A DNA stretch of 49,792 nucleotides from a virus: IMG/VR virus record IMGVR_UViG_3300037228_000070, positions 1 to 49,792 of that record. One strand, written 5' to 3'. Below are positions 1 to 49,792 of this stretch, piece after piece. The notes beneath the pieces are model-generated. The model was not told the DNA's origin, ran no database searches, and saw only the letters and a program-made list of their open reading frames with translations. Within the stretch, counting starts at the first letter, position 1; every line of letters starts with the position of its first letter. The translations under genes were made by a program, and so were the position numbers.

Positions 1-39
1 GGGCGGTTTGCGCCTGGAAAGAAACGGAAGGCGGCATGA
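1..39 (+). CDS. C-terminal end of a small basic protein (continues from 49685 if circular)
   Basis: The frame is open from base 1 and stops with TGA at 37-39. It encodes a Lys/Arg-rich tail (APGKKRKAA). The first nine bases match the last nine of the window, and the frame open at 49685-49792 continues exactly in this frame. The whole protein would be about 45 residues. The stop overlaps the next ATG as ATGA, the standard arrangement of this operon. Function unknown. Confidence 0.6.
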   Translation, partial: GRFAPGKKRKAA

Positions 40-167
40 ATCCCTGGATCGTCGCGGCGGCGTACGTCTGCGGCTTCGTCACTCCGGTCGTCATCGTCGG
101 TGGTTCCGTCATCTGGTTTTTGTGGTGGAGCGGGTGGCGTCCGTGGATGGAGGACGGTGGTGTTTGA
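36..167 (+). CDS. Small single-pass membrane protein
   Basis: 43 residues. ATG overlaps the preceding stop (ATGA). A hydrophobic segment spans about residues 4-33 (Ala/Val/Ile/Phe-rich, then FLWWSGW), followed by a short acidic tail. It probably inserts in the inner membrane. It belongs to the early rightward operon. It could be a lysis-timing or superinfection-exclusion protein, but nothing in the sequence decides this. Confidence 0.55.
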   Translation: MNPWIVAAAYVCGFVTPVVIVGGSVIWFLWWSGWRPWMEDGGV

Positions 168-261
168 TTCGGTTGCGCTGACTGACTCCTCATTGCATTC
201 GTCGCCGAGCACAGAGGCTGCCTTCGCTGAACCCTCGGCACTGACGTTGGGCGCGGCATGA
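160..261 (+). CDS. 33-residue hypothetical protein, GTG start
   Basis: GTG at 160-162 is preceded by GGAGGA at 149-154 with 5-base spacing. The stop TGA at 259-261 overlaps the HNH start at 258 (ATGA). The product is Ser/Ala/Leu-rich with no recognisable motif. The good ribosome site and the coupled stop argue that this is a translated linker gene rather than spacer. Function unknown. Confidence 0.4.
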   Translation: MFDSVALTDSSLHSSPSTEAAFAEPSALTLGAA

Positions 262-785
262 TCGTCACGTTCGAGTCGTTAAACTGCCCGCTCGTCCCGA
301 AGCCGCACGGCATACCAGGCAAGTGCGACAAGTGCGCGGCGTCATTACCCCCACGCCGTCGGCGCTGGTGTTCAGACGAGTGCGCACGCGGGTTCTACCA
401 CGAGGCGGCGCGCAATCACGATTGGCCAGTAGCGCGCGAAGCGGCGCTGCATCGAGACGGTCATCGCTGCGTTCGGTGTGGCGCAAATAGCCAGCCACCG
501 CGCGAGGAGATTGATGCGCTGCGAACCGCCGCTCGTGGCGGCCACGCAAGTTACGACGCGCTCTATCGGCGTTATCAGCTTGAAGTCAACCACAAGGTCG
601 CGTGTATGGGACAACACGCGGAGCGATCGTGCGCGCACCACCTCGACAACCTTGAGACGCTGTGCGCGACCTGTCATAAGCGGACGACGGCAGAGCAGGC
701 TCGTGAGCGTGCGGACCAACGTCGCGGGCGCATCCCGTTGATGACCAGCGGCGGGTCCCTGTCGCACTGCATGGTGACGGCGTGA
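258..785 (+). CDS. HNH endonuclease with N-terminal zinc knuckle
   Basis: 175 residues. An N-terminal Cys-rich knuckle (C23, C26, C38, C42, with RRRRWCSD) precedes the HNH fold: CVRC (71-74), EVNH (H112), LDNLETLC and CATCH (C136, C139). The fold cuts DNA with a metal held at the His residues. It is a paralogue of the genes at 26589 and 35175, which share the same knuckle-plus-HNH plan. It lies alone among small early genes, typical of a freestanding homing-type nuclease, although packaging HNH enzymes look similar. Its last 13 codons lie in repeat A (747-790), which recurs at 49148. Confidence 0.85.
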   Translation: MIVTFESLNCPLVPKPHGIPGKCDKCAASLPPRRRRWCSDECARGFYHEAARNHDWPVAREAALHRDGHRCVRCGANSQPPREEIDALRTAARGGHASYDALYRRYQLEVNHKVACMGQHAERSCAHHLDNLETLCATCHKRTTAEQARERADQRRGRIPLMTSGGSLSHCMVTA

Positions 786-790
786 GCGCG
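747..790 (+). repeat. Repeat A, copy 1
   Basis: 44 bases, matching 49148-49191 at 43 positions. It covers the end of the HNH gene and the GTGA junction with the next gene. In the second copy it covers a 13-codon remnant and the same GTGA junction. Confidence 0.9.
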
Positions 791-1087
791 CATCCTGGTT
801 CCGAGCGCGGACATGGGCAACCTGGCCTCGGCGTGTGCCCGGCGTGCAATCGCTGGGGGCCGATAACAGACGGCCATTATCTGTGCCTTCGCTGCGAAGG
901 TTACCCTGCGCGACTGACGCTTCGTCTTCGCAACGAGCAATACGACCTCATCGAGCGCGCCGCGGCCTATGAAGGGACGGACATCGCGCAGTTTTGCATG
1001 GCGGCGTGCATAGATGCAGCGCGCAAAGCGATCGCAGCACATAGCCCCGACGCCCCGGCCACCCCGGAAACGGAGAGCGAGCGATGA
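782..1087 (+). CDS. Zinc-ribbon plus ribbon-helix-helix-like protein
   Basis: 101 residues, GTG start overlapping the preceding stop (GTGA). Four cysteines (C19, C22, C35, C38) form a zinc ribbon. Residues about 44-84 (RLTLRLRNEQYDLIERAA, then a second helix) resemble the DUF1778/TacA-type ribbon-helix-helix family, which binds operator DNA as a dimer. I infer a small early DNA-binding regulator. No toxin partner is visible beside it. The last codons lie in repeat B. Confidence 0.6.
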   Translation: MSAHPGSERGHGQPGLGVCPACNRWGPITDGHYLCLRCEGYPARLTLRLRNEQYDLIERAAAYEGTDIAQFCMAACIDAARKAIAAHSPDAPATPETESER

Positions 1088-1088
1088 C
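1055..1088 (+). repeat. Repeat B, copy 1
   Basis: 34 bases, matching 49656-49689 at 33 positions. It encodes the ATPETESE tail of the upstream protein and the ATG of the next gene. The order A then B is the same in both copies, but the genes between them differ. Confidence 0.9.
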
Positions 1089-1194
1089 GGCGAATCCCGA
1101 GCGCCCGGTGTTCGTCTTCGACGAGCGCGGCTTTCTGCGCGCGACGCCCGAACAGATTGCAGATCACTTGAACCCCGCACCGGAGGAATCATGA
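1084..1194 (+). CDS. 36-residue hypothetical protein
   Basis: ATG overlaps the preceding stop, and the stop at 1192-1194 overlaps the next ATG, so it is coupled on both sides. The sequence is acidic (FVFDERGFLRAT, ending in APEES) with no known domain. GGAGG at 1182-1186 inside its 3' end serves as ribosome site for the next gene. It sits just after repeat B, as the gene at 49685 does after copy 2, but the two are unrelated in sequence. Confidence 0.55.
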   Translation: MTANPERPVFVFDERGFLRATPEQIADHLNPAPEES

Positions 1195-1619
1195 CCCGCA
1201 CCCTAGCGTTCATCGCCGCGCTCTTGCTCGCTTCGTCGCCCGCCGTGGCGCAGTCCCCGGCCCCGTCGCTCCCGTCCGGTCCGGCGCTCGCCCCCGCGAT
1301 CACGTACACGCCGCCGCCCAGCCCGACGCCCGAGCCCTACACGCCGCTGTCGTGCGCCGTCCTGGTGAAGCGCGCGAACGCGAGCAAGGACCTCATTTCG
1401 GCGCACGCCGTCGCGAAGCTAACCGAAGCGGCGCTGCGGGAGCACGACTTCGACTCGCTGTATGCCGCGCAGATTCGAGCGCGCCAGGCGGCGGTCAAAG
1501 AGAAGGGCAGCCCGCTCGCCGCGACAGCAAGCGCGAAGGCCGTCCTGGCGATCAACACGGCGGCGCTGGCCGTCTACAAGGCGCAGGCCGACGTGCGCGG
1601 GTGCTTCGGGCTGCGCTGA
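1191..1619 (+). CDS. Secreted periplasmic-type protein of unknown function
   Basis: 142 residues. The N-terminus is a clear Sec signal peptide (MTRT, hydrophobic core, AVAQ, cleavage near residue 21). A Pro-rich stretch (about 22-52) follows, then an Ala-rich helical domain with two Cys (SCAV and GCFG). An upstream in-frame extension exists, but the ATG at 1191 has GGAGG seven or so bases ahead and starts the signal peptide. It could be a lysis accessory or a superinfection factor. I do not recognise the family. Confidence 0.65.
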   Translation: MTRTLAFIAALLLASSPAVAQSPAPSLPSGPALAPAITYTPPPSPTPEPYTPLSCAVLVKRANASKDLISAHAVAKLTEAALREHDFDSLYAAQIRARQAAVKEKGSPLAATASAKAVLAINTAALAVYKAQADVRGCFGLR

Positions 1620-1726
1620 TGAGCGAGTTCGCGCTGTCCTGGACGATCATCGGATGCGTAGGCGCAGCGGTCGCCATAGCGCTTGGCATTGTGGCGCGGA
1701 TTTCAGCTAGGAACCCAAACAGTTAA
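1619..1726 (+). CDS. Small membrane protein at the end of the early operon
   Basis: 35 residues. ATG at 1619 overlaps the preceding TGA. One hydrophobic segment (about residues 8-28, WTIIGCVGAAVAIALGIV) precedes a polar tail. Its last 20 bases overlap the 3' end of the convergent tailspike gene. A signal-peptide protein followed by a tiny membrane protein could suggest a lysis pair, but this is speculation. Confidence 0.5.
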   Translation: MSEFALSWTIIGCVGAAVAIALGIVARISARNPNS

Positions 1727-4700
1727 ATAGCAGCGTTGCCGTCCCAGTCGCGAGCGACAAGCCGACAATGGTGCCGGTCACGCTCGTTCCCGACGCGTTG
1801 ACCACCGTGATGCCGGTTGCCGTGCCGGTCGTGGTCGCGGGCCCGACGTAGCTCATGCCGCACGCGTAGGTCGTCGAGGACGTGTAGGCGACGGTCGCCG
1901 AGCAGGTGATGACGCCGACGGAGGTGTCCGTGCACGATGCGAAGGTCGGCTTCTTGCCGCCGATGGTCGTGGTCCCGGTGAACGCCGTCGTGCACGGATC
2001 GGTCAGCGTCGAGGCGGTCGTCACGCCGTAGTCGATGGTGCACGACCCCGACGAGCCGCCGATGTTCACGGCGCCAGTGGTCGTCGAGCGCGAGGCGCCC
2101 AAGTCGCCGGCGGTGAGGGTCGCGCCCGTGCCAGATCCAGCAGCGATGGAGCTCGTCCCCTTGACCGTGCTGGAGAACGCCGTTGCACAGGGATCGGTCA
2201 GTACCGACGAGGTGGTGACGCTCCAGTCCAGCGTGCAGGCACCGCCCGTGAATGCCAGCTTGTTATAGAGCAGGTTGGCGTAATTGGTCGTTCCGCCGTC
2301 GTAGACGCGCAGGCCGCCGGTCGAAGTGTTGCCGTAGTTGAGATTGACTTCGAAGCCGCCCGCGCTGGCGCCGTTGATGACGATTGAACCCGATGTGGTC
2401 GCGATGTACCCGCTCGTCGCGCCGATCTGCACGGCACCGAAGGTCGGAGCCGCGACGACGGCAACGCTTGGAGTCGTTCCCGAACCGACCGAGATATTTG
2501 CCCCTGCCGTGAGGCTAGTGACGCAGTCGCCTGCTGCGGAACTAATCGCCGTCGCAGACGACGCGCGCAAGCAATCGCCCGAGGTAAACGACGCCGAAGC
2601 GAACTGTCCGGCCGGAATGAGGGTGATGTTCGTCCCCGCCATCGTTGGAGCACCCGCCGAGAAGTTGCCCGATGCGTCACGCGCCACGATGGTCGAGGCG
2701 GTGTTCAGGTTCGTCGCATCGCTCACGATCGTGCCGGCAAGGGTGCCGTTGTACGAAGAGAGCGTTCCGGCGGATAGATGCGCGCCGAACGTGAGCGCCG
2801 GCAGTGTCCCGCCCAGTGCGGTACCGCTGATGGTGTCCGCAGCCAAGCTCGCAAGTGGAATCGACCCTGCGGTGATCCCCGACCCCGATCCGTTGAGCGT
2901 AGAGCCGTAGAGGCCACCGGAGACACCGAGGTCGCCGGCGTTGTCGATCGCGAGAACCTTCGTGCCGGTGTTCCCGATGCCGAGCACGTTGTTCGTGATC
3001 CCCGCGACCGTGCCGTCACCAGCCGAACCGACCGAGGTGTACCCAGTAGTCGCGACGGCTGCGTTTCCGAAGCGTAGCGTCCCGACCGAAGCGGTGCCCA
3101 GCGTCCCATAGCACAGCCAGCAGGAGACGACGTTCGTGCCGGTCTGGTCGACCGTGCCGGTCGTAACCGTGGTAAAGCTCGGCGTTGCCGTGTAGGCGGC
3201 GAGTTGCGTCCACCCCGAGCCGCTTGAGACAGCCAGCGCACCAAGATCGGTCCGATAGTAGATGCCGCCCGCTCCGGCGTTCGCCGTACCCGGATAGCTC
3301 GTGCCGTTGCCGACCTGAAAGGCGCCGCTCGCCGAGTTCGCGTGGATGGTTGCGACGACTGCGTTGCTGCCGTTTCGGAAGCGGGTGTCGCCGTAGACGT
3401 CAAGGGTGTTGTCGCCCGGCTGGATGTTGAGTCCGGCCGCCGATATGATCGTCCCCGTGCTCAGTTCGGCGAGCGTCGAGATGCCTGAGGCGTTGACGCC
3501 GTAGGGGAACTGGCACGGCAGGCTGACCGTCGGGCCGCAGACGTATGCCGTGACGGCCCCGGGCCCGTCGACATAGGGAATGACCGGGAGCGGTATGTTG
3601 CCCGGGATAACGAGCGGCCTGTTCGCGGTAGAGTCTCCAGTGTGGATCACCGCAAACATTGTCAGGTTGTCGGCAACGCTCAAGCCCTCAAATAGAATGT
3701 ACGACGCCTCGTGCCGCATCGTAACCGCATAGTTGTACTTACCGCTAGGCGATTCGGTGAAGCCGGAGTGGATTTTTACCGTCCCAACTCCGCCCCCGAA
3801 GGCGAACTGATCTCCCTGGAAGACGTACGGCGCTCCGTCTGGTTCGGAGGTCGAGCCCGAGTCCGCGACAATCGTCTCGGGGCCGATATTGATGTCGTTC
3901 GCGGCGGTATAGAACGTGTGAGCGTGTCTGATGTGCGAGAACGAATTGTAGGCCGCATAGCTTCCGTAGCCTTGAAAGAACGCCCCGGCTTGCGTGTTGA
4001 AGAACCCGGCCCAATGCGCGGTAGTGTTCATCGCGGTCGTCGTTGGGGTGTACGTCGTGGTGACGTGCTGGGCGTCCGTGAACCCCGAGATCGTTGAAAT
4101 AAAGGGAGCGATATAATTCGCGGTCGCCCCCGACACAGCGGTCGAAGCATTCACGCTCAGGCAGACGTCGTTGTTATCGGCCCAGCAGGTGATCGTGCCG
4201 GTGAGGTTCGCGCCGCCCGGCCCTGCGCCGATGACCGTGATGTTCGCGCCAATGAACGTGTACGAGATCGCCGGATCGCCCGAGCCGCCCTGGTTAATCT
4301 GGAGTTTGTTCCAGCCGTAGGTGGCGGTTGCGCCCGTGACGGCGGTGGTCGCGTTGAAGCTGACTTGCACGTCGTTGGCGTCCGAGTACGACATAATGAT
4401 GCCGCAGACTTGCGCCCCTGCAACGCCGACGCCGTTGACGCACACGTTCGATCCGACGTCGGATGCGACGAACGGCGGGTCCCCCGTTCCGCCACTGTTG
4501 ATCGTGAGCGTATTGGGCTGAATCGAGTGCGATGAGCAGCCCGAAGCATACGAGCACATCGTCGCGAAGGCGGCGGTTCGCAGCGCCATCGTGGCGTACG
4601 TCGCGGTGTCAGCCGCTCCGGCGTTCTGGACCGCAACGCTCCAGTTCAGGCCAGGCCGCGCCTCGGTGGCATCAAAGGGCGGGTCCCCAGCGCCGATCGC

Positions 4701-5702
4701 GACGATGTTCGAGCCAGCCGTGACGGAAGCATCTGACACGGTGTAGCCGTTGCCGCCCCAAATGATCCCATCGTCGTACGACGCCCCGCTTCCGACGCCG
4801 CCACCCCAGAACGTATTGTTGTGCACGCTCAGGTTCGTGTTCGTGGTGCAAAGGAACTTACCGGCGGACGAGCCTCCATTGTAAAGCGTGAGATGGTCGA
4901 GTTCAAACTCGCCGTTTCCTCGGTTGTCAATCCGACATCCGGCATAGCGCATATCGAGCACGGAGCCCGCCATGTTGCCCAGCGTCAGCGCGGTGATCCC
5001 CGAGATGCTCTTGCCGGAGCCGGTGATACGCACGGGGTTTTGGATCGGCGTATCGTCGTCCGTGGTTGTCGAGTTCGCGTAGACCGGCTGCAGGACGCCC
5101 AGGATGAGGCACGGCGTCCCGGCGGGTACGACGACCGTTCCGCCGCCGACCGCCCCGCCCGAAATCTGCGCTGCCGCTATCGCAGCATTAAACGCCGCCG
5201 TGTCGTCGGTGGCGTCATCGCACGCCGCGCCGTAGTCGAGCGGCGAGAACGACAAGATACCGGAAGCCCTCGAAACGCGCGCTCCTTGCACGGAAAGCGA
5301 GCCCGCCACCAGCGAGCCAAGGGTGCTGCTGCCGGAGAGATTGACAAACCCGGTCTGTGCCGATCCGGGCGACAGCAAGGCGAACGATCCAGAGAACAAG
5401 GAGGAGCAGACCGCCGAAGCGATCGACACGTTCGAGTTCGCATAGACGCACTGGCCGTTCACCAGCGTACCCGGTGCGAACTGGTTGAGCGGCAGGTTCG
5501 TGAGCGTGACGCCCGAGGTCGTCAAGAGCTGCTGGACCGTGACCTTGGAGGTCACCCCGTTCACGACGGCCGGGACGAAGCTCCCGGGCAGCGGTGTGGC
5601 CGCCGGCAACCCGGAGATCGGCACGCCCTGCGCGAGCGCCGGAGCGAACGACGCCGCGAAAGCGACCGACAGAGCAGCCAGGAAGCCGGGAATCACACGC
5701 AT
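1707..5702 (-). CDS. Tailspike/fibre-like protein with signal peptide and pectate-lyase-type beta helix
   Basis: 1331 residues. A Sec-like signal peptide occupies residues 1-25 (ending APALA). Residues 29-60 carry the ISGLPAATPLPGS...KVT motif common near the N-terminus of phage fibre proteins. Residues 154-200 (DYGAACDDATDDTAAF...GGGTVVVPAG) match the pectate-lyase-3 beta-helix entry used by polysaccharide-degrading tailspikes. The rest is Gly/Ser/Thr-rich repeat-like sequence to the C-terminus. GGAAGGA lies about 10 bases before the ATG. The gene is inverted relative to the late operon and convergent with the early one. Receptor binding or capsule degradation is inferred. The signal peptide is odd for a virion protein, so a secreted protein remains possible. 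Confidence 0.7.
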   Translation of the reverse strand: MRVIPGFLAALSVAFAASFAPALAQGVPISGLPAATPLPGSFVPAVVNGVTSKVTVQQLLTTSGVTLTNLPLNQFAPGTLVNGQCVYANSNVSIASAVCSSLFSGSFALLSPGSAQTGFVNLSGSSTLGSLVAGSLSVQGARVSRASGILSFSPLDYGAACDDATDDTAAFNAAIAAAQISGGAVGGGTVVVPAGTPCLILGVLQPVYANSTTTDDDTPIQNPVRITGSGKSISGITALTLGNMAGSVLDMRYAGCRIDNRGNGEFELDHLTLYNGGSSAGKFLCTTNTNLSVHNNTFWGGGVGSGASYDDGIIWGGNGYTVSDASVTAGSNIVAIGAGDPPFDATEARPGLNWSVAVQNAGAADTATYATMALRTAAFATMCSYASGCSSHSIQPNTLTINSGGTGDPPFVASDVGSNVCVNGVGVAGAQVCGIIMSYSDANDVQVSFNATTAVTGATATYGWNKLQINQGGSGDPAISYTFIGANITVIGAGPGGANLTGTITCWADNNDVCLSVNASTAVSGATANYIAPFISTISGFTDAQHVTTTYTPTTTAMNTTAHWAGFFNTQAGAFFQGYGSYAAYNSFSHIRHAHTFYTAANDINIGPETIVADSGSTSEPDGAPYVFQGDQFAFGGGVGTVKIHSGFTESPSGKYNYAVTMRHEASYILFEGLSVADNLTMFAVIHTGDSTANRPLVIPGNIPLPVIPYVDGPGAVTAYVCGPTVSLPCQFPYGVNASGISTLAELSTGTIISAAGLNIQPGDNTLDVYGDTRFRNGSNAVVATIHANSASGAFQVGNGTSYPGTANAGAGGIYYRTDLGALAVSSGSGWTQLAAYTATPSFTTVTTGTVDQTGTNVVSCWLCYGTLGTASVGTLRFGNAAVATTGYTSVGSAGDGTVAGITNNVLGIGNTGTKVLAIDNAGDLGVSGGLYGSTLNGSGSGITAGSIPLASLAADTISGTALGGTLPALTFGAHLSAGTLSSYNGTLAGTIVSDATNLNTASTIVARDASGNFSAGAPTMAGTNITLIPAGQFASASFTSGDCLRASSATAISSAAGDCVTSLTAGANISVGSGTTPSVAVVAAPTFGAVQIGATSGYIATTSGSIVINGASAGGFEVNLNYGNTSTGGLRVYDGGTTNYANLLYNKLAFTGGACTLDWSVTTSSVLTDPCATAFSSTVKGTSSIAAGSGTGATLTAGDLGASRSTTTGAVNIGGSSGSCTIDYGVTTASTLTDPCTTAFTGTTTIGGKKPTFASCTDTSVGVITCSATVAYTSSTTYACGMSYVGPATTTGTATGITVVNASGTSVTGTIVGLSLATGTATLLFNCLGS

Positions 5703-5783
5703 CGAAGGGTCCTTCCGGGGGCAAGAGAGCGCGCCGCCGTTTTCCGCACGGAAGGAGGAGGGGCCTGGTCGAAGCGGTCTGCG

Positions 5784-5996
5784 ATGGCCGACCTCACGCC
5801 GTCCCGCGCTCTGGCCGACGCCGAGCAGATCGTGGCCGACGCGTTCGCAGCCGAGGCGAACAAGACGACTCTGCGCCAGCCGCCGCTGACGTGCTGGTGG
5901 TGCCGATGCGAACGGTCAGGCGTCATCTGCCGCTGCCTCGCCGCCCGCGTGACCGGGAACCGCTGCGCCGGGTGCCAGCAGTACCCGAGGCGCTGA
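5784..5996 (+). CDS. Cys-rich mini-protein, first gene of the late operon
   Basis: 70 residues, ATG 5784. The N-terminal half is helical and acidic. The C-terminal half carries seven cysteines (C37, C40, C42, C49, C51, C61, C64), suggesting one or two zinc sites. The strong AAGGAGGAGG at 5752-5761 is 22 bases upstream, too far for normal spacing, and no in-frame start lies closer. Function unknown. Its position before the methyltransferase resembles other small zinc proteins scattered through this genome. Confidence 0.45.
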   Translation: MADLTPSRALADAEQIVADAFAAEANKTTLRQPPLTCWWCRCERSGVICRCLAARVTGNRCAGCQQYPRR

Positions 5997-6006
5997 CCCT
6001 GGTAGA

Positions 6007-7245
6007 ATGGAGCGAATGGCGATCAACGCGTCCCCCGAGATACGGCGAGTCCAGGTTGCCTCCCTGAAACCCGCGCCCTACAACCCCCGCCGGATCGACG
6101 CCGCGGCAATGGCGGGGCTCGAGAAGTCGCTCGAGCGGTTCGGGGTGGTCGAGCCGATCATCTTCAACCAGCGCTCGGGATTCGTCGTCGGAGGACACCA
6201 GCGCCTTAAGGTGCTGCGCCGCAAGAAGATTCGCCAAGCGGACGTCGTGGTCGTGGATCTGGACGAGACCGACGAGAAGGCGCTCAACCTCGCGCTCAAC
6301 AACCCCGCGATCGCCGGCGCGTTCTCGGACAAGCTGGGCGACCTGCTGTCCGAGGTCGAGCGGCAGAACGCCGCCCTGTTCGTGGACCTGCGACTCGACC
6401 AGCTGCTCGCCGAGGCGGATGCGAAGCGCCGGACGTTTCTCGGCCGCCCTGATCTCGACGATGCGCCGCCGCTGCCGAAGGAGCCGGTCACCCAGCTCGG
6501 CGACGTGTGGACGCTTGGGCGTCACCGGCTGGTTTGCGGGGACTCGACCGACCTGACCGCGGTCAAGGTTCTACTGGGCGAAGAGAAGGTCGACACGCTC
6601 GTCACCGATCCGCCGTACGGCGTGGATTACGACTCGAAGAACGAGTTTCTCAACGCCAGCGGCAAAGGCAATCACGTTCAGCGGCCGATCCAAAACGACA
6701 ACTTCGAGATGGGGGACTACCGGGCGTGGTTCGCGCGCTGGCTTCGCGTCATCCCCTGGGCCGACTACGCGACCTTCTACGTGTTCATGAGCAACGCGCA
6801 GGTTCACAACGTTCGAAACGCTTGCGACGACCTCGGGCTGAAGTTCGGGGCGATTCTCGCCTGGGTGAAGAATCAGCAGATTCTCGGCCGGGCCGACTAC
6901 TCAAATAAGCACGAGTTGATCCTGTACGGCTGGCCCCAGCGGCACCGCTTCTACGCCAAGGATCACCCGTCTACGGTTCTCGCCTTCGACAAGCCGCGCT
7001 CGTCCGAACTTCACCCCACCATGAAGCCGATCGCCCTCCTCGACCAACTGCTGACCGACGGCAGCCCCGACGGCGCCCTGGTCCTCGACCTCTTCGGCGG
7101 CTCCGGCTCGACCCTCATCGCCTGCGAGGCCAGCGCACGCCGCGCTCGGCTGGTCGAGATCGACCCCGCCTACTGCGATGTCATCGTCGAGCGCTGGCAG
7201 GCCCTCACCGGCGGGAAAGCCGTTCGCAATGGCGACCCCGCGTAA
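6007..7245 (+). CDS. ParB/sulfiredoxin-domain DNA methyltransferase
   Basis: 412 residues. Residues about 10-110 form a ParB-like N-terminal domain (KPAPYNPR, GGHQRLKV). The rest is an amino-group (N6-adenine or N4-cytosine) methyltransferase, with DPPY at 201-204 and the AdoMet loop FGGSG at 363-367, the order expected of the beta class. It would methylate phage DNA, probably against restriction. Phages often place such ParB-methylase fusions next to terminase, as here. An alternative ATG exists at 6016. Its 3' end overlaps the small terminase by 17 bases. Confidence 0.88.
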   Translation: MERMAINASPEIRRVQVASLKPAPYNPRRIDAAAMAGLEKSLERFGVVEPIIFNQRSGFVVGGHQRLKVLRRKKIRQADVVVVDLDETDEKALNLALNNPAIAGAFSDKLGDLLSEVERQNAALFVDLRLDQLLAEADAKRRTFLGRPDLDDAPPLPKEPVTQLGDVWTLGRHRLVCGDSTDLTAVKVLLGEEKVDTLVTDPPYGVDYDSKNEFLNASGKGNHVQRPIQNDNFEMGDYRAWFARWLRVIPWADYATFYVFMSNAQVHNVRNACDDLGLKFGAILAWVKNQQILGRADYSNKHELILYGWPQRHRFYAKDHPSTVLAFDKPRSSELHPTMKPIALLDQLLTDGSPDGALVLDLFGGSGSTLIACEASARRARLVEIDPAYCDVIVERWQALTGGKAVRNGDPA

Positions 7246-7669
7246 GAAGCCCGAGGACAGGCTCCCGAACCGCGTCCCGGATACCGAGCCCAACGAGAAG
7301 ATCGCCCAGGCGGTCTGCGACAACCTCGAGATCGGGATGCCCGTGACGCTCGCCGCCGAAGCCGAGGGGATTCACCGCCAGACCGTCTACCGCTGGATCG
7401 AGCAGTTCCCGGTATTCGCGTTACGGGTCACGCGCGCGAAGGCGGCGGGAGCTAAGAATCTGGCCGTGAGGGCGCTCGCCGGGGCCAAGGGCTCATCGAT
7501 GGCCGCCTGGATGCTCGAGCGGCGCTACCGCGAGGACTACGGGGCCGTGACGAAGGTGATCACCCAGGCCGAGGACGACTTCACCGGCCGGACGGTTCAG
7601 GAGCTCGAGGGCGAGCGCGAGCGGCTCCAGGCGAAGATCAAGGCGGCGGGCGATGACGGTCACCGATAG
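7229..7669 (+). CDS. terS: Terminase small subunit
   Basis: 146 residues, ATG 7229 inside the end of the methyltransferase gene. A helix-turn-helix (about residues 35-60, VTLAAEAEGIHRQTVYRWIEQ) would recognise the packaging site. The middle contains a W-L-E-R-R segment typical of terminase small subunits, and the C-terminus is a charged coiled coil. It overlaps the large subunit by 17 bases. Its role in packaging initiation is inferred from the HTH, size and position. Confidence 0.8.
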   Translation: MATPRKKPEDRLPNRVPDTEPNEKIAQAVCDNLEIGMPVTLAAEAEGIHRQTVYRWIEQFPVFALRVTRAKAAGAKNLAVRALAGAKGSSMAAWMLERRYREDYGAVTKVITQAEDDFTGRTVQELEGERERLQAKIKAAGDDGHR

Positions 7670-9200
7670 AGACGACCTCGAGCGGCTTGCCCGCGTCGAG
7701 AAGGAGCTCTGGAACTTCCGCTGCCGGTCGGACCTCACGGCGTTCTGCATCGAGGCGCTGGCTCCGATGAACCAGACGCCGGCGCGTCACCACCGGCTGA
7801 TGATCGAGAAGCTCGAGGCGGTCGAGCGGGGCGAGATCGACCGGCTGATGATCTTCATGCCGCCCGGGCACGCCAAGTCGACGTACGCATCGGTCCTCTT
7901 CCCGGCCTGGTTCTACGCCCAGCGGCCCCACCGGGACCTCATTGGGGCGTCGCACGCGTCGTCGCTGGCCGAGACCTTCTCGAAGAGCATCCAGACGCAG
8001 ATCCGGCACAATGCGCGGGTGCTCGGCTACGACCTCTCGAGCGAGAACGTCGAGACGTGGCGTACGACCAACGGCGGCGTGTACCGCGCGGCCGGCGTCG
8101 GGGGCGGCATCACCGGCCGCCGGTCCGACCTCACGCTGATCGACGATCCGATCAAGGGCGCCGAGGACGCCGAATCCGAGACGGTGCGCGAAAAGCAGTG
8201 GGCCTGGTATCAGTCGGAGGTCTACACGCGGCGGAAGCCCGGCTCCCGGATCGTGTTGATCCAGACTCGCTGGCACCCAGCGGACCTCGGCGGGCGGCTC
8301 CTCGAGGCGCAGGCGACCGGCGGCGACCAGTGGACGGTCCTCAAACTCCCGGCGATCTGCGACTCGCTCGATGACCCGCTCGGCCGCAAGCTGGGCGAAG
8401 CGCTCTGGCCGGAATGGCAGGACGAGACGGAGCTCGCGCGCATCCGGTCGGTCGTCGGCGAGTACGTGTGGGGCGCGCTCTACCAGCAGGATCCCCGGCC
8501 GCGCGGCGCGTCGTTCTTCCCGATCGAGCTGCTGCTGGTGCCGGCCGGCGGCGGCCTGCTGGGCGCGGACGGTCAGCCGCTCATGGTCCCCGTGCCGATG
8601 CCCGACCGCTGCGACGTCGTCTATTCCATCATCGACACGGCGATCAAGGCGGGCCAGAAGCATAACTCGACCGCGGTCACCCACTTCAGCTACAATTCGC
8701 TCCTGAAGGAAGCGCCGGTGAACATCCTCGACTGGGACATCGTCCAGATCGAGGGCGCGCAGCAGGCCGATTGGCTGCCGAGCGTCTTCGCGCGGGGCGA
8801 GGAACTCGCGCGCACGTGCGGCGCTCGGCGCGGGTACGCGGGGGCGATCATCGAGGACAAGGCCACCGGGACCGTGCTGCTGCAGCAGTCCGCGAACCTA
8901 CGCCGCGAGGGCAAGCATTCGCCGGCCTTCCCGATCGACTCGAAGCTGACCGCGATGGGCAAGGAGGAGCGCGCGATCGGCGCCGCGCCGTACGTCGTGG
9001 CCGGGGACGTGAAGATCACGCAGGAGGCGTTCGACAAGACAACGGTCCTCAAGGGCCGGTCGGCGAATCACTTCACCGTGCAGATCACCGGGTTTCGGCT
9101 GGGCTCCAAGGAGACGGATGGGCTCGACCTTTTGGACACTTTTACATATGGCGTACTGATGGCCCGTGGCTCGAACGCCGGAGAAAGAAAGGGTATCTGA
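7653..9200 (+). CDS. terL: Terminase large subunit (packaging ATPase/nuclease)
   Basis: 515 residues, usual length for the family. The ATPase domain has Walker A MPPGHAKST (69-77) and Walker B LTLIDD (160-165). The RNase-H-like nuclease domain has the first acidic site in SIIDTAIKAG (D328), then IIEDKATG (E401/D402) and a C-terminal acidic pair GLDLLD (D492/D495). It pumps DNA into the prohead through the portal and cuts concatemers. The adjacent small subunit and portal support the call. Confidence 0.95.
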   Translation: MTVTDRDDLERLARVEKELWNFRCRSDLTAFCIEALAPMNQTPARHHRLMIEKLEAVERGEIDRLMIFMPPGHAKSTYASVLFPAWFYAQRPHRDLIGASHASSLAETFSKSIQTQIRHNARVLGYDLSSENVETWRTTNGGVYRAAGVGGGITGRRSDLTLIDDPIKGAEDAESETVREKQWAWYQSEVYTRRKPGSRIVLIQTRWHPADLGGRLLEAQATGGDQWTVLKLPAICDSLDDPLGRKLGEALWPEWQDETELARIRSVVGEYVWGALYQQDPRPRGASFFPIELLLVPAGGGLLGADGQPLMVPVPMPDRCDVVYSIIDTAIKAGQKHNSTAVTHFSYNSLLKEAPVNILDWDIVQIEGAQQADWLPSVFARGEELARTCGARRGYAGAIIEDKATGTVLLQQSANLRREGKHSPAFPIDSKLTAMGKEERAIGAAPYVVAGDVKITQEAFDKTTVLKGRSANHFTVQITGFRLGSKETDGLDLLDTFTYGVLMARGSNAGERKGI

Positions 9201-9202
9201 TC

Positions 9203-9322
9203 ATGGGAGACATTCCGCACTGTCGATGTGAGTGCGGCTGCACTGCGCCGTCCGAGAAGCAGCTCTATTGCGCCAACTGTCGCAGCGGCCGACACGTGCC
9301 GCAACTCGACCGGAAAGGCTGA
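9203..9322 (+). CDS. 39-residue zinc-binding mini-protein
   Basis: ATG at 9203 is two bases after the terminase stop, with AAAGGG about 10 bases upstream. Six cysteines: C7, C9, C11, C13, C23, C26, the last pair as CANC. The spacing suggests a rubredoxin-like or treble-clef site. Its role is unknown. It could assist packaging, or it may be one of this phage's many small zinc proteins without a structural role. Confidence 0.55.
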   Translation: MGDIPHCRCECGCTAPSEKQLYCANCRSGRHVPQLDRKG

Positions 9323-9325
9323 CCG

Positions 9326-9499
9326 ATGGACCAGCACCTCGAAGCAATCGACCACCTCCGCAAGGCAGCGGCGTTGCTCGACCACAAGTCCCCGCACGTC
9401 GCCTCCGAGGTGCGCCGGATCGCGGCCAAGATCGCGACGAACGCAACGGCGACGAGTGACTATCGCCAGGGGCGCGCGACCGTTAGCGACGGCATGTAG
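9326..9499 (+). CDS. 57-residue helical hypothetical protein
   Basis: ATG 9326, stop TAG at 9497-9499, whose last base is the first base of the portal GTG. The sequence predicts an amphipathic alpha-helical hairpin (residues 1-40) with a polar tail. No known domain. The packaging operon context suggests a head accessory protein, without further evidence. Confidence 0.5.
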   Translation: MDQHLEAIDHLRKAAALLDHKSPHVASEVRRIAAKIATNATATSDYRQGRATVSDGM

Positions 9500-10977
9500 T
9501 GTTCGAGTCCGGCGTCGGCCAAGACAACGGGTTTGCGATCGTCGACCTGCTCGGCGGCCCCAACTCGCCGCTCGTGCGGATGCTGCTCGCCGAACAGATC
9601 GTGCCGGGCAGTGCGCCGAGCTACGAGATGGCGAAAACCATCTTCGCCTTCCATCCGCTGGGCGCAACGCTGACCGCTGCGCCGATCACGCTCGCGCAGT
9701 CGCAACCGCGGCAGATCAACGTGCCGGTGCTGGGCGAGAAGCGGATCGTCGCGCAGTTCCAGGAGTCGTGGGATGCGCTCGGCCGCGTCGGCGGTACGGT
9801 GCTGATCCACAACTGGATGACGCAGTCCCGCGTCTACGGTATCTCATCGCTGGGCGTGGGCGAGCGCGGCAAGGACCCCAGCACGCCGCTCGATATGACG
9901 AAGCTCGCGGACGCCGACCTGTTCTTCAACGTGTTCGACCCGCTCAACACGGCCGGGTCGCTCGTGCTCAATCAAGATCCTAACTCGCCCGACTTCCTCA
10001 AGCCGCAGGGAATCTCGGTGAACGGCAAGGCGTGGCACCCGTCGCGCACGTTCCCCAAGCTGCACGAGCAGGCGCTCTACATCGAGTGGTCGAGTTCGGC
10101 GTACGGGTTCGTTGGCCGGTCGATCTATCAGCGCGCGCTCTTCCCGCTCAAGACGTACCTCCAGACGCTGATCACCGACCAATGGGTGACGCAGAAGGCG
10201 GGACTGCTCGTCTACAAAGCCGCGTCACCGGGCAGCTTCATCGACAACGTGATGCAGACCATGTTCGGCTGGAAGCGCGGACAGATCAAGGCGGGCGTGA
10301 CGGGTCAGGTATTGCAGATCGGCATTGACGAAGACGCTGTTTCGCTCAACATGCAGAACCTCGACAAGGCGGCGGCGTTCGCGCGCGACAACTGCCTGAA
10401 GAACATCGCGACGGCCGCTGGAATGCCGGCCGCGATCGTGAACAACGAAACGCTGGCGGAAGGCTTCGGCGAAGGCGTCGAGGATGCGAAGACGATCGCG
10501 CGGTTCCTGGACTACATCCGCCAGGATATGGGTCCGGCGTATGCGTTCGTCGACCGCATCGTACAGCGCAAAGCGTGGACGCCGCAGTTCTACGAGTCGC
10601 TGTTCACGGACTATCCGGAGTACGCGGACATTCCGTTCGAGACGGCCGTACACGACTGGATTCGCGCCTTCTCGGCGATCTGGCCCAACCTGCTCACCGA
10701 GCCCGACTCCGAGAAGGCGAAGAACGAAGACGTCAAGTTCAAGGCCGTGCTCGCGATGGTCGAGCTCATGGGGCCGATGCTGGACCCGGACAACAAGGCG
10801 AAACTGATCACCTGGGCGTGCGAGAATCTGAACGAAGCCGCGTACCTGTTCGCGAGCAAGCTGATGATCGACGAGGATACGCTCATGCCGTTCTTGGAAG
10901 AGAACCGGGAAGCGGCGATCACCGAAGGCGAAGAGGGTGAGCCGCGCAAGCCGATGGCCTTCGAAGGGGAGACGTGA
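9499..10977 (+). CDS. Portal protein (DUF1073-like)
   Basis: 492 residues, GTG start directly after the preceding stop. It lies just after terminase and before the head-morphogenesis gene, the normal portal position. The length and the body sequence (NTAGSLVLNQDPNSPDFL, SIYQRALFPLKTYLQTLI, MQNLDKAAAFARDNCLKNI, AAGMPAAIVNNETLAEG) fit the DUF1073 anti-receptor-type portals of myophages and siphophages. It forms the dodecameric ring at the head vertex. The C-terminal tail is acidic. Confidence 0.88.
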   Translation: MFESGVGQDNGFAIVDLLGGPNSPLVRMLLAEQIVPGSAPSYEMAKTIFAFHPLGATLTAAPITLAQSQPRQINVPVLGEKRIVAQFQESWDALGRVGGTVLIHNWMTQSRVYGISSLGVGERGKDPSTPLDMTKLADADLFFNVFDPLNTAGSLVLNQDPNSPDFLKPQGISVNGKAWHPSRTFPKLHEQALYIEWSSSAYGFVGRSIYQRALFPLKTYLQTLITDQWVTQKAGLLVYKAASPGSFIDNVMQTMFGWKRGQIKAGVTGQVLQIGIDEDAVSLNMQNLDKAAAFARDNCLKNIATAAGMPAAIVNNETLAEGFGEGVEDAKTIARFLDYIRQDMGPAYAFVDRIVQRKAWTPQFYESLFTDYPEYADIPFETAVHDWIRAFSAIWPNLLTEPDSEKAKNEDVKFKAVLAMVELMGPMLDPDNKAKLITWACENLNEAAYLFASKLMIDEDTLMPFLEENREAAITEGEEGEPRKPMAFEGET

Positions 10978-10979
10978 CG

Positions 10980-11132
10980 ATGCACCCCGATGACCGATGC
11001 GCGTGGTGCAATCATAAGCGCAAAGTACACGGTACCAACCTGCGCTGCTACGCGTGGTACTATTGCCACTGCGACCGCTGGACGGAGCCCGCGCCAGCAC
11101 GAACCGAAAGCGAAGGAGCACCTAATGCCTGA
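10980..11132 (+). CDS. 50-residue zinc-binding mini-protein
   Basis: ATG 10980 has GGGGAG nine bases upstream. A GTG at 10974 overlapping the portal stop is an alternative. CAWC (C7, C10) and C23, C29, C31 suggest a zinc site rich in Trp/Tyr. The tail is acidic. The 3' end overlaps the next gene by 8 bases. Function unknown. Confidence 0.45.
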   Translation: MHPDDRCAWCNHKRKVHGTNLRCYAWYYCHCDRWTEPAPARTESEGAPNA

Positions 11133-11388
11133 CGTCTACTGCCCAGCCTGCAAGTCGGTCTACCCCGCCGGGACGCGCGAGTGCTACCGCTGCAAGCGGC
11201 CCGGGGACACGACGGTGCGACGGCATTCCGCGCTGCTGCCGGTCGTCGACGTGGCGAAGTCGCTCGATGCGGTCGCGGCTGATCGGCCGTCCTTCCCGGC
11301 GGTGGCGGTTCACGAGGACGGTGACTCCGGGTTCGTCGCGCCGACGCAGGGCGGTTCTTCGCCACCGGAGCCGGTCGACATGCCGTGA
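11125..11388 (+). CDS. Zinc-ribbon protein
   Basis: 87 residues, ATG 11125 with AAGGAG about 9 bases before it. CPAC (C6, C9) and CYRC (C20, C23) form a short zinc ribbon. The remaining 60 residues are polar and probably disordered. The stop overlaps the next GTG (GTGA). It is one of three consecutive tiny Cys-rich proteins around the portal gene. Role unknown. Confidence 0.6.
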   Translation: MPDVYCPACKSVYPAGTRECYRCKRPGDTTVRRHSALLPVVDVAKSLDAVAADRPSFPAVAVHEDGDSGFVAPTQGGSSPPEPVDMP

Positions 11389-12224
11389 TCGTCCCCCGCT
11401 TCCGCACGCTGCTGCTGGAAGCGATCGACCATTTCGCGACGGCGGGCTACGCATCGCCAGCCGATCTGCAGGAGTGGGTCGCACGCCTTCACGCCGCGCT
11501 CGATCGCGAGTTGCTCGGCGACCCGGCCACGAAGGCGCTCGTCACCCAAGTCCTCACCTCGGTCTACAACCGCGAGATTCGGCTCGGCATCGGCAAGCGC
11601 GTGCCGGGTGTGTCGCGGTACACGCTCGACCGGGTAGCGCCGCAGTTGCGCGCCGAGCTCGACCGCCGCATCTTCGCGGGCGTGGATCTGATCCGCCTCA
11701 ACAAGCGGGCGGCCACGGAGAAGACGCTGCAGCGGTTCTCGGGCTGGGTGTCGTCGGTTCCGCCGGGCGGTTCAGGGCCGGCGGTCTCGAAGCGCGAGGT
11801 GGCGCGGGACGTCGGGAAGTCGGTCGCGCGGCTGAAGTTCGAGGCCCGGCGCGTTGCGATCGACATGGGCCATAAACTGAGTAGCGCGGTCAGCGCGACG
11901 GTGGCTATGGGCGAAGGCGCGATTGCTGCGACCTGGATGGACCGGGGCGCCCACGATAAGAGTTACAATGCCAGGCCCGAACATCTGGCGCGCTCCGGCA
12001 AGCTATTTCTTGTCCGAAACTCGTGGGCAATAAGCGACGGCTTAATCAAAAAGGGCGGCCTCATGTATACCGACGAAATAGAGCAGCCCGCAGAGCTTCC
12101 GTATTGCAGCTGCACCTATACCTACGTCGTCAGCCCCCGCGCGTTACCGCCAGAGCTATTGACGGCCAAGGGTAGGCTATGGGTTACCGGCGAGTCTCGG
12201 TCAAAAAGCGAGGCCAGGGCGTAG
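11385..12224 (+). CDS. Head morphogenesis protein (Mu gpF-like)
   Basis: 279 residues, GTG start. The C-terminal part (NARPEHLARSGKLF, then LPYCSCTYTYVV) matches the conserved end of the Mu-F/SPP1-gp7 minor head family, which attaches near the portal and enters the prohead. It lies between portal and protease/scaffold, as expected. The last 300 or so bases (from about 11940) are visibly richer in A/T than the rest of the gene and adjoin the inserted minus-strand cassette. Confidence 0.8.
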   Translation: MIVPRFRTLLLEAIDHFATAGYASPADLQEWVARLHAALDRELLGDPATKALVTQVLTSVYNREIRLGIGKRVPGVSRYTLDRVAPQLRAELDRRIFAGVDLIRLNKRAATEKTLQRFSGWVSSVPPGGSGPAVSKREVARDVGKSVARLKFEARRVAIDMGHKLSSAVSATVAMGEGAIAATWMDRGAHDKSYNARPEHLARSGKLFLVRNSWAISDGLIKKGGLMYTDEIEQPAELPYCSCTYTYVVSPRALPPELLTAKGRLWVTGESRSKSEARA

Positions 12225-12233
12225 TCAACGACC

Positions 12234-12323
12234 TTATCGCGTTTCTTTGAATTGCACGACAGGCGCGTGGATGCGCTTGACGGGAATCGCCGCCGAGCAT
12301 ACAGCGCAACTCGGCTTTCTCAT
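12234..12323 (-). pseudogene. Truncated copy of the small zinc-finger gene
   Basis: 29 codons. ATG at 12321-12323 overlaps the stop of the upstream minus gene (ATGA), and the stop is TAA at 12234-12236. The N-terminus (CAVCSAAIPVKRIHA) is clearly homologous to the protein at 12926-13075 (CAVCSTAIPIERVHA), but the second Cys pair (YCSEKC) is missing. A complete zinc site is therefore unlikely, so I call it a remnant, though it could still be expressed. Confidence 0.55.
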
Positions 12324-12523
12324 CGCTGTCGCACCGCGAATGCAGATGCTTTGTCCTCGGACACCTCTACAATAAGCCATCGGCCGCTGTGGAGAGGGTT
12401 CTCAGCGTCCAGCGTGATGGTTCCCCCGAGAACGAGGTCCGGCCGCTCGCGCAGGTCGTGAATCAGCACGCTCCCCGATCCGGGGTTGCCTCGGGGGAAG
12501 ATGAAATCGAAGGGAGGGATCAC
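12320..12523 (-). CDS. 67-residue hypothetical protein, reverse-strand cassette 1
   Basis: Start is GTG at 12521-12523. The -10 box of a strong minus-strand promoter (12531-12536) puts the transcript start almost on the GTG, so the message is probably leaderless. The protein is beta-rich (LVLGGTITLDAENP, GRWLIVEV) with no family I recognise. It is coupled by ATGA to the truncated zinc-finger gene. Reverse orientation inside the head operon with its own promoter marks it as a moron-like insertion. Confidence 0.55.
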   Translation of the reverse strand: MIPPFDFIFPRGNPGSGSVLIHDLRERPDLVLGGTITLDAENPLHSGRWLIVEVSEDKASAFAVRQR

Positions 12524-12530
12524 GCCGCCC

Positions 12531-12560
12531 AGTATAACCTCAAGGGGAGTACATCGTCAA
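12531..12560 (-). promoter_or_regulatory. Sigma70-type promoter of reverse cassette 1
   Basis: Read on the minus strand: TTGACG (12555-12560), 18-base spacer, TATACT (12531-12536). The spacer contains GTACTCCCCTT, nearly the same as GTACTACCCTT in the promoter of cassette 2. Confidence 0.7.
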
Positions 12561-12825
12561 CCCGCCGATTGCTGACCGCGAAGGATCGTGCCGCGCTTGG
12601 CTCGGATCGGGGTTGGTCTCAGCCTCGTAACCGGGCCCTGACCGAATCCTAAGACGACGCGGGCGCGCGCGAGGGAGAAAATCCGAGTTCGAACGCTGCG
12701 CTTTTTGCGGGCCGTTGTCGGTCGGCCAATCGTCCGTTCACTCGGTGCGCGCCGGTCTGCCGGTCGGCTTCTCGGGGAGCGCCTTTGGTCGGATGCGGGG
12801 TCGGTATGCGCCCTCTACGACAAAC
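12561..12825. other. Intergenic stretch between the two reverse cassettes
   Basis: No convincing gene on either strand. Open frames here are Arg-rich and unlike the neighbours. It holds the upstream flank of promoter 1 and ends at the terminator of cassette 2. Confidence 0.5.
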
Positions 12826-12851
12826 GAAAACGGCCCCCTTCCGGGAAGCCG
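12826..12851 (-). terminator. Rho-independent terminator of reverse cassette 2
   Basis: On the minus strand an 8-pair stem (CGGCTTCC with GGGGGCCG, including two G-T pairs) around a CGGAA loop is followed by TTTTC. It lies 75 bases after the stop of the zinc-finger gene. Confidence 0.6.
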
Positions 12852-12925
12852 CCGTCGCACCGCCACGCCGACCAAGGCGCTTGGGTCCGATCATACCAGA
12901 CCGGCGGCGATTGGACAAGGCGGGG

Positions 12926-13075
12926 CTACCCTTTAGCCCGCGCCCTCGCGCGCCGGACCGCCGCCGTGTTCTTGCATTTCTCGGAACAGTAGGTCGGCGC
13001 CGCGCCGCGCGACGTGGCGGCGTGGACGCGCTCGATCGGGATTGCCGTCGAGCAGACCGCGCACCGGGGCTTCAC
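12926..13075 (-). CDS. Small treble-clef zinc-finger protein
   Basis: 49 residues. GTG at 13073-13075 overlaps the stop of the gene before it (GTGA). Cysteines C5, C8, C30 and C34 (CAVC and CSEKC) form a complete zinc finger of the kind also found at the start of the HNH proteins here. The C-terminus is very basic (RRARARAKG), suggesting nucleic-acid binding. A truncated homologue lies at 12234-12323. It is the second gene of reverse cassette 2. Confidence 0.65.
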   Translation of the reverse strand: MKPRCAVCSTAIPIERVHAATSRGAAPTYCSEKCKNTAAVRRARARAKG

Positions 13076-13317
13076 GCCGCCCCGAACATCTGGCGGTATC
13101 CCTTCCACCCGGCGTAGTCGGTCTGGATGCCGACCAGGATCGCGAGCTCGATGTTGCCGCCGTTGTGGCGGTAGCCCTCGCGCACGACCATCGGCACGTT
13201 GCCGGCGCTGATCTGCGCCAGCCACGCGGAGCCCTGCTCCTTCATGTAGGTCGCCGGGCCGGAGATCGTTCCGTCCAGGTTGTAGGTGAAGGAGCCGACG
13301 GTCAGGGGAGCGTTCAT
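13072..13317 (-). CDS. 81-residue hypothetical protein, reverse-strand cassette 2
   Basis: ATG at 13315-13317 with GAAAGG upstream. The start lies about 35 bases after a near-consensus promoter. The sequence (VGSFTYNLDGTISGPATYM, IELAILVGIQTDY) has no family I recognise and is not evidently related to the first gene of cassette 1. It is transcribed against the late operon and is probably expressed independently of it, as morons are. Confidence 0.7.
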   Translation of the reverse strand: MNAPLTVGSFTYNLDGTISGPATYMKEQGSAWLAQISAGNVPMVVREGYRHNGGNIELAILVGIQTDYAGWKGYRQMFGAA

Positions 13318-13356
13318 GGCGGTGGCCTTTCGGGGGCGGAGGGTTTCTATGTCCCT

Positions 13357-13394
13357 AGTATACCGGAAGGGTAGTACATAGTCAAGGGCAGTAC
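13357..13394 (-). promoter_or_regulatory. Sigma70-type promoter of reverse cassette 2 with direct-repeat operator
   Basis: On the minus strand: TTGACT (13380-13385), 17-base spacer, TATACT (13357-13362). Two direct repeats on the plus strand, AAGGGTAGTAC (13367-13377) and AAGGGCAGTAC (13384-13394), are 17 bases apart and overlap the spacer and -35. Cassette 1 has one copy, AAGGGGAGTAC (12542-12552), at the equivalent place. Confidence 0.75.
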
Positions 13395-13440
13395 GAAAAG
13401 AATCTAGGGGAACCACCAACCGCGCCGAACGTCCCCGCCC

Positions 13441-13533
13441 GTGAGCCCGGTCGAAAAGTTCGTCGTCGCGCTGGCCGCGGTCTTCCTGATCGGCGTTGCC
13501 GCGGCCGCGGTGATCCACGCGCCGTGTCGGTAG
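13441..13533 (+). CDS. 30-residue membrane mini-protein
   Basis: GTG at 13441 is preceded by CGAACGTCCCCGCCC, almost identical to the 15 bases before the ATG at 16900. The product is one transmembrane helix (about residues 6-25, VVALAAVFLIGVAAAAVI) with a single Cys near the end. It overlaps the next gene by 10 bases. No Shine-Dalgarno site is obvious. Function unknown. Confidence 0.4.
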   Translation: MSPVEKFVVALAAVFLIGVAAAAVIHAPCR

Positions 13534-15014
13534 CCGCCGTCGAGGAACCGACCTTCGAGACGCCGCCCGAGCACGCGACCGATCACGAAGTCGCCGAGGG
13601 CATCCGGGACGGCCGGTATGCGAGCCCGCAGCCGTACGGCGACTTCTGGCTGTTCGATCTGAGAATAACCGGGACCGGGATGGCCTATCGAGATGGCCTG
13701 GACGAGTGGGCGTTTCGTGACCCGGGAACCTGGTTGGATGATGATTTTCTGACGCGCTGCAACGGCCTCACCGTCACGTTCGGCCACCCCGAGCGCGCCG
13801 GGCTGAACGACCAGGAGTACCAGGACCGCGCGATCGGGTCGATCGTGCTGCCGTACCGCAAGGGCGACGAGGTACGCGGCGTAGCGAAGATCTTCAACGC
13901 CGACGCCGCTGACGTGATGCAGACGTCGCACCGCTCGACCAGCCCGGGTGTGACGCCCCCAAAGGGCTCCGAGGCCATCGTGCTTAAAGACGGCACGAAA
14001 GTTCTGGCGGAAGGGCTGCCGCTCATCCTGGACCACCTCGCGATCTGCGAGGCCGGCGTCTGGGACAAGGACGGGCCGCCCGACGGAATCCGGCTCGACG
14101 CTCTCACTCGAAAGGACCAGGCTGTGGCGGACAAAGACCTCGAGGCGGTCACGAAAGAGCGCGACGATGCGGTAGCCAAGCTCGACGAGTTCGAGAAGAA
14201 GGACAAGGCGCGCAAAGACGCCGCCGACGCCGCCGCGAAGAAAGACGCCGAGGAAACCGAGAAGAAAGCCGCCGCGGAAGCCGAGCGCGAAAAGGCCGAC
14301 AAAGCCAAAAAGGACGCGGCCGACTCGAAGAAGCGCGACTCGCGCAAGGACCGCCACGCGAAGCACGACGGCGACATCATGGACTGCTCGCGCTGCGACT
14401 CCGAGGAATCCGAAGAAGAAAAAGAGCGCAAAGAGCGCGACGACAAGGCCCGCAAGGATGCCGAGGCTGCCGCCAAAACGCCGGTCGACGCCGAGCGGGG
14501 AACGGAATTGCACGACTCCAAGCTGGCCGACCTAGAAGCGCGGTTCAAGCGCCAGAGCGAGCAGATCGACGCGATGCACGCGACCCCCTCGATCGAGGAC
14601 GCGAACGAGCTCGCGACCATCTGGGGCCGCTGGGATTCGCTCTACCAGATGCTGGGCGAGCCGTCGAAGCGCGCGTACCCGGGCGAGAAGCCGCGCGCGT
14701 TCCTGCGCCGGTGCGCGGACGGCGTGCGCCAGTACACGAACAGCTGGAAGAACTACACGTTCCACGACAGCCAGCAGCAGCAGGACTTCTCGCTGGTCGC
14801 CGACGCGATCTATCGCGAGGCGCTCGAACACTCGAAGCAGCCGATCACGGACAAGCCGGGCTTCCTGCGGGAAGTCGTGACGCATCCGCACGGCAAGACC
14901 CGCACGGAGTTCTTCGGCGATCATCGGACGGCGTGGCTCCCGTTCATGCACCCGACGAAGTTCGCGCTCACGAAGGTCAATCGTCCCACCGGCAGCGTCT
15001 ACGGCCGAGAGTAG
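13524..15014 (+). CDS. Prohead protease/scaffold fusion (DUF2213-like)
   Basis: 496 residues, GTG start. The N-terminal ~190 residues (TFGHPERAGLNDQEYQDRAIGS, TSPGVTPPKG, LDHLAICEAGV) match the DUF2213 phage family found before major capsid genes. Residues about 195-350 are an extremely Lys/Glu/Ala-rich coiled coil, as in scaffolds. A folded C-terminal segment follows (LATIWGRWDSLYQMLGE). I infer a self-cleaving protease with scaffold domain that shapes the prohead. The catalytic residues cannot be assigned from sequence alone. Confidence 0.75.
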   Translation: MSVAAVEEPTFETPPEHATDHEVAEGIRDGRYASPQPYGDFWLFDLRITGTGMAYRDGLDEWAFRDPGTWLDDDFLTRCNGLTVTFGHPERAGLNDQEYQDRAIGSIVLPYRKGDEVRGVAKIFNADAADVMQTSHRSTSPGVTPPKGSEAIVLKDGTKVLAEGLPLILDHLAICEAGVWDKDGPPDGIRLDALTRKDQAVADKDLEAVTKERDDAVAKLDEFEKKDKARKDAADAAAKKDAEETEKKAAAEAEREKADKAKKDAADSKKRDSRKDRHAKHDGDIMDCSRCDSEESEEEKERKERDDKARKDAEAAAKTPVDAERGTELHDSKLADLEARFKRQSEQIDAMHATPSIEDANELATIWGRWDSLYQMLGEPSKRAYPGEKPRAFLRRCADGVRQYTNSWKNYTFHDSQQQQDFSLVADAIYREALEHSKQPITDKPGFLREVVTHPHGKTRTEFFGDHRTAWLPFMHPTKFALTKVNRPTGSVYGRE

Positions 15015-15022
15015 GAAGCACC

Positions 15023-15178
15023 ATGGAAACCATCGACGACCTCAGCAAAGCCGTCCCACTGAGCGACAGCGACAGCATCCCGGTCGATCAGGTCGTCGAT
15101 GCCGACGGCACCCTCGGCACCCGCAAAGTCACGCTCGGCGAACTGCGCGCGCACCTCGCCGCGCCGCCCAAAGAGTAG
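15023..15178 (+). CDS. 51-residue protein with a fibre-N-terminus-like motif
   Basis: ATG 15023, GGAAG upstream. The pattern IDDLSKAVPLSDSDSIP...KVTLGELRAHL resembles residues 29-60 of the tailspike at 1707-5702 (ISGLPAATPLPGSFVP...KVTVQQLL). In tail fibres this motif lies close to the virion attachment site. Here it is a free small protein between the scaffold and decoration genes. It may be a head-surface adaptor, but that is inference. Confidence 0.6.
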   Translation: METIDDLSKAVPLSDSDSIPVDQVVDADGTLGTRKVTLGELRAHLAAPPKE

Positions 15179-15187
15179 GAAGGCACC

Positions 15188-15778
15188 ATGTACGGCACGA
15201 CCGTCTCCCCGAACCCATTCCTCCTCCAAAGCGACGGGTTCGTTGCCGGCACGATCGTCGGCAAGTTCCCGGACCGCTACGCGCTCGAGGGCGGCGTCGT
15301 CGCCGCGGCCCAAACGACTCCGCTGTACGGCGGGATGCCGGTCACGAACACGGTGCTCGCTCCGACCTCCAGCGGCGGATCGTCCGGGCTCGGCCAAACG
15401 CTCGTGGCCGCGACTGCGCTCGTGAACATCGACGGCTGGGTCGTATTCGATCAGGCGTCGGCCGGGCTGATCTCGGCGTACTCGAACGTCCCGCTGTACT
15501 ACGCGGGCATGTCGGTCAACTTCGTGCGGGCGGGCTCGGGCGTCTGGCTCGCGCTCCCGTGCAAGGCCGCGGACGTGAACACGCTCGCGGGCGGCGAGTC
15601 GAACCAAGCGATCTACTGGGACTACACGAACAACTGGGTTGCGGCTGCGGGCGCCGGCGCGCTGGGCAAAGAGATCATCGCGCTCAACAACAACAGCAAG
15701 ACCGTCACCTACGCGGCCGGGCCGCCAATCGTCGCGAACTGGGCCGCCGGCGGCTCAGTGATCGTCATCCGGGTCTGA
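15188..15778 (+). CDS. Putative capsid decoration protein
   Basis: 196 residues, ATG 15188 with GGAAGG upstream. A beta-rich Gly/Ala/Val sequence without charge clusters, located between scaffold and major capsid protein where head-stabilising (decoration) proteins are normally encoded. No diagnostic motif is visible, so the call rests on position and composition. Confidence 0.55.
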   Translation: MYGTTVSPNPFLLQSDGFVAGTIVGKFPDRYALEGGVVAAAQTTPLYGGMPVTNTVLAPTSSGGSSGLGQTLVAATALVNIDGWVVFDQASAGLISAYSNVPLYYAGMSVNFVRAGSGVWLALPCKAADVNTLAGGESNQAIYWDYTNNWVAAAGAGALGKEIIALNNNSKTVTYAAGPPIVANWAAGGSVIVIRV

Positions 15779-15790
15779 GAGGGTAGCCAC

Positions 15791-16810
15791 TTGCCAAGCG
15801 TGTTTAATGCCCGGACGCTGATCCACCCGAGCCACTATGAGCCCGGGCTCATCATCACGCAGTCGCAGGCTTCCGGTGCCTTCGACGTGCTCGCCGGCGG
15901 CGGACCGCGCGTGCAGATCGGCCCGATCGACAAGGTCATCTACGCGAACACGCTCGACGTGCGGACGCAAGTCGCGATGAACCAGGCCACGCACAACGCG
16001 CTGCCGGGTGTCTCGCTGACCGCCGGGATCATCCAGACCGCGACCTACACGATCCGCCAGCGCAACGAGTACAACGAGTTCGACGTGATGGAAGCGGGCG
16101 AATACAACGTCGCGCTGCCGAGCGCGTACCGCTACGGCCAGCGTCAGGCGGCCTTCCAGGCGCTGCGGAACATGCTGCTGTACGGCCTCAACGCGGCGAA
16201 CTCCGAAGGGCTCATCAACACGCCGGGCGCGACGACGGTGAACCTGCCGCCGGACAGCTTCGGCAACTCGACGCTGCGGACGTACGACGCGGGGCAGCTC
16301 GCAATCTGGATCAACGGCGTTATCCAAGCCGGGCTCTCGCGCATGTTCCTGATGGGGACGCCGGTCCGGGTCGTCATCCTCGCGCCGCAGCGGATCACCG
16401 GCACGATGCAGCTGCAGGACATCATCCAGCTCACGAGCTTCCAGCGGCCGGGCGCCGGCACCGCGACGACCGCGCAGGCGGTCACGACGATCAACAAGGA
16501 GTTCGGCTACGACATCGAGTGGGCGTTCGACGACACGCTGATCGGGCAGGGCGGCTCGTCCACGACCGACGCGATGCTGGTCTGCTTCCCGGAGCTCAAC
16601 GTCCCAACGGTACCGGGAATCAACACCAACGAGTTCGCGCAGCTGGCGCCGAATATCGGCGGCAACCTGCTCCAGTACGCCGACGTGGCCGCGCCGGTCG
16701 AAGTCACGACCCCGATCCCCGAAGGGCTCGACGTGACCTCCACGATGCGCGCGAGCTGCGGTTGGTGCATCCGGCCCCAAGCGATCACGATCGCGCAGAT
16801 CCCGTACTGA
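15791..16810 (+). CDS. Major capsid protein (DUF2184-like)
   Basis: 339 residues, TTG start at 15791 with GAGAGGG upstream. The sequence (SHYEPGLIITQSQASGAFDVL, RNEYNEFDVMEAGEY, LRNMLLYGLNAANSEGLIN, FPELNVPTVPGINTNEFAQL) fits DUF2184 capsid proteins, an HK97-fold family paired with DUF1073 portals and DUF2213 scaffolds, as here. It builds the icosahedral shell. Strong hairpins follow the stop, as often for a highly expressed capsid gene. Confidence 0.85.
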   Translation: MPSVFNARTLIHPSHYEPGLIITQSQASGAFDVLAGGGPRVQIGPIDKVIYANTLDVRTQVAMNQATHNALPGVSLTAGIIQTATYTIRQRNEYNEFDVMEAGEYNVALPSAYRYGQRQAAFQALRNMLLYGLNAANSEGLINTPGATTVNLPPDSFGNSTLRTYDAGQLAIWINGVIQAGLSRMFLMGTPVRVVILAPQRITGTMQLQDIIQLTSFQRPGAGTATTAQAVTTINKEFGYDIEWAFDDTLIGQGGSSTTDAMLVCFPELNVPTVPGINTNEFAQLAPNIGGNLLQYADVAAPVEVTTPIPEGLDVTSTMRASCGWCIRPQAITIAQIPY

Positions 16811-16818
16811 AAACGTAG

Positions 16819-16878
16819 GCCGCGGCTCCGACCTGCGGCTTCGACTTCGAGGGCTCCTGGCAACAGGGGCCCTCGAAG
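16819..16878 (+). terminator. Two hairpins after the major capsid gene
   Basis: A first stem pairs GCCGC (16819) with GCGGC (16839). A second, perfect 10-pair stem joins CTTCGAGGGC (16845) and GCCCTCGAAG (16878). Only a weak T tract follows, so this may be an attenuator or an mRNA-stabilising element rather than a full terminator. Confidence 0.55.
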
Positions 16879-16899
16879 TTGCTCCGAACGTCCTCGCCC

Positions 16900-17409
16900 A
16901 TGCACGTATTCGTCGGAAACCCCACCCTCCAGCACCGCGAGCTCCACTATCGCCACCCCAGCCAGCCGAAGACGTCGCGCGTCGTGCGCATCGCCGCGGG
17001 CGGCCAGGAGCAGCTTCCCGACGACCTCTCGGGGGCCGACCTCAAGAACGTCCTCGCCCAGCTCGAGCGGCTCGGCGCGGTTCCGAAGAGCGACCTGCGC
17101 GCGATCGTCCTCCCCAAGGCCCTGATCTACGATGTCTCATCGACGCCGATCGAGATCGGTTTCATCGAAGAGGGCCTCGAGCGCGACGGGCAGGCGCGGC
17201 AAGAAGTCGCCGGCACGAAGATGGAAGAGGCTGGTCTGGCGGCGTTCAACAGCGCACAGAAGGCGAGCTCGAAGGTCGTCGAGACGGTGCTGCAGATCGT
17301 CGAGCGGGATGACCAGGGCGAGATCAAGGGCAGCGTCGATGCAGAGATCATCGTGAGTTCGAAGCCCCAGCGCCGCGCGGGCCGCAAGCGCACCGAAGAC
17401 AAGAACTAA
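16900..17409 (+). CDS. Hypothetical head protein
   Basis: 169 residues. ATG 16900 is chosen because it follows the shared leader CGAACGTCCTCGCCC. A TTG at 16879 would lie inside the hairpin. The N-terminal half is beta-rich (VFVGNPTLQHRELHYRH), the C-terminal half helical with a basic end (RRAGRKRTEDKN). Position after the capsid gene suggests a head-completion or fibrous head protein. No family recognised. Confidence 0.6.
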   Translation: MHVFVGNPTLQHRELHYRHPSQPKTSRVVRIAAGGQEQLPDDLSGADLKNVLAQLERLGAVPKSDLRAIVLPKALIYDVSSTPIEIGFIEEGLERDGQARQEVAGTKMEEAGLAAFNSAQKASSKVVETVLQIVERDDQGEIKGSVDAEIIVSSKPQRRAGRKRTEDKN

Positions 17410-17412
17410 GCC

Positions 17413-17592
17413 GTGCGAAACGCTCTGTTGCTCGGCGTTCTCTTGCTCGCGACGGTGAGCGCGTGCCCGCCAGGGACGACCTCATACAACCTCGGCGACG
17501 GGCGCTACCTCACGATCCCGCGCGCGTGCGGCGACGTAGTCGGAGACTGCTGCCCGGTGACGCCGAACACCACCGTCGTCCCGAAGCGCTGA
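17413..17592 (+). CDS. Small lipoprotein
   Basis: 59 residues, GTG 17413. A signal-type N-terminus (RNALLLGVLLLATVSAC) ends in a lipobox with the lipidated Cys near residue 17, followed by a Pro/Thr-rich, Cys-containing mature part. It would be anchored in a membrane of the host. Such a protein inside the head-tail gene cluster is unusual. An outer-membrane spanin is possible, but the lysis genes lie 16 kb away, so superinfection exclusion is as likely. Confidence 0.55.
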   Translation: MRNALLLGVLLLATVSACPPGTTSYNLGDGRYLTIPRACGDVVGDCCPVTPNTTVVPKR

Positions 17593-17596
17593 TCCA

Positions 17597-18130
17597 ATGG
17601 CGTTCATAACGCCGAACACACCGAACCTCGTGGACTTCACCTCGTTCATCGAGGATTCGGTCCAGATCCCGATCGCGGCGCTGCCGGTGGACTCGCCGTA
17701 CCTCGGCTACGCCTTCGACCAGGCGCTCGCGACGGTCATCACCGTCCCGGGATGCGGGTGGCCGCCGGGCTACCCCCCTCCGAGTCCTCCGTCGAACCCC
17801 CTCGGCATCCTCTACACGCTGGCCGTCTACAACCTGGCGACCGCGCTTCTATTCCAGATCACGCCGGACCAGGAGGGGCAGACGTACTTCGCCGACGCGC
17901 GCAGTAAGAAGCCATCGACGAACTTTCCTAATGGCGGCTTCAACCTGAACGCGCCCGCGCTCGGACTCGTCACGGCGGCGTCGGACGAGGGTACGAGCGG
18001 CACGCTCAAGACGCCGGATTGGGCGGCGAAGATGACGGTCGGCGACCTCGAACTCTTCCAGACTCCGTGGGGAAGAGCTTATCTCAACTACGCGCAGAAG
18101 TTCGGCCCCAGCATCGTCGGACTGACGTAG
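17597..18130 (+). CDS. Putative head-tail connector protein
   Basis: 177 residues, ATG 17597. The sequence contains a Pro-rich loop (GCGWPPGYPPPSPPSNP) and an aromatic, beta-rich body, ending ELFQTPWGRAYLNYAQKFGPSIVGLT. The position after the capsid gene and before the tail-completion gene suggests an adaptor that extends the portal channel. No specific family motif. Confidence 0.55.
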   Translation: MAFITPNTPNLVDFTSFIEDSVQIPIAALPVDSPYLGYAFDQALATVITVPGCGWPPGYPPPSPPSNPLGILYTLAVYNLATALLFQITPDQEGQTYFADARSKKPSTNFPNGGFNLNAPALGLVTAASDEGTSGTLKTPDWAAKMTVGDLELFQTPWGRAYLNYAQKFGPSIVGLT

Positions 18131-18132
18131 CG

Positions 18133-18585
18133 ATGCAGCTTGTTTTCGGCGTGCTAGTCGTCAACTATTCCGACGCGAACGGCGGCGGCACGACGGACAC
18201 GGGCTTCGTCGCCGAACTGCTCGAGAAAAACTACCACGTGTTCGAGACGTTCTACGAGCTGAAGAAAGAGCGCATCGCAGAGATTCTCGCCGACTCGATG
18301 GCCGAGCGTATCCAGATGCTCGTCAACGGGCAGCGGCCGGTCAAGATCAACGGCTCGATGACGTACGGCGCGGACCAGAAGATCGAGGCGATGTTCCGCC
18401 AGTTCCTAGACGCGAACGAGATGAGCATCCTCGCGGCGAAGTTCGGCTTCACGCTCTCCGCGGCGGCCGATGCGGGCGTGAACAAACGCAAGCTGCACCC
18501 GTACGCGAAGGCGAACAAGGCACGCCCGGCCTTCATCGACACGGGCACGTACCGAGCCTCCGCGCGCGTCTGGACTGAGCAATAA
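18133..18585 (+). CDS. Putative tail-completion/neck protein
   Basis: 150 residues, ATG 18133, two bases after the preceding stop. Mixed alpha/beta sequence (HVFETFYELKKERIAEILADSMAERI), with a basic C-terminal half ending FIDTGTYRASARVW, which resembles the end of small phage neck proteins that become ordered on joining head and tail. The position supports this, the sequence alone does not prove it. Confidence 0.5.
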   Translation: MQLVFGVLVVNYSDANGGGTTDTGFVAELLEKNYHVFETFYELKKERIAEILADSMAERIQMLVNGQRPVKINGSMTYGADQKIEAMFRQFLDANEMSILAAKFGFTLSAAADAGVNKRKLHPYAKANKARPAFIDTGTYRASARVWTEQ

Positions 18586-19634
18586 TGCCGACCGCAAGCG
18601 AAGCCGCAGGCGGCGGCGCGCAACTCCAGGCCGTCCTCGACAGCGGCCTCAACGAGCTCTCGAAGAACGAGACGGTCACGTTCTCGCAGTACACGCGCGT
18701 TGCACTTTCGCCCGACTCGTCGGTATTTTGGGTGAAAACGGCGACGTCGCTCACGGCGCTGGGTTCGCTGCACGTCGCGACGGATCGGCGCCAGGAACTT
18801 GACGAGGTGATCGGCGCGACGACCGCGATCTTCTCCTCCGAGCAACTGGTCAGCGAGTTCGTCGCGATCGCGCCGGGCACGATGTGGATCGGCGAATGGA
18901 TCCTCGGCACCACGACGCTGCTCGTCGCGTTCTCCAGCCGCGGGCGGTTCTACGAAGAAGCGCAGATATTCCACTATTCTGGAATGTGCGTCTACCCGGC
19001 GATGCAGTCGCAGCTCGTCGCAACCGAGGACGACTTGCCGACCGGGCCGATCGTGTCGAACTCGCTGCCGATCTGGCTCGCGCAGAACACGTTCGCGCCG
19101 GTCTATCCATCGTTCTTGGTCCCTGACAATCTGGTCCCGCCGTACATCGTCGCGCACGTCGAACCCGAGGGCACCGTGGCGATCGGCGGCTTCCCGCTCT
19201 ACACCTGGCCCGGCACGATCGAGGCCGATTCGGGTGCGTCCCCGCTCCACGATCTTCCCTCGACGCAGCTGATGCGCGACGAGGTGGACCTCACGCTCTA
19301 CGGCTTCACGAACGCGATGGCGATCCAGTACCTCAACGCGCTGATCGACTATTCTTGGACCGATGCGTTCGGCTGGGCGAACGTGCCGGCGATCCGAGAC
19401 GAGAAGCGGATTCAGACCGAGATTGCAGCGATCGCGCAGAAAAAGACGATCCACGTCTCGGCGAACTACCTGCAATGGACGGCGGACGCGATCGCGCGGC
19501 GGCTGATCCTCTCGGCGGCCGTGTCGTCGTGGATCGTGCTCGGCGGGCGGGCGGGGGCATTCTCCTTGGTCGACGGCTCCGGTGCCGCGCTGCTGACCGA
19601 ATCCGGCCAGCAGATCACCGTGGAGAACGCGTGA
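18585..19634 (+). CDS. Structural protein of the neck or tail
   Basis: 349 residues, ATG 18585 sharing one base with the preceding stop. Beta-rich virion-like sequence. The C-terminus (GAALLTESGQQITVE) repeats a motif found at the N-terminus of the tail protein at 30399 (QALLTESGEQILLE), seen in several phage virion proteins. The role is probably a tail terminator or collar component. No enzymatic motif. Confidence 0.5.
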   Translation: MPTASEAAGGGAQLQAVLDSGLNELSKNETVTFSQYTRVALSPDSSVFWVKTATSLTALGSLHVATDRRQELDEVIGATTAIFSSEQLVSEFVAIAPGTMWIGEWILGTTTLLVAFSSRGRFYEEAQIFHYSGMCVYPAMQSQLVATEDDLPTGPIVSNSLPIWLAQNTFAPVYPSFLVPDNLVPPYIVAHVEPEGTVAIGGFPLYTWPGTIEADSGASPLHDLPSTQLMRDEVDLTLYGFTNAMAIQYLNALIDYSWTDAFGWANVPAIRDEKRIQTEIAAIAQKKTIHVSANYLQWTADAIARRLILSAAVSSWIVLGGRAGAFSLVDGSGAALLTESGQQITVENA

Positions 19635-19635
19635 C

Positions 19636-19935
19636 GTGAAGCCCGCGTCCTGGTCGCCCGCCGAGGACGCGGTGATTCGCGCGGAGGTCGCCCGTGGCGA
19701 TGCGCTTCGCGACCGTTGGGCTGACCGTGCCGTCGCGCGCCTGCCGGGCCGAACGCGACCGGCGGTTCAGGTGCGGGCGTCGGTGCTGCGAATCACGTCG
19801 CAGATGCGCTCTGAGCCTGTCGAGCGCGTGCGGCCGACGTTCATCGTGCCGGAGCCCGCGCGGAGCATTGTGCCGGACGGCGCGCGAATCCCCGACTTCC
19901 TGGCCCGCGAGCCCGTGTTCAACCGGCGCTGGTAG
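19636..19935 (+). CDS. Small SANT/Myb-like DNA-binding protein
   Basis: 99 residues, GTG 19636. The N-terminus (WSPAEDAVIRAEVARGD...ARLPGRTRPAVQVRASVLR) has the spacing of a SANT/Myb or GcrA-type helix-turn-helix: acidic helix 1, then an Arg-rich recognition helix. The C-terminal part is Pro/Arg-rich. It might regulate late genes. It is followed by a 309-base noncoding gap, which could be its target. Confidence 0.5.
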   Translation: MKPASWSPAEDAVIRAEVARGDALRDRWADRAVARLPGRTRPAVQVRASVLRITSQMRSEPVERVRPTFIVPEPARSIVPDGARIPDFLAREPVFNRRW

Positions 19936-20244
19936 CCGAAGGAATCAGAGATTCTCTGAGCAAGTCAGACCGCGCTGCGCTGGCGCCGCGAAGGCGGAAA
20001 GCGGCGCGGCCTTCTTCCGAGAGCGGGACGCCGAAGTGCCCGCCAGGTCTGCGTCCTTTCGGCCCGACGCAGCGGAGAACGGGACGAGCCTCGTAGTGCC
20101 GGGAGATAACTGGCCCCGGCAGCGCAGCGGTTAGTGACCACGGCGCACGCTTCGAGGCTCTTTCGTTTGCGCTAAAGGGCCGGGCACCCAAGCGCCGAAC
20201 GCCTTCCCCGGCTACCAACTCGGCTATCTCGGCAGGAGACAAGT
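19936..20244. other. Noncoding gap with three hairpins
   Basis: No credible gene. Perfect stems: TCAGAG/CTCTGA at 19945-19959, GCGCCGC/GCGGCGC at 19983-20007 and GCCGGG/CCCGGC at 20098-20120. GGCAGGAGA near 20230-20238 is the ribosome site of the next gene. No tRNA fold could be built. It may hold a terminator and a late promoter, or a small RNA. Confidence 0.5.
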
Positions 20245-20835
20245 ATGGCAGGCGTAGGACCGCAGCCCGGCTACGGGGTCGTCAATCAGCAGTTCGGGCC
20301 GTTGCGGTACGCTGCACGACGTGGGAGCCTCTTTCGCGGCGGGAACCAGGCCGTCGTCGCCACGGCGCTCCAGACCGGGCTCACGACGGCGTCGACCGGC
20401 GGGCTGATCCTCTACAACCCGCTCACGAGCAAAGTCAACCTCTCAATCCTCGAAGCGGCGTTTGGCTTCATCGTCGCGCAGACGGCGGCCGGGGTCATCG
20501 GCCTTGCGGTCGGCTACAACGCCACGACGGCGCTCACCGGCACGCTGACGGCGATCACGCCGGTCAACGCCTTGGCCGGATCGAGCGTCACGCCGGTCGG
20601 CAAGCTCTACTCCTCGGCGACGATCACGCTGCCGACGGCGCCGGTTCTGGCAAAGATCCTCACGACCGTCGAGACGGGCGCGATCACGGTCGCCCCGAAC
20701 GACGGCCCCGCCACCTCGAACATCGGCGGCGGAATCGAACTCACGCCGGGCTCCTACTGCCTGTTCGTCTCGTCGGGGGCCAGCGTCGCGAGCTCGTTCT
20801 TCGGGTCCTTCGCTTGGGAGGAGTGCTCACCATAG
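20245..20835 (+). CDS. Hypothetical virion protein
   Basis: 196 residues, ATG 20245 with AGGAGA seven bases upstream. Ala/Gly/Thr/Val-rich, beta-type composition (LTGTLTAITPVNALAGSSVTP) typical of phage structural proteins. It shares an MAG-GP start style with the next protein. It lies just before the sheath. Possibly a tail-tip or whisker component. Confidence 0.5.
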   Translation: MAGVGPQPGYGVVNQQFGPLRYAARRGSLFRGGNQAVVATALQTGLTTASTGGLILYNPLTSKVNLSILEAAFGFIVAQTAAGVIGLAVGYNATTALTGTLTAITPVNALAGSSVTPVGKLYSSATITLPTAPVLAKILTTVETGAITVAPNDGPATSNIGGGIELTPGSYCLFVSSGASVASSFFGSFAWEECSP

Positions 20836-21123
20836 ATGGCCGGACTCGGACCGAGCCCCGGCGGGAACGCAACGGCGCTCAACCTCGCGGCCGCGACGGT
20901 CATCAAGGACGCGGCCGGGACGGTCTTCACCGTGAGCGTGACGGTCGCGGGTGCCGTGGGCGCGCTGTACGACAACGACTCGACCTCGACCGGCAACGTG
21001 GCGGCGAACCTCATCGCGGTCGTTCCGGCAGTCGTCGGCACCTTCGCGCTGAACTGGCCGTGCGCGACGGGGATCACGTACGTTCCCGGCGCAGCTCAGG
21101 TCGCGAGCTTCGCGTTCTCGTGA
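20836..21123 (+). CDS. Small hypothetical virion protein
   Basis: 95 residues. ATG 20836 follows the previous stop directly, and its ribosome site (GGGAGGAG) lies in the end of the previous gene. Predicted as a single beta-sandwich (TVFTVSVTVAGAVGALYD, VGTFALNWPCATG), like Ig-like decoration domains. The exact role is unknown. Confidence 0.5.
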   Translation: MAGLGPSPGGNATALNLAAATVIKDAAGTVFTVSVTVAGAVGALYDNDSTSTGNVAANLIAVVPAVVGTFALNWPCATGITYVPGAAQVASFAFS

Positions 21124-21134
21124 AAGGGTAGCCG

Positions 21135-22223
21135 ATGGCCATTACCTCGCAGATCGTCACCGTCGACGCCCAAGTCACCTCGGCTCCGTCACCATCAACG
21201 CTGCAGCAGAGCGGCGCGATCGTATCGGTCGGCGGCACGACGCAGACCGTCGGCACGTACACGTACTATTCGACGCTCACCGCCCTCGAAGCGGCCTTGA
21301 GTGCGCTCGGAAACTACGTCGAAGTCGGCCACATGGCGACCACGTTCTTCGCGCAGGGGAACGCGGTCGGCGTCTACGTGCTCGAACTCGGCGTCGAAGG
21401 CTCGGCCTCCGCCGGGATCACGGCGCTGAACACCTGGATCGTCGCGAACCCCGGCAACTTCTACGCCTACCTGACGCCCGCGACGTGGGACGCTTCGGGC
21501 GCGGCGCTCAACACGATGGCCGCGAACTACTCGAGCCCGACCGGCAAGACGTACTTCTTCGTCACCACGACCTCGGGCACGCTCTCGGCGTACGCGGCGA
21601 CCACGAAGGCGATCATCGCGATCGTGCCGAGCCCAACGGCGGCGTCGAGCGAGTTTCAGGCGGCGGCGTTCTTCTACCAGTGGCTGTCGAACTTGCCGGC
21701 GATCGCGTCGCCCTCCCCGCCGATGGCGTTCCGATACGTCTACGGCGTCACGCCCTGGACGCTCAACGGCAACGGCACGACGACCTCGGCCATCCTCACG
21801 GCGTTCGGGAACATCATCCTCTCGGGCGCGGAGGGCGGCATCTCGACCGCCACGCTGCGCAGGGCTACGACGATGGACGGCAATCAGATGATGTTCTGGT
21901 ATGCCGTCGACTGGTTTCAGATTCAGGGGCAGCAGCAACTCGCCAACGCGATCATCAACGGCTCGAACGAGAACCCGCCGCTGTACTACAATCAGGCCGG
22001 GATCAACACGCTACTCGCGGTCCTTCAGGCAATCGAGTTCAGCGGCACGCAATTCGGGCTGCTGCTCACCGGGTCGTTCTCCGCAACGCCGTTCGCAACG
22101 TACGTGGCGGCCAATCCGGCCGATTACGCAGCGGGCAAATACGCCGGATTCTCCGGGACCGTCGATCCGCAAAACGGCTTCCAGGAAATCGTGTTCTTCC
22201 TCGACGCCACGACGTTCGCGTAG
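21135..22223 (+). CDS. Tail sheath protein (DUF3383-like)
   Basis: 362 residues, ATG 21135 with AAAGGG upstream. The pattern of an N-terminal domain, a central section (TGKTYFFVTTTSGTLSAY) and a C-terminal section with QQLANAIINGSNENPPLYYNQAGI matches the DUF3383 sheath proteins of myophages. It forms the contractile outer tube and is followed by the tube gene in the usual order. This makes the phage a myovirus. Confidence 0.82.
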   Translation: MAITSQIVTVDAQVTSAPSPSTLQQSGAIVSVGGTTQTVGTYTYYSTLTALEAALSALGNYVEVGHMATTFFAQGNAVGVYVLELGVEGSASAGITALNTWIVANPGNFYAYLTPATWDASGAALNTMAANYSSPTGKTYFFVTTTSGTLSAYAATTKAIIAIVPSPTAASSEFQAAAFFYQWLSNLPAIASPSPPMAFRYVYGVTPWTLNGNGTTTSAILTAFGNIILSGAEGGISTATLRRATTMDGNQMMFWYAVDWFQIQGQQQLANAIINGSNENPPLYYNQAGINTLLAVLQAIEFSGTQFGLLLTGSFSATPFATYVAANPADYAAGKYAGFSGTVDPQNGFQEIVFFLDATTFA

Positions 22224-22233
22224 GAGGCGCAAG

Positions 22234-22692
22234 ATGGCTGGAACCGGATTCAACCCGAACATCGCCCAGGGTTTGCTCAACCGGGTACGCACGCATATCG
22301 TCGTACCCGGAAACACGTCGCTCAACGCCACCGCCTCCTACATGGGCAAGTCGCAGGCCGTCCTCACCTTCGAAGGCCCGTTCGTGTCGCAGATCGAGAC
22401 GGCGACCGGGATCGTAAACTCGCCGATGCCGTTCGTCATGGCGCAACTCGTCATCTCGCTCTTGCGGACGCAGGCGCTCGCAGCGCTCTGGGTCGCGCAG
22501 GCGCAGACCGCGAGCGTGCTGGGCAACGTCGTGGCCTATCCGGATTCGGCGAACTTTCCGGCCGTCACGCTGACGAACTGCTCGATCACCGAGATCGAAC
22601 CCGGTGCGTTCGACGGCGTCGATCCGGTGACGAAAATCACCGTGAAGGGCGTCTTCAATACCAATTCGATCATGTGGGCGTCGAGCACCTAG
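22234..22692 (+). CDS. Tail tube protein
   Basis: 152 residues, ATG 22234 with GGAGG nine bases upstream. The size, the position directly after the sheath and the beta-rich sequence (SQAVLTFEGPFVSQIETATGI, ending GVFNTNSIMWASS) fit the inner tube of contractile tails, through which DNA passes. No closer family evidence was available by eye. Confidence 0.75.
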   Translation: MAGTGFNPNIAQGLLNRVRTHIVVPGNTSLNATASYMGKSQAVLTFEGPFVSQIETATGIVNSPMPFVMAQLVISLLRTQALAALWVAQAQTASVLGNVVAYPDSANFPAVTLTNCSITEIEPGAFDGVDPVTKITVKGVFNTNSIMWASST

Positions 22693-22701
22693 CGAGGCTT
22701 C

Positions 22702-23289
22702 GTGACGATCAATGCCGACCTCAAGCTCGCGTTTCCGATCCGCTGGAGCGACAACGGCGAACCGCTGATCTGGGCGTACCACACGCCGATTTCGCGCGAG
22801 GTGTTCGACGCGAACTACCGCATCCTCGCCGCGGCGAAGGCGGCGCTGTTCTCGAAGGGGCTTGGCTATGCGGCCGAGATTGCGCCGACCATCGCAACAC
22901 TCGCGCTCCAGGACGCTGCGCGCCAGGACGCGCTCGAGAACGGCGTGGAGGGTGACGGTGCGAGGCCGCTGCTCGCCGAACTGAAGCGCCTCACGATGGT
23001 GCTCGCGCCGGGCGCCACGGGCTACGACCTCATCCCGGCCGAGGTGGCGGTCGCGCGCAAGGTGATCGACGACGAGGACTGGTCGGAGGCTGAGTCCGCT
23101 GTCGTTTTTTTTACCTGCGGATATGCGATGACGCCGCGGCGGCTTCGCGAGAACAAGGCAACGGCCTTGGCGTTGATCCTGCGGGGATCGACTACATCCT
23201 TGGCACCTTTGGAGTGGGTCGCTGGCTTGCCGCCGTCGACTCCAGCCGAGACTTCCGAGCCAGCCCCTCCATCGTCGCTGCCGTCTTAG
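22702..23289 (+). CDS. Tail assembly chaperone, unshifted product
   Basis: 195 residues, GTG 22702. It lies between tube and tape measure, where G/GT-type chaperones are encoded. Codons 136-137 are TTT TTT inside an eight-T run (23105-23112). Staying in frame gives a Pro/Ser-rich tail ending at 23289. The chaperone coats the tape measure before tube assembly. The T run is out of character for this GC-rich genome and strongly suggests programmed slippage. Confidence 0.75.
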   Translation: MTINADLKLAFPIRWSDNGEPLIWAYHTPISREVFDANYRILAAAKAALFSKGLGYAAEIAPTIATLALQDAARQDALENGVEGDGARPLLAELKRLTMVLAPGATGYDLIPAEVAVARKVIDDEDWSEAESAVVFFTCGYAMTPRRLRENKATALALILRGSTTSLAPLEWVAGLPPSTPAETSEPAPPSSLPS

Positions 23290-23402
23290 ACTGGGCCTCC
23301 GGTGAGGGGTTCGCTGAAACAATCGAGCGAAACGGGCTCCGTGGCTTCGAGTCGGCGCGTGAATACCGGGAGCGCTACATCTTGAAGGCGCTGAGGGGCT
23401 AG
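23112..23402 (+). CDS. Tail assembly chaperone C-terminal extension (-1 frameshift product)
   Basis: After T TTT TTT at 23106-23112, slipping back one base gives TAC at 23112 and 96 codons without stop, to TAG at 23400-23402. The segment (DYILGTFGVGRWLAAVDSSRDF ... EYRERYILKALRG) looks folded. The fused protein would be 233 residues from GTG 22702. This copies the lambda G/GT logic, in which the minor long form recruits the tape measure. If the T8 run were a sequencing error, a single long gene would result instead. Confidence 0.7.
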   Translation, partial: YLRICDDAAAASREQGNGLGVDPAGIDYILGTFGVGRWLAAVDSSRDFRASPSIVAAVLDWASGEGFAETIERNGLRGFESAREYRERYILKALRG

Positions 23403-23405
23403 GCC

Positions 23406-25376
23406 ATGGCCGTAAAACCGATCGTCACGATCGACGTGGACGACGCTGCGTTCCAGCGGTTCACGTCGCTGTTCAACGACTACTCGGCCAAGCTCGACGA
23501 GATGCCCGAGGCCTGGCAGCGGCTCAACGAAGCGATGGGCGGCGGCGCCGACGCGCTCAAGAGCGGCGCGCTGGGCGCGAAGGAAGCGCTCGCGCTCGCC
23601 GGCGCGCAGGCCATCCTGATCGTCGAGGAGCTCAAGAACGCGACCAAGGGGCAGTCGGAGTTCGGCCGTGAGACGGAGCGCTCGCACAAGGGCATGAAGG
23701 GCCTGGCGACGAGCGCGAAGGGCCTGGGCTCGACGATCTTCGGGATCGGCAAGTGGATCACCGGAATCGGCATCGCGGCGCTGGGGCTGGGGGCAATCGG
23801 TTCGGGCTTCGGGTTCGGTGCGCTGGCTGGTGCGGCGCTCAACCGGCAGCGGTCGGCGAACCAGCTCGGGCTGAACCCGGGGCAGCTCGCGAGCTTCCAG
23901 ATCAACGCGCAGCAGTTCCTCGACGTCGGCGCGCTGCGGTCGGCGGTCGAGACGCAGGCCGATATCACGAAGTCGGGCGCGCTCGCGAACCTAGGCATCG
24001 ACTTCCGTCGCGCGCAGGGGATGACGCCTTCGGATCTCGCGTTCGAGGAACTGATCAAAGCGCGCGCGGCGTATCTGCAGGACAAGCGCTACCGGCTTTC
24101 GCCGATGCAGGATCCTCGCATCCAGGGCTACCTCGCGGTTGGCGGCCAGTACGGCGACGTGCTCAACGCGGCGATGCCGGGCAATCTCGCCCGGATACTC
24201 GCGGCCAGGGCCGACGTGCGACGGGATGCGGGGCGCTACAGTTTCGATCCTGCGACGGCCGCGCAGTGGATCACGCTCAAGAAGGCGATGGATTCGGCGG
24301 GCGTCTCGATCGAGACGGTCCTCATTAACGGCCTGAGCAAACTCGCGACTCCGCTTGGAACCCTCTCGCATGAGGTCGTCGACTTCGTCAAGACGATGGT
24401 GAACAGCGACCTCTTCAAAGAGGGGATCGACAAGGCGTCGGAGGGCCTCAAGTGGCTCGGCGACTATCTCAATTCGCCGAAGGCTAAGACCGACTTTACC
24501 GCCTTCGAGACGAACTTCGGGGCCTTCACCGCAGACCTCGGCATGATCGGCGCCGAGATCGGCGTGATCGCGGACAAGTTCAAGTGGCTGCTCCCGAAGG
24601 GCTGGGGCGACAACCGAACTCCCGCAGAGAAAGCGTCCGACGCGAAGCACCAAGCGAACATCGCCGCGCGGACTGCGGGCGCGATGGGCGCGGTCAATAA
24701 CGTCGCTGGCGCCGGGAAGGCGCTGGTCGAGGGAGCGAAATGGTACTTCGGCCCCGCCTCGGAGGCCGTGAAGAAGGCCCTCGAAGGCTCGGGGCCGGGT
24801 TTAGCGTTTCAGGTGATGCGCAAGGCGGTCGCGACGCTGGGTTGGGCCGGCGGCTCTGGCGCGGCGGGATCGGACCTGGCGAACCCAGCCATCGCGCACA
24901 ACAGCCTCATCGCGTTGCTCTACGGGCTCAAGCAGCGCGGGCTGGTTCCCGGGGTCGGCTGGGTGAAGACCGGCCACCACGACGACGGTCCGCTTCTCCA
25001 CGCGGGCGGCTACGCAGCCGACATCGACTTAATCAACAAGCAGAGCGTCGATTCATGGGCTGGGAAGCAGGCCGCGCTCGCGCTGGCTGGCTACGCCGGA
25101 ACGCGCACCCTCGGACTCGACCCGTGGATGCGTAGCCAGGCCGGAACAATGGCGAAGATTCGCGCCAAAATGGCGGCCCACGGCGGAACCATCTTCAACG
25201 AGACGTCGACGCATATTCACGCGAGCTCGTATCCAGACGAAACGGCGCGCAAGCCCCACCCGGCGCTCCTCAAGGCGCTGCGCCAGCGTCGTTCCGCCAA
25301 ACCGACGGTTCACGTCACGGTCCAGGACAACACCGCCGGGCGCACGTCGGTCGTGATCAATGGAGCGCACTGGTGA
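23406..25376 (+). CDS. Tape measure protein with M15-like peptidase motif
   Basis: 656 residues, ATG 23406, three bases after the frameshift product's stop. The N-terminal half is helical with a hydrophobic Gly-rich section (about 113-150, IGKWITGIGIAALGLGAIGSG), usual for tape measures that set tail length and enter the host envelope. Residues 532-539 read HAGGYAAD, an exact HxxGxAxD zinc motif of M15 D,D-carboxypeptidases, with H603/H605 (THIH) as the possible third ligand. I infer that this end cuts peptidoglycan during infection. Confidence 0.75.
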   Translation: MAVKPIVTIDVDDAAFQRFTSLFNDYSAKLDEMPEAWQRLNEAMGGGADALKSGALGAKEALALAGAQAILIVEELKNATKGQSEFGRETERSHKGMKGLATSAKGLGSTIFGIGKWITGIGIAALGLGAIGSGFGFGALAGAALNRQRSANQLGLNPGQLASFQINAQQFLDVGALRSAVETQADITKSGALANLGIDFRRAQGMTPSDLAFEELIKARAAYLQDKRYRLSPMQDPRIQGYLAVGGQYGDVLNAAMPGNLARILAARADVRRDAGRYSFDPATAAQWITLKKAMDSAGVSIETVLINGLSKLATPLGTLSHEVVDFVKTMVNSDLFKEGIDKASEGLKWLGDYLNSPKAKTDFTAFETNFGAFTADLGMIGAEIGVIADKFKWLLPKGWGDNRTPAEKASDAKHQANIAARTAGAMGAVNNVAGAGKALVEGAKWYFGPASEAVKKALEGSGPGLAFQVMRKAVATLGWAGGSGAAGSDLANPAIAHNSLIALLYGLKQRGLVPGVGWVKTGHHDDGPLLHAGGYAADIDLINKQSVDSWAGKQAALALAGYAGTRTLGLDPWMRSQAGTMAKIRAKMAAHGGTIFNETSTHIHASSYPDETARKPHPALLKALRQRRSAKPTVHVTVQDNTAGRTSVVINGAHW

Positions 25377-26065
25377 GCACCGCGGCCGACGCCTACCGCT
25401 CGCAGTACGACCTCGCCTTCCAGGTGTCGCCGATCATCCTGCAAGGCGGGATCGCGAAGAGCGGCCTCATTCCGATCATCCAACTCTACGGACAGACCGG
25501 GCTGCTCACGCCGTCCGCGTCGGTCAACGACTTCTTCGCGCAGTACCTGCCGCTTCCGGGTAGCACGCTGATCTCGAACGCCGTCGGCATGTATCCGTTC
25601 GCGAACCAGACGATCGCGGCGAACGCCGTCATCCAGCAGCCGCTCACGCTCTCGATGCTAATGATCGCGCCGGTCAACCAGCCCGGCGGCTACCTCACGA
25701 AGCTCTCGACGTTTACCGCGCTGCAGGGCTCGCTGCAACTCCACAACGCCTCGGGCGGGACCTACGTCGTCGCCACGCCCGCGTTCGTGTTCACGAACCT
25801 CATTATGACCGGCATGACCGATACCACGCACGGCGAGGGCAACCAGCAGCAGATCGAGTGGCAACTCGACTTCATCGCGCCGCTGCTCACGCTCGCGGCT
25901 GCGGCGGCAGCGCAGAACAACCTCATGGCGACGATCACGGGCGGCGGCCAGATCGTCGGGACGCCCGCGTGGACGCCCGGCCAGCAGCAGGCGCTTTCGC
26001 CCGGTCTGCCCGCCATTCTCGCGGCGCTGGCGGCGTTCGGGGCCAAGCTCGGGAGCGCGGCATGA
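25373..26065 (+). CDS. Tail/baseplate protein
   Basis: 230 residues, GTG 25373 overlapping the tape measure stop (GTGA). The sequence (LQGGIAKSGLIPIIQLYGQTGLL, THGEGNQQQIEWQLDFIAPLL) resembles the small tail proteins that follow tape measures in myophages and link tube to baseplate hub. No enzymatic motif. The Ala-rich C-terminus is probably helical. Confidence 0.6.
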   Translation: MSTAADAYRSQYDLAFQVSPIILQGGIAKSGLIPIIQLYGQTGLLTPSASVNDFFAQYLPLPGSTLISNAVGMYPFANQTIAANAVIQQPLTLSMLMIAPVNQPGGYLTKLSTFTALQGSLQLHNASGGTYVVATPAFVFTNLIMTGMTDTTHGEGNQQQIEWQLDFIAPLLTLAAAAAAQNNLMATITGGGQIVGTPAWTPGQQQALSPGLPAILAALAAFGAKLGSAA

Positions 26066-26316
26066 AGGAGGCCGCGATTCTGTTCAGCCTGGCGTTCGCG
26101 ACGAACGTGGTCAATGCGTCGATCACGTACGGGATGGTGCGGTTCAATTATCGCCTCGCGCTTGCGGCTGAGGCGGGCGCGTGGACGCTGTGGCTGCTAA
26201 CGGTAAAGTTCGTCTACTCGGCCACTTCACCACTTGCATTCGTCGCGTTCGTGCTAGGGGCAGTCCTTGGGTTGCTGGTAACGATGCGGCTCAATCAGCG
26301 CGTGAGAACGGCATGA
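26062..26316 (+). CDS. Membrane protein inside the baseplate cluster
   Basis: 84 residues, ATG 26062 (ATGA overlap). Three hydrophobic segments (about 4-26, 33-55, 57-76). A membrane protein here is unusual, since baseplate genes surround it. It may be a second holin, an infection-exclusion factor or a helper for DNA entry. The sequence does not decide this. Confidence 0.55.
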   Translation: MKEAAILFSLAFATNVVNASITYGMVRFNYRLALAAEAGAWTLWLLTVKFVYSATSPLAFVAFVLGAVLGLLVTMRLNQRVRTA

Positions 26317-26588
26317 CCACGATCGCGTTTGCGCCGAACAGCCAGAACGCGCCCCCCTTCCAGGCGCTCGTCACGCTCGACGGCAAGAGCTACAACCTCG
26401 TCACGCGCTGGTCGTTGTACAGATCGTGGTGGTACGTCTCGTTGGTCGACCAGAGCGGCAACCTCGTCATCAATCAGCCGCTGATCGGGTCGCCGCCGGA
26501 TGCCGATATTCTGCTGGCGCCGGGAATCTTCGTGACATCGACGCTCGTGTTCCGTGTCGCGACGCAGCAGTTCGAGCAGAATCCGTAG
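26313..26588 (+). CDS. Small baseplate protein
   Basis: 91 residues, ATG 26313 (ATGA overlap). The layout FQALVTLDGKSYNLVTRWSLYRSWWYVSLVDQSGNLV and DADILLAPGIFVTSTLVFR is that of the small phage plug-like baseplate protein family found before hub genes. Beta-rich, no catalytic residues. It is separated from the hub by an inserted HNH gene. Confidence 0.6.
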   Translation: MTTIAFAPNSQNAPPFQALVTLDGKSYNLVTRWSLYRSWWYVSLVDQSGNLVINQPLIGSPPDADILLAPGIFVTSTLVFRVATQQFEQNP

Positions 26589-27143
26589 ATGAGCATGCTC
26601 GACGCGGTTCCGGCTTCGTGCCCGTTTCGCCCGAATCTTCAGGCCGTTCCCGGCCGTTGCGGCCGCGTGGATTGTAACGCGCCACTCCCGCCGCGTCGCC
26701 GCCGCTGGTGCTCGGACCGCTGCGTATCGGCCGCCTACGAGGTCGCGTGGGAGAACCACTATTGGGGCAGCGCCCGCGACGCGGCACTCGAACGCGACGG
26801 CTACAAATGCGTTCGCTGCGGCGCTGACGGCGCAGTGCCGCAGGGCGAGAGGGACGCGATCGGGCCGATGCCGGATTTCCCCGCTGACCTGAAACCGCGC
26901 GACCGCAACACCTTCGCGCATTCAGACGCGGGCCGAGTCTTGCGGGAGAGATTGAGCGCGTGGCGCGACGCCTGGGAGGGGTTGCGGCTTCGCTTCCGCC
27001 TTGAAGTTAATCACATCGTCCCCGCCAACGGCGCGCACGGCGTTGTTTCGTGCGTTCACCACCTCGACAATATCGAAACGCTCTGTCACCCGTGCCACGT
27101 CAAGGTGACGAACGCGCAGCGAAACGCTAGGCGCAGCGCGTAG
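26589..27143 (+). CDS. HNH endonuclease, second copy
   Basis: 184 residues, starting directly after the previous stop and ending directly before the hub gene. N-terminal zinc knuckle (C24, C29, C41, C45 with RRRRWCSD), then CVRCGADG, LEVNHIV and HHLDNIETLCHPCH. Its start (VPASCP..P.LQ.VPGRC) closely matches the protein at 35175-35711. A freestanding nuclease wedged between two baseplate genes is typical of homing elements. Confidence 0.88.
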   Translation: MSMLDAVPASCPFRPNLQAVPGRCGRVDCNAPLPPRRRRWCSDRCVSAAYEVAWENHYWGSARDAALERDGYKCVRCGADGAVPQGERDAIGPMPDFPADLKPRDRNTFAHSDAGRVLRERLSAWRDAWEGLRLRFRLEVNHIVPANGAHGVVSCVHHLDNIETLCHPCHVKVTNAQRNARRSA

Positions 27144-28178
27144 ATGTCCCGCTACTACGATATTTCGGTTACTCCAGCGCAGACGCCCACGAGCCAAAGC
27201 CCACCCGCCTTCCGTCATTGGACCTCGCTCGTCAACGGCCAGAACGACCCCGGCGCGCTGGACATCGAACTCGACTTCCTCTCGTACGCGAACGCGAGTG
27301 TCGGCAACGACGGATCGACCGTCACGATTCACGGCGTACCGCTGACCGACATCACGCAAGCGTCCCAGTTCGCCGGCATGAACATCGCGGTCAAGGCGGG
27401 GATGTCGAAGGGCCTGCCGCTCGCCGATCCGACGCAACAGGGGCTGATTCTCAACGGCGAGATTCTGCAGTCGTGGGCGAATTGGGTCGGCACGCAGATG
27501 GACCTGAACTTTCTGGTTTACGCATCGACGTACACCTACGCAAAGCCCGGCAACTTCGTGCTGGACTGGAAGCAGGGCGACGATATTCAGATCGCGCTCA
27601 AGAAGACGCTCGGGGTCGCGTACCCGGACCTCGGAATCGTCTTCTCCCTCTCGAAGCCGTACATTCTGACCAGGCACGTCGGCCACACGCACTACACCCT
27701 CGCGGGACTGGCAGCGCTGATCGCATCGACTACGAAGACCGCGACGTTTCCGGGCGTGATGGTCTCGACGCCGATCAATAACACGATCCTGGTCTCGGAC
27801 GGTCTGACGCAGCAGAACCCCAAGACGCTGAACTTCGACGATATGGTCGGACAGCCGACATGGATCGACAAGGCCACGATGATTCTCACAACGGTCATGC
27901 GAGGCGACATTCAGATCGGCGACTTCATCAAGATGCCGAAGGGGCTGCTGAGTGCGCCCGGGACCGTTACGATCGCCGCGTCCGCCGTTTCGGGGACCAC
28001 GCAACTCGACTTCCAATCCGCGTTTCAGGGGCAGTTCAACGTGCAGGGCATCCGGCATGTCGGGAACTTCCGCAGCCAGGCCGGAGCCGACTGGGTATCG
28101 ATCTTCAAGTGCGCGCCGCGGTCGGCGGTCAGCGGCACTTCTCCCACGGGTGCCCTGCCGGTGGGCTTCGGTGGCTAA
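27144..28178 (+). CDS. Baseplate hub protein (gp27/gpD-like)
   Basis: 344 residues, ATG 27144. The sequence (ALDIELDFLSYANAS, STVTIHGVPLTDITQASQFAGMNI, AGMSKGLPL, GEILQSWANWVG) fits the hub family that forms the ring under the tube. The spike gene follows, overlapping by 8 bases. The phage order of hub then spike supports it. Confidence 0.7.
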   Translation: MSRYYDISVTPAQTPTSQSPPAFRHWTSLVNGQNDPGALDIELDFLSYANASVGNDGSTVTIHGVPLTDITQASQFAGMNIAVKAGMSKGLPLADPTQQGLILNGEILQSWANWVGTQMDLNFLVYASTYTYAKPGNFVLDWKQGDDIQIALKKTLGVAYPDLGIVFSLSKPYILTRHVGHTHYTLAGLAALIASTTKTATFPGVMVSTPINNTILVSDGLTQQNPKTLNFDDMVGQPTWIDKATMILTTVMRGDIQIGDFIKMPKGLLSAPGTVTIAASAVSGTTQLDFQSAFQGQFNVQGIRHVGNFRSQAGADWVSIFKCAPRSAVSGTSPTGALPVGFGG

Positions 28179-28833
28179 CGACGACAAGCTCTGGGTCCAG
28201 CCGAACCTCAACGCGCTCGCGGCCACCCGCGCGGCGCTCGCGATCCAGCAGACCGGCCGCGCCCTGCCGTGCTCCGTCCTGGCCGTCAACCCGCCCGATC
28301 CGGCGACCGGCGACCCGCTCGGCTACGGGTTCGTCCAGGTGCAGTTCGAACTCACCGTGCCGTACACGAAGCCGGACGGATCGGCCGGCACCTACACGCT
28401 CCCGCCGCTGATCCTCCCGAAGGCCGAGAGCCAATGGCTGCGTGCGCCGACGCAGGTCGGGGACTTCGGGATGACCGTCCCGGCCGATACGTTCCTGGGC
28501 GGCATCAGCGGGCTGGGGACCGGGGTTGCGGACCTCGGGACCGACTACGGCAACCTCTCGACGCTCGTCTTCGTACCGGTCGCGGCGACGAGCTTTCCGG
28601 TGGCCCCGGACCCGAACGCGGCCTGGGTGAACGGTCCTGACGGAGCCGTCCTCTCCGACACGGCGCAAACGGCATCCGTGACCGTCGCGGAGAACCTGGT
28701 GACCATCGTGGCTGGATCGAACACCTGGACCTTCGACGCGACGGGCCTGACGCTGAGCACGGGGATCGTCGCGGAGACGCACGTCCACAACGTCACGGCC
28801 GTCGATGCCGACACCGGGGAGCCGATTGCATGA
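28171..28833 (+). CDS. Baseplate spike protein (Gp138/GpV-like)
   Basis: 220 residues, GTG 28171. N-terminal OB-type segment (ALPCSVLAVNPPDPATGDPL), a middle (LPPLILPKAESQWLRAPTQVGD) typical of membrane-puncturing spikes, and a beta-helical C-terminus ending with a HVHNVTAV-type histidine motif that can hold a metal at the tip. It pierces the outer envelope on contraction. Confidence 0.7.
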   Translation: MANDDKLWVQPNLNALAATRAALAIQQTGRALPCSVLAVNPPDPATGDPLGYGFVQVQFELTVPYTKPDGSAGTYTLPPLILPKAESQWLRAPTQVGDFGMTVPADTFLGGISGLGTGVADLGTDYGNLSTLVFVPVAATSFPVAPDPNAAWVNGPDGAVLSDTAQTASVTVAENLVTIVAGSNTWTFDATGLTLSTGIVAETHVHNVTAVDADTGEPIA

Positions 28834-28848
28834 GAACGGAGACGCGTC

Positions 28849-29199
28849 ATTAGAACTTGGGGTCGTGTCGGCCAAACCGGCGGCCAAGGCGGGACTTGGA
28901 CGCAAGTATCGACCGACATCAACGGCGATAATTCAAACGTCTATCTCACCGCGCTCGTTCAGGCCCTGCGCCTCAACACGGGAGAGAGTCCGTTCTACGC
29001 CTCGGTGGGCATCCCGGCGTATCCATCGGTTACAACGCAAGTGTTCCCGGATTTCGCGGTCACCCAAATGCAGACGCTGTTCGCTCCGTTCTTCGCCTCG
29101 CTCATCATCAACCGCGTGCAAGGCTCGTTTCCGCCGGTCTACAACGTCCGCGCGCTTTGCTATAGCGGCGCAATCTTGACGGCGGTCATCGCGACGTGA
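28849..29199 (+). CDS. Baseplate protein with probable ATT start codon
   Basis: 116 residues. The conserved opening RTWGRVGQTGG and the core TGESPFYASVGIPA...TQVFPDF are those of a common phage baseplate (wedge/gp25-neighbour) family whose proteins start with MR. In this frame no ATG, GTG or TTG exists between the upstream stop (28831-28833) and 29005, which would delete the conserved N-terminus. ATT at 28849 has GGAG seven bases before it. A seven-codon mini-frame from ATG 28830 ends (TAG 28851-28853) on this start and could couple translation. Confidence 0.7.
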   Translation: MRTWGRVGQTGGQGGTWTQVSTDINGDNSNVYLTALVQALRLNTGESPFYASVGIPAYPSVTTQVFPDFAVTQMQTLFAPFFASLIINRVQGSFPPVYNVRALCYSGAILTAVIAT

Positions 29200-30395
29200 G
29201 CGGACTCCCGCTGCTGTTCACGGCCGCAGGCCCAGTCGCGACGCCGCCCGCGACGTTGAACGCGGCGCTTATCGCTGCGGTCGCTGCTACTAATCCGGGA
29301 TATACTGCGAATCTCCCAGGTGGGCTGGTCGAGGATATCTCGAGCACCGACACCGGCGCGCTCGTCACGATGGACCAAGCCCGCGTCGACGCCGTGAACA
29401 ACGTCTCACCGGTCACCGCGAATCCGTACGTGCTCAACCAGTTCGGCCAGCAGTTCGGGATTCCGCAGGGCGTGGCGGCGAACGGCAGCGTATTCGTCGT
29501 GTTCTCCGGCTCGCCCGGCTACGTCATCCCGCCAGGATTCATCGTCTCGGACGGCACGAACCAGTACGTCATCCAGGACGGCGGCACGATTGCGACCGGC
29601 GGATCGTCGCAGCCGCTCTTTGCGGTCGCCTCCGCGTCTGGGTCGTTCGCAATCCCGGCGGGAACCGTCACGGCGCTCGGCACGTCGGTTCCCAGCCCGT
29701 ACACGCTCACCGTGACGAACCCGCTCGCTGGAGTGCCGGCGCTCGCACCAGAGACGACGGAGAGCTACCGCAGCCGCATCATCCAGGCGTACCAAGTCGG
29801 CACGACCGGCACGCTGACGTACCTCAAGACGCTGCTCATGGCCGTGCCGGGCGTCTCGTCGCGGCTCGTCTCGGTGCTGCAAGTCGGGAACGCGTACGAG
29901 GTCATCTGCGGCGGCGGCGATCCGTATCAGGTCGCGGGTGCGATCTATGCTGGAGTCAGCAACGTCGGCGGGCTAGTCGGATCGCAGACGTCATCGCTGC
30001 GGAACATCAAGGTGTCGATCTACGACGCGCCGGACACATATGCGGTCGTGTACGTCAACCCGCCACAGCAGAACGTGACGTGCGCCGTGACGTGGAACAC
30101 GACGCTGCCCAATTTCTCGGCGGGGGCAGCGGTAAACCAGTACATCATCGGCGCGGTGCAAGCCTACATCAACGGAATCGTGGTCGGCCAGCCGATCAAC
30201 CTGCTGGTGTTGACCGAGTTGATTCAGTCCGCGATCGCGCCCGTGCTCGCGCCGATCAATCTCACCACGTTGCAGTTCGCCGTGACGATCAATAGCGTCG
30301 CGACGCAACCGACGGCGGGAACGTCGATCATACCGAGCGACCCGGAAAGCTCGTTCTACATATCGCCTTCGGGCGCTACGTCCGTGCAGGGCTGA
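29196..30395 (+). CDS. Baseplate J-like protein
   Basis: 399 residues, GTG 29196 (GTGA overlap). The order GLVEDISSTDTGALV, FGIPQGVAANGSVFVVFSGSPGYVIPPGFIVSDG, ETTESYRSRII and TLTYLKTLLMAVPGV is diagnostic of the P2 gpJ/T4 gp6 wedge family. It joins wedges to the hub. The tail protein I-like gene follows as in P2 and Mu. Confidence 0.88.
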   Translation: MSGLPLLFTAAGPVATPPATLNAALIAAVAATNPGYTANLPGGLVEDISSTDTGALVTMDQARVDAVNNVSPVTANPYVLNQFGQQFGIPQGVAANGSVFVVFSGSPGYVIPPGFIVSDGTNQYVIQDGGTIATGGSSQPLFAVASASGSFAIPAGTVTALGTSVPSPYTLTVTNPLAGVPALAPETTESYRSRIIQAYQVGTTGTLTYLKTLLMAVPGVSSRLVSVLQVGNAYEVICGGGDPYQVAGAIYAGVSNVGGLVGSQTSSLRNIKVSIYDAPDTYAVVYVNPPQQNVTCAVTWNTTLPNFSAGAAVNQYIIGAVQAYINGIVVGQPINLLVLTELIQSAIAPVLAPINLTTLQFAVTINSVATQPTAGTSIIPSDPESSFYISPSGATSVQG

Positions 30396-30398
30396 CGG

Positions 30399-31508
30399 AT
30401 GAGCTGGCTCACCACCGAGACGGGCCAGGCGCTCCTTACCGAATCGGGTGAACAGATACTCCTTGAGGGCGTGCCATATCTGCCACTGCAAACAACGATT
30501 TTGGCGTTTTTGTACGAGCAGTACAGCGACGACTCCGACCTCAACGCCTTCGTCGCCTCGTTCAACGCGCTCGCGCAGTCCTATCTCGACTGGTTCAACC
30601 AGACGCCGCTGGCGATCTACACGAACCCCAACATCGCGGGGCCGCTGCTCGACTGGATCGCGCAGGGCATCTACGGGATCTCGCGGCCGGTGTTCTCGTC
30701 GCAGACTACGCGGTATATCGCGGGCCTCAACTCGGGGCCGCTCAATGCCGGGCCGCTCAACGGCAGCACGTTCCTCGAAAGCGGGACGGCGACGATCGCG
30801 ACCGACGACTACTACAAGCGGGTGCTCACGTGGTGGCTGTACGCCGGGACATCGCGCCGGTTCAACGCCACGCTCCTGCGGCTGCGGGTCGCGCGGTTCC
30901 TGTTCGGCGTGAACGGCACCGACGTGACGCTCGACCAGGCGCAGACGGTTCACGTTCAGCCAGAATCGGTGACGCCGCCCGGGCCGCCGGTGCTATCCGA
31001 TACGACGGCCGGGGGCGCGATCGCGGCGCGGACGTACGGCGCGCGGGCCTCGTACGTCACGCCGTTGGGCGAGGGGCTGGCGGGGGCGGCGGCCGCGCTG
31101 ACCGTGCCGTTCAATTATCGGCTGGGCGTGGCGAGCCCACCGGCGGCGAACGGTGCGACCAGCTGGAACGCCTACGTCGGCATCCTGTCGACGAACCCCG
31201 GGAAGTTCATCGCGGGCCTCAACAGCGGGCCGGTCAACGGGATGCCGGTGAACGGGACGAATAAGCGCGGGGTCGCACCGCCGACCCGGCAGAACGCCAC
31301 GCCGATCCCGATCGGCACCGCCTGGCTCGAGCCGACGAGCGGACTGATCCCCGGGCTCCCGCTGCCGACCCAGGACGAGACGAACGCGCCTGGTAACTAC
31401 ATAATTACTTTGCCACCAGGAACGGCGTCAACTATCTTCGAGCAGGCCATGTCGCAGTCTCTGCTGGCTTTTCCGTTTCAACTTTCGGCGACGGTCGTCA
31501 TATCCTGA
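30399..31508 (+). CDS. Tail protein I-like/fibre-connecting protein
   Basis: 369 residues, ATG 30399. After the LLTESGEQILLE motif, residues about 30-190 (YDLDWFNQ-like, LLDWIAQGIYGISRP, YYKRVLTWWLYAGTSRRFN) resemble tail protein I and related wedge-tip proteins. The C-terminal half is beta-rich with two copies of an IAGLNSGP.N..P.NG repeat (near 30718 and 31208). It probably attaches the fibre. The last 120 bases are A/T-richer. Confidence 0.65.
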   Translation: MSWLTTETGQALLTESGEQILLEGVPYLPLQTTILAFLYEQYSDDSDLNAFVASFNALAQSYLDWFNQTPLAIYTNPNIAGPLLDWIAQGIYGISRPVFSSQTTRYIAGLNSGPLNAGPLNGSTFLESGTATIATDDYYKRVLTWWLYAGTSRRFNATLLRLRVARFLFGVNGTDVTLDQAQTVHVQPESVTPPGPPVLSDTTAGGAIAARTYGARASYVTPLGEGLAGAAAALTVPFNYRLGVASPPAANGATSWNAYVGILSTNPGKFIAGLNSGPVNGMPVNGTNKRGVAPPTRQNATPIPIGTAWLEPTSGLIPGLPLPTQDETNAPGNYIITLPPGTASTIFEQAMSQSLLAFPFQLSATVVIS

Positions 31509-32059
31509 TGTGTGAACATTGCGGCGAGCCCATCATAGGGCGCAGAAGTCTCGCCCGGTTTTGTTCTGATGGATGTCGCCGGAAGGCGTACAATGCAGCG
31601 CACCTCAAACCCGTGGCGCTCTCCTGTAAGGCTTGCGGGAGTGACATAGTAGGGCGCGGCAACCGCGCGATCTATTGCTCAAATAAGTGCGCTATTGGTG
31701 CATATCGAGACTGCGGACTCGAAGCTAAAAAAGCGGCGCGGTGGCGCAACCGGAATCACGATTACATTCGGGACAAGCTGCACCATATGGGCGATGGCGG
31801 CTTCGAGAGGATGTACGTCGCCCAATGCGGTTCATGCTTCTGCTGCGGCGAAGTATTCGGGGAAACCACGCGCGTCTGCGTTGACCACGACCACGCCTGC
31901 TGCCCCGGGACTTACTCGTGCGGGAAGTGTGTCAGGGCGCTGGTTTGCAGAAGATGCAACATAGCAATCGGCTTTGTAGAGACGCGAGGCCGTGACGTTA
32001 CCCGTTACCTCGATCTACTGGGAGGCGTCACATGGCGTTCATCTTCGCAAATAATGTAA
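31508..32059 (+). CDS. Recombination endonuclease VII-like nuclease
   Basis: 183 residues, ATG 31508 sharing a base with the previous stop. Two N-terminal CxxC knuckles (C2/C5, C40/C43 with partners) precede the endonuclease VII core: C107, C110, VDHDH (125-129) and VRALVCRRCNIAIGFV (C147, C150, N151). The T4 gp49 family resolves Holliday junctions, but freestanding copies also act as homing nucleases. Its sequence is clearly A/T-richer than its neighbours and it overlaps the fibre gene by 28 bases. Confidence 0.85.
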   Translation: MCEHCGEPIIGRRSLARFCSDGCRRKAYNAAHLKPVALSCKACGSDIVGRGNRAIYCSNKCAIGAYRDCGLEAKKAARWRNRNHDYIRDKLHHMGDGGFERMYVAQCGSCFCCGEVFGETTRVCVDHDHACCPGTYSCGKCVRALVCRRCNIAIGFVETRGRDVTRYLDLLGGVTWRSSSQIM

Positions 32060-32958
32060 ACTCGACTCTCGGCGCGGCCGTCACGACCACAACTCAGACG
32101 ACGATTACGTTAGCGTCTGCGGCGAATCTACCGACGATTACCGCTGGGGAAACCTTCGCGCTGACCCTCAATGACGCTGCTACACAGTCAATTTTTGAAA
32201 TCGTCTACGTCACCGCACGGACCGGTGCTACGCTGACGGTCGTGCGCGGCCAGGAGGGCACGGCCGCGCAGACGTGGCTTTCCGGCGACTACGCTTACGG
32301 CGCGCTGACGGCGGGGGAGCTCTCGAGCTTCGCAAGCGGCCCGGCGGTGGGCACGTCGTTCCTCGATACGGGCTCCGAGGCGCAGACCAAGGCCGGGCCG
32401 ATCACCGCCACCCAGTTCAACGGCCCGCTCAACGGCAACGCCAGTACGGCCACCTCGGCGACGACGGCCGGGAGTGCGACGACGGCGGGTTCGGCCACGA
32501 CGGCCGGGAGTGCAGCGGCCCTTTCCGTGCCCTACGTCGCGTCGGTGACGAACAGCGACGGCAGTATCACGGTCGTCGACACCGGCCCCACAGACGGCTC
32601 TACGGCTACCCTTTCGCTGCCTCCGGGGAAGGCCGTCTTCCCGTCGGCCGGTACGTCGTCCGGCCGTGGCCCAACGAACGCCACGGTCAACCTGCCGAAC
32701 GACGGGCGGCGCTACACGATCGTGGTCGATTGGTCGGCGTTCTGCGTCGGGGACTCGCTGTTCATCGGGTCGCCTTCGGGCGGCGGGACGAGCGGGTTCC
32801 AGACAGTGAACGGCTCGGGGTACGACCAAGGCACGCTGCGCGCGCTGGCCTATTGCACCGTGGCTGCTGCGGCGGGGCAGACGCTCACGTTCGCCCTCAC
32901 CGGCAGCGGCGGAACGAGCACCGCTGGCGGCATCTGGCTGATCACCGCGTACAACTAG
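32032..32958 (+). CDS. Tail fibre protein
   Basis: 308 residues, ATG 32032 with GGAGG seven bases upstream, inside the nuclease gene. The N-terminal 90 residues (TTLTLASAANLPTITAGETFALTLND, VRGQEGTAAQTWLSGD) are the attachment domain common in fibre proteins. A Thr/Ala/Gly/Ser repeat linker (about 138-162) follows, then a beta-rich tip (TNATVNLPNDGRRYTIVVDWSAF). It presumably binds the host receptor. The first 150 bases share the low-GC character of the nuclease gene. Confidence 0.75.
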   Translation: MAFIFANNVNSTLGAAVTTTTQTTITLASAANLPTITAGETFALTLNDAATQSIFEIVYVTARTGATLTVVRGQEGTAAQTWLSGDYAYGALTAGELSSFASGPAVGTSFLDTGSEAQTKAGPITATQFNGPLNGNASTATSATTAGSATTAGSATTAGSAAALSVPYVASVTNSDGSITVVDTGPTDGSTATLSLPPGKAVFPSAGTSSGRGPTNATVNLPNDGRRYTIVVDWSAFCVGDSLFIGSPSGGGTSGFQTVNGSGYDQGTLRALAYCTVAAAAGQTLTFALTGSGGTSTAGGIWLITAYN

Positions 32959-33004
32959 GCCCCGAAGGTTGACCCGCGGGCCTGCCGCGAAGCAGGGCAG
33001 CACG

Positions 33005-33550
33005 ATGAGCGCTGGCGCCGACACCCACGGTCAAGGACCGTCAACCGACGCCGCTAACCGGCCAGTCATAGACCCGACCCGGAACGTCCAGGACCTCGTC
33101 GAGGCGGGGATGCGGCGGCAGGACGACCTGCGCGAGCTCGAGGCCACGCATCTGCGCGAGATCGGCGCGCTCCGGGCCGCCTACGAGGAGAAGCTGCGGG
33201 TCGCCGAGAGTGCGCGCATCGACGCGATTCGGGCCGTCGACGTCGGCGCGGTATCGCGGGCGGCCGAGGTCGCCGCCGCGCAGGCCAGCACCCTCGCGGC
33301 GCAGGTCACCACGTCGGCCGAAACGCTGCGCGGCCAGGTGAACGCGGCAGCCATCGCAGCAGCGACGGCGCTCGCGACCGCCCTCCAGCCGATCACCAAG
33401 AGCATCGAGGACCTGCGGGCCGCGCAGTACGCCCAGCAAGGCCAGGCCGCCGCCAAGACGGAAGGCCGGGACAATAGCCAGTGGCTCATCACGCTGCTCG
33501 TCGGCATCGGCGTTGCCGTGGTAACCTACTTCATCGCCGTCCACAAGTGA
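33005..33550 (+). CDS. Coiled-coil protein with C-terminal membrane anchor
   Basis: 181 residues. ATG 33005 is preferred over an upstream TTG (32969) because AGGGCAG precedes it. A long Ala/Glu/Arg coiled coil (about 25-150) is followed by one membrane segment (about 160-178, WLITLLVGIGVAVVTYFIAV). The layout resembles phage lysis-region proteins that anchor a coiled coil in the inner membrane, and an inner-membrane spanin is possible although the anchor is at the wrong end. Confidence 0.6.
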   Translation: MSAGADTHGQGPSTDAANRPVIDPTRNVQDLVEAGMRRQDDLRELEATHLREIGALRAAYEEKLRVAESARIDAIRAVDVGAVSRAAEVAAAQASTLAAQVTTSAETLRGQVNAAAIAAATALATALQPITKSIEDLRAAQYAQQGQAAAKTEGRDNSQWLITLLVGIGVAVVTYFIAVHK

Positions 33551-33558
33551 GGTAACCC

Positions 33559-33741
33559 ATGCTCGCGATCCTCGTCTTCCTGCTCTTCTTCCTGATCGTC
33601 TTTTCAATCATCGTCTACATCGTGCGGCTGCTCGTTCCGGCGCCGTTCCTCAACATCGCGCTCGCAATCGTCGCGCTGATCGCGCTCGTCGTCCTGTTCG
33701 AGCGGTTCGCCCCGATGCTGGGTATGGGGCGCCTCTCATGA
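33559..33741 (+). CDS. Two-helix membrane protein, holin candidate
   Basis: 60 residues, ATG 33559 with GAGG upstream. Two hydrophobic helices (about 2-25 and 31-48) are separated by a short PAPF turn, giving a class II holin shape. It overlaps the endolysin gene by 4 bases. This placement makes it the best holin candidate. Confidence 0.65.
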   Translation: MLAILVFLLFFLIVFSIIVYIVRLLVPAPFLNIALAIVALIALVVLFERFAPMLGMGRLS

Positions 33742-34391
33742 TCAAAGGCGTCGACATCAGCGACTACCAGGCCGTCTCGTCCTTCCACGAAGCGCAGGCG
33801 TCAGGGATCGGCTTCGTCATCTGCAAGGCCACGCAAGGCACCGGCAACGTGCAGACGACCTTCGCCGACTACACGAAGGACGCGCGCAGCATCGGCCTCG
33901 TCGTCGGCGCATACCACTTCATGGAGTGGGGCGTCGACCCGGCCGCGCAGGCCGCGCACTTTCTGTCCGTCTACACGCCGCAGAACGGCGACCTGCCGCC
34001 GACACTCGACTGCGAAGCGTTCGGCGCGACCAGCAAGGACGACGCGACCGCAGCGATTCAGGCGTGGCTCGACGCGGTGACGCCGCGCCTCGGCGGCGCG
34101 AAACCGATGATCTACGCGAGCTATTCGGCGTTCGGAGCCAACTTCGATCCGTCGGGTTTTAGCGGGCATCCCGCCTGGGTCGCCGCGTACAACAGCGATG
34201 GCTTCGCGAGCAACGTCCCGCCGGGGCTGTCGAAGGTCGTGCTCTGGCAGTACACGGACGCCGCGCAGGTGCCTGGCATCGGCAACGTCGACGGCGACGA
34301 GTTCAACGGGGACGAGGCCGCGCTGAAGGCGCTGTGCTTGAGCGGACTCGAGCCCGCTGGAGAGCGCAAAGTCTACAGCGATGCGGACTGA
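33738..34391 (+). CDS. Endolysin, glycoside hydrolase family 25
   Basis: 217 residues, ATG 33738 (ATGA overlap). GH25 hallmarks: GVDISDYQ (D6) at the start, DCEAFG with D91 and E93 as the catalytic DxE pair, GAYHF (58-61), LWQYTD (169-174) and VDGDEF (185-189). It cleaves the MurNAc-GlcNAc bond of peptidoglycan at the end of infection. No signal peptide, so it depends on a holin. The C-terminal 20 residues are extra to the fold. Confidence 0.92.
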   Translation: MIKGVDISDYQAVSSFHEAQASGIGFVICKATQGTGNVQTTFADYTKDARSIGLVVGAYHFMEWGVDPAAQAAHFLSVYTPQNGDLPPTLDCEAFGATSKDDATAAIQAWLDAVTPRLGGAKPMIYASYSAFGANFDPSGFSGHPAWVAAYNSDGFASNVPPGLSKVVLWQYTDAAQVPGIGNVDGDEFNGDEAALKALCLSGLEPAGERKVYSDAD

Positions 34392-34400
34392 TCTGCCCGA

Positions 34401-34769
34401 ATGATCCTCGCGCTGTACGCACGTTGGCTTGCGATCCCGGCGTCGATCCGCGAGCCGATTCGCTCGTTCGCCGTCTCGGCCGCGTTCGGCCTGGGCACGG
34501 CCATCTCGACCGCGTTCACGGCATACTTCTTCAACTCCGAGCTGCACGGGCAGACGTGGGGCGGATTCTTCCACCTGCTCGCGAGTCCGGCGTTCGTCGG
34601 CGCCGCGTTCATAGCCATCGCCGCAGCATACCGCGCGCGACAAGGCCACCAGGCCGCGACGCAGACCGTCGAGACATCGGCGGCCATCTCGGTCCCGAAG
34701 CCGCCGCCACCGGCAAAGATCGTCGGGGTCGAAACGGTCACCGATGCGGGGGCCGCGCCCCCACCGTAG
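34401..34769 (+). CDS. Membrane protein of the lysis block
   Basis: 122 residues, ATG 34401. Two hydrophobic segments (about 21-45 and 56-78), then a Pro/Ala-rich cytoplasmic or periplasmic tail. It follows the endolysin directly, where holins and antiholins are often found. Its size and tail differ from the protein at 33559, so they could form a holin/antiholin pair. Confidence 0.55.
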   Translation: MILALYARWLAIPASIREPIRSFAVSAAFGLGTAISTAFTAYFFNSELHGQTWGGFFHLLASPAFVGAAFIAIAAAYRARQGHQAATQTVETSAAISVPKPPPPAKIVGVETVTDAGAAPPP

Positions 34770-34808
34770 CGAAACCATCTCGCGCATCCCCTCCCGAAAG
34801 GACCGTAC

Positions 34809-35105
34809 ATGGCCACCTCCATCCCGGGCGAAATCGCCGACACGCTCGTCGGTGTGCTCGAATCCGCGCCCGTGCAATCCGCGCTCTCCTCAGCCATCTC
34901 CAGCGGCGAGCTCACGATCGAGAAAGTCGCCGACGCCGCGATCAACAACGCCAAGGGCTCCGGCGTGCTGGGCCTGGTCATCGCGTCGGCCAAAGGCGCG
35001 GTCGAGACCGAGTTCAACGCCGAGCTTCAGAGCTTGCCGGCGTCGACGATCCTGGCGATCATCACGAAAGCCGCTCAGGCCGAGGCCAAGAACCTCGGCG
35101 GGTGA
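34809..35105 (+). CDS. Last late-operon gene, hypothetical helical protein
   Basis: 98 residues, ATG 34809 with GAAAGGACC upstream, the phage's usual ribosome site. All-helical and moderately hydrophobic (VLGLVIASAKGAVETEF), with no clear membrane helix. It precedes the terminator at 35164. It may belong to the lysis block. No family recognised. Confidence 0.6.
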   Translation: MATSIPGEIADTLVGVLESAPVQSALSSAISSGELTIEKVADAAINNAKGSGVLGLVIASAKGAVETEFNAELQSLPASTILAIITKAAQAEAKNLGG

Positions 35106-35163
35106 AGGTCCGGGCCGCCGCGCTCGCGTAGAGTGACCGCGCGGACCCTTCGGAACCCTGAAG

Positions 35164-35192
35164 CCGCCTCGGACTCAATGCCGGGGCGGTTT
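35164..35192 (+). terminator. Rho-independent terminator of the late operon
   Basis: CCGCCTCGG pairs with CCGGGGCGG (one T-G pair) around an ACTCAATG loop, followed by TTTCG. It lies 60 bases after the last late gene and overlaps the 3' end of the convergent HNH gene. Confidence 0.7.
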
Positions 35193-35711
35193 CGCGTTGC
35201 TGGGCCGCGCGCTGCGTTGCTCGTTCGTCACCTTGACGTGGCACGGGTGACAGAGCGTTTCGAGGTTGTCGAGATGATTGTGACAGCCCGCCGCGTACCC
35301 GCCACCGTTGCGCGGCTCGATATGGTTGACCTCAAGCTGGTAGCGGTTCCACACGCGGTCACGGCGTTCGATGCGCGCTCGAATCGCACGTAGCGGCACC
35401 GCCTTGTCCCCGTACTCGTTCAGCGACGGCTCGGGTCCGCACGCATCGAGTTCGGCCTGCGGTGGCCGTCCGTCAGCGCCGCACCGAACACACTTGCCGC
35501 CGTCGCGCTGAATCGCGGCTCGACGCGCGGCGTTCCAGTCGTGCTGATCGTTAAACACGCGATAGGCAGCCAGGCCGCAGGCGTCAGAGCACCAGCGGCG
35601 GCGCATCTTCGGCAGCGGCTTGTCGCACTCGATGAGTGCGCAGCGGCCCGGTACTGTTTGGAGTTTTGGCTTGTGGGGGCACGAAGCCGGAACGCGGTCA
35701 ATCGCACTCAC
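35175..35711 (-). CDS. HNH endonuclease, third copy
   Basis: 178 residues, GTG start. Zinc knuckle (RRWCSDAC), CVRCGADG, LEVNHIEP and HNHLDNLETLCHPCH complete an HNH fold. Its opening VPASCPHKPKLQTVPGRC is nearly that of the copy at 26589. It is the last gene of the leftward operon and convergent with the late operon. Confidence 0.88.
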   Translation of the reverse strand: MSAIDRVPASCPHKPKLQTVPGRCALIECDKPLPKMRRRWCSDACGLAAYRVFNDQHDWNAARRAAIQRDGGKCVRCGADGRPPQAELDACGPEPSLNEYGDKAVPLRAIRARIERRDRVWNRYQLEVNHIEPRNGGGYAAGCHNHLDNLETLCHPCHVKVTNEQRSARPSNAKPPRH

Positions 35712-35715
35712 AGCA

Positions 35716-35775
35716 TCAGTAGTGCGCCAGGCCCGGCCACGACACGCGCTTGGGGGAGCGGCGGGCGACGGTCAT
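35716..35775 (-). CDS. 19-residue basic mini-protein
   Basis: ATG overlaps the upstream stop (ATGA at 35772-35775). It is Arg/Trp-rich (TVARRSPKRVSWPGL). It may be a translated linker that passes ribosomes to the HNH gene. No independent evidence for a function. Confidence 0.3.
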   Translation of the reverse strand: MTVARRSPKRVSWPGLAHY

Positions 35776-35951
35776 GCGGGTTCCTCGCTGGCTGCGTGGC
35801 GCGTGGCCCGACGTTCGCGCATCCGGGCGGCGTGATCCTCGGCGTGCTGTAACTCTCGTGCGGCTTGCTCGACGCGTTGCTTCGCGAGCGCGACGAGACG
35901 GTCGGCGTTGGCGACGAGGTGATCCTCGATGCTGGGCTTGTCCTCGTTCAC
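35772..35951 (-). CDS. 59-residue coiled-coil protein
   Basis: GTG at 35949-35951 overlaps the upstream stop (GTGA). The whole protein is a charged amphipathic helix (LVALAKQRVEQAARELQHAEDHAARMRERR). Likely an oligomerisation or DNA-associated protein. Function unknown. Confidence 0.45.
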   Translation of the reverse strand: MNEDKPSIEDHLVANADRLVALAKQRVEQAARELQHAEDHAARMRERRATRHAASEEPA

Positions 35952-36334
35952 GCATCCCCCAACGCGGCCAAGAGCGCGCCGACGTTCGGATGCGATTCCA
36001 GCCGAGACGTGTGCCAGCGCCAGAGCTTGCGGCGCGAATCGACCAGCCGGACCACGACGCCGATAAATCCTGGCGGCAGCGGCCCGTGCTCCGTCATTTC
36101 GGCCATCGACTGGGTGACCGACTTCTTCACGCCGCCGACTTCGACGAGCAGGTGCGGCAGACCAGAGTGCTCGGGCGCGAGCGCGATCACGTCGGCGTCC
36201 AGTCCCTTCTCGATGCGGCGTGCACCGCGGCGCTGGCCGGACGCGGAGAGCCGGGCGCAGCGGTAGCCGTTCGCTGCGAGCATGGAGATGACGCGGCCGA
36301 CGCGCTGCCCGCCGATCTGTGTAGACGCGCTCAT
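35948..36334 (-). CDS. Possible PD-(D/E)xK-type nuclease
   Basis: 128 residues, ATG at 36332-36334 (ATGA overlap). The centre (KGLDADVIALAPEHSGLPHLLVEVGGVKK) has the D...E-V-G-x-x-K spacing of small restriction-like or Hjc-type nucleases, preceded by a basic N-terminus (RRGARRIEK). Phage replication operons often contain such a junction resolvase, which would clear recombination products before packaging. The assignment rests on one motif. Confidence 0.4.
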   Translation of the reverse strand: MSASTQIGGQRVGRVISMLAANGYRCARLSASGQRRGARRIEKGLDADVIALAPEHSGLPHLLVEVGGVKKSVTQSMAEMTEHGPLPPGFIGVVVRLVDSRRKLWRWHTSRLESHPNVGALLAALGDA

Positions 36335-36630
36335 CCCAGCGCCGCCCGAATCCGGCGCAGGCGGCGAGCGCGGTCTAGCGCGTCAGCCCTGGCGAGAGCA
36401 CGAGCGCCGCGAGTGTCGTCGAATATCTCCTCGCGTACGGGTGCCGTGACCAACCCGGCGTCACCCGCCTCGGCGATCGCGCCATCCAACCACGCCAGGT
36501 CCTCGTAGCGTTCCGGCCACGGGTCAGGGCGCCCGTTCGCGGCCAGCAACTCGCGCTGCGTGGCGGCCTCGCCTACGAGTTCGCGGTGGACCTGCTCATC
36601 GAAGGCGGTCCGCGTGTCGCGCGCGCTCAC
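36331..36630 (-). CDS. 99-residue hypothetical protein
   Basis: GTG at 36628-36630 overlaps the stop of the HerA-like gene (GTGA). Helical, acidic first half and very Arg-rich end (ARALARADALDRARRLRRIRAALG). It is coupled to the ATPase and may be its partner, as small proteins often accompany HerA-type ATPases. No family recognised. Confidence 0.5.
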   Translation of the reverse strand: MSARDTRTAFDEQVHRELVGEAATQRELLAANGRPDPWPERYEDLAWLDGAIAEAGDAGLVTAPVREEIFDDTRGARALARADALDRARRLRRIRAALG

Positions 36631-38351
36631 CGCACCGGCCCCGTCGGGAACAGCGCGTCGGTGGCAACCAGCGTGCCGCCGCGCCGCTCGACCAGATCGA
36701 GGCCGCTCAGCGTCGAGAGGTACTTCGCGTAGGTCCCGCCGGACGGTTCGAACGCCGTCGCGTTGCCGAGCTCGGCCTTCGACAGCCCCTCGGGCCAGCG
36801 GGCGAGCAACGCGTCGAGCATCTTGCGCGGTCCGCCGCCCAGCTTGTTGCGCCACATCGTGTGCACCTCGGCCGTCGTGACTGCGGGAACGGCCTGACCA
36901 ACGCGCTCGCGTCCGCCAGCGGTGATGCTCAGCGTCGAGCCATCGCCCGCGACGAGGTCGGCCGAGCGTAGTTGGCTCAGGTACTTCGCGAACGTGCCGC
37001 CGCCAGCGGAGAATCCGGCGAGCATTCCGAGTTGGGTGCGGGTAGCCCGGCCGTCGCGGGTTCCGGCGAGCGCAGCGAGTATCTTCATCGGGCCGCCGCC
37101 GAGCGAGCCATCCTGGGCCCGTGGAGGCGTCGGACGCGGCGAGGTCACCAAGGGCAGGGGCGCCGTCTGCGGCTTCACCGTGGCGACAGGACGCGCGGGG
37201 ATCGACGGTTTCTCGGCTCGCGGCGTGTAGACCGGAACCGGCCCGAGAATGTTGCGCGCAGCCGTGATCGCTTCTTCGGCCGCCTCGGCGCGGTCCTCGG
37301 CCGCCAGCGCGTCATCGCGCAGGTCGGCGACCTCGGCTTCGAGCTCGGCGACGCGCGCCCGCAGCTGCGCCGCCTCGGCCGGATCGGCGGCGCCCCGCTC
37401 GACGAGCAGCTTCCCAAGCTCCGTGATCTTCGCGCGCAACGCCTTGGGATCGTCGGCTTTCGCGCGCTCGATCGTCGCGGCCATCGCCTTCTCGACGTCG
37501 GCCAGCTCGTCAACCGACAGCGGGCGCGGCTCGACGTGCTCGACGCCGGCGACCGGAGTGGCCGACGCGTCGTACGTCTTGCGCTTGCCGATCTTCACCT
37601 TCTCGAGCTTCCGCAGCCAGGACGGCGACCACAGGAACGCGGTCCCGATCGGCAGCGACGGTAGTTCGTCGACGAGCCCTTTCGTCGCGACGCCCTGCTC
37701 GACGATCCAGTTTTCGAGCGCCTTGCGCTCTTGCGCGCCGTTGGTCTGGAGCACGAACAGCGCCTCGGTCTGGTTGAGCGCATCCTTGTTCACGGCTTGC
37801 GGGCGCTGCGACACCAACGTCGCACCAATGCCGAAGTTGCGGCCGAGCTTGATGATGTCCTCGAACGCGCCGAGCATCCGCGCCTCGTCGCCCATGACGC
37901 GCTGCGGAATGAAGACCTGCGCTTCTTCGACGAATAGGTGAATCGGCGTGCGGCGCTGCTTCTTGCGGTGGAACAGCTGCTCGGCAAAGTCAGTCGCGAA
38001 CCGCTTGCGGTCGTTCTTGCGGAAGTGGCTCACGTCGAGCACGGCGGAGATTCCGCGATCGACGATGAGGTCTGCGATGAAAGCGCCCGCGCCGGGCTCG
38101 AGCGGCAAGTCGCCGTGCAGCCCGCCGAACACCAGGATCGGGAAGCCCTTGCCTTTGCCGTCGGCCGCGATGCGTAGGGAGAACCAGACGCCGACCGGGT
38201 CGATCGCAACGATCTGTGCGTTCGCGTCGAGCATCCCTTCGGCAAGCTTCATCGCGCCGTAGCTTTTGCCGGCGCCGCGCCGCGCGAGGAATGCGAACGT
38301 CTGCGTGACGGCGTCGGCGGGCAACGTCAAAGAATCGGAGAGTCGAATCAT
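36627..38351 (-). CDS. HerA/FtsK-superfamily ATPase with two winged-helix repeats
   Basis: 574 residues, ATG at 38349-38351. Walker A ARRGAGKS (23-30), Walker B IHLFVEEA (137-144) followed by QVFIPQ, and SQRPQ further on identify the HerA/VirB4 group of ring translocases. A coiled coil (about 300-375) leads to two tandem winged-helix-like repeats, each containing GGGP.K.L.AL and GG(T)(F/Y)AKYLS.L. I infer a DNA pump or clamp in replication or packaging. Host HerA works with NurA; here only the small gene at 36331 is adjacent. Confidence 0.8.
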   Translation of the reverse strand: MIRLSDSLTLPADAVTQTFAFLARRGAGKSYGAMKLAEGMLDANAQIVAIDPVGVWFSLRIAADGKGKGFPILVFGGLHGDLPLEPGAGAFIADLIVDRGISAVLDVSHFRKNDRKRFATDFAEQLFHRKKQRRTPIHLFVEEAQVFIPQRVMGDEARMLGAFEDIIKLGRNFGIGATLVSQRPQAVNKDALNQTEALFVLQTNGAQERKALENWIVEQGVATKGLVDELPSLPIGTAFLWSPSWLRKLEKVKIGKRKTYDASATPVAGVEHVEPRPLSVDELADVEKAMAATIERAKADDPKALRAKITELGKLLVERGAADPAEAAQLRARVAELEAEVADLRDDALAAEDRAEAAEEAITAARNILGPVPVYTPRAEKPSIPARPVATVKPQTAPLPLVTSPRPTPPRAQDGSLGGGPMKILAALAGTRDGRATRTQLGMLAGFSAGGGTFAKYLSQLRSADLVAGDGSTLSITAGGRERVGQAVPAVTTAEVHTMWRNKLGGGPRKMLDALLARWPEGLSKAELGNATAFEPSGGTYAKYLSTLSGLDLVERRGGTLVATDALFPTGPVR

Positions 38352-38947
38352 CCGTCCTCTCCAAACAACGGCCCCGCGCCCGCGACCGGCCGATCGCCGC
38401 CGAGGTGCGTGATCGTGTGGATGAGACAGAGCGCTTCGAGCGTCTCGGTGTGCACGTGCTCCAGGTTGCACGTGTTCTTGAGGACCGTTCGGAACGCGAC
38501 CTTGTGCGGGCAGTCGATCTCCACCGTCCCGCCGTCGATGTCGCGCGTCTGCTTGCCGGTGCAAGCCTTCGAGGCCGGAACGCCGCCGACGGTGATCTCG
38601 CCCTCGTCGATGCGGCGCTGCAGTTCGACGACCTCGGCGCTGACGATCTCCGGGTCCTGCCAATACGCCGAGTAGTCGATCTTCGCGTCGTCGCGCGCTG
38701 GCGGATTGTGAACGATGTTCGCGAGCGCGCCGTCGACCTCGCCGCGGCGCTTGCGTGCGGGCTTGGGCGGCTCGACGAAACTCTCAGCCGCGGCCTTGAT
38801 CTTCTTGGCCTGCAGTTCTTTGGCGAGCTTGTTGCGATACGCCAGCGGCGCACCACAATTCTTGTCGTGGTCGACGTTCGGATCGGAGATTCGGTTCGCG
38901 CAGTATTCGTCGCAGGTGACGTACACGCGCTCGGCGGTTGCGGGCAT
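38348..38947 (-). CDS. Hypothetical replication-operon protein
   Basis: 199 residues. ATG at 38945-38947 is chosen because GAAAGGCTCCG lies just before it, the same leader that precedes the ATG of the YqaJ gene. An ATG at 38962 overlapping the helicase stop is an alternative. Scattered Cys/His pairs (CDEYC, CGA, CTGK, CPHK, CNLEHVH) suggest a metal site, and a basic stretch (KPARKRRGE) suggests nucleic-acid binding. Family unknown. Confidence 0.55.
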   Translation of the reverse strand: MPATAERVYVTCDEYCANRISDPNVDHDKNCGAPLAYRNKLAKELQAKKIKAAAESFVEPPKPARKRRGEVDGALANIVHNPPARDDAKIDYSAYWQDPEIVSAEVVELQRRIDEGEITVGGVPASKACTGKQTRDIDGGTVEIDCPHKVAFRTVLKNTCNLEHVHTETLEALCLIHTITHLGGDRPVAGAGPLFGEDG

Positions 38948-38958
38948 TTCGGAGCCTT

Positions 38959-40392
38959 TCATTGGGCGACCGTTCCCGGTGTTGGGAACAGGTCTGCGGG
39001 GTCGTCGCTGGGTTGAAATTCCATCCCGATCGCGCGCTCGGCTTCGGGCTTGCTGCGCTCGAACCAGGGCGTGATCGGAAAGCCGTCCGGTTTGGCCTCG
39101 CACCACAACGCGCGAGCGCCGTCGAAATACATCGGGACGTGACCGGTGTCGCCGTCACGCGACTTCACGACCACAAGCTCGCCGACGGTCGGCTTCTGCA
39201 TCGGGTCCTCGCGGTACGGGAAAATCGCCGTGTGCGCGTGGCCCTCGACGTTCCCGCCGTCGCGGATCTGCAACAGCGAGGCGAACGTCGGCCGTCCGGT
39301 CCCCGCCGTGCGGTTGAGGTGGATCAGCGCGAACACCGGGCACGCGAACTCGCTGCCGAACGCCAGGAGCCGCTGGTACACCTCGTCAAGCGCTTCGTGC
39401 TTCGTCTGCCGGCCGCGCGGCTTGGCCTCGTCCAGGAACAGAACGTGGTCGATCACGACCGCGGCGAGCAGCCCGCGGCGGCGGATGATCTCGCGAGCGT
39501 TCCGGTACAGCGCGGCAATCGACCGTTCTTTCTGGCCCGTGACGTACACGCCCAAGGGCGCGAGCTCGCGGCTGGCGATCGCCACGCGCTGGCGCTGCTC
39601 GCTGGTCAATTCGGCCAGCCGCTGGGCGCGCGCCGACGCCGTCGACCGCTGCGCGATCCGCCGCCGGTCGATCGCCACGTCCCCCATCTCGATCGACGCC
39701 AGGAGCACCGGGCCGTACGTCTCAGCGATGAAGTCGGCCAGCGTGATTCCCAGGCCCGTCTTGCCGGTCATCGGAGGCGCTGGGACGACGATGAGCTCGC
39801 CCGGGGCAAATCCCCCCACGCGGCGATTCACGCCCGCCCAGGGCGACAGAATGACCCGCTGCCGCTCGCGATTCGCGACCCCGGTGGCGATCCGGCCGAT
39901 ACGGTCCTCGGGCTCCTCGAGCCGCAGCGCCCCGACCCCGCGCTGCGTGACCGCCGAGAGCTCCTGCTCGGCACCGAGAATCCCGGCCGCGATATCGTCC
40001 TCGTATCCGAGCTCGACGATCTTCGTCCCGGCCCGAATCATCGCCCGGCACATCGACTTCTCGCGCACCTTGTCGGCGTAGTGGGCCGTCGACGCCGTCG
40101 TCGGCACGGAATCCATGAGCGTCGAGAGGTACGCCATCCCGCCGACCTTGTCGAGCATCCCGCGCGCTCGCAGTTCGCCGGCCAGCGCGACCTTGTCGAG
40201 CGGCTCGCTACGCGCGTACAGCCGCCCAAGCGCCAGGAAAACCGCCTCGTGCAGCGAGCTGTAGAAGTCGCCGGCCACCACGTATTCGAGCGCGACGTCG
40301 AACATCGCGGGGTCGACCATGATCGCGCCGAGTAGGGCTTGCTCGACTTCGAGGTCGTGCGGCTGGATGCGGTCGTGGCCGTGAGCGGTCAT
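38959..40392 (-). CDS. Replicative helicase, DnaB-like
   Basis: 477 residues, ATG at 40390-40392 (ATGA overlap). The N-terminal domain (HDLEVEQALLGAIMVDP) is the DnaB primase-binding fold. Walker A APPMTGKT lies at 205-212 in the RecA-like domain, and VVIDHVLFLD is the Walker B strand. It unwinds the fork as a hexamer. No phage primase is obvious, so it may use the host's. Confidence 0.88.
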   Translation of the reverse strand: MTAHGHDRIQPHDLEVEQALLGAIMVDPAMFDVALEYVVAGDFYSSLHEAVFLALGRLYARSEPLDKVALAGELRARGMLDKVGGMAYLSTLMDSVPTTASTAHYADKVREKSMCRAMIRAGTKIVELGYEDDIAAGILGAEQELSAVTQRGVGALRLEEPEDRIGRIATGVANRERQRVILSPWAGVNRRVGGFAPGELIVVPAPPMTGKTGLGITLADFIAETYGPVLLASIEMGDVAIDRRRIAQRSTASARAQRLAELTSEQRQRVAIASRELAPLGVYVTGQKERSIAALYRNAREIIRRRGLLAAVVIDHVLFLDEAKPRGRQTKHEALDEVYQRLLAFGSEFACPVFALIHLNRTAGTGRPTFASLLQIRDGGNVEGHAHTAIFPYREDPMQKPTVGELVVVKSRDGDTGHVPMYFDGARALWCEAKPDGFPITPWFERSKPEAERAIGMEFQPSDDPADLFPTPGTVAQ

Positions 40393-41051
40393 GCTGGAAT
40401 CCGCTCGATCGCGGCGAACAGCTGGCGGCCGATCCACTCGGTGTAGGCTGGCGGAATCGCTTGCGTGAGCTCCTGGCGGGTCATCCACTCGATGCCCATC
40501 GCGGTTGGCCACAGGTCGGCGCGCTTGTCGCCGCCGTTGCCGTAGACGCCGCAGATGCGGCTCTTGCCGCCGCGCTTGCGGTCGTCGCCGTTGAGCGCCG
40601 GTAACACGGCCTCGCCGCGGTTGTGTGCGCACGTCGGGGAGAGCAGGACGACAGACGACTCGAACAGTCTATGCCGGCGGATGAGGTGGAGGCCGACCAT
40701 CGACCCGCACAGCATGACCGGAGCCTCGAGCGGCGCCCCGACGACGTTCTCGATCACGTACGGAGCGCCGAACGCGCGCAAGCGAGCCCGCGTTCCTGGG
40801 ATGAGGTCAGGGTATTCGCGGTGCGGCGATAGCTTCGCTAGCGAAGAATGACGCTGACACGGCGGCGACGCGTGAACGACGTCGAACCCATCCAGCGGGA
40901 ACGTCATCGCGTCGGCCTGGTGAAACTCGAACGGGTAGCGCGGCTGCGGCCGATTGTCGACGCCAACGACGTCGAACCCGGCGCGATCGTAGCCCATCGC
41001 CGCACCGCCGGCGCCGCAGAACAGGTCGAGCAGCCGAGGGCGTGCGGTCAT
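40389..41051 (-). CDS. DNA cytosine-5 methyltransferase, short form
   Basis: 220 residues, ATG at 41049-41051 (ATGA overlap). Motif I LLDLFCGAGGAAMGY, motif IV SPPCQ (catalytic C65) and motif VI ENV (101-103) are in order. The target-recognition region is very small, so specificity may be broad or the enzyme may act with another subunit. It probably protects phage DNA. Together with the ParB-methyltransferase this gives two DNA modifiers. Confidence 0.88.
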   Translation of the reverse strand: MTARPRLLDLFCGAGGAAMGYDRAGFDVVGVDNRPQPRYPFEFHQADAMTFPLDGFDVVHASPPCQRHSSLAKLSPHREYPDLIPGTRARLRAFGAPYVIENVVGAPLEAPVMLCGSMVGLHLIRRHRLFESSVVLLSPTCAHNRGEAVLPALNGDDRKRGGKSRICGVYGNGGDKRADLWPTAMGIEWMTRQELTQAIPPAYTEWIGRQLFAAIERIPA

Positions 41052-41743
41052 CGCAGCGGCCGGTTCACGGGCTCGCCCCAGGCCGGCTGCGCACCGGCCG
41101 CGTGAGGGCTGCGCTCGAACTCGTCGCTGTGAAACGGCGCCGGCGGGGGCGTCGGCCGCCGGCTCGCGAGTCGGTTCTGGAACCACGCCATCGTGACGAA
41201 CGGCTGCCCGGCCGCATCCCGAATCCGGTCGTGCGCCGCGTCGATCTCTGTCGGCGACATTCCGGCCTTGACCATATCCACGACGGCTCGCCGGTTCCGG
41301 GTTCGCCAGGTCGACCACGTCATGCCGGAGAGCAGCGGTTCGATTCGCGGCCGAAGCAGGCCGATCGCGTCGTCGGCGACCCGTTCATCTGCCGTTCTCG
41401 GGTCCTTACGTTCAGGCTTCACAGTCTGAGCCGTAGGCTCAGATACTAACTCACCCTGAACGTAAGAGACGGGGTTAGACGACTCCTTTGTGATCCGCGG
41501 GCGCGTACGCGTAGCGGGCGCAGGCAGGGGCAGCTCAGGCGCAGGGCCTCGTAAATCCAGGCGCGGCTCAGGCGCGTGCGCCCGCAGACGCTCTTCGGCG
41601 AGAAGCCTTTTCCCCTCGGCGTCGCCGACCCGGTGCCCCGCCTTTCGGACGAGCGCGAACACCTCGGCGTTCGTCGGCGCCATGCCGATCTCGGTGAGGC
41701 ATCGGTAGACGCGAACGAGCGCGTCGGCTGCGGCCGGGGTCAC
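41048..41743 (-). CDS. Hypothetical protein, possible replication accessory
   Basis: 231 residues, GTG start (GTGA overlap). A short helical N-terminal domain (about 1-55) and a C-terminal domain (about 120-200, DDAIGLLRPRIEPLLSGMTWSTWRTRNRRAVVDMVKAGMS) are joined by a Pro-rich disordered linker. The two-domain layout next to a helicase recalls helicase loaders or replication initiators, but I see no ATPase motif. Confidence 0.5.
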   Translation of the reverse strand: MTPAAADALVRVYRCLTEIGMAPTNAEVFALVRKAGHRVGDAEGKRLLAEERLRAHAPEPRLDLRGPAPELPLPAPATRTRPRITKESSNPVSYVQGELVSEPTAQTVKPERKDPRTADERVADDAIGLLRPRIEPLLSGMTWSTWRTRNRRAVVDMVKAGMSPTEIDAAHDRIRDAAGQPFVTMAWFQNRLASRRPTPPPAPFHSDEFERSPHAAGAQPAWGEPVNRPLR

Positions 41744-41952
41744 GCGCGCCGCCGGGGGATCGGGTAGGCGTCGCCGTGGTACTCCACAGGGTGGGGAGAG
41801 GCTGGGGATTCGCGCGGCGGCTCGGCGTAGGCCGAGAGCGGAAACCGGCGCCGCAGCTTACCGGAGGCGATACTCTGCTCCGCTTCGAGCGCGTTCTTGA
41901 TCGAGATCGGCAGCCGGCGGCGGGGCTTCCCTAACCGCGTCACGGACGGCAT
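41740..41952 (-). CDS. 70-residue basic protein
   Basis: ATG at 41950-41952, stop overlapping the next GTG. Arg/Pro-rich with a central helix (ISIKNALEAEQSIASGKLRRRF). It overlaps the upstream gene by 13 bases. Possibly DNA-binding. No family recognised. Confidence 0.45.
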   Translation of the reverse strand: MPSVTRLGKPRRRLPISIKNALEAEQSIASGKLRRRFPLSAYAEPPRESPASPHPVEYHGDAYPIPRRRA

Positions 41953-42134
41953 TGGCTGTCGTGGTCGGCGAGCGGGATGTAGGCGTAGTGCGGCGCCCAG
42001 TCGGGCCAGTCTCGCGAACGCGTAACGCGGACGTGCTCGACGAGGACGCCGCACGCCTTGCAAGCCTTCAGGTAGAGCGAGTCGCCGAGCCCCTCGCGGG
42101 AAACGACGGCATCGCTCTGGTCGAGAACGATCAC
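41940..42134 (-). CDS. 64-residue Cys-containing protein
   Basis: GTG at 42132-42134 is chosen as start because the region upstream folds into strong hairpins. An in-frame ATG at 42263 would make a 107-residue form translated through them. The protein has CKAC and HDSQC, a potential zinc site, and begins with IVLDQSDAVVS. Function unknown. Confidence 0.4.
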   Translation of the reverse strand: MIVLDQSDAVVSREGLGDSLYLKACKACGVLVEHVRVTRSRDWPDWAPHYAYIPLADHDSQCRP

Positions 42135-42148
42135 GGTAGGCAAAGGAA

Positions 42149-42252
42149 GAGCCCTCTCGGGTGTGCGCCGAAAGGGCTCGTCCGTCGCTGGGAGAGACGA
42201 CCGCTTGGGCGCTTCAAGGTGTCCTGCGAAGGGATAGGACGCCGAAGCGCCC
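42149..42252 (-). ncRNA. Two strong stem-loops between operon genes
   Basis: Stem 1 (42149-42179) pairs GAGCCCT with AGGGCTC and an inner TCGG/CCGA. On the minus strand it is followed by TTCCTTTG. Stem 2 (42207-42252) has 17 pairs: GGGCGCTTC with GAAGCGCCC, then GGTGTCCT with AGGACGCC after a two-base bulge. The place, after the exonuclease gene in the leftward operon, suits a terminator/attenuator or a structured small RNA. I cannot tell which. Confidence 0.5.
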
Positions 42253-42302
42253 TTCGCTGCCAAGGTGGCCTCCCCGTCGGGAAGTCGCCTCTGGTCGGGC
42301 GG

Positions 42303-43061
42303 TTACGGTGCTGGGCCGCCGCGGTCCTTCTCGCTCCCGGTGCGCCGCACTTCGCGCTCGAGATTCCAGCGCAAGTCCGGGCTCAGGTCTTTCATCTCGC
42401 GCAGGCACCACCGGATATAGCCGGGGTCGCTGCCGACGATCGGCTGGCCGCGATACTTGCCGAAGGGCCACTTTTCGATGACGACCGGCGACTCCGAGAG
42501 CGCGATGAGGTCGTCGATGGACGTCGAGTAACTGTCGCGCCCCGGGTCCTGGAACCGCGCTAGGATATGGTCGAGCACGAAGCGCAACGCGACCACGTCG
42601 GCCTCCGCGCGATGGGGGTCCAGGCCGCCTAGGTCCAGCCGCGCGCCGCCGAACGAGTAACGCAGCGTCTGGAGCCGGTGCTCGGACTCCTCGGGGAACA
42701 GATGCTGCGCCAGGCGCTTCGTACAGATCCATCGCCGGTCATAGAGCGCCGGCGCGATCATCCGCGCATCGAACTCCGCGTTGTGCGCGACGACGATCGC
42801 GTTGGCCGGAACGAACCATTCCAGCGCGCGCTCGACGTCGGGCCATTCGGGCGCTCCGGCGACATCCTCGTCGATGATTCCGGTGAGCGCTGAGATGAAC
42901 GCGGGGATCGGCACGGTAGGCCGCACGAAGGTCGAGAACCGGCTCCAGGTGTGACCGTAGCCGTCGACGTAGTGCGCCGCGACCTCGATGACCTGGGCCG
43001 ATTCGTCCAGGCCGGTCGTCTCGGTATCGACCAAGACAAAGAGCGATTCGGAGATTGTCAC
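42303..43061 (-). CDS. DnaQ-family 3'-5' exonuclease with DUF3820 tail
   Basis: 252 residues, GTG at 43059-43061 (GTGA overlap). DEDD motifs: VDTETTG (D12, E14), HNAEFD (H93-D98) and HRAEAD (H150, D155). The C-terminus (EKWPFGKYRGQPI...DPGYIRWCL) is the short DUF3820 domain that accompanies some phage exonucleases. It would trim 3' ends in repair or proofreading. Confidence 0.88.
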   Translation of the reverse strand: MTISESLFVLVDTETTGLDESAQVIEVAAHYVDGYGHTWSRFSTFVRPTVPIPAFISALTGIIDEDVAGAPEWPDVERALEWFVPANAIVVAHNAEFDARMIAPALYDRRWICTKRLAQHLFPEESEHRLQTLRYSFGGARLDLGGLDPHRAEADVVALRFVLDHILARFQDPGRDSYSTSIDDLIALSESPVVIEKWPFGKYRGQPIVGSDPGYIRWCLREMKDLSPDLRWNLEREVRRTGSEKDRGGPAP

Positions 43062-44173
43062 GTCGCTGGCGCGGCCTCGCGCAGCTTCGCAACGATCTTC
43101 TCGACGTTCGCCTTCGCCTTGCCCCAGCCGCCGCAGTCGGCGACGACATCGTTTACCTCCCCCTCGTCCAGGCCGAGCGTCTTGCCGAGGGTCTTGAGCG
43201 CCTTCGCCAGCTCCGGTCCGCTCAGCAGGGCGAAGCGCTCGGCCTCGCTGGGCTCCTCGACGACGACGGCCTCCTCGACGACGCGCTCTGGCTCGGGCTC
43301 CGCAGCCGCGCGATCGAGCTTCGCCTTCGCGGTCGCAGGTGTCGCTGGCGGGGCGGCTTCGATCTCGAACCAATCGGCCGGGATGCTCATCCCGTCGTTG
43401 ATCGAGTTGAATTTCTTGGTCAGGTCGACGATCAGCATCGGCGTGATCGCCTCGATGCGGCGTTGGATGCGCGCCTCGATCGCCTTCTGCGAGACGCCGA
43501 GCTTCGCGAACTCGGCCAGCATGGCTTTGATTCGCTCGGGCGTGACCTTGACGGTGGTCATGAGCGTCTGCTCGCACCACGCAACGGCCTGCTGCTGAAC
43601 GTAGATCGGGATGACGCCCAGGATGCAGGCGCGCACGCGGCGCGCGCCGTTGTTCGCGATCAGCTCGTAGACGTCGCGCGTCTCGGTGAGCTTCTTGGGA
43701 CCCTGCTTGGTATCCCGAACGTGCGGCTGCTGGAAGAGTTTGGTCGCCTTCGAGTTCGTCTCGACGTCCCAGGCGAACGACTCGACGGTGCTCTCGCCGG
43801 GCTGGCCGTTGCGGCCCGCGCGCTGTTCGAGCTCGCGCGTCCCCCACTGCATATTGCCCCAGTTCTGAGCGAGCGCTTCGGCGAGCCGAATGCTCGGGCC
43901 GGTGATCTCGGTCCCGCCGCGGGCGTAGGAGTACATCGCCCGTTCGGCCAGGCCGGGATGCGAGCAGGCGTTCTTGATGCGGTCGAGCGCCGTGATCTGA
44001 TCGCGCGGGAACCGCTGCGCGATGACCATCGCGGCTTGGACTTCGGCGATTGCGCGCGCCGCCTCGGTTTCCACTGCGGCCTCGCGTTTGGCCGGCGGGC
44101 TGAATGGGTCGCCGTTTGCCGGGCGCGTGGCGACGGCGTGATCTTGGTCGTCGGGGACGAGGGATTGGGTCAT
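43058..44173 (-). CDS. Recombination protein, RecT-like annealing candidate
   Basis: 371 residues, ATG at 44171-44173 (ATGA overlap). The central part (RFPRDQITALDRIKNACSHPGLAERAMYSYARGG, GPSIRLAEALAQNWGNM, DVYELIANNGARRVRACILGVIP) is a conserved phage family usually beside a YqaJ or lambda-type exonuclease, as here. I infer single-strand annealing coupled to that exonuclease. The C-terminal third is acidic and Ala-rich, as in SSB-like proteins. Confidence 0.7.
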   Translation of the reverse strand: MTQSLVPDDQDHAVATRPANGDPFSPPAKREAAVETEAARAIAEVQAAMVIAQRFPRDQITALDRIKNACSHPGLAERAMYSYARGGTEITGPSIRLAEALAQNWGNMQWGTRELEQRAGRNGQPGESTVESFAWDVETNSKATKLFQQPHVRDTKQGPKKLTETRDVYELIANNGARRVRACILGVIPIYVQQQAVAWCEQTLMTTVKVTPERIKAMLAEFAKLGVSQKAIEARIQRRIEAITPMLIVDLTKKFNSINDGMSIPADWFEIEAAPPATPATAKAKLDRAAAEPEPERVVEEAVVVEEPSEAERFALLSGPELAKALKTLGKTLGLDEGEVNDVVADCGGWGKAKANVEKIVAKLREAAPAT

Positions 44174-45138
44174 TTTTTCTCCTTGACGAGCCGCACAACG
44201 CGGAACGTCGACTCTTTGACGGCATGGGCAGCGCGCGTCTGAGCGCGGCAGGTGAGGTATGGCTCGCCGCGGACGAGCAGCGTATCGGCCTCGCCGAGGA
44301 AGCCGCCGATCTCGTCGCGCAGCGCTTTGATCTCGCGCTCGTCGGCGTTCTTGCGCGCGGAGAGCTCGGCCCAACGGAGAGCCGATTGAGCGATCTCCGC
44401 GCTCGCTTCCACCGAGATCGACGCATGGCGCGGGTAGACCATCTGGACTTCATCGAGCGTCGATGGCTCGGGCGGGTCGTTCGCGAGTACGCGCTGCCAG
44501 AAGCGCGCCTCGACGATCCGCATCTTCGCGATCGCATCGTCGTCGCGCTCGATCGGGTGAACGTGCAGGCCGATTCCAGCCTTGAAGGCCACTACGTCGC
44601 AGATCGGCGCACCGTGGACGCTCATCTGGTGCTGCGCCTGCGCCCACACGTCGACCGGCACCGCCGGGCTACCGTCCTCGCCCCACTGCGGGCTGATGAA
44701 TCCGTGGGAGAGGAAGCCGACCGTTTTGATTTCGACCAGCCGCGTCTCGCCGATAACGTCGCGGTCGATGTTCGCCAGCATGTACGGGTGCTCGCGGTCG
44801 CGCAGGACGCGGTTCGAGCGGCGCAGTCGGCGGCCCGTGCGCTCGGCGTACATATCGGCGACGACTGGTTCGAGCGCGATCCCGATGCGCACGGCCTCGT
44901 TGTCGGAGAGGTCGGGCTCGGGCTCCGCGCCGGTCTTGACCAGGAACAGCGAACGCGGCGTCTTGCCTTCGTACTCGCTGATGCCTGTTGCGGCAGCGGC
45001 GTCAGATGAGCCGATGCCGGTGCGCCGGATCGCGAACCACTCGGCGCGGTCAGCGTAGGCGCGGCCATCGACGCGCGCGTTTATCGGAGTCCAATTCTCC
45101 GTTGCCTGTCTGGCGTTTTCGTGCTTGGCGATTTTCAT
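44170..45138 (-). CDS. YqaJ-type viral recombination exonuclease
   Basis: 322 residues, ATG at 45136-45138 preceded by GAAAGGCTCCG. YqaJ features: RRTGIGSSDAAAATG (39-52), ALEPVVADMY with E90, ANIDRD (D125) and LVEIKTV (E136, K138) as the PD-(D/E)xK core. It resects double-strand ends to give single strands for the annealing protein encoded immediately downstream. Confidence 0.92.
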   Translation of the reverse strand: MKIAKHENARQATENWTPINARVDGRAYADRAEWFAIRRTGIGSSDAAAATGISEYEGKTPRSLFLVKTGAEPEPDLSDNEAVRIGIALEPVVADMYAERTGRRLRRSNRVLRDREHPYMLANIDRDVIGETRLVEIKTVGFLSHGFISPQWGEDGSPAVPVDVWAQAQHQMSVHGAPICDVVAFKAGIGLHVHPIERDDDAIAKMRIVEARFWQRVLANDPPEPSTLDEVQMVYPRHASISVEASAEIAQSALRWAELSARKNADEREIKALRDEIGGFLGEADTLLVRGEPYLTCRAQTRAAHAVKESTFRVVRLVKEKK

Positions 45139-45317
45139 GCGGAGCCTTTCGAGTGTGTTAGTTGTTCGCGAACGTCGAGTGCGACCTCAAGAATGAGCAG
45201 TAGAATCGCGCCGATATAGATGAGCGGTCCGCCCGCATGGGTCACGCCAGCGACCTCAGTCTCGATGTAGCGGTTATTGTGCTGAGCGTCGGCTTCGATT
45301 TTCTTGCGCGCCCTCAC
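45135..45317 (-). CDS. 60-residue membrane-associated protein
   Basis: GTG at 45315-45317 (GTGA overlap). A polar N-terminus precedes one hydrophobic segment (about 31-47, PLIYIGAILLLILEVAL). Probably a single-pass inner-membrane protein. Function unknown. Confidence 0.5.
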   Translation of the reverse strand: MRARKKIEADAQHNNRYIETEVAGVTHAGGPLIYIGAILLLILEVALDVREQLTHSKGSA

Positions 45318-45562
45318 GCCGTTCCCGCCTTGATCGCCGCGAACGAAATGGTGGTCATGTTGCACCGGGCGCACCCGCCGACCGAATCCTCGGCGCAACG
45401 CGGCATCTCGCACATCGGGCACCAGGCGACCCCGGCGCGCAGGCAGACCACGGTCGAGCCGCGCACGATCGTGCAGGCGTACTTCTCGCCGCGCTGGATG
45501 CCGGCGCGCACGCGTTGGGACGGGAGACTTGACGCCGCGTCGGGCGCCGGGGTATCGTTCAT
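45314..45562 (-). CDS. 82-residue Cys-rich protein
   Basis: ATG at 45560-45562. Seven cysteines (C30, C40, C48, C51, C56, C64, C67) including CPMC and CARC indicate at least one zinc site. It is the second gene of the leftward operon and so is made early. A host-takeover factor that binds a host protein or nucleic acid is plausible but unproven. Confidence 0.6.
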   Translation of the reverse strand: MNDTPAPDAASSLPSQRVRAGIQRGEKYACTIVRGSTVVCLRAGVAWCPMCEMPRCAEDSVGGCARCNMTTISFAAIKAGTA

Positions 45563-45599
45563 GTGCGTTCGCTTTCCTCGCAGAAGGTGGATCGAGCGG

Positions 45600-45620
45600 G
45601 ACCGAAGGGCAACCTCGGTC
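45600..45620 (-). other. Short hairpin after the HTH regulator gene
   Basis: GACCGA pairs with TCGGTC with a GG/CC inner step. No T tract follows on the minus strand. It might slow the polymerase or stabilise the mRNA. Weak evidence. Confidence 0.3.
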
Positions 45621-45631
45621 TCGTTCGCGTT

Positions 45632-45904
45632 TCAGGTGGCGGTGCGCCCCGCCCGGCTTCGGTCGGCCAGGTCGGCCCGGTAGGCGGCAAGCACCTCGGC
45701 CTTCGCCGCCGACACAGCCTCTGGGTCGTCCAGCGACCCGCCGCGCAGGGCGACCAGGGCGCGGGCGAGCGGCTCATGGTAATAGGGCACCGGAAGGTGC
45801 CGGCCGACCCTCCAGCCCCAAGCCGAAACACGGCTGACGCCGACCGAATCGGCGAGTTCGCTGAGACGGAAGGGGTCGAGGAGTCTCGGGATCGCATCGG
45901 CCAT
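45632..45904 (-). CDS. Small HTH regulator, repressor/Cro-type
   Basis: 90 residues, ATG at 45902-45904. The N-terminal half (FRLSELADSVGVSRVSAWGWRVG) is a helix-turn-helix of the Cro/CI class, the rest is helical. The transcript from the -10 at 45912-45917 would begin within a base or two of the ATG, so the mRNA is probably leaderless, like lambda cI from PRM. It likely binds the shared region 45904-45991 and controls both promoters. No peptidase domain and no integrase, so lysogeny is not shown. Confidence 0.7.
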   Translation of the reverse strand: MADAIPRLLDPFRLSELADSVGVSRVSAWGWRVGRHLPVPYYHEPLARALVALRGGSLDDPEAVSAAKAEVLAAYRADLADRSRAGRTAT

Positions 45905-45911
45905 GCTCCCA

Positions 45912-45940
45912 ATGTTACCTTATCGTTAGCCCGTTGACAA
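45912..45940 (-). promoter_or_regulatory. Leftward early promoter
   Basis: On the minus strand: TTGTCA (45935-45940), 17-base spacer, TAACAT (45912-45917). Its -35 overlaps that of the rightward promoter on the opposite strand. Confidence 0.65.
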
Positions 45941-45962
45941 GGGGATGTTAAGCGATTATGAT
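45934..45962 (+). promoter_or_regulatory. Rightward early promoter
   Basis: TTGACA (45934-45939), 17-base spacer, TATGAT (45957-45962): near-consensus sigma70. TGCTCCCA (45904-45911) and TGGGAGCA (45962-45969) are perfect inverted repeats placed symmetrically around the joint -35 region and may be operator half-sites. Confidence 0.85.
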
Positions 45963-45991
45963 GGGAGCACCTTCTGCGAGAGGACGCCAAC

Positions 45992-46534
45992 GTGACCGAA
46001 ACCGCCCCCGCCTTCACCCCCGACGAGCTCGCCGCGCCGATCCTCGCCGACGAGCCCGACACCGCCGACGCCCCGCTCGGAGCCGAGACGTGGACGACTA
46101 CGGTCGGCCAGCTGATCGAGACGCAGAAGGGCGACACCCGGGTTGCTGGCGCCCTGCGGCAAATCCTCGACGGCGCGCTAGTCGCGACGATCACCGGCAG
46201 CGGCGGGACCGGGATCATCCGGTTCACGCGCCCGACGCCTACCGGCGACCTGGACGCCAAGACGGTCGCGCGCTACCGCAAGGACGGCCAGAGCGCCTAC
46301 TTCCATGAGGCGCGCTCGCTGGCCGGGCTCCCCGAGCTCGTCGACTGCGACGGCTGCGAGCCGGGGATCGTCCAGCGCGTCGTGGACGACTACGCCGACG
46401 ACACCGGGCCGTCGTACAAGGCGGTCGGTGGGTGCTCCATCGTGATCGAGCAGCCGCACCGGCTGACCGATACTGGCGAGCAGTTCGCGGTCCGCTCGCA
46501 CTACTGCCCAGTTTGTACGGCGGCTCGCGCATGA
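45992..46534 (+). CDS. First gene of the rightward early operon, unknown
   Basis: 180 residues, GTG 45992 with AGAGGA upstream and a leader of about 23 bases. Acidic N-terminus, a middle resembling a small beta domain (GGTGIIRFTRPTPTGDLDAKTV), then four Cys in pairs (CDGC and CPVC), perhaps a zinc site. First position behind the strongest promoter suggests a host-takeover or antirestriction role. No family recognised. Confidence 0.65.
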   Translation: MTETAPAFTPDELAAPILADEPDTADAPLGAETWTTTVGQLIETQKGDTRVAGALRQILDGALVATITGSGGTGIIRFTRPTPTGDLDAKTVARYRKDGQSAYFHEARSLAGLPELVDCDGCEPGIVQRVVDDYADDTGPSYKAVGGCSIVIEQPHRLTDTGEQFAVRSHYCPVCTAARA

Positions 46535-47106
46535 CGCCCGCCTCACTCGATGCCCGCGCGCCCGGAATTGCGAACATCGTCATTGAGCGTGATCGCTTAG
46601 AACAAGAGCGAGCAAATGAGGTCGCCGATCACGTTGCTCGCCTGAGTCGCATCGACGCTCAGCTTGCCGAACACAAGCGGCTCGTGGAGGCCCACGCCGC
46701 CGGAACCGACACGGACCGTGTGGTCGTTGCGCGCAGCATCATCACTATTCACGCGCGGACGCCCGGGTTAGGCGGCGATAGGCGGGCGGTGCTCGCTGAT
46801 GCCATTCGCTCCATCGCCCGCAACGGCTCTGCGCCGCAAGGTGTATATCGTGGCCTGCGTGACGCGTACTACGGGACCAAGAACTACGACCGCTGGACCG
46901 ATCAGCGTTCGGACCACGCATACGGCTTCGGTCCCAGCCACGGCTCGACGGTGTTCTCGGTTGGACTCACCCGTGCGTATCGTCGCCAACCGCTGACCGA
47001 CGAGCAAGTCGATGCCTGCATCTATTACCTCGAAGCGTTCCGTGACGGCCGCGTAGCCGCGCTCGACAGTCTCTTGGCCGAGACGCAGCCGGAGGTGACG
47101 AAATGA
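46531..47106 (+). CDS. Early hypothetical protein
   Basis: 191 residues, ATG 46531 (ATGA overlap). A coiled-coil N-terminal half (IERDRLEQERANEVADHVARLSRID) is followed by a Tyr/Arg-rich domain (GVYRGLRDAYYGTKNYDRWTDQRSDHAYGFG), a pattern found in several early phage proteins. Function unknown. Confidence 0.6.
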   Translation: MTPASLDARAPGIANIVIERDRLEQERANEVADHVARLSRIDAQLAEHKRLVEAHAAGTDTDRVVVARSIITIHARTPGLGGDRRAVLADAIRSIARNGSAPQGVYRGLRDAYYGTKNYDRWTDQRSDHAYGFGPSHGSTVFSVGLTRAYRRQPLTDEQVDACIYYLEAFRDGRVAALDSLLAETQPEVTK

Positions 47107-47312
47107 CGGGGCCGATCACCGACCCGCGCATCATCCTCGCCATCGCGGCGTTCGGGTTCACCGCGCTCCTCTACAGCCTCGTCGTGCTCGTTCGCTGGCT
47201 GGACGACCACTACAACCAGGGCTACGACCCGAGTGCCGAACGCCGCCGGGCTGCGCGCTCGTTCTCGATCGCGGACCCGGACCCGCTGTACGACGAGACG
47301 ATCGGCCCGTGA
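47103..47312 (+). CDS. Early single-pass membrane protein
   Basis: 69 residues, ATG 47103 (ATGA overlap). One membrane helix (about 9-31, IILAIAAFGFTALLYSLVVLV), then a polar cytoplasmic tail. The next gene also encodes a one-helix protein. They may act together at the membrane. Confidence 0.55.
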   Translation: MTGPITDPRIILAIAAFGFTALLYSLVVLVRWLDDHYNQGYDPSAERRRAARSFSIADPDPLYDETIGP

Positions 47313-47494
47313 CGGAGATCGTCCTCGTGGGCGCGACTTGCGCGCTACTCGGCTTCATCGTCGGCGCCCGCGTCTCAGCGCACGTCATCCAGCGCCAGAT
47401 CGAGGCCGCAGTCGGCCCCACCGTCGCGGCGCTGATCGCCCAGCGCGTCACGCAACACCTCTCGCCTTCCAGAAAGCAGACCACCGATGCCTGA
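47309..47494 (+). CDS. Early single-pass membrane protein
   Basis: 61 residues, GTG 47309 (GTGA overlap). An N-terminal helix (about 3-22, IVLVGATCALLGFIVGARVS) precedes an amphipathic helix and a polar end. It overlaps the next gene by 8 bases. Function unknown. Confidence 0.5.
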   Translation: MTEIVLVGATCALLGFIVGARVSAHVIQRQIEAAVGPTVAALIAQRVTQHLSPSRKQTTDA

Positions 47495-47864
47495 CCCGAA
47501 AACGCCCGCCGCGCCGAAACCTCGCAAGCCGCGCGCGACGTGGTCGCACATGGAGGTGTCCGTCCTCCTCATCGACTTTCAGACGCACGGCCTTGAAGGC
47601 GTGATGAAGCGCGCCGACCCCTTGAACAGCGACCGCTACGGCCTGCACGACGCCGACTCCGCGAAGGCGAAGCTGATCGAGCTCGGCCTGGTCGCGAAGC
47701 CCGAGAAGCCGGTCATCAGCAAGGGCGCCGAGGAGGCCGTTGGCGGGTTCGTCGCCCTGGTCAACGGCTTCAACGGCCCGGACCGCGTGCTGGCCGCGCG
47801 ACTGGCGATCATGTCGCTGCGCGAGCTGCTGCCCAAGCGCGAGCAGAAGGGCGGGGCGACGTGA
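47487..47864 (+). CDS. Early hypothetical protein
   Basis: 125 residues, ATG 47487. A basic Pro/Lys-rich start (PKTPAAPKPRKPRATW) leads to a helical domain (EVSVLLIDFQTHGLEGVMKRADPLN, ELGLVAKPEKPV). The basic arm suggests nucleic-acid contact. Family unknown. Confidence 0.55.
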   Translation: MPDPKTPAAPKPRKPRATWSHMEVSVLLIDFQTHGLEGVMKRADPLNSDRYGLHDADSAKAKLIELGLVAKPEKPVISKGAEEAVGGFVALVNGFNGPDRVLAARLAIMSLRELLPKREQKGGAT

Positions 47865-48073
47865 GCCGCGACACCGTGGGCATCATCGTGTCGCCCACGA
47901 AGCGGTACCTCGGCGACGGCGCCTATGTCGACCTCGACTCGTTCGGCGGCGTCGTGCTGACCGCCGAGGATGGTATCAGCGCGACCGACACGATCGTCCT
48001 GGAGCCCGAGGTGATCAGCGCGTTCGTCGGGTTCCTGCGGGACCACGCGCTGCTGCCGGATGCTCGGCGATGA
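47861..48073 (+). CDS. 70-residue early hypothetical protein
   Basis: GTG 47861 (GTGA overlap). A compact beta-rich fold is likely (GIIVSPTKRYLGDGAYVDLDSFGGVVL), then one helix. No family recognised. Confidence 0.55.
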   Translation: MSRDTVGIIVSPTKRYLGDGAYVDLDSFGGVVLTAEDGISATDTIVLEPEVISAFVGFLRDHALLPDARR

Positions 48074-48354
48074 CCGACCTCGAACAGCGCGAAATCGTCT
48101 GCATGGCGAACGACGCCGTGTTCCGCGTCACCCGCCCGGCCTCGCGCTTCCTGTTCTGGCCGACGCTCTGCGACGATTGCCTCGCGAGCCTGCCGCCGCT
48201 CGACCGCGCCTCGCAACGGCCCGAAGGCTACGTCATCGACGATCGCCGGCCGCTCACGCGCTCCGAGGTCGGCGACCTGCGCGGGCGGTGGCGTGGGCGG
48301 CTCGGGCCGAAGAAGCGTGTCACCGAGTATCCGAGGGAGGCGGTGCTGGTATGA
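48070..48354 (+). CDS. 94-residue early hypothetical protein
   Basis: ATG 48070 (ATGA overlap). It contains CDDC and another Cys (IVCMAND), a possible metal site, and a basic C-terminus (RGRWRGRLGPKKRV). Possibly binds nucleic acid. Function unknown. Confidence 0.55.
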   Translation: MTDLEQREIVCMANDAVFRVTRPASRFLFWPTLCDDCLASLPPLDRASQRPEGYVIDDRRPLTRSEVGDLRGRWRGRLGPKKRVTEYPREAVLV

Positions 48355-48572
48355 TCGCGCTGAAGGCGTTTCTATCGCCAGAGAACAGAGAGCGGCGCAT
48401 CCGGGTTCTCCTGCGCATCGCGGTGTACTCATTCGGCATGTGGCTTTTCTGCTTGGGGATGATCGTCATCGGTGAATACCAGCCAGGAGTCGTGAGGTTC
48501 GGCGCGTGGCTTGCGTTTGTCGGCGGGGCCTTCGTCGGCGCTGCCTGCTTCTCGCTGGTGAAGCATGGGTGA
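48351..48572 (+). CDS. Two-helix membrane protein
   Basis: 73 residues, ATG 48351 (ATGA overlap). A basic N-terminus, then two membrane helices (about 20-41 and 49-69). Small early membrane proteins often block superinfection or change host envelope function. No motif decides. Confidence 0.55.
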   Translation: MIALKAFLSPENRERRIRVLLRIAVYSFGMWLFCLGMIVIGEYQPGVVRFGAWLAFVGGAFVGAACFSLVKHG

Positions 48573-48819
48573 TATACCGCTGTTGATCGTCGCCGGGGTC
48601 GCGCTCGGGGTCGCCGCGCGTGGCTGCGCGTTCGCCGGACCGCAAATACTCGCCGCGGTCACCGAGGCGCGCCGCGTGCACGCGCTGCCGCTCAACGAGC
48701 GGATCCGAAACGAGATCGCGGCCGAGAACGAGGCGCGCATCGGCGATCCCCGCCGGAAGGTTCGGCCAGCCGCGCAGTTTCGGGCCACCTATATCCCGCC
48801 AGCACCGAGGGCACGATGA
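48565..48819 (+). CDS. 84-residue protein with N-terminal membrane helix
   Basis: ATG 48565, overlapping the previous gene by 8 bases. An N-terminal hydrophobic segment (about 3-30, IPLLIVAGVALGVAARG) precedes a charged helix and a Pro/Arg tail. Function unknown. Confidence 0.5.
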   Translation: MGDIPLLIVAGVALGVAARGCAFAGPQILAAVTEARRVHALPLNERIRNEIAAENEARIGDPRRKVRPAAQFRATYIPPAPRAR

Positions 48820-49148
48820 GCACACCAGAGCAACGCGCCCGCGACCTCGCGGCCGAATGGGCGTCCAAGAACGAGAACATGCTCGGCGTCGATGCGGCCG
48901 AAGCCGTCTGGACCGCGCTCGGCGCTCCCACGCCCCTCGACGCCATGACGCCCGAAGCCCGCAGCGCGATGTTCGACCGCGAGCAAGAGATCGCAGACGA
49001 AGCCGCGCGTCGTCAGGCGTGGGGCGAGTTGCAGCCCAACGCGTCGATCACATACAACGGCCGGCACTGGTTCCCGGCGGGTCACGGTGAGGACATGGGC
49101 GAGTGCGGCTATCGTCAACGTGACCTTCCTGCCGAGGCTTCCCGATGA
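48816..49148 (+). CDS. 110-residue early hypothetical protein
   Basis: ATG 48816 (ATGA overlap). Helical and acidic first two thirds (ARDLAAEWASKNENMLGVD), then a beta strand with NGRHWFPAGHGEDMGECGYR, which has possible metal-binding His/Cys. Its stop overlaps a 13-codon frame lying in repeat A, copy 2. Confidence 0.55.
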   Translation: MSTPEQRARDLAAEWASKNENMLGVDAAEAVWTALGAPTPLDAMTPEARSAMFDREQEIADEAARRQAWGELQPNASITYNGRHWFPAGHGEDMGECGYRQRDLPAEASR

Positions 49149-49191
49149 GCGGCGGGTCCCTGTCGCACTGCACGGTGACGGCGTGAGCGCG
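49148..49191 (+). repeat. Repeat A, copy 2
   Basis: 43 of 44 bases match 747-790. Here the upstream frame is only a 13-codon frame (ATG 49145 to TGA 49186) encoding the same SGGSLSHC.VTA end as the HNH gene, which looks like the remnant of a lost HNH gene. Confidence 0.9.
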
Positions 49192-49464
49192 ATTGAAGCG
49201 AAGCGTCGGCACGAACGCGCGCAATTCGAGGAATACTTCCCACTTCGGAAGCCGAGCGACACGCCTAACCCGAACCTCACGCAGCTTCTGTGGGACCTCG
49301 CGTGGGGAGCATGGCAGGCGCGTGCTGGACTTCCGCCCGCCGAGGACGCCGGCTTCTCCCTCATTGTCACTGAGGACGGGGGACAGCGTACGCGCGTCCG
49401 TGTTGACGTCGCAGCGGACCGCACGATCTCGGCGTCTATCGAAGCGCTCGATGGTGGCGCATGA
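49183..49464 (+). CDS. 93-residue early hypothetical protein
   Basis: GTG 49183 inside repeat A, in the same place as the GTG at 782 in copy 1. Helix-rich start (AIEAKRRHERAQFEEYF), a Trp-rich centre (LLWDLAWGAWQARAG) and a beta-rich C-terminus. It is unrelated to the protein after copy 1. Function unknown. Confidence 0.55.
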   Translation: MSAIEAKRRHERAQFEEYFPLRKPSDTPNPNLTQLLWDLAWGAWQARAGLPPAEDAGFSLIVTEDGGQRTRVRVDVAADRTISASIEALDGGA

Positions 49465-49685
49465 CCGGCACGACGGAGCGCCGCGGTCGCGTCTCAGTCT
49501 TCGTGGACAAGGAACTCCACGGCCCACTCGTGTTTGTCTCCGTCGACAGTAAGAGCCCGCGAGCGCAGTACCATTCGATTCCGCTGTCGCCGCGGGAAGC
49601 GCGCAACATGGCGAACTGGCTGAACGGCGCGGCGGATGAAGCGGAGCGCGCAACGCCGGCCACCCCGGAAACGGAGAGCGAGTGA
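49461..49685 (+). CDS. 74-residue early hypothetical protein
   Basis: ATG 49461 (ATGA overlap). A beta-rich first half (GRVSVFVDKELHGPLVFVSVDSK) is followed by a helix (SPREARNMANWLNGAADEAE). The end (ATPATPETESE) lies in repeat B. No family recognised. Confidence 0.55.
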   Translation: MTGTTERRGRVSVFVDKELHGPLVFVSVDSKSPRAQYHSIPLSPREARNMANWLNGAADEAERATPATPETESE

Positions 49686-49689
49686 TGAC
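49656..49689 (+). repeat. Repeat B, copy 2
   Basis: 33 of 34 bases match 1055-1088. The single difference (T for C) turns the final Arg codon into the stop TGA. Confidence 0.9.
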
Positions 49690-49792
49690 CCCCAATCAGT
49701 CAGCGTCAGTCGTTGTCATTGACCCCGGATCGTACATCGGTCGCCACCCGCTACCGACCGTCACCGATCAGTACGCGATGCTCGGGCGGTTT
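49685..49792 (+). CDS. Small protein running off the window (continues at 1-39)
   Basis: ATG 49685 (overlapping the previous TGA). 36 codons are visible and the frame is open at the window end. Joined to bases 1-39 it gives about 45 residues with a basic C-terminus. No family recognised. Confidence 0.55.
   Translation, partial: MTPNQSASVVVIDPGSYIGRHPLPTVTDQYAMLGRF

Follow-up and report, generated by a model that had tools for sequence, protein, structure and literature searches.

The window analysed here, which is the whole 49,792-base record of an uncultured phage, contains two leftward gene units between its Mu-F-like gene and its protease/scaffold gene (Table 1). In the explanation that we favour, to which we give a probability of about 0.55, this interval is a hypervariable accessory-gene slot holding exchanged cassettes of the moron type, each consisting of a variable first gene and a probably autoregulatory zinc-finger gene in an acr-aca-like build. 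What the genes themselves display is the slot, a shared promoter, swapped first genes, a coupled and conserved zinc-finger gene, an HNH endonuclease gene in the corresponding unit of a sibling phage (contig L004), and an HNH relic in the window.

Table 1. Positions of the slot borders and of the elements of the two leftward units in the window.
Feature	Position	Strand	Remarks
Mu-F-like head morphogenesis gene, left border of the slot	11385..12224	+	phrog_324, 2.5e-11
HNH gene 3' end relic and adjoining head-gene DNA	12150..12264	-	98% identity over 115 bp to L004
Unit 1 zinc-finger stub, 29 aa, first Cys pair only	12234..12323	-	ATGA overlap with the stop of the first gene
Deletion junction in GCCTGTCG	~12264-12257	-	
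Unit 1 first gene, 67 aa	12320..12523	-	GTG start
Unit 1 promoter, TTGACG-18-TATACT	12531..12560	-	10/12 sigma-70 matches
Single motif copy in unit 1 promoter, GTACTCCCCTT	12552-12542	-	
Terminator-like hairpin after unit 2	12829..12853	-	
Weaker promoter-like site between the units, TTGTCC-17-TATGAT	12890..12918	-	TG-extended
Unit 2 zinc-finger gene, CxxC...CxxxC, 49 aa	12926..13075	-	GTGA-coupled to the first gene
Unit 2 first gene, 81 aa	13072..13317	-	
Unit 2 promoter, TTGACT-17-TATACT	13357..13385	-	10/12 sigma-70 matches
Two direct GTACTnCCCTT copies in unit 2 promoter	13394-13384 and 13377-13367	-	17-bp period
Protease/scaffold-type gene, right border of the slot	13524..15014	+	phrog_530 head maturation protease, 1.6e-5; phrog_6216, 2.2e-98

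A variable slot between head genes

The Mu-F-like protein is 94% identical to that of L004 and 57-66% identical to those of contigs L040-L045, L048 and L068. In L040, L041 and L042 the Mu-F match and the protease match lie 295-580 bp apart, and in others 827-2346 bp, the largest of these values being that of L044; the distance is 1374 bp in the window and 2652 bp in L004. Border genes that are adjacent or nearly so in relatives, with a variable insert between them, are one mark of a moron, and this is the arrangement found here.

The contents of the slot differ from contig to contig. L044 carries a leftward C5 methyltransferase gene, L048 a leftward 100-aa gene, and L045 a leftward 52-aa gene ATGA-coupled to the gene of an Arc-like regulator; L004 has a Dam-type methyltransferase gene on the other strand, in addition to the cassette described below. 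The idea, put forward in the earlier note, that the slot exchanges cargo and keeps its promoter and zinc finger is thus borne out, since in L004 this chassis is combined with yet another first gene, unrelated to the two of the window, and other accessory genes occupy the slot across the family.

Two side observations concern the Mu-F-like gene. In both the window and L004 its C-terminal residues (12185-12224 in the window) are antisense to the apparent end of an HNH gene, reading SLFD...PV, which is also found in the L068 HNH protein; the original end of this head gene may have been replaced when an HNH gene was inserted. In L026 (~3438-4610) the Mu-F-like match is interrupted, after a conserved Cys, by about 950 bp reading CFPGDSRIPF..., which looks like an intein.

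Promoters and the GTACTnCCCTT motif

Two predicted near-consensus promoters were indeed found where the earlier note had placed them. In the 49.8 kb no more than three sites reach 10/12 or more sigma-70 matches, two of them being the cassette promoters, whereas block shuffles contain 0.8 such sites on average and never more than 2. The spacer sequence common to both promoters, TTGACNATGTACTNCCCTTNNGG, has two exact matches in the window and none in the shuffles, a post hoc count, as the pattern was read off the two promoters themselves. The motif GTACTnCCCTT is present in three exact copies, starting at 12552, 13377 and 13394 on the minus strand, all within the cassette promoters; no other copy with at most one mismatch was found elsewhere in the window, and none in 20 Markov-model windows, although this count is descriptive because the motif was first noticed on these promoters. 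The two direct copies of unit 2 (13367..13394) overlap the -35 box and the spacer, an arrangement repeated in L004, and form a candidate operator. Unit 1 has a single copy of the motif, which counts against the favoured explanation.

The promoter pattern was found in viral_contigs on the L004 contig only, and had no match in genome_contigs or in 149 genomes of the phylum to which contig L017 belongs (see below). A relaxed match in L135 was rejected as chance, being AT-rich DNA ahead of an unrelated gene.

The third site with at least 10/12 matches, at 45934 on the plus strand (11/12), lies in a divergent switch-like region. There, at 45632-45962, a 90-aa gene on the minus strand stands beside back-to-back promoter-like sites; it has no family match, and by eye it may encode a helix-turn-helix protein. 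This region is likely the main switch of the phage. The cassette motif is absent from 45900-46000 and, as far as the sequence tells, is therefore not the operator of that switch.

Unit 2 had been described as complete and equipped with its own terminator. Its genes are intact and a hairpin follows them, but such a hairpin is no rarer than chance would have it: four hairpins of terminator grade were found, against 3.0 expected in DNA of this kind. The region 12890-12740 folds little better than its shuffles (z -1.4), and Rfam gave no match. Between the units (12890-12770), a long inverted repeat, AGCGCCTTGGTCGG...CCGACCAAAGGCGCT, comes after the weaker promoter-like site.

Genes of the two units

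In both units the small zinc-finger gene is coupled to the first gene by overlapping stop and start codons, as reported before. The transcript of unit 2 would have a leader of about 33 bases containing AAAGG. Coding is supported by the GC content at the three codon positions both for its 81-aa gene (0.57/0.48/0.95) and for its zinc-finger gene (0.58/0.68/0.90). The zinc finger matches zf-CGNR (5e-4) and DUF2116 (0.0016), in both cases below the Pfam cut-offs. No relatives of the 81-aa protein were found in the viral_contigs and phages collections. Four weak matches (best E 0.005) in the 149 genomes of the L017 phylum were treated as chance; two of them were inspected, one being a frame that by eye looks like a pyridoxamine-oxidase type and the other a long unrelated frame. 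The first genes of the two units differ, as stated earlier, with no mutual match at E 0.01, and single-sequence structure predictions for their products (mean pLDDT 48 and 45) were too poor for a fold search.

In unit 1 the GTG codon of the 67-aa gene lies directly at the predicted start of the transcript, which makes the unit nearly leaderless. GC by codon position (0.69/0.46/0.71) gives this gene weaker coding support than the genes of unit 2, and its product belongs to no family in Pfam, PHROGs, PADLOC or NCBIfam. The second Cys pair of the zinc finger is missing, in agreement with the earlier description. The view that this copy is decaying or diverging holds in so far as the gene is truncated; its tail is not the product of drift but the trace of a deletion. 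Past about residue 19 the stub reads 'PVVQFKETR', the 3' end of the L004 HNH gene read out of frame, and from GCCTGTCG on 113 of 115 bases are identical to L004. Translated, the relic is 95% identical to the L004 HNH protein over residues 212-232 of the latter. It also aligns, at 52% over 21 residues (E 0.008), with the C-terminus of the distant HNH protein of L068, which argues that the relic is derived from an HNH gene and is not mere shared intergenic DNA. The L004 zinc-finger gene contains CCCTGTCG at the place matching the unit 1 junction, so that a deletion across this short homology would explain the fusion of zinc finger and HNH tail. Unit 1 would then be a deletion derivative of a cassette that once had an HNH gene and lost it together with the end of the zinc-finger gene; the junction is visible in the DNA, and the direction of change is what we infer.

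The sibling cassette and exchange of units

A search of related phages for the promoter together with the zinc-finger gene, as the earlier note had proposed, revealed a third unit in L004, whose head genes are 87-94% identical to those of the window. This unit occupies the same slot. Its promoter, TTGACT-17-TATACT, likewise contains the motif in tandem (second copy GTACAACCCTA); its first gene, of 87 aa, is related to neither first gene of the window, and its 50-aa zinc finger is 63% identical to that of unit 2. The unit also includes a component absent from the earlier note, a 257-aa HNH endonuclease gene (HNH_5, 6e-10), the GTG start of which overlaps the stop of the zinc-finger gene. Cassettes of this exact design thus number three, in two phages, and combine three mutually unrelated first genes with a related zinc finger that would bind DNA and act as a regulator. 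This small number, and the lack of any recognisable relative for all three first genes, count against the favoured explanation.

Between the window and L004, dS is 0.21-0.42 for the backbone (the portal, Mu-F and protease genes and the next head gene). For the zinc finger of unit 2 against that of L004 dN is 0.35 and dS 1.64, and for unit 1 against unit 2 dN is 0.20 and dS 1.08 over 18 codons, values that are rough owing to the short stretches. That dN is lower than dS indicates a finger under selection. The excess of zinc-finger dS (about 1.1-1.6) over that of the backbone (0.2-0.4) indicates that the cassettes were exchanged and not recently duplicated; the simple duplication previously proposed for the two units finds no support in it. 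On these comparisons cassettes have been exchanged among related phages, and those of the window are most likely older than the split between the window and L004 and were brought in separately, their zinc fingers being either old, separately acquired copies or the outcome of a very old duplication.

Relatives of the phage and possible host

The capsid protein is 85% identical to that of L003, 93% identical over a fragment to that of L004, 56-66% identical to those of several other contigs, and 41-49% identical to those of Klebsiella, Yersinia, Shewanella, Pantoea and other phages. In L003, the next relative by this protein, neither the cassette nor the zinc finger was recognisable, and no Mu-F gene that would delimit the slot was identified. 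No tyrosine or serine integrase or resolvase domain was found in the record.

Contig L017, with a capsid protein 55% identical to that of the window, is binned in a genome of Candidatus Eremiobacterota, and a host in this phylum is possible, a single binned contig being weak evidence. Genomes counted from the tables had the zinc finger at E <=0.001 in 12 of the 149 genomes of the phylum and in 1 of 141 genomes of Alphaproteobacteria; the capsid protein was found in one of the 149, and no relatives of the HNH protein were found in them at 1e-10. Weak finger matches in L016 and in Streptomyces phage mu1/6 were rejected, as they lie in other contexts and lack the promoter.

Related fingers also occur in the phylum outside such cassettes. 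In L124 (1471-2507), L125 (1620-584, reverse), L129 and L130 the finger forms the N-terminal part of a protein of 150-157 aa, the gene of which overlaps a nucleotidyltransferase gene (DUF6036, 6e-10 in L125); the two may form a toxin-antitoxin or defence pair. Another coupled pair was seen in L127 (798-1351), where a finger gene of 55 aa and the start of an ASCH-like gene overlap. Short fingers occur inside HNH proteins and in other contexts as well, so the fold alone does not imply a regulatory role.

Alternative explanations

The units could instead be parts of an HNH homing element, in which promoter, zinc finger and HNH gene are mobile, the first gene is a passenger of no use of its own to the phage and the window copies are remnants left after loss of the HNH gene; we see this as possible, though improbable. 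The coupling of the L004 HNH gene directly behind the zinc finger, the HNH tail kept in the window and the HNH gene in the L068 slot (40% identical to that of L004 and directed rightward, the opposite way) all fit such an element. So do four more HNH/endonuclease VII genes of the window, at 258-785 (+), 26589-27143 (+), 31508-32059 (+) and 35175-35711 (-), each with an N-terminal Cys-pair finger and three of them 41-52% identical to each other, which make this phage rich in free-standing nucleases. Unit 2, however, has no HNH trace downstream of its zinc finger, yet its reading frame and promoter are intact; in T4 seven free-standing endonucleases lack a dedicated promoter (PMC2988022), and it would be unusual for a first gene to precede the nuclease. 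The window slot itself holds only the HNH tail and no intact HNH gene, and so does not qualify as a homing-endonuclease locus.

Less probable still is a toxin-antitoxin-like pair that serves addiction or superinfection exclusion, in which the small first gene is the toxin or antitoxin and the coupled DNA-binding protein its autoregulating partner. The translational coupling of two small genes and a promoter of the autoregulation type would suit it, as would the Arc-like regulator pair of the L045 slot, which has a ParD_like match and a similar counterpart in L068, and the module-like pairing of the 150-157 aa finger protein with the DUF6036 nucleotidyltransferase. We consider it unlikely, as none of the first genes matched a toxin or antitoxin family, and unit 1 has kept its first gene open despite a truncated partner, which would hardly be expected of a toxin without its antitoxin. 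It is very improbable that the first genes encode ordinary accessory proteins of the virion or of head assembly, such as decoration proteins, and lie on the opposite strand by chance: their location among head genes and a very weak match of the 81-aa protein to the head decoration family phrog_5455 (E 0.28) stand against the opposite strand and own promoters, their absence from a sibling with 87-94% identical head genes, and the lack of anything shared among the three first genes.

Proposed function of the cassettes

Under the favoured explanation of exchanged moron-type cassettes, host RNA polymerase would transcribe the cassette on entry of the DNA. The first gene product would counteract a host function, a defence being the likeliest, and the promoter would be shut off by binding of the zinc-finger protein to GTACTnCCCTT. 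The HNH gene behind the zinc finger could drive exchange by cutting cassette-free relatives. For early transcription, autorepression, an anti-defence role and HNH-driven movement, each of them a proposal, the literature offers support by analogy only.

An accessory gene that is antisense to lytic genes and has its own promoter is characteristic of morons (PMC7067206), and in archaeal viruses anti-defence genes have been traced by way of a strong promoter that they share (PMC11065993). The accessory region G of Mu-like Pseudomonas phages holds anti-CRISPR genes, and the mechanism by which such cassettes are acquired has been called mysterious (PMC4378225). Aca proteins repress their own operon via sites inside the promoter (PMC9410906). 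In T4, free-standing homing endonucleases are found between other genes, and I-TevI acts as a repressor of its own promoter (PMC2988022); homing can also bring neighbouring genes along (PMC12724721).

A wider reading is that of a modular anti-defence platform in phages of a little-studied group of bacteria, possibly Eremiobacterota, with a constant promoter-operator, a zinc-finger autorepressor as the counterpart of Aca, plug-in anti-defence genes and an HNH enzyme that moves the cassette; this we hold to be doubtful. Regulator genes that stay constant while their neighbours change are among the best baits for anti-defence genes. If the zinc finger is such a regulator, the finger together with the GTACTnCCCTT promoter would be a new bait for phages of hosts with unexplored defences and counter-defences. 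The HNH gene that follows the finger gene would then be relevant to how cassettes of this sort are moved.

Comparison with known systems

Anti-defence genes in docking sites of other phages are known; the cassettes described here resemble those sites and are not new in kind. In Pseudomonas phage JBD30, acrF1 and aca1 (gp35-gp36) occupy the corresponding slot, from the minor head/neck genes to the head protease gene. The window units share with this operon the slot, a small variable first gene and an overlapping small gene, here for a putative DNA-binding regulator, and they have a predicted promoter of their own that likewise contains repeat sites. The JBD30 genes, however, lie on the head-gene strand, while the window units are on the opposite one. 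Two further differences count against the favoured explanation. Known Aca families are helix-turn-helix proteins, whereas the window encodes a zinc finger with weak matches to zf-CGNR and DUF2116; acr-aca operons have inverted repeats in the core promoter, whereas the repeats here are direct. CRISPR inhibition is proven for the acr-aca operon and is at most a possible activity of the present cassettes; with a putative regulator not of a known Aca type and direct repeats, they are not filed as an acr-aca operon.

Free-standing HNH genes, such as the mob genes of T4 and the HNH genes of Skunavirus, have their parallel in the intergenic HNH genes of L004 and L068 in the same slot and in the degraded relic of the window. 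The L004 gene differs from them in that it comes after a promoter, a cargo gene and a distinct small zinc-finger gene, and would be a candidate homing enzyme. Like the morons of lambdoid-type phages, the units lie between genes that are adjacent in relatives, and each has a predicted promoter of its own, with a possible terminator after unit 2; unlike them, each unit comprises two genes in a conserved chassis with swapped cargo, and its composition is not clearly foreign. The units would work like a moron slot with an acr-aca-like layout and are filed as accessory cassettes at a head-gene hotspot.
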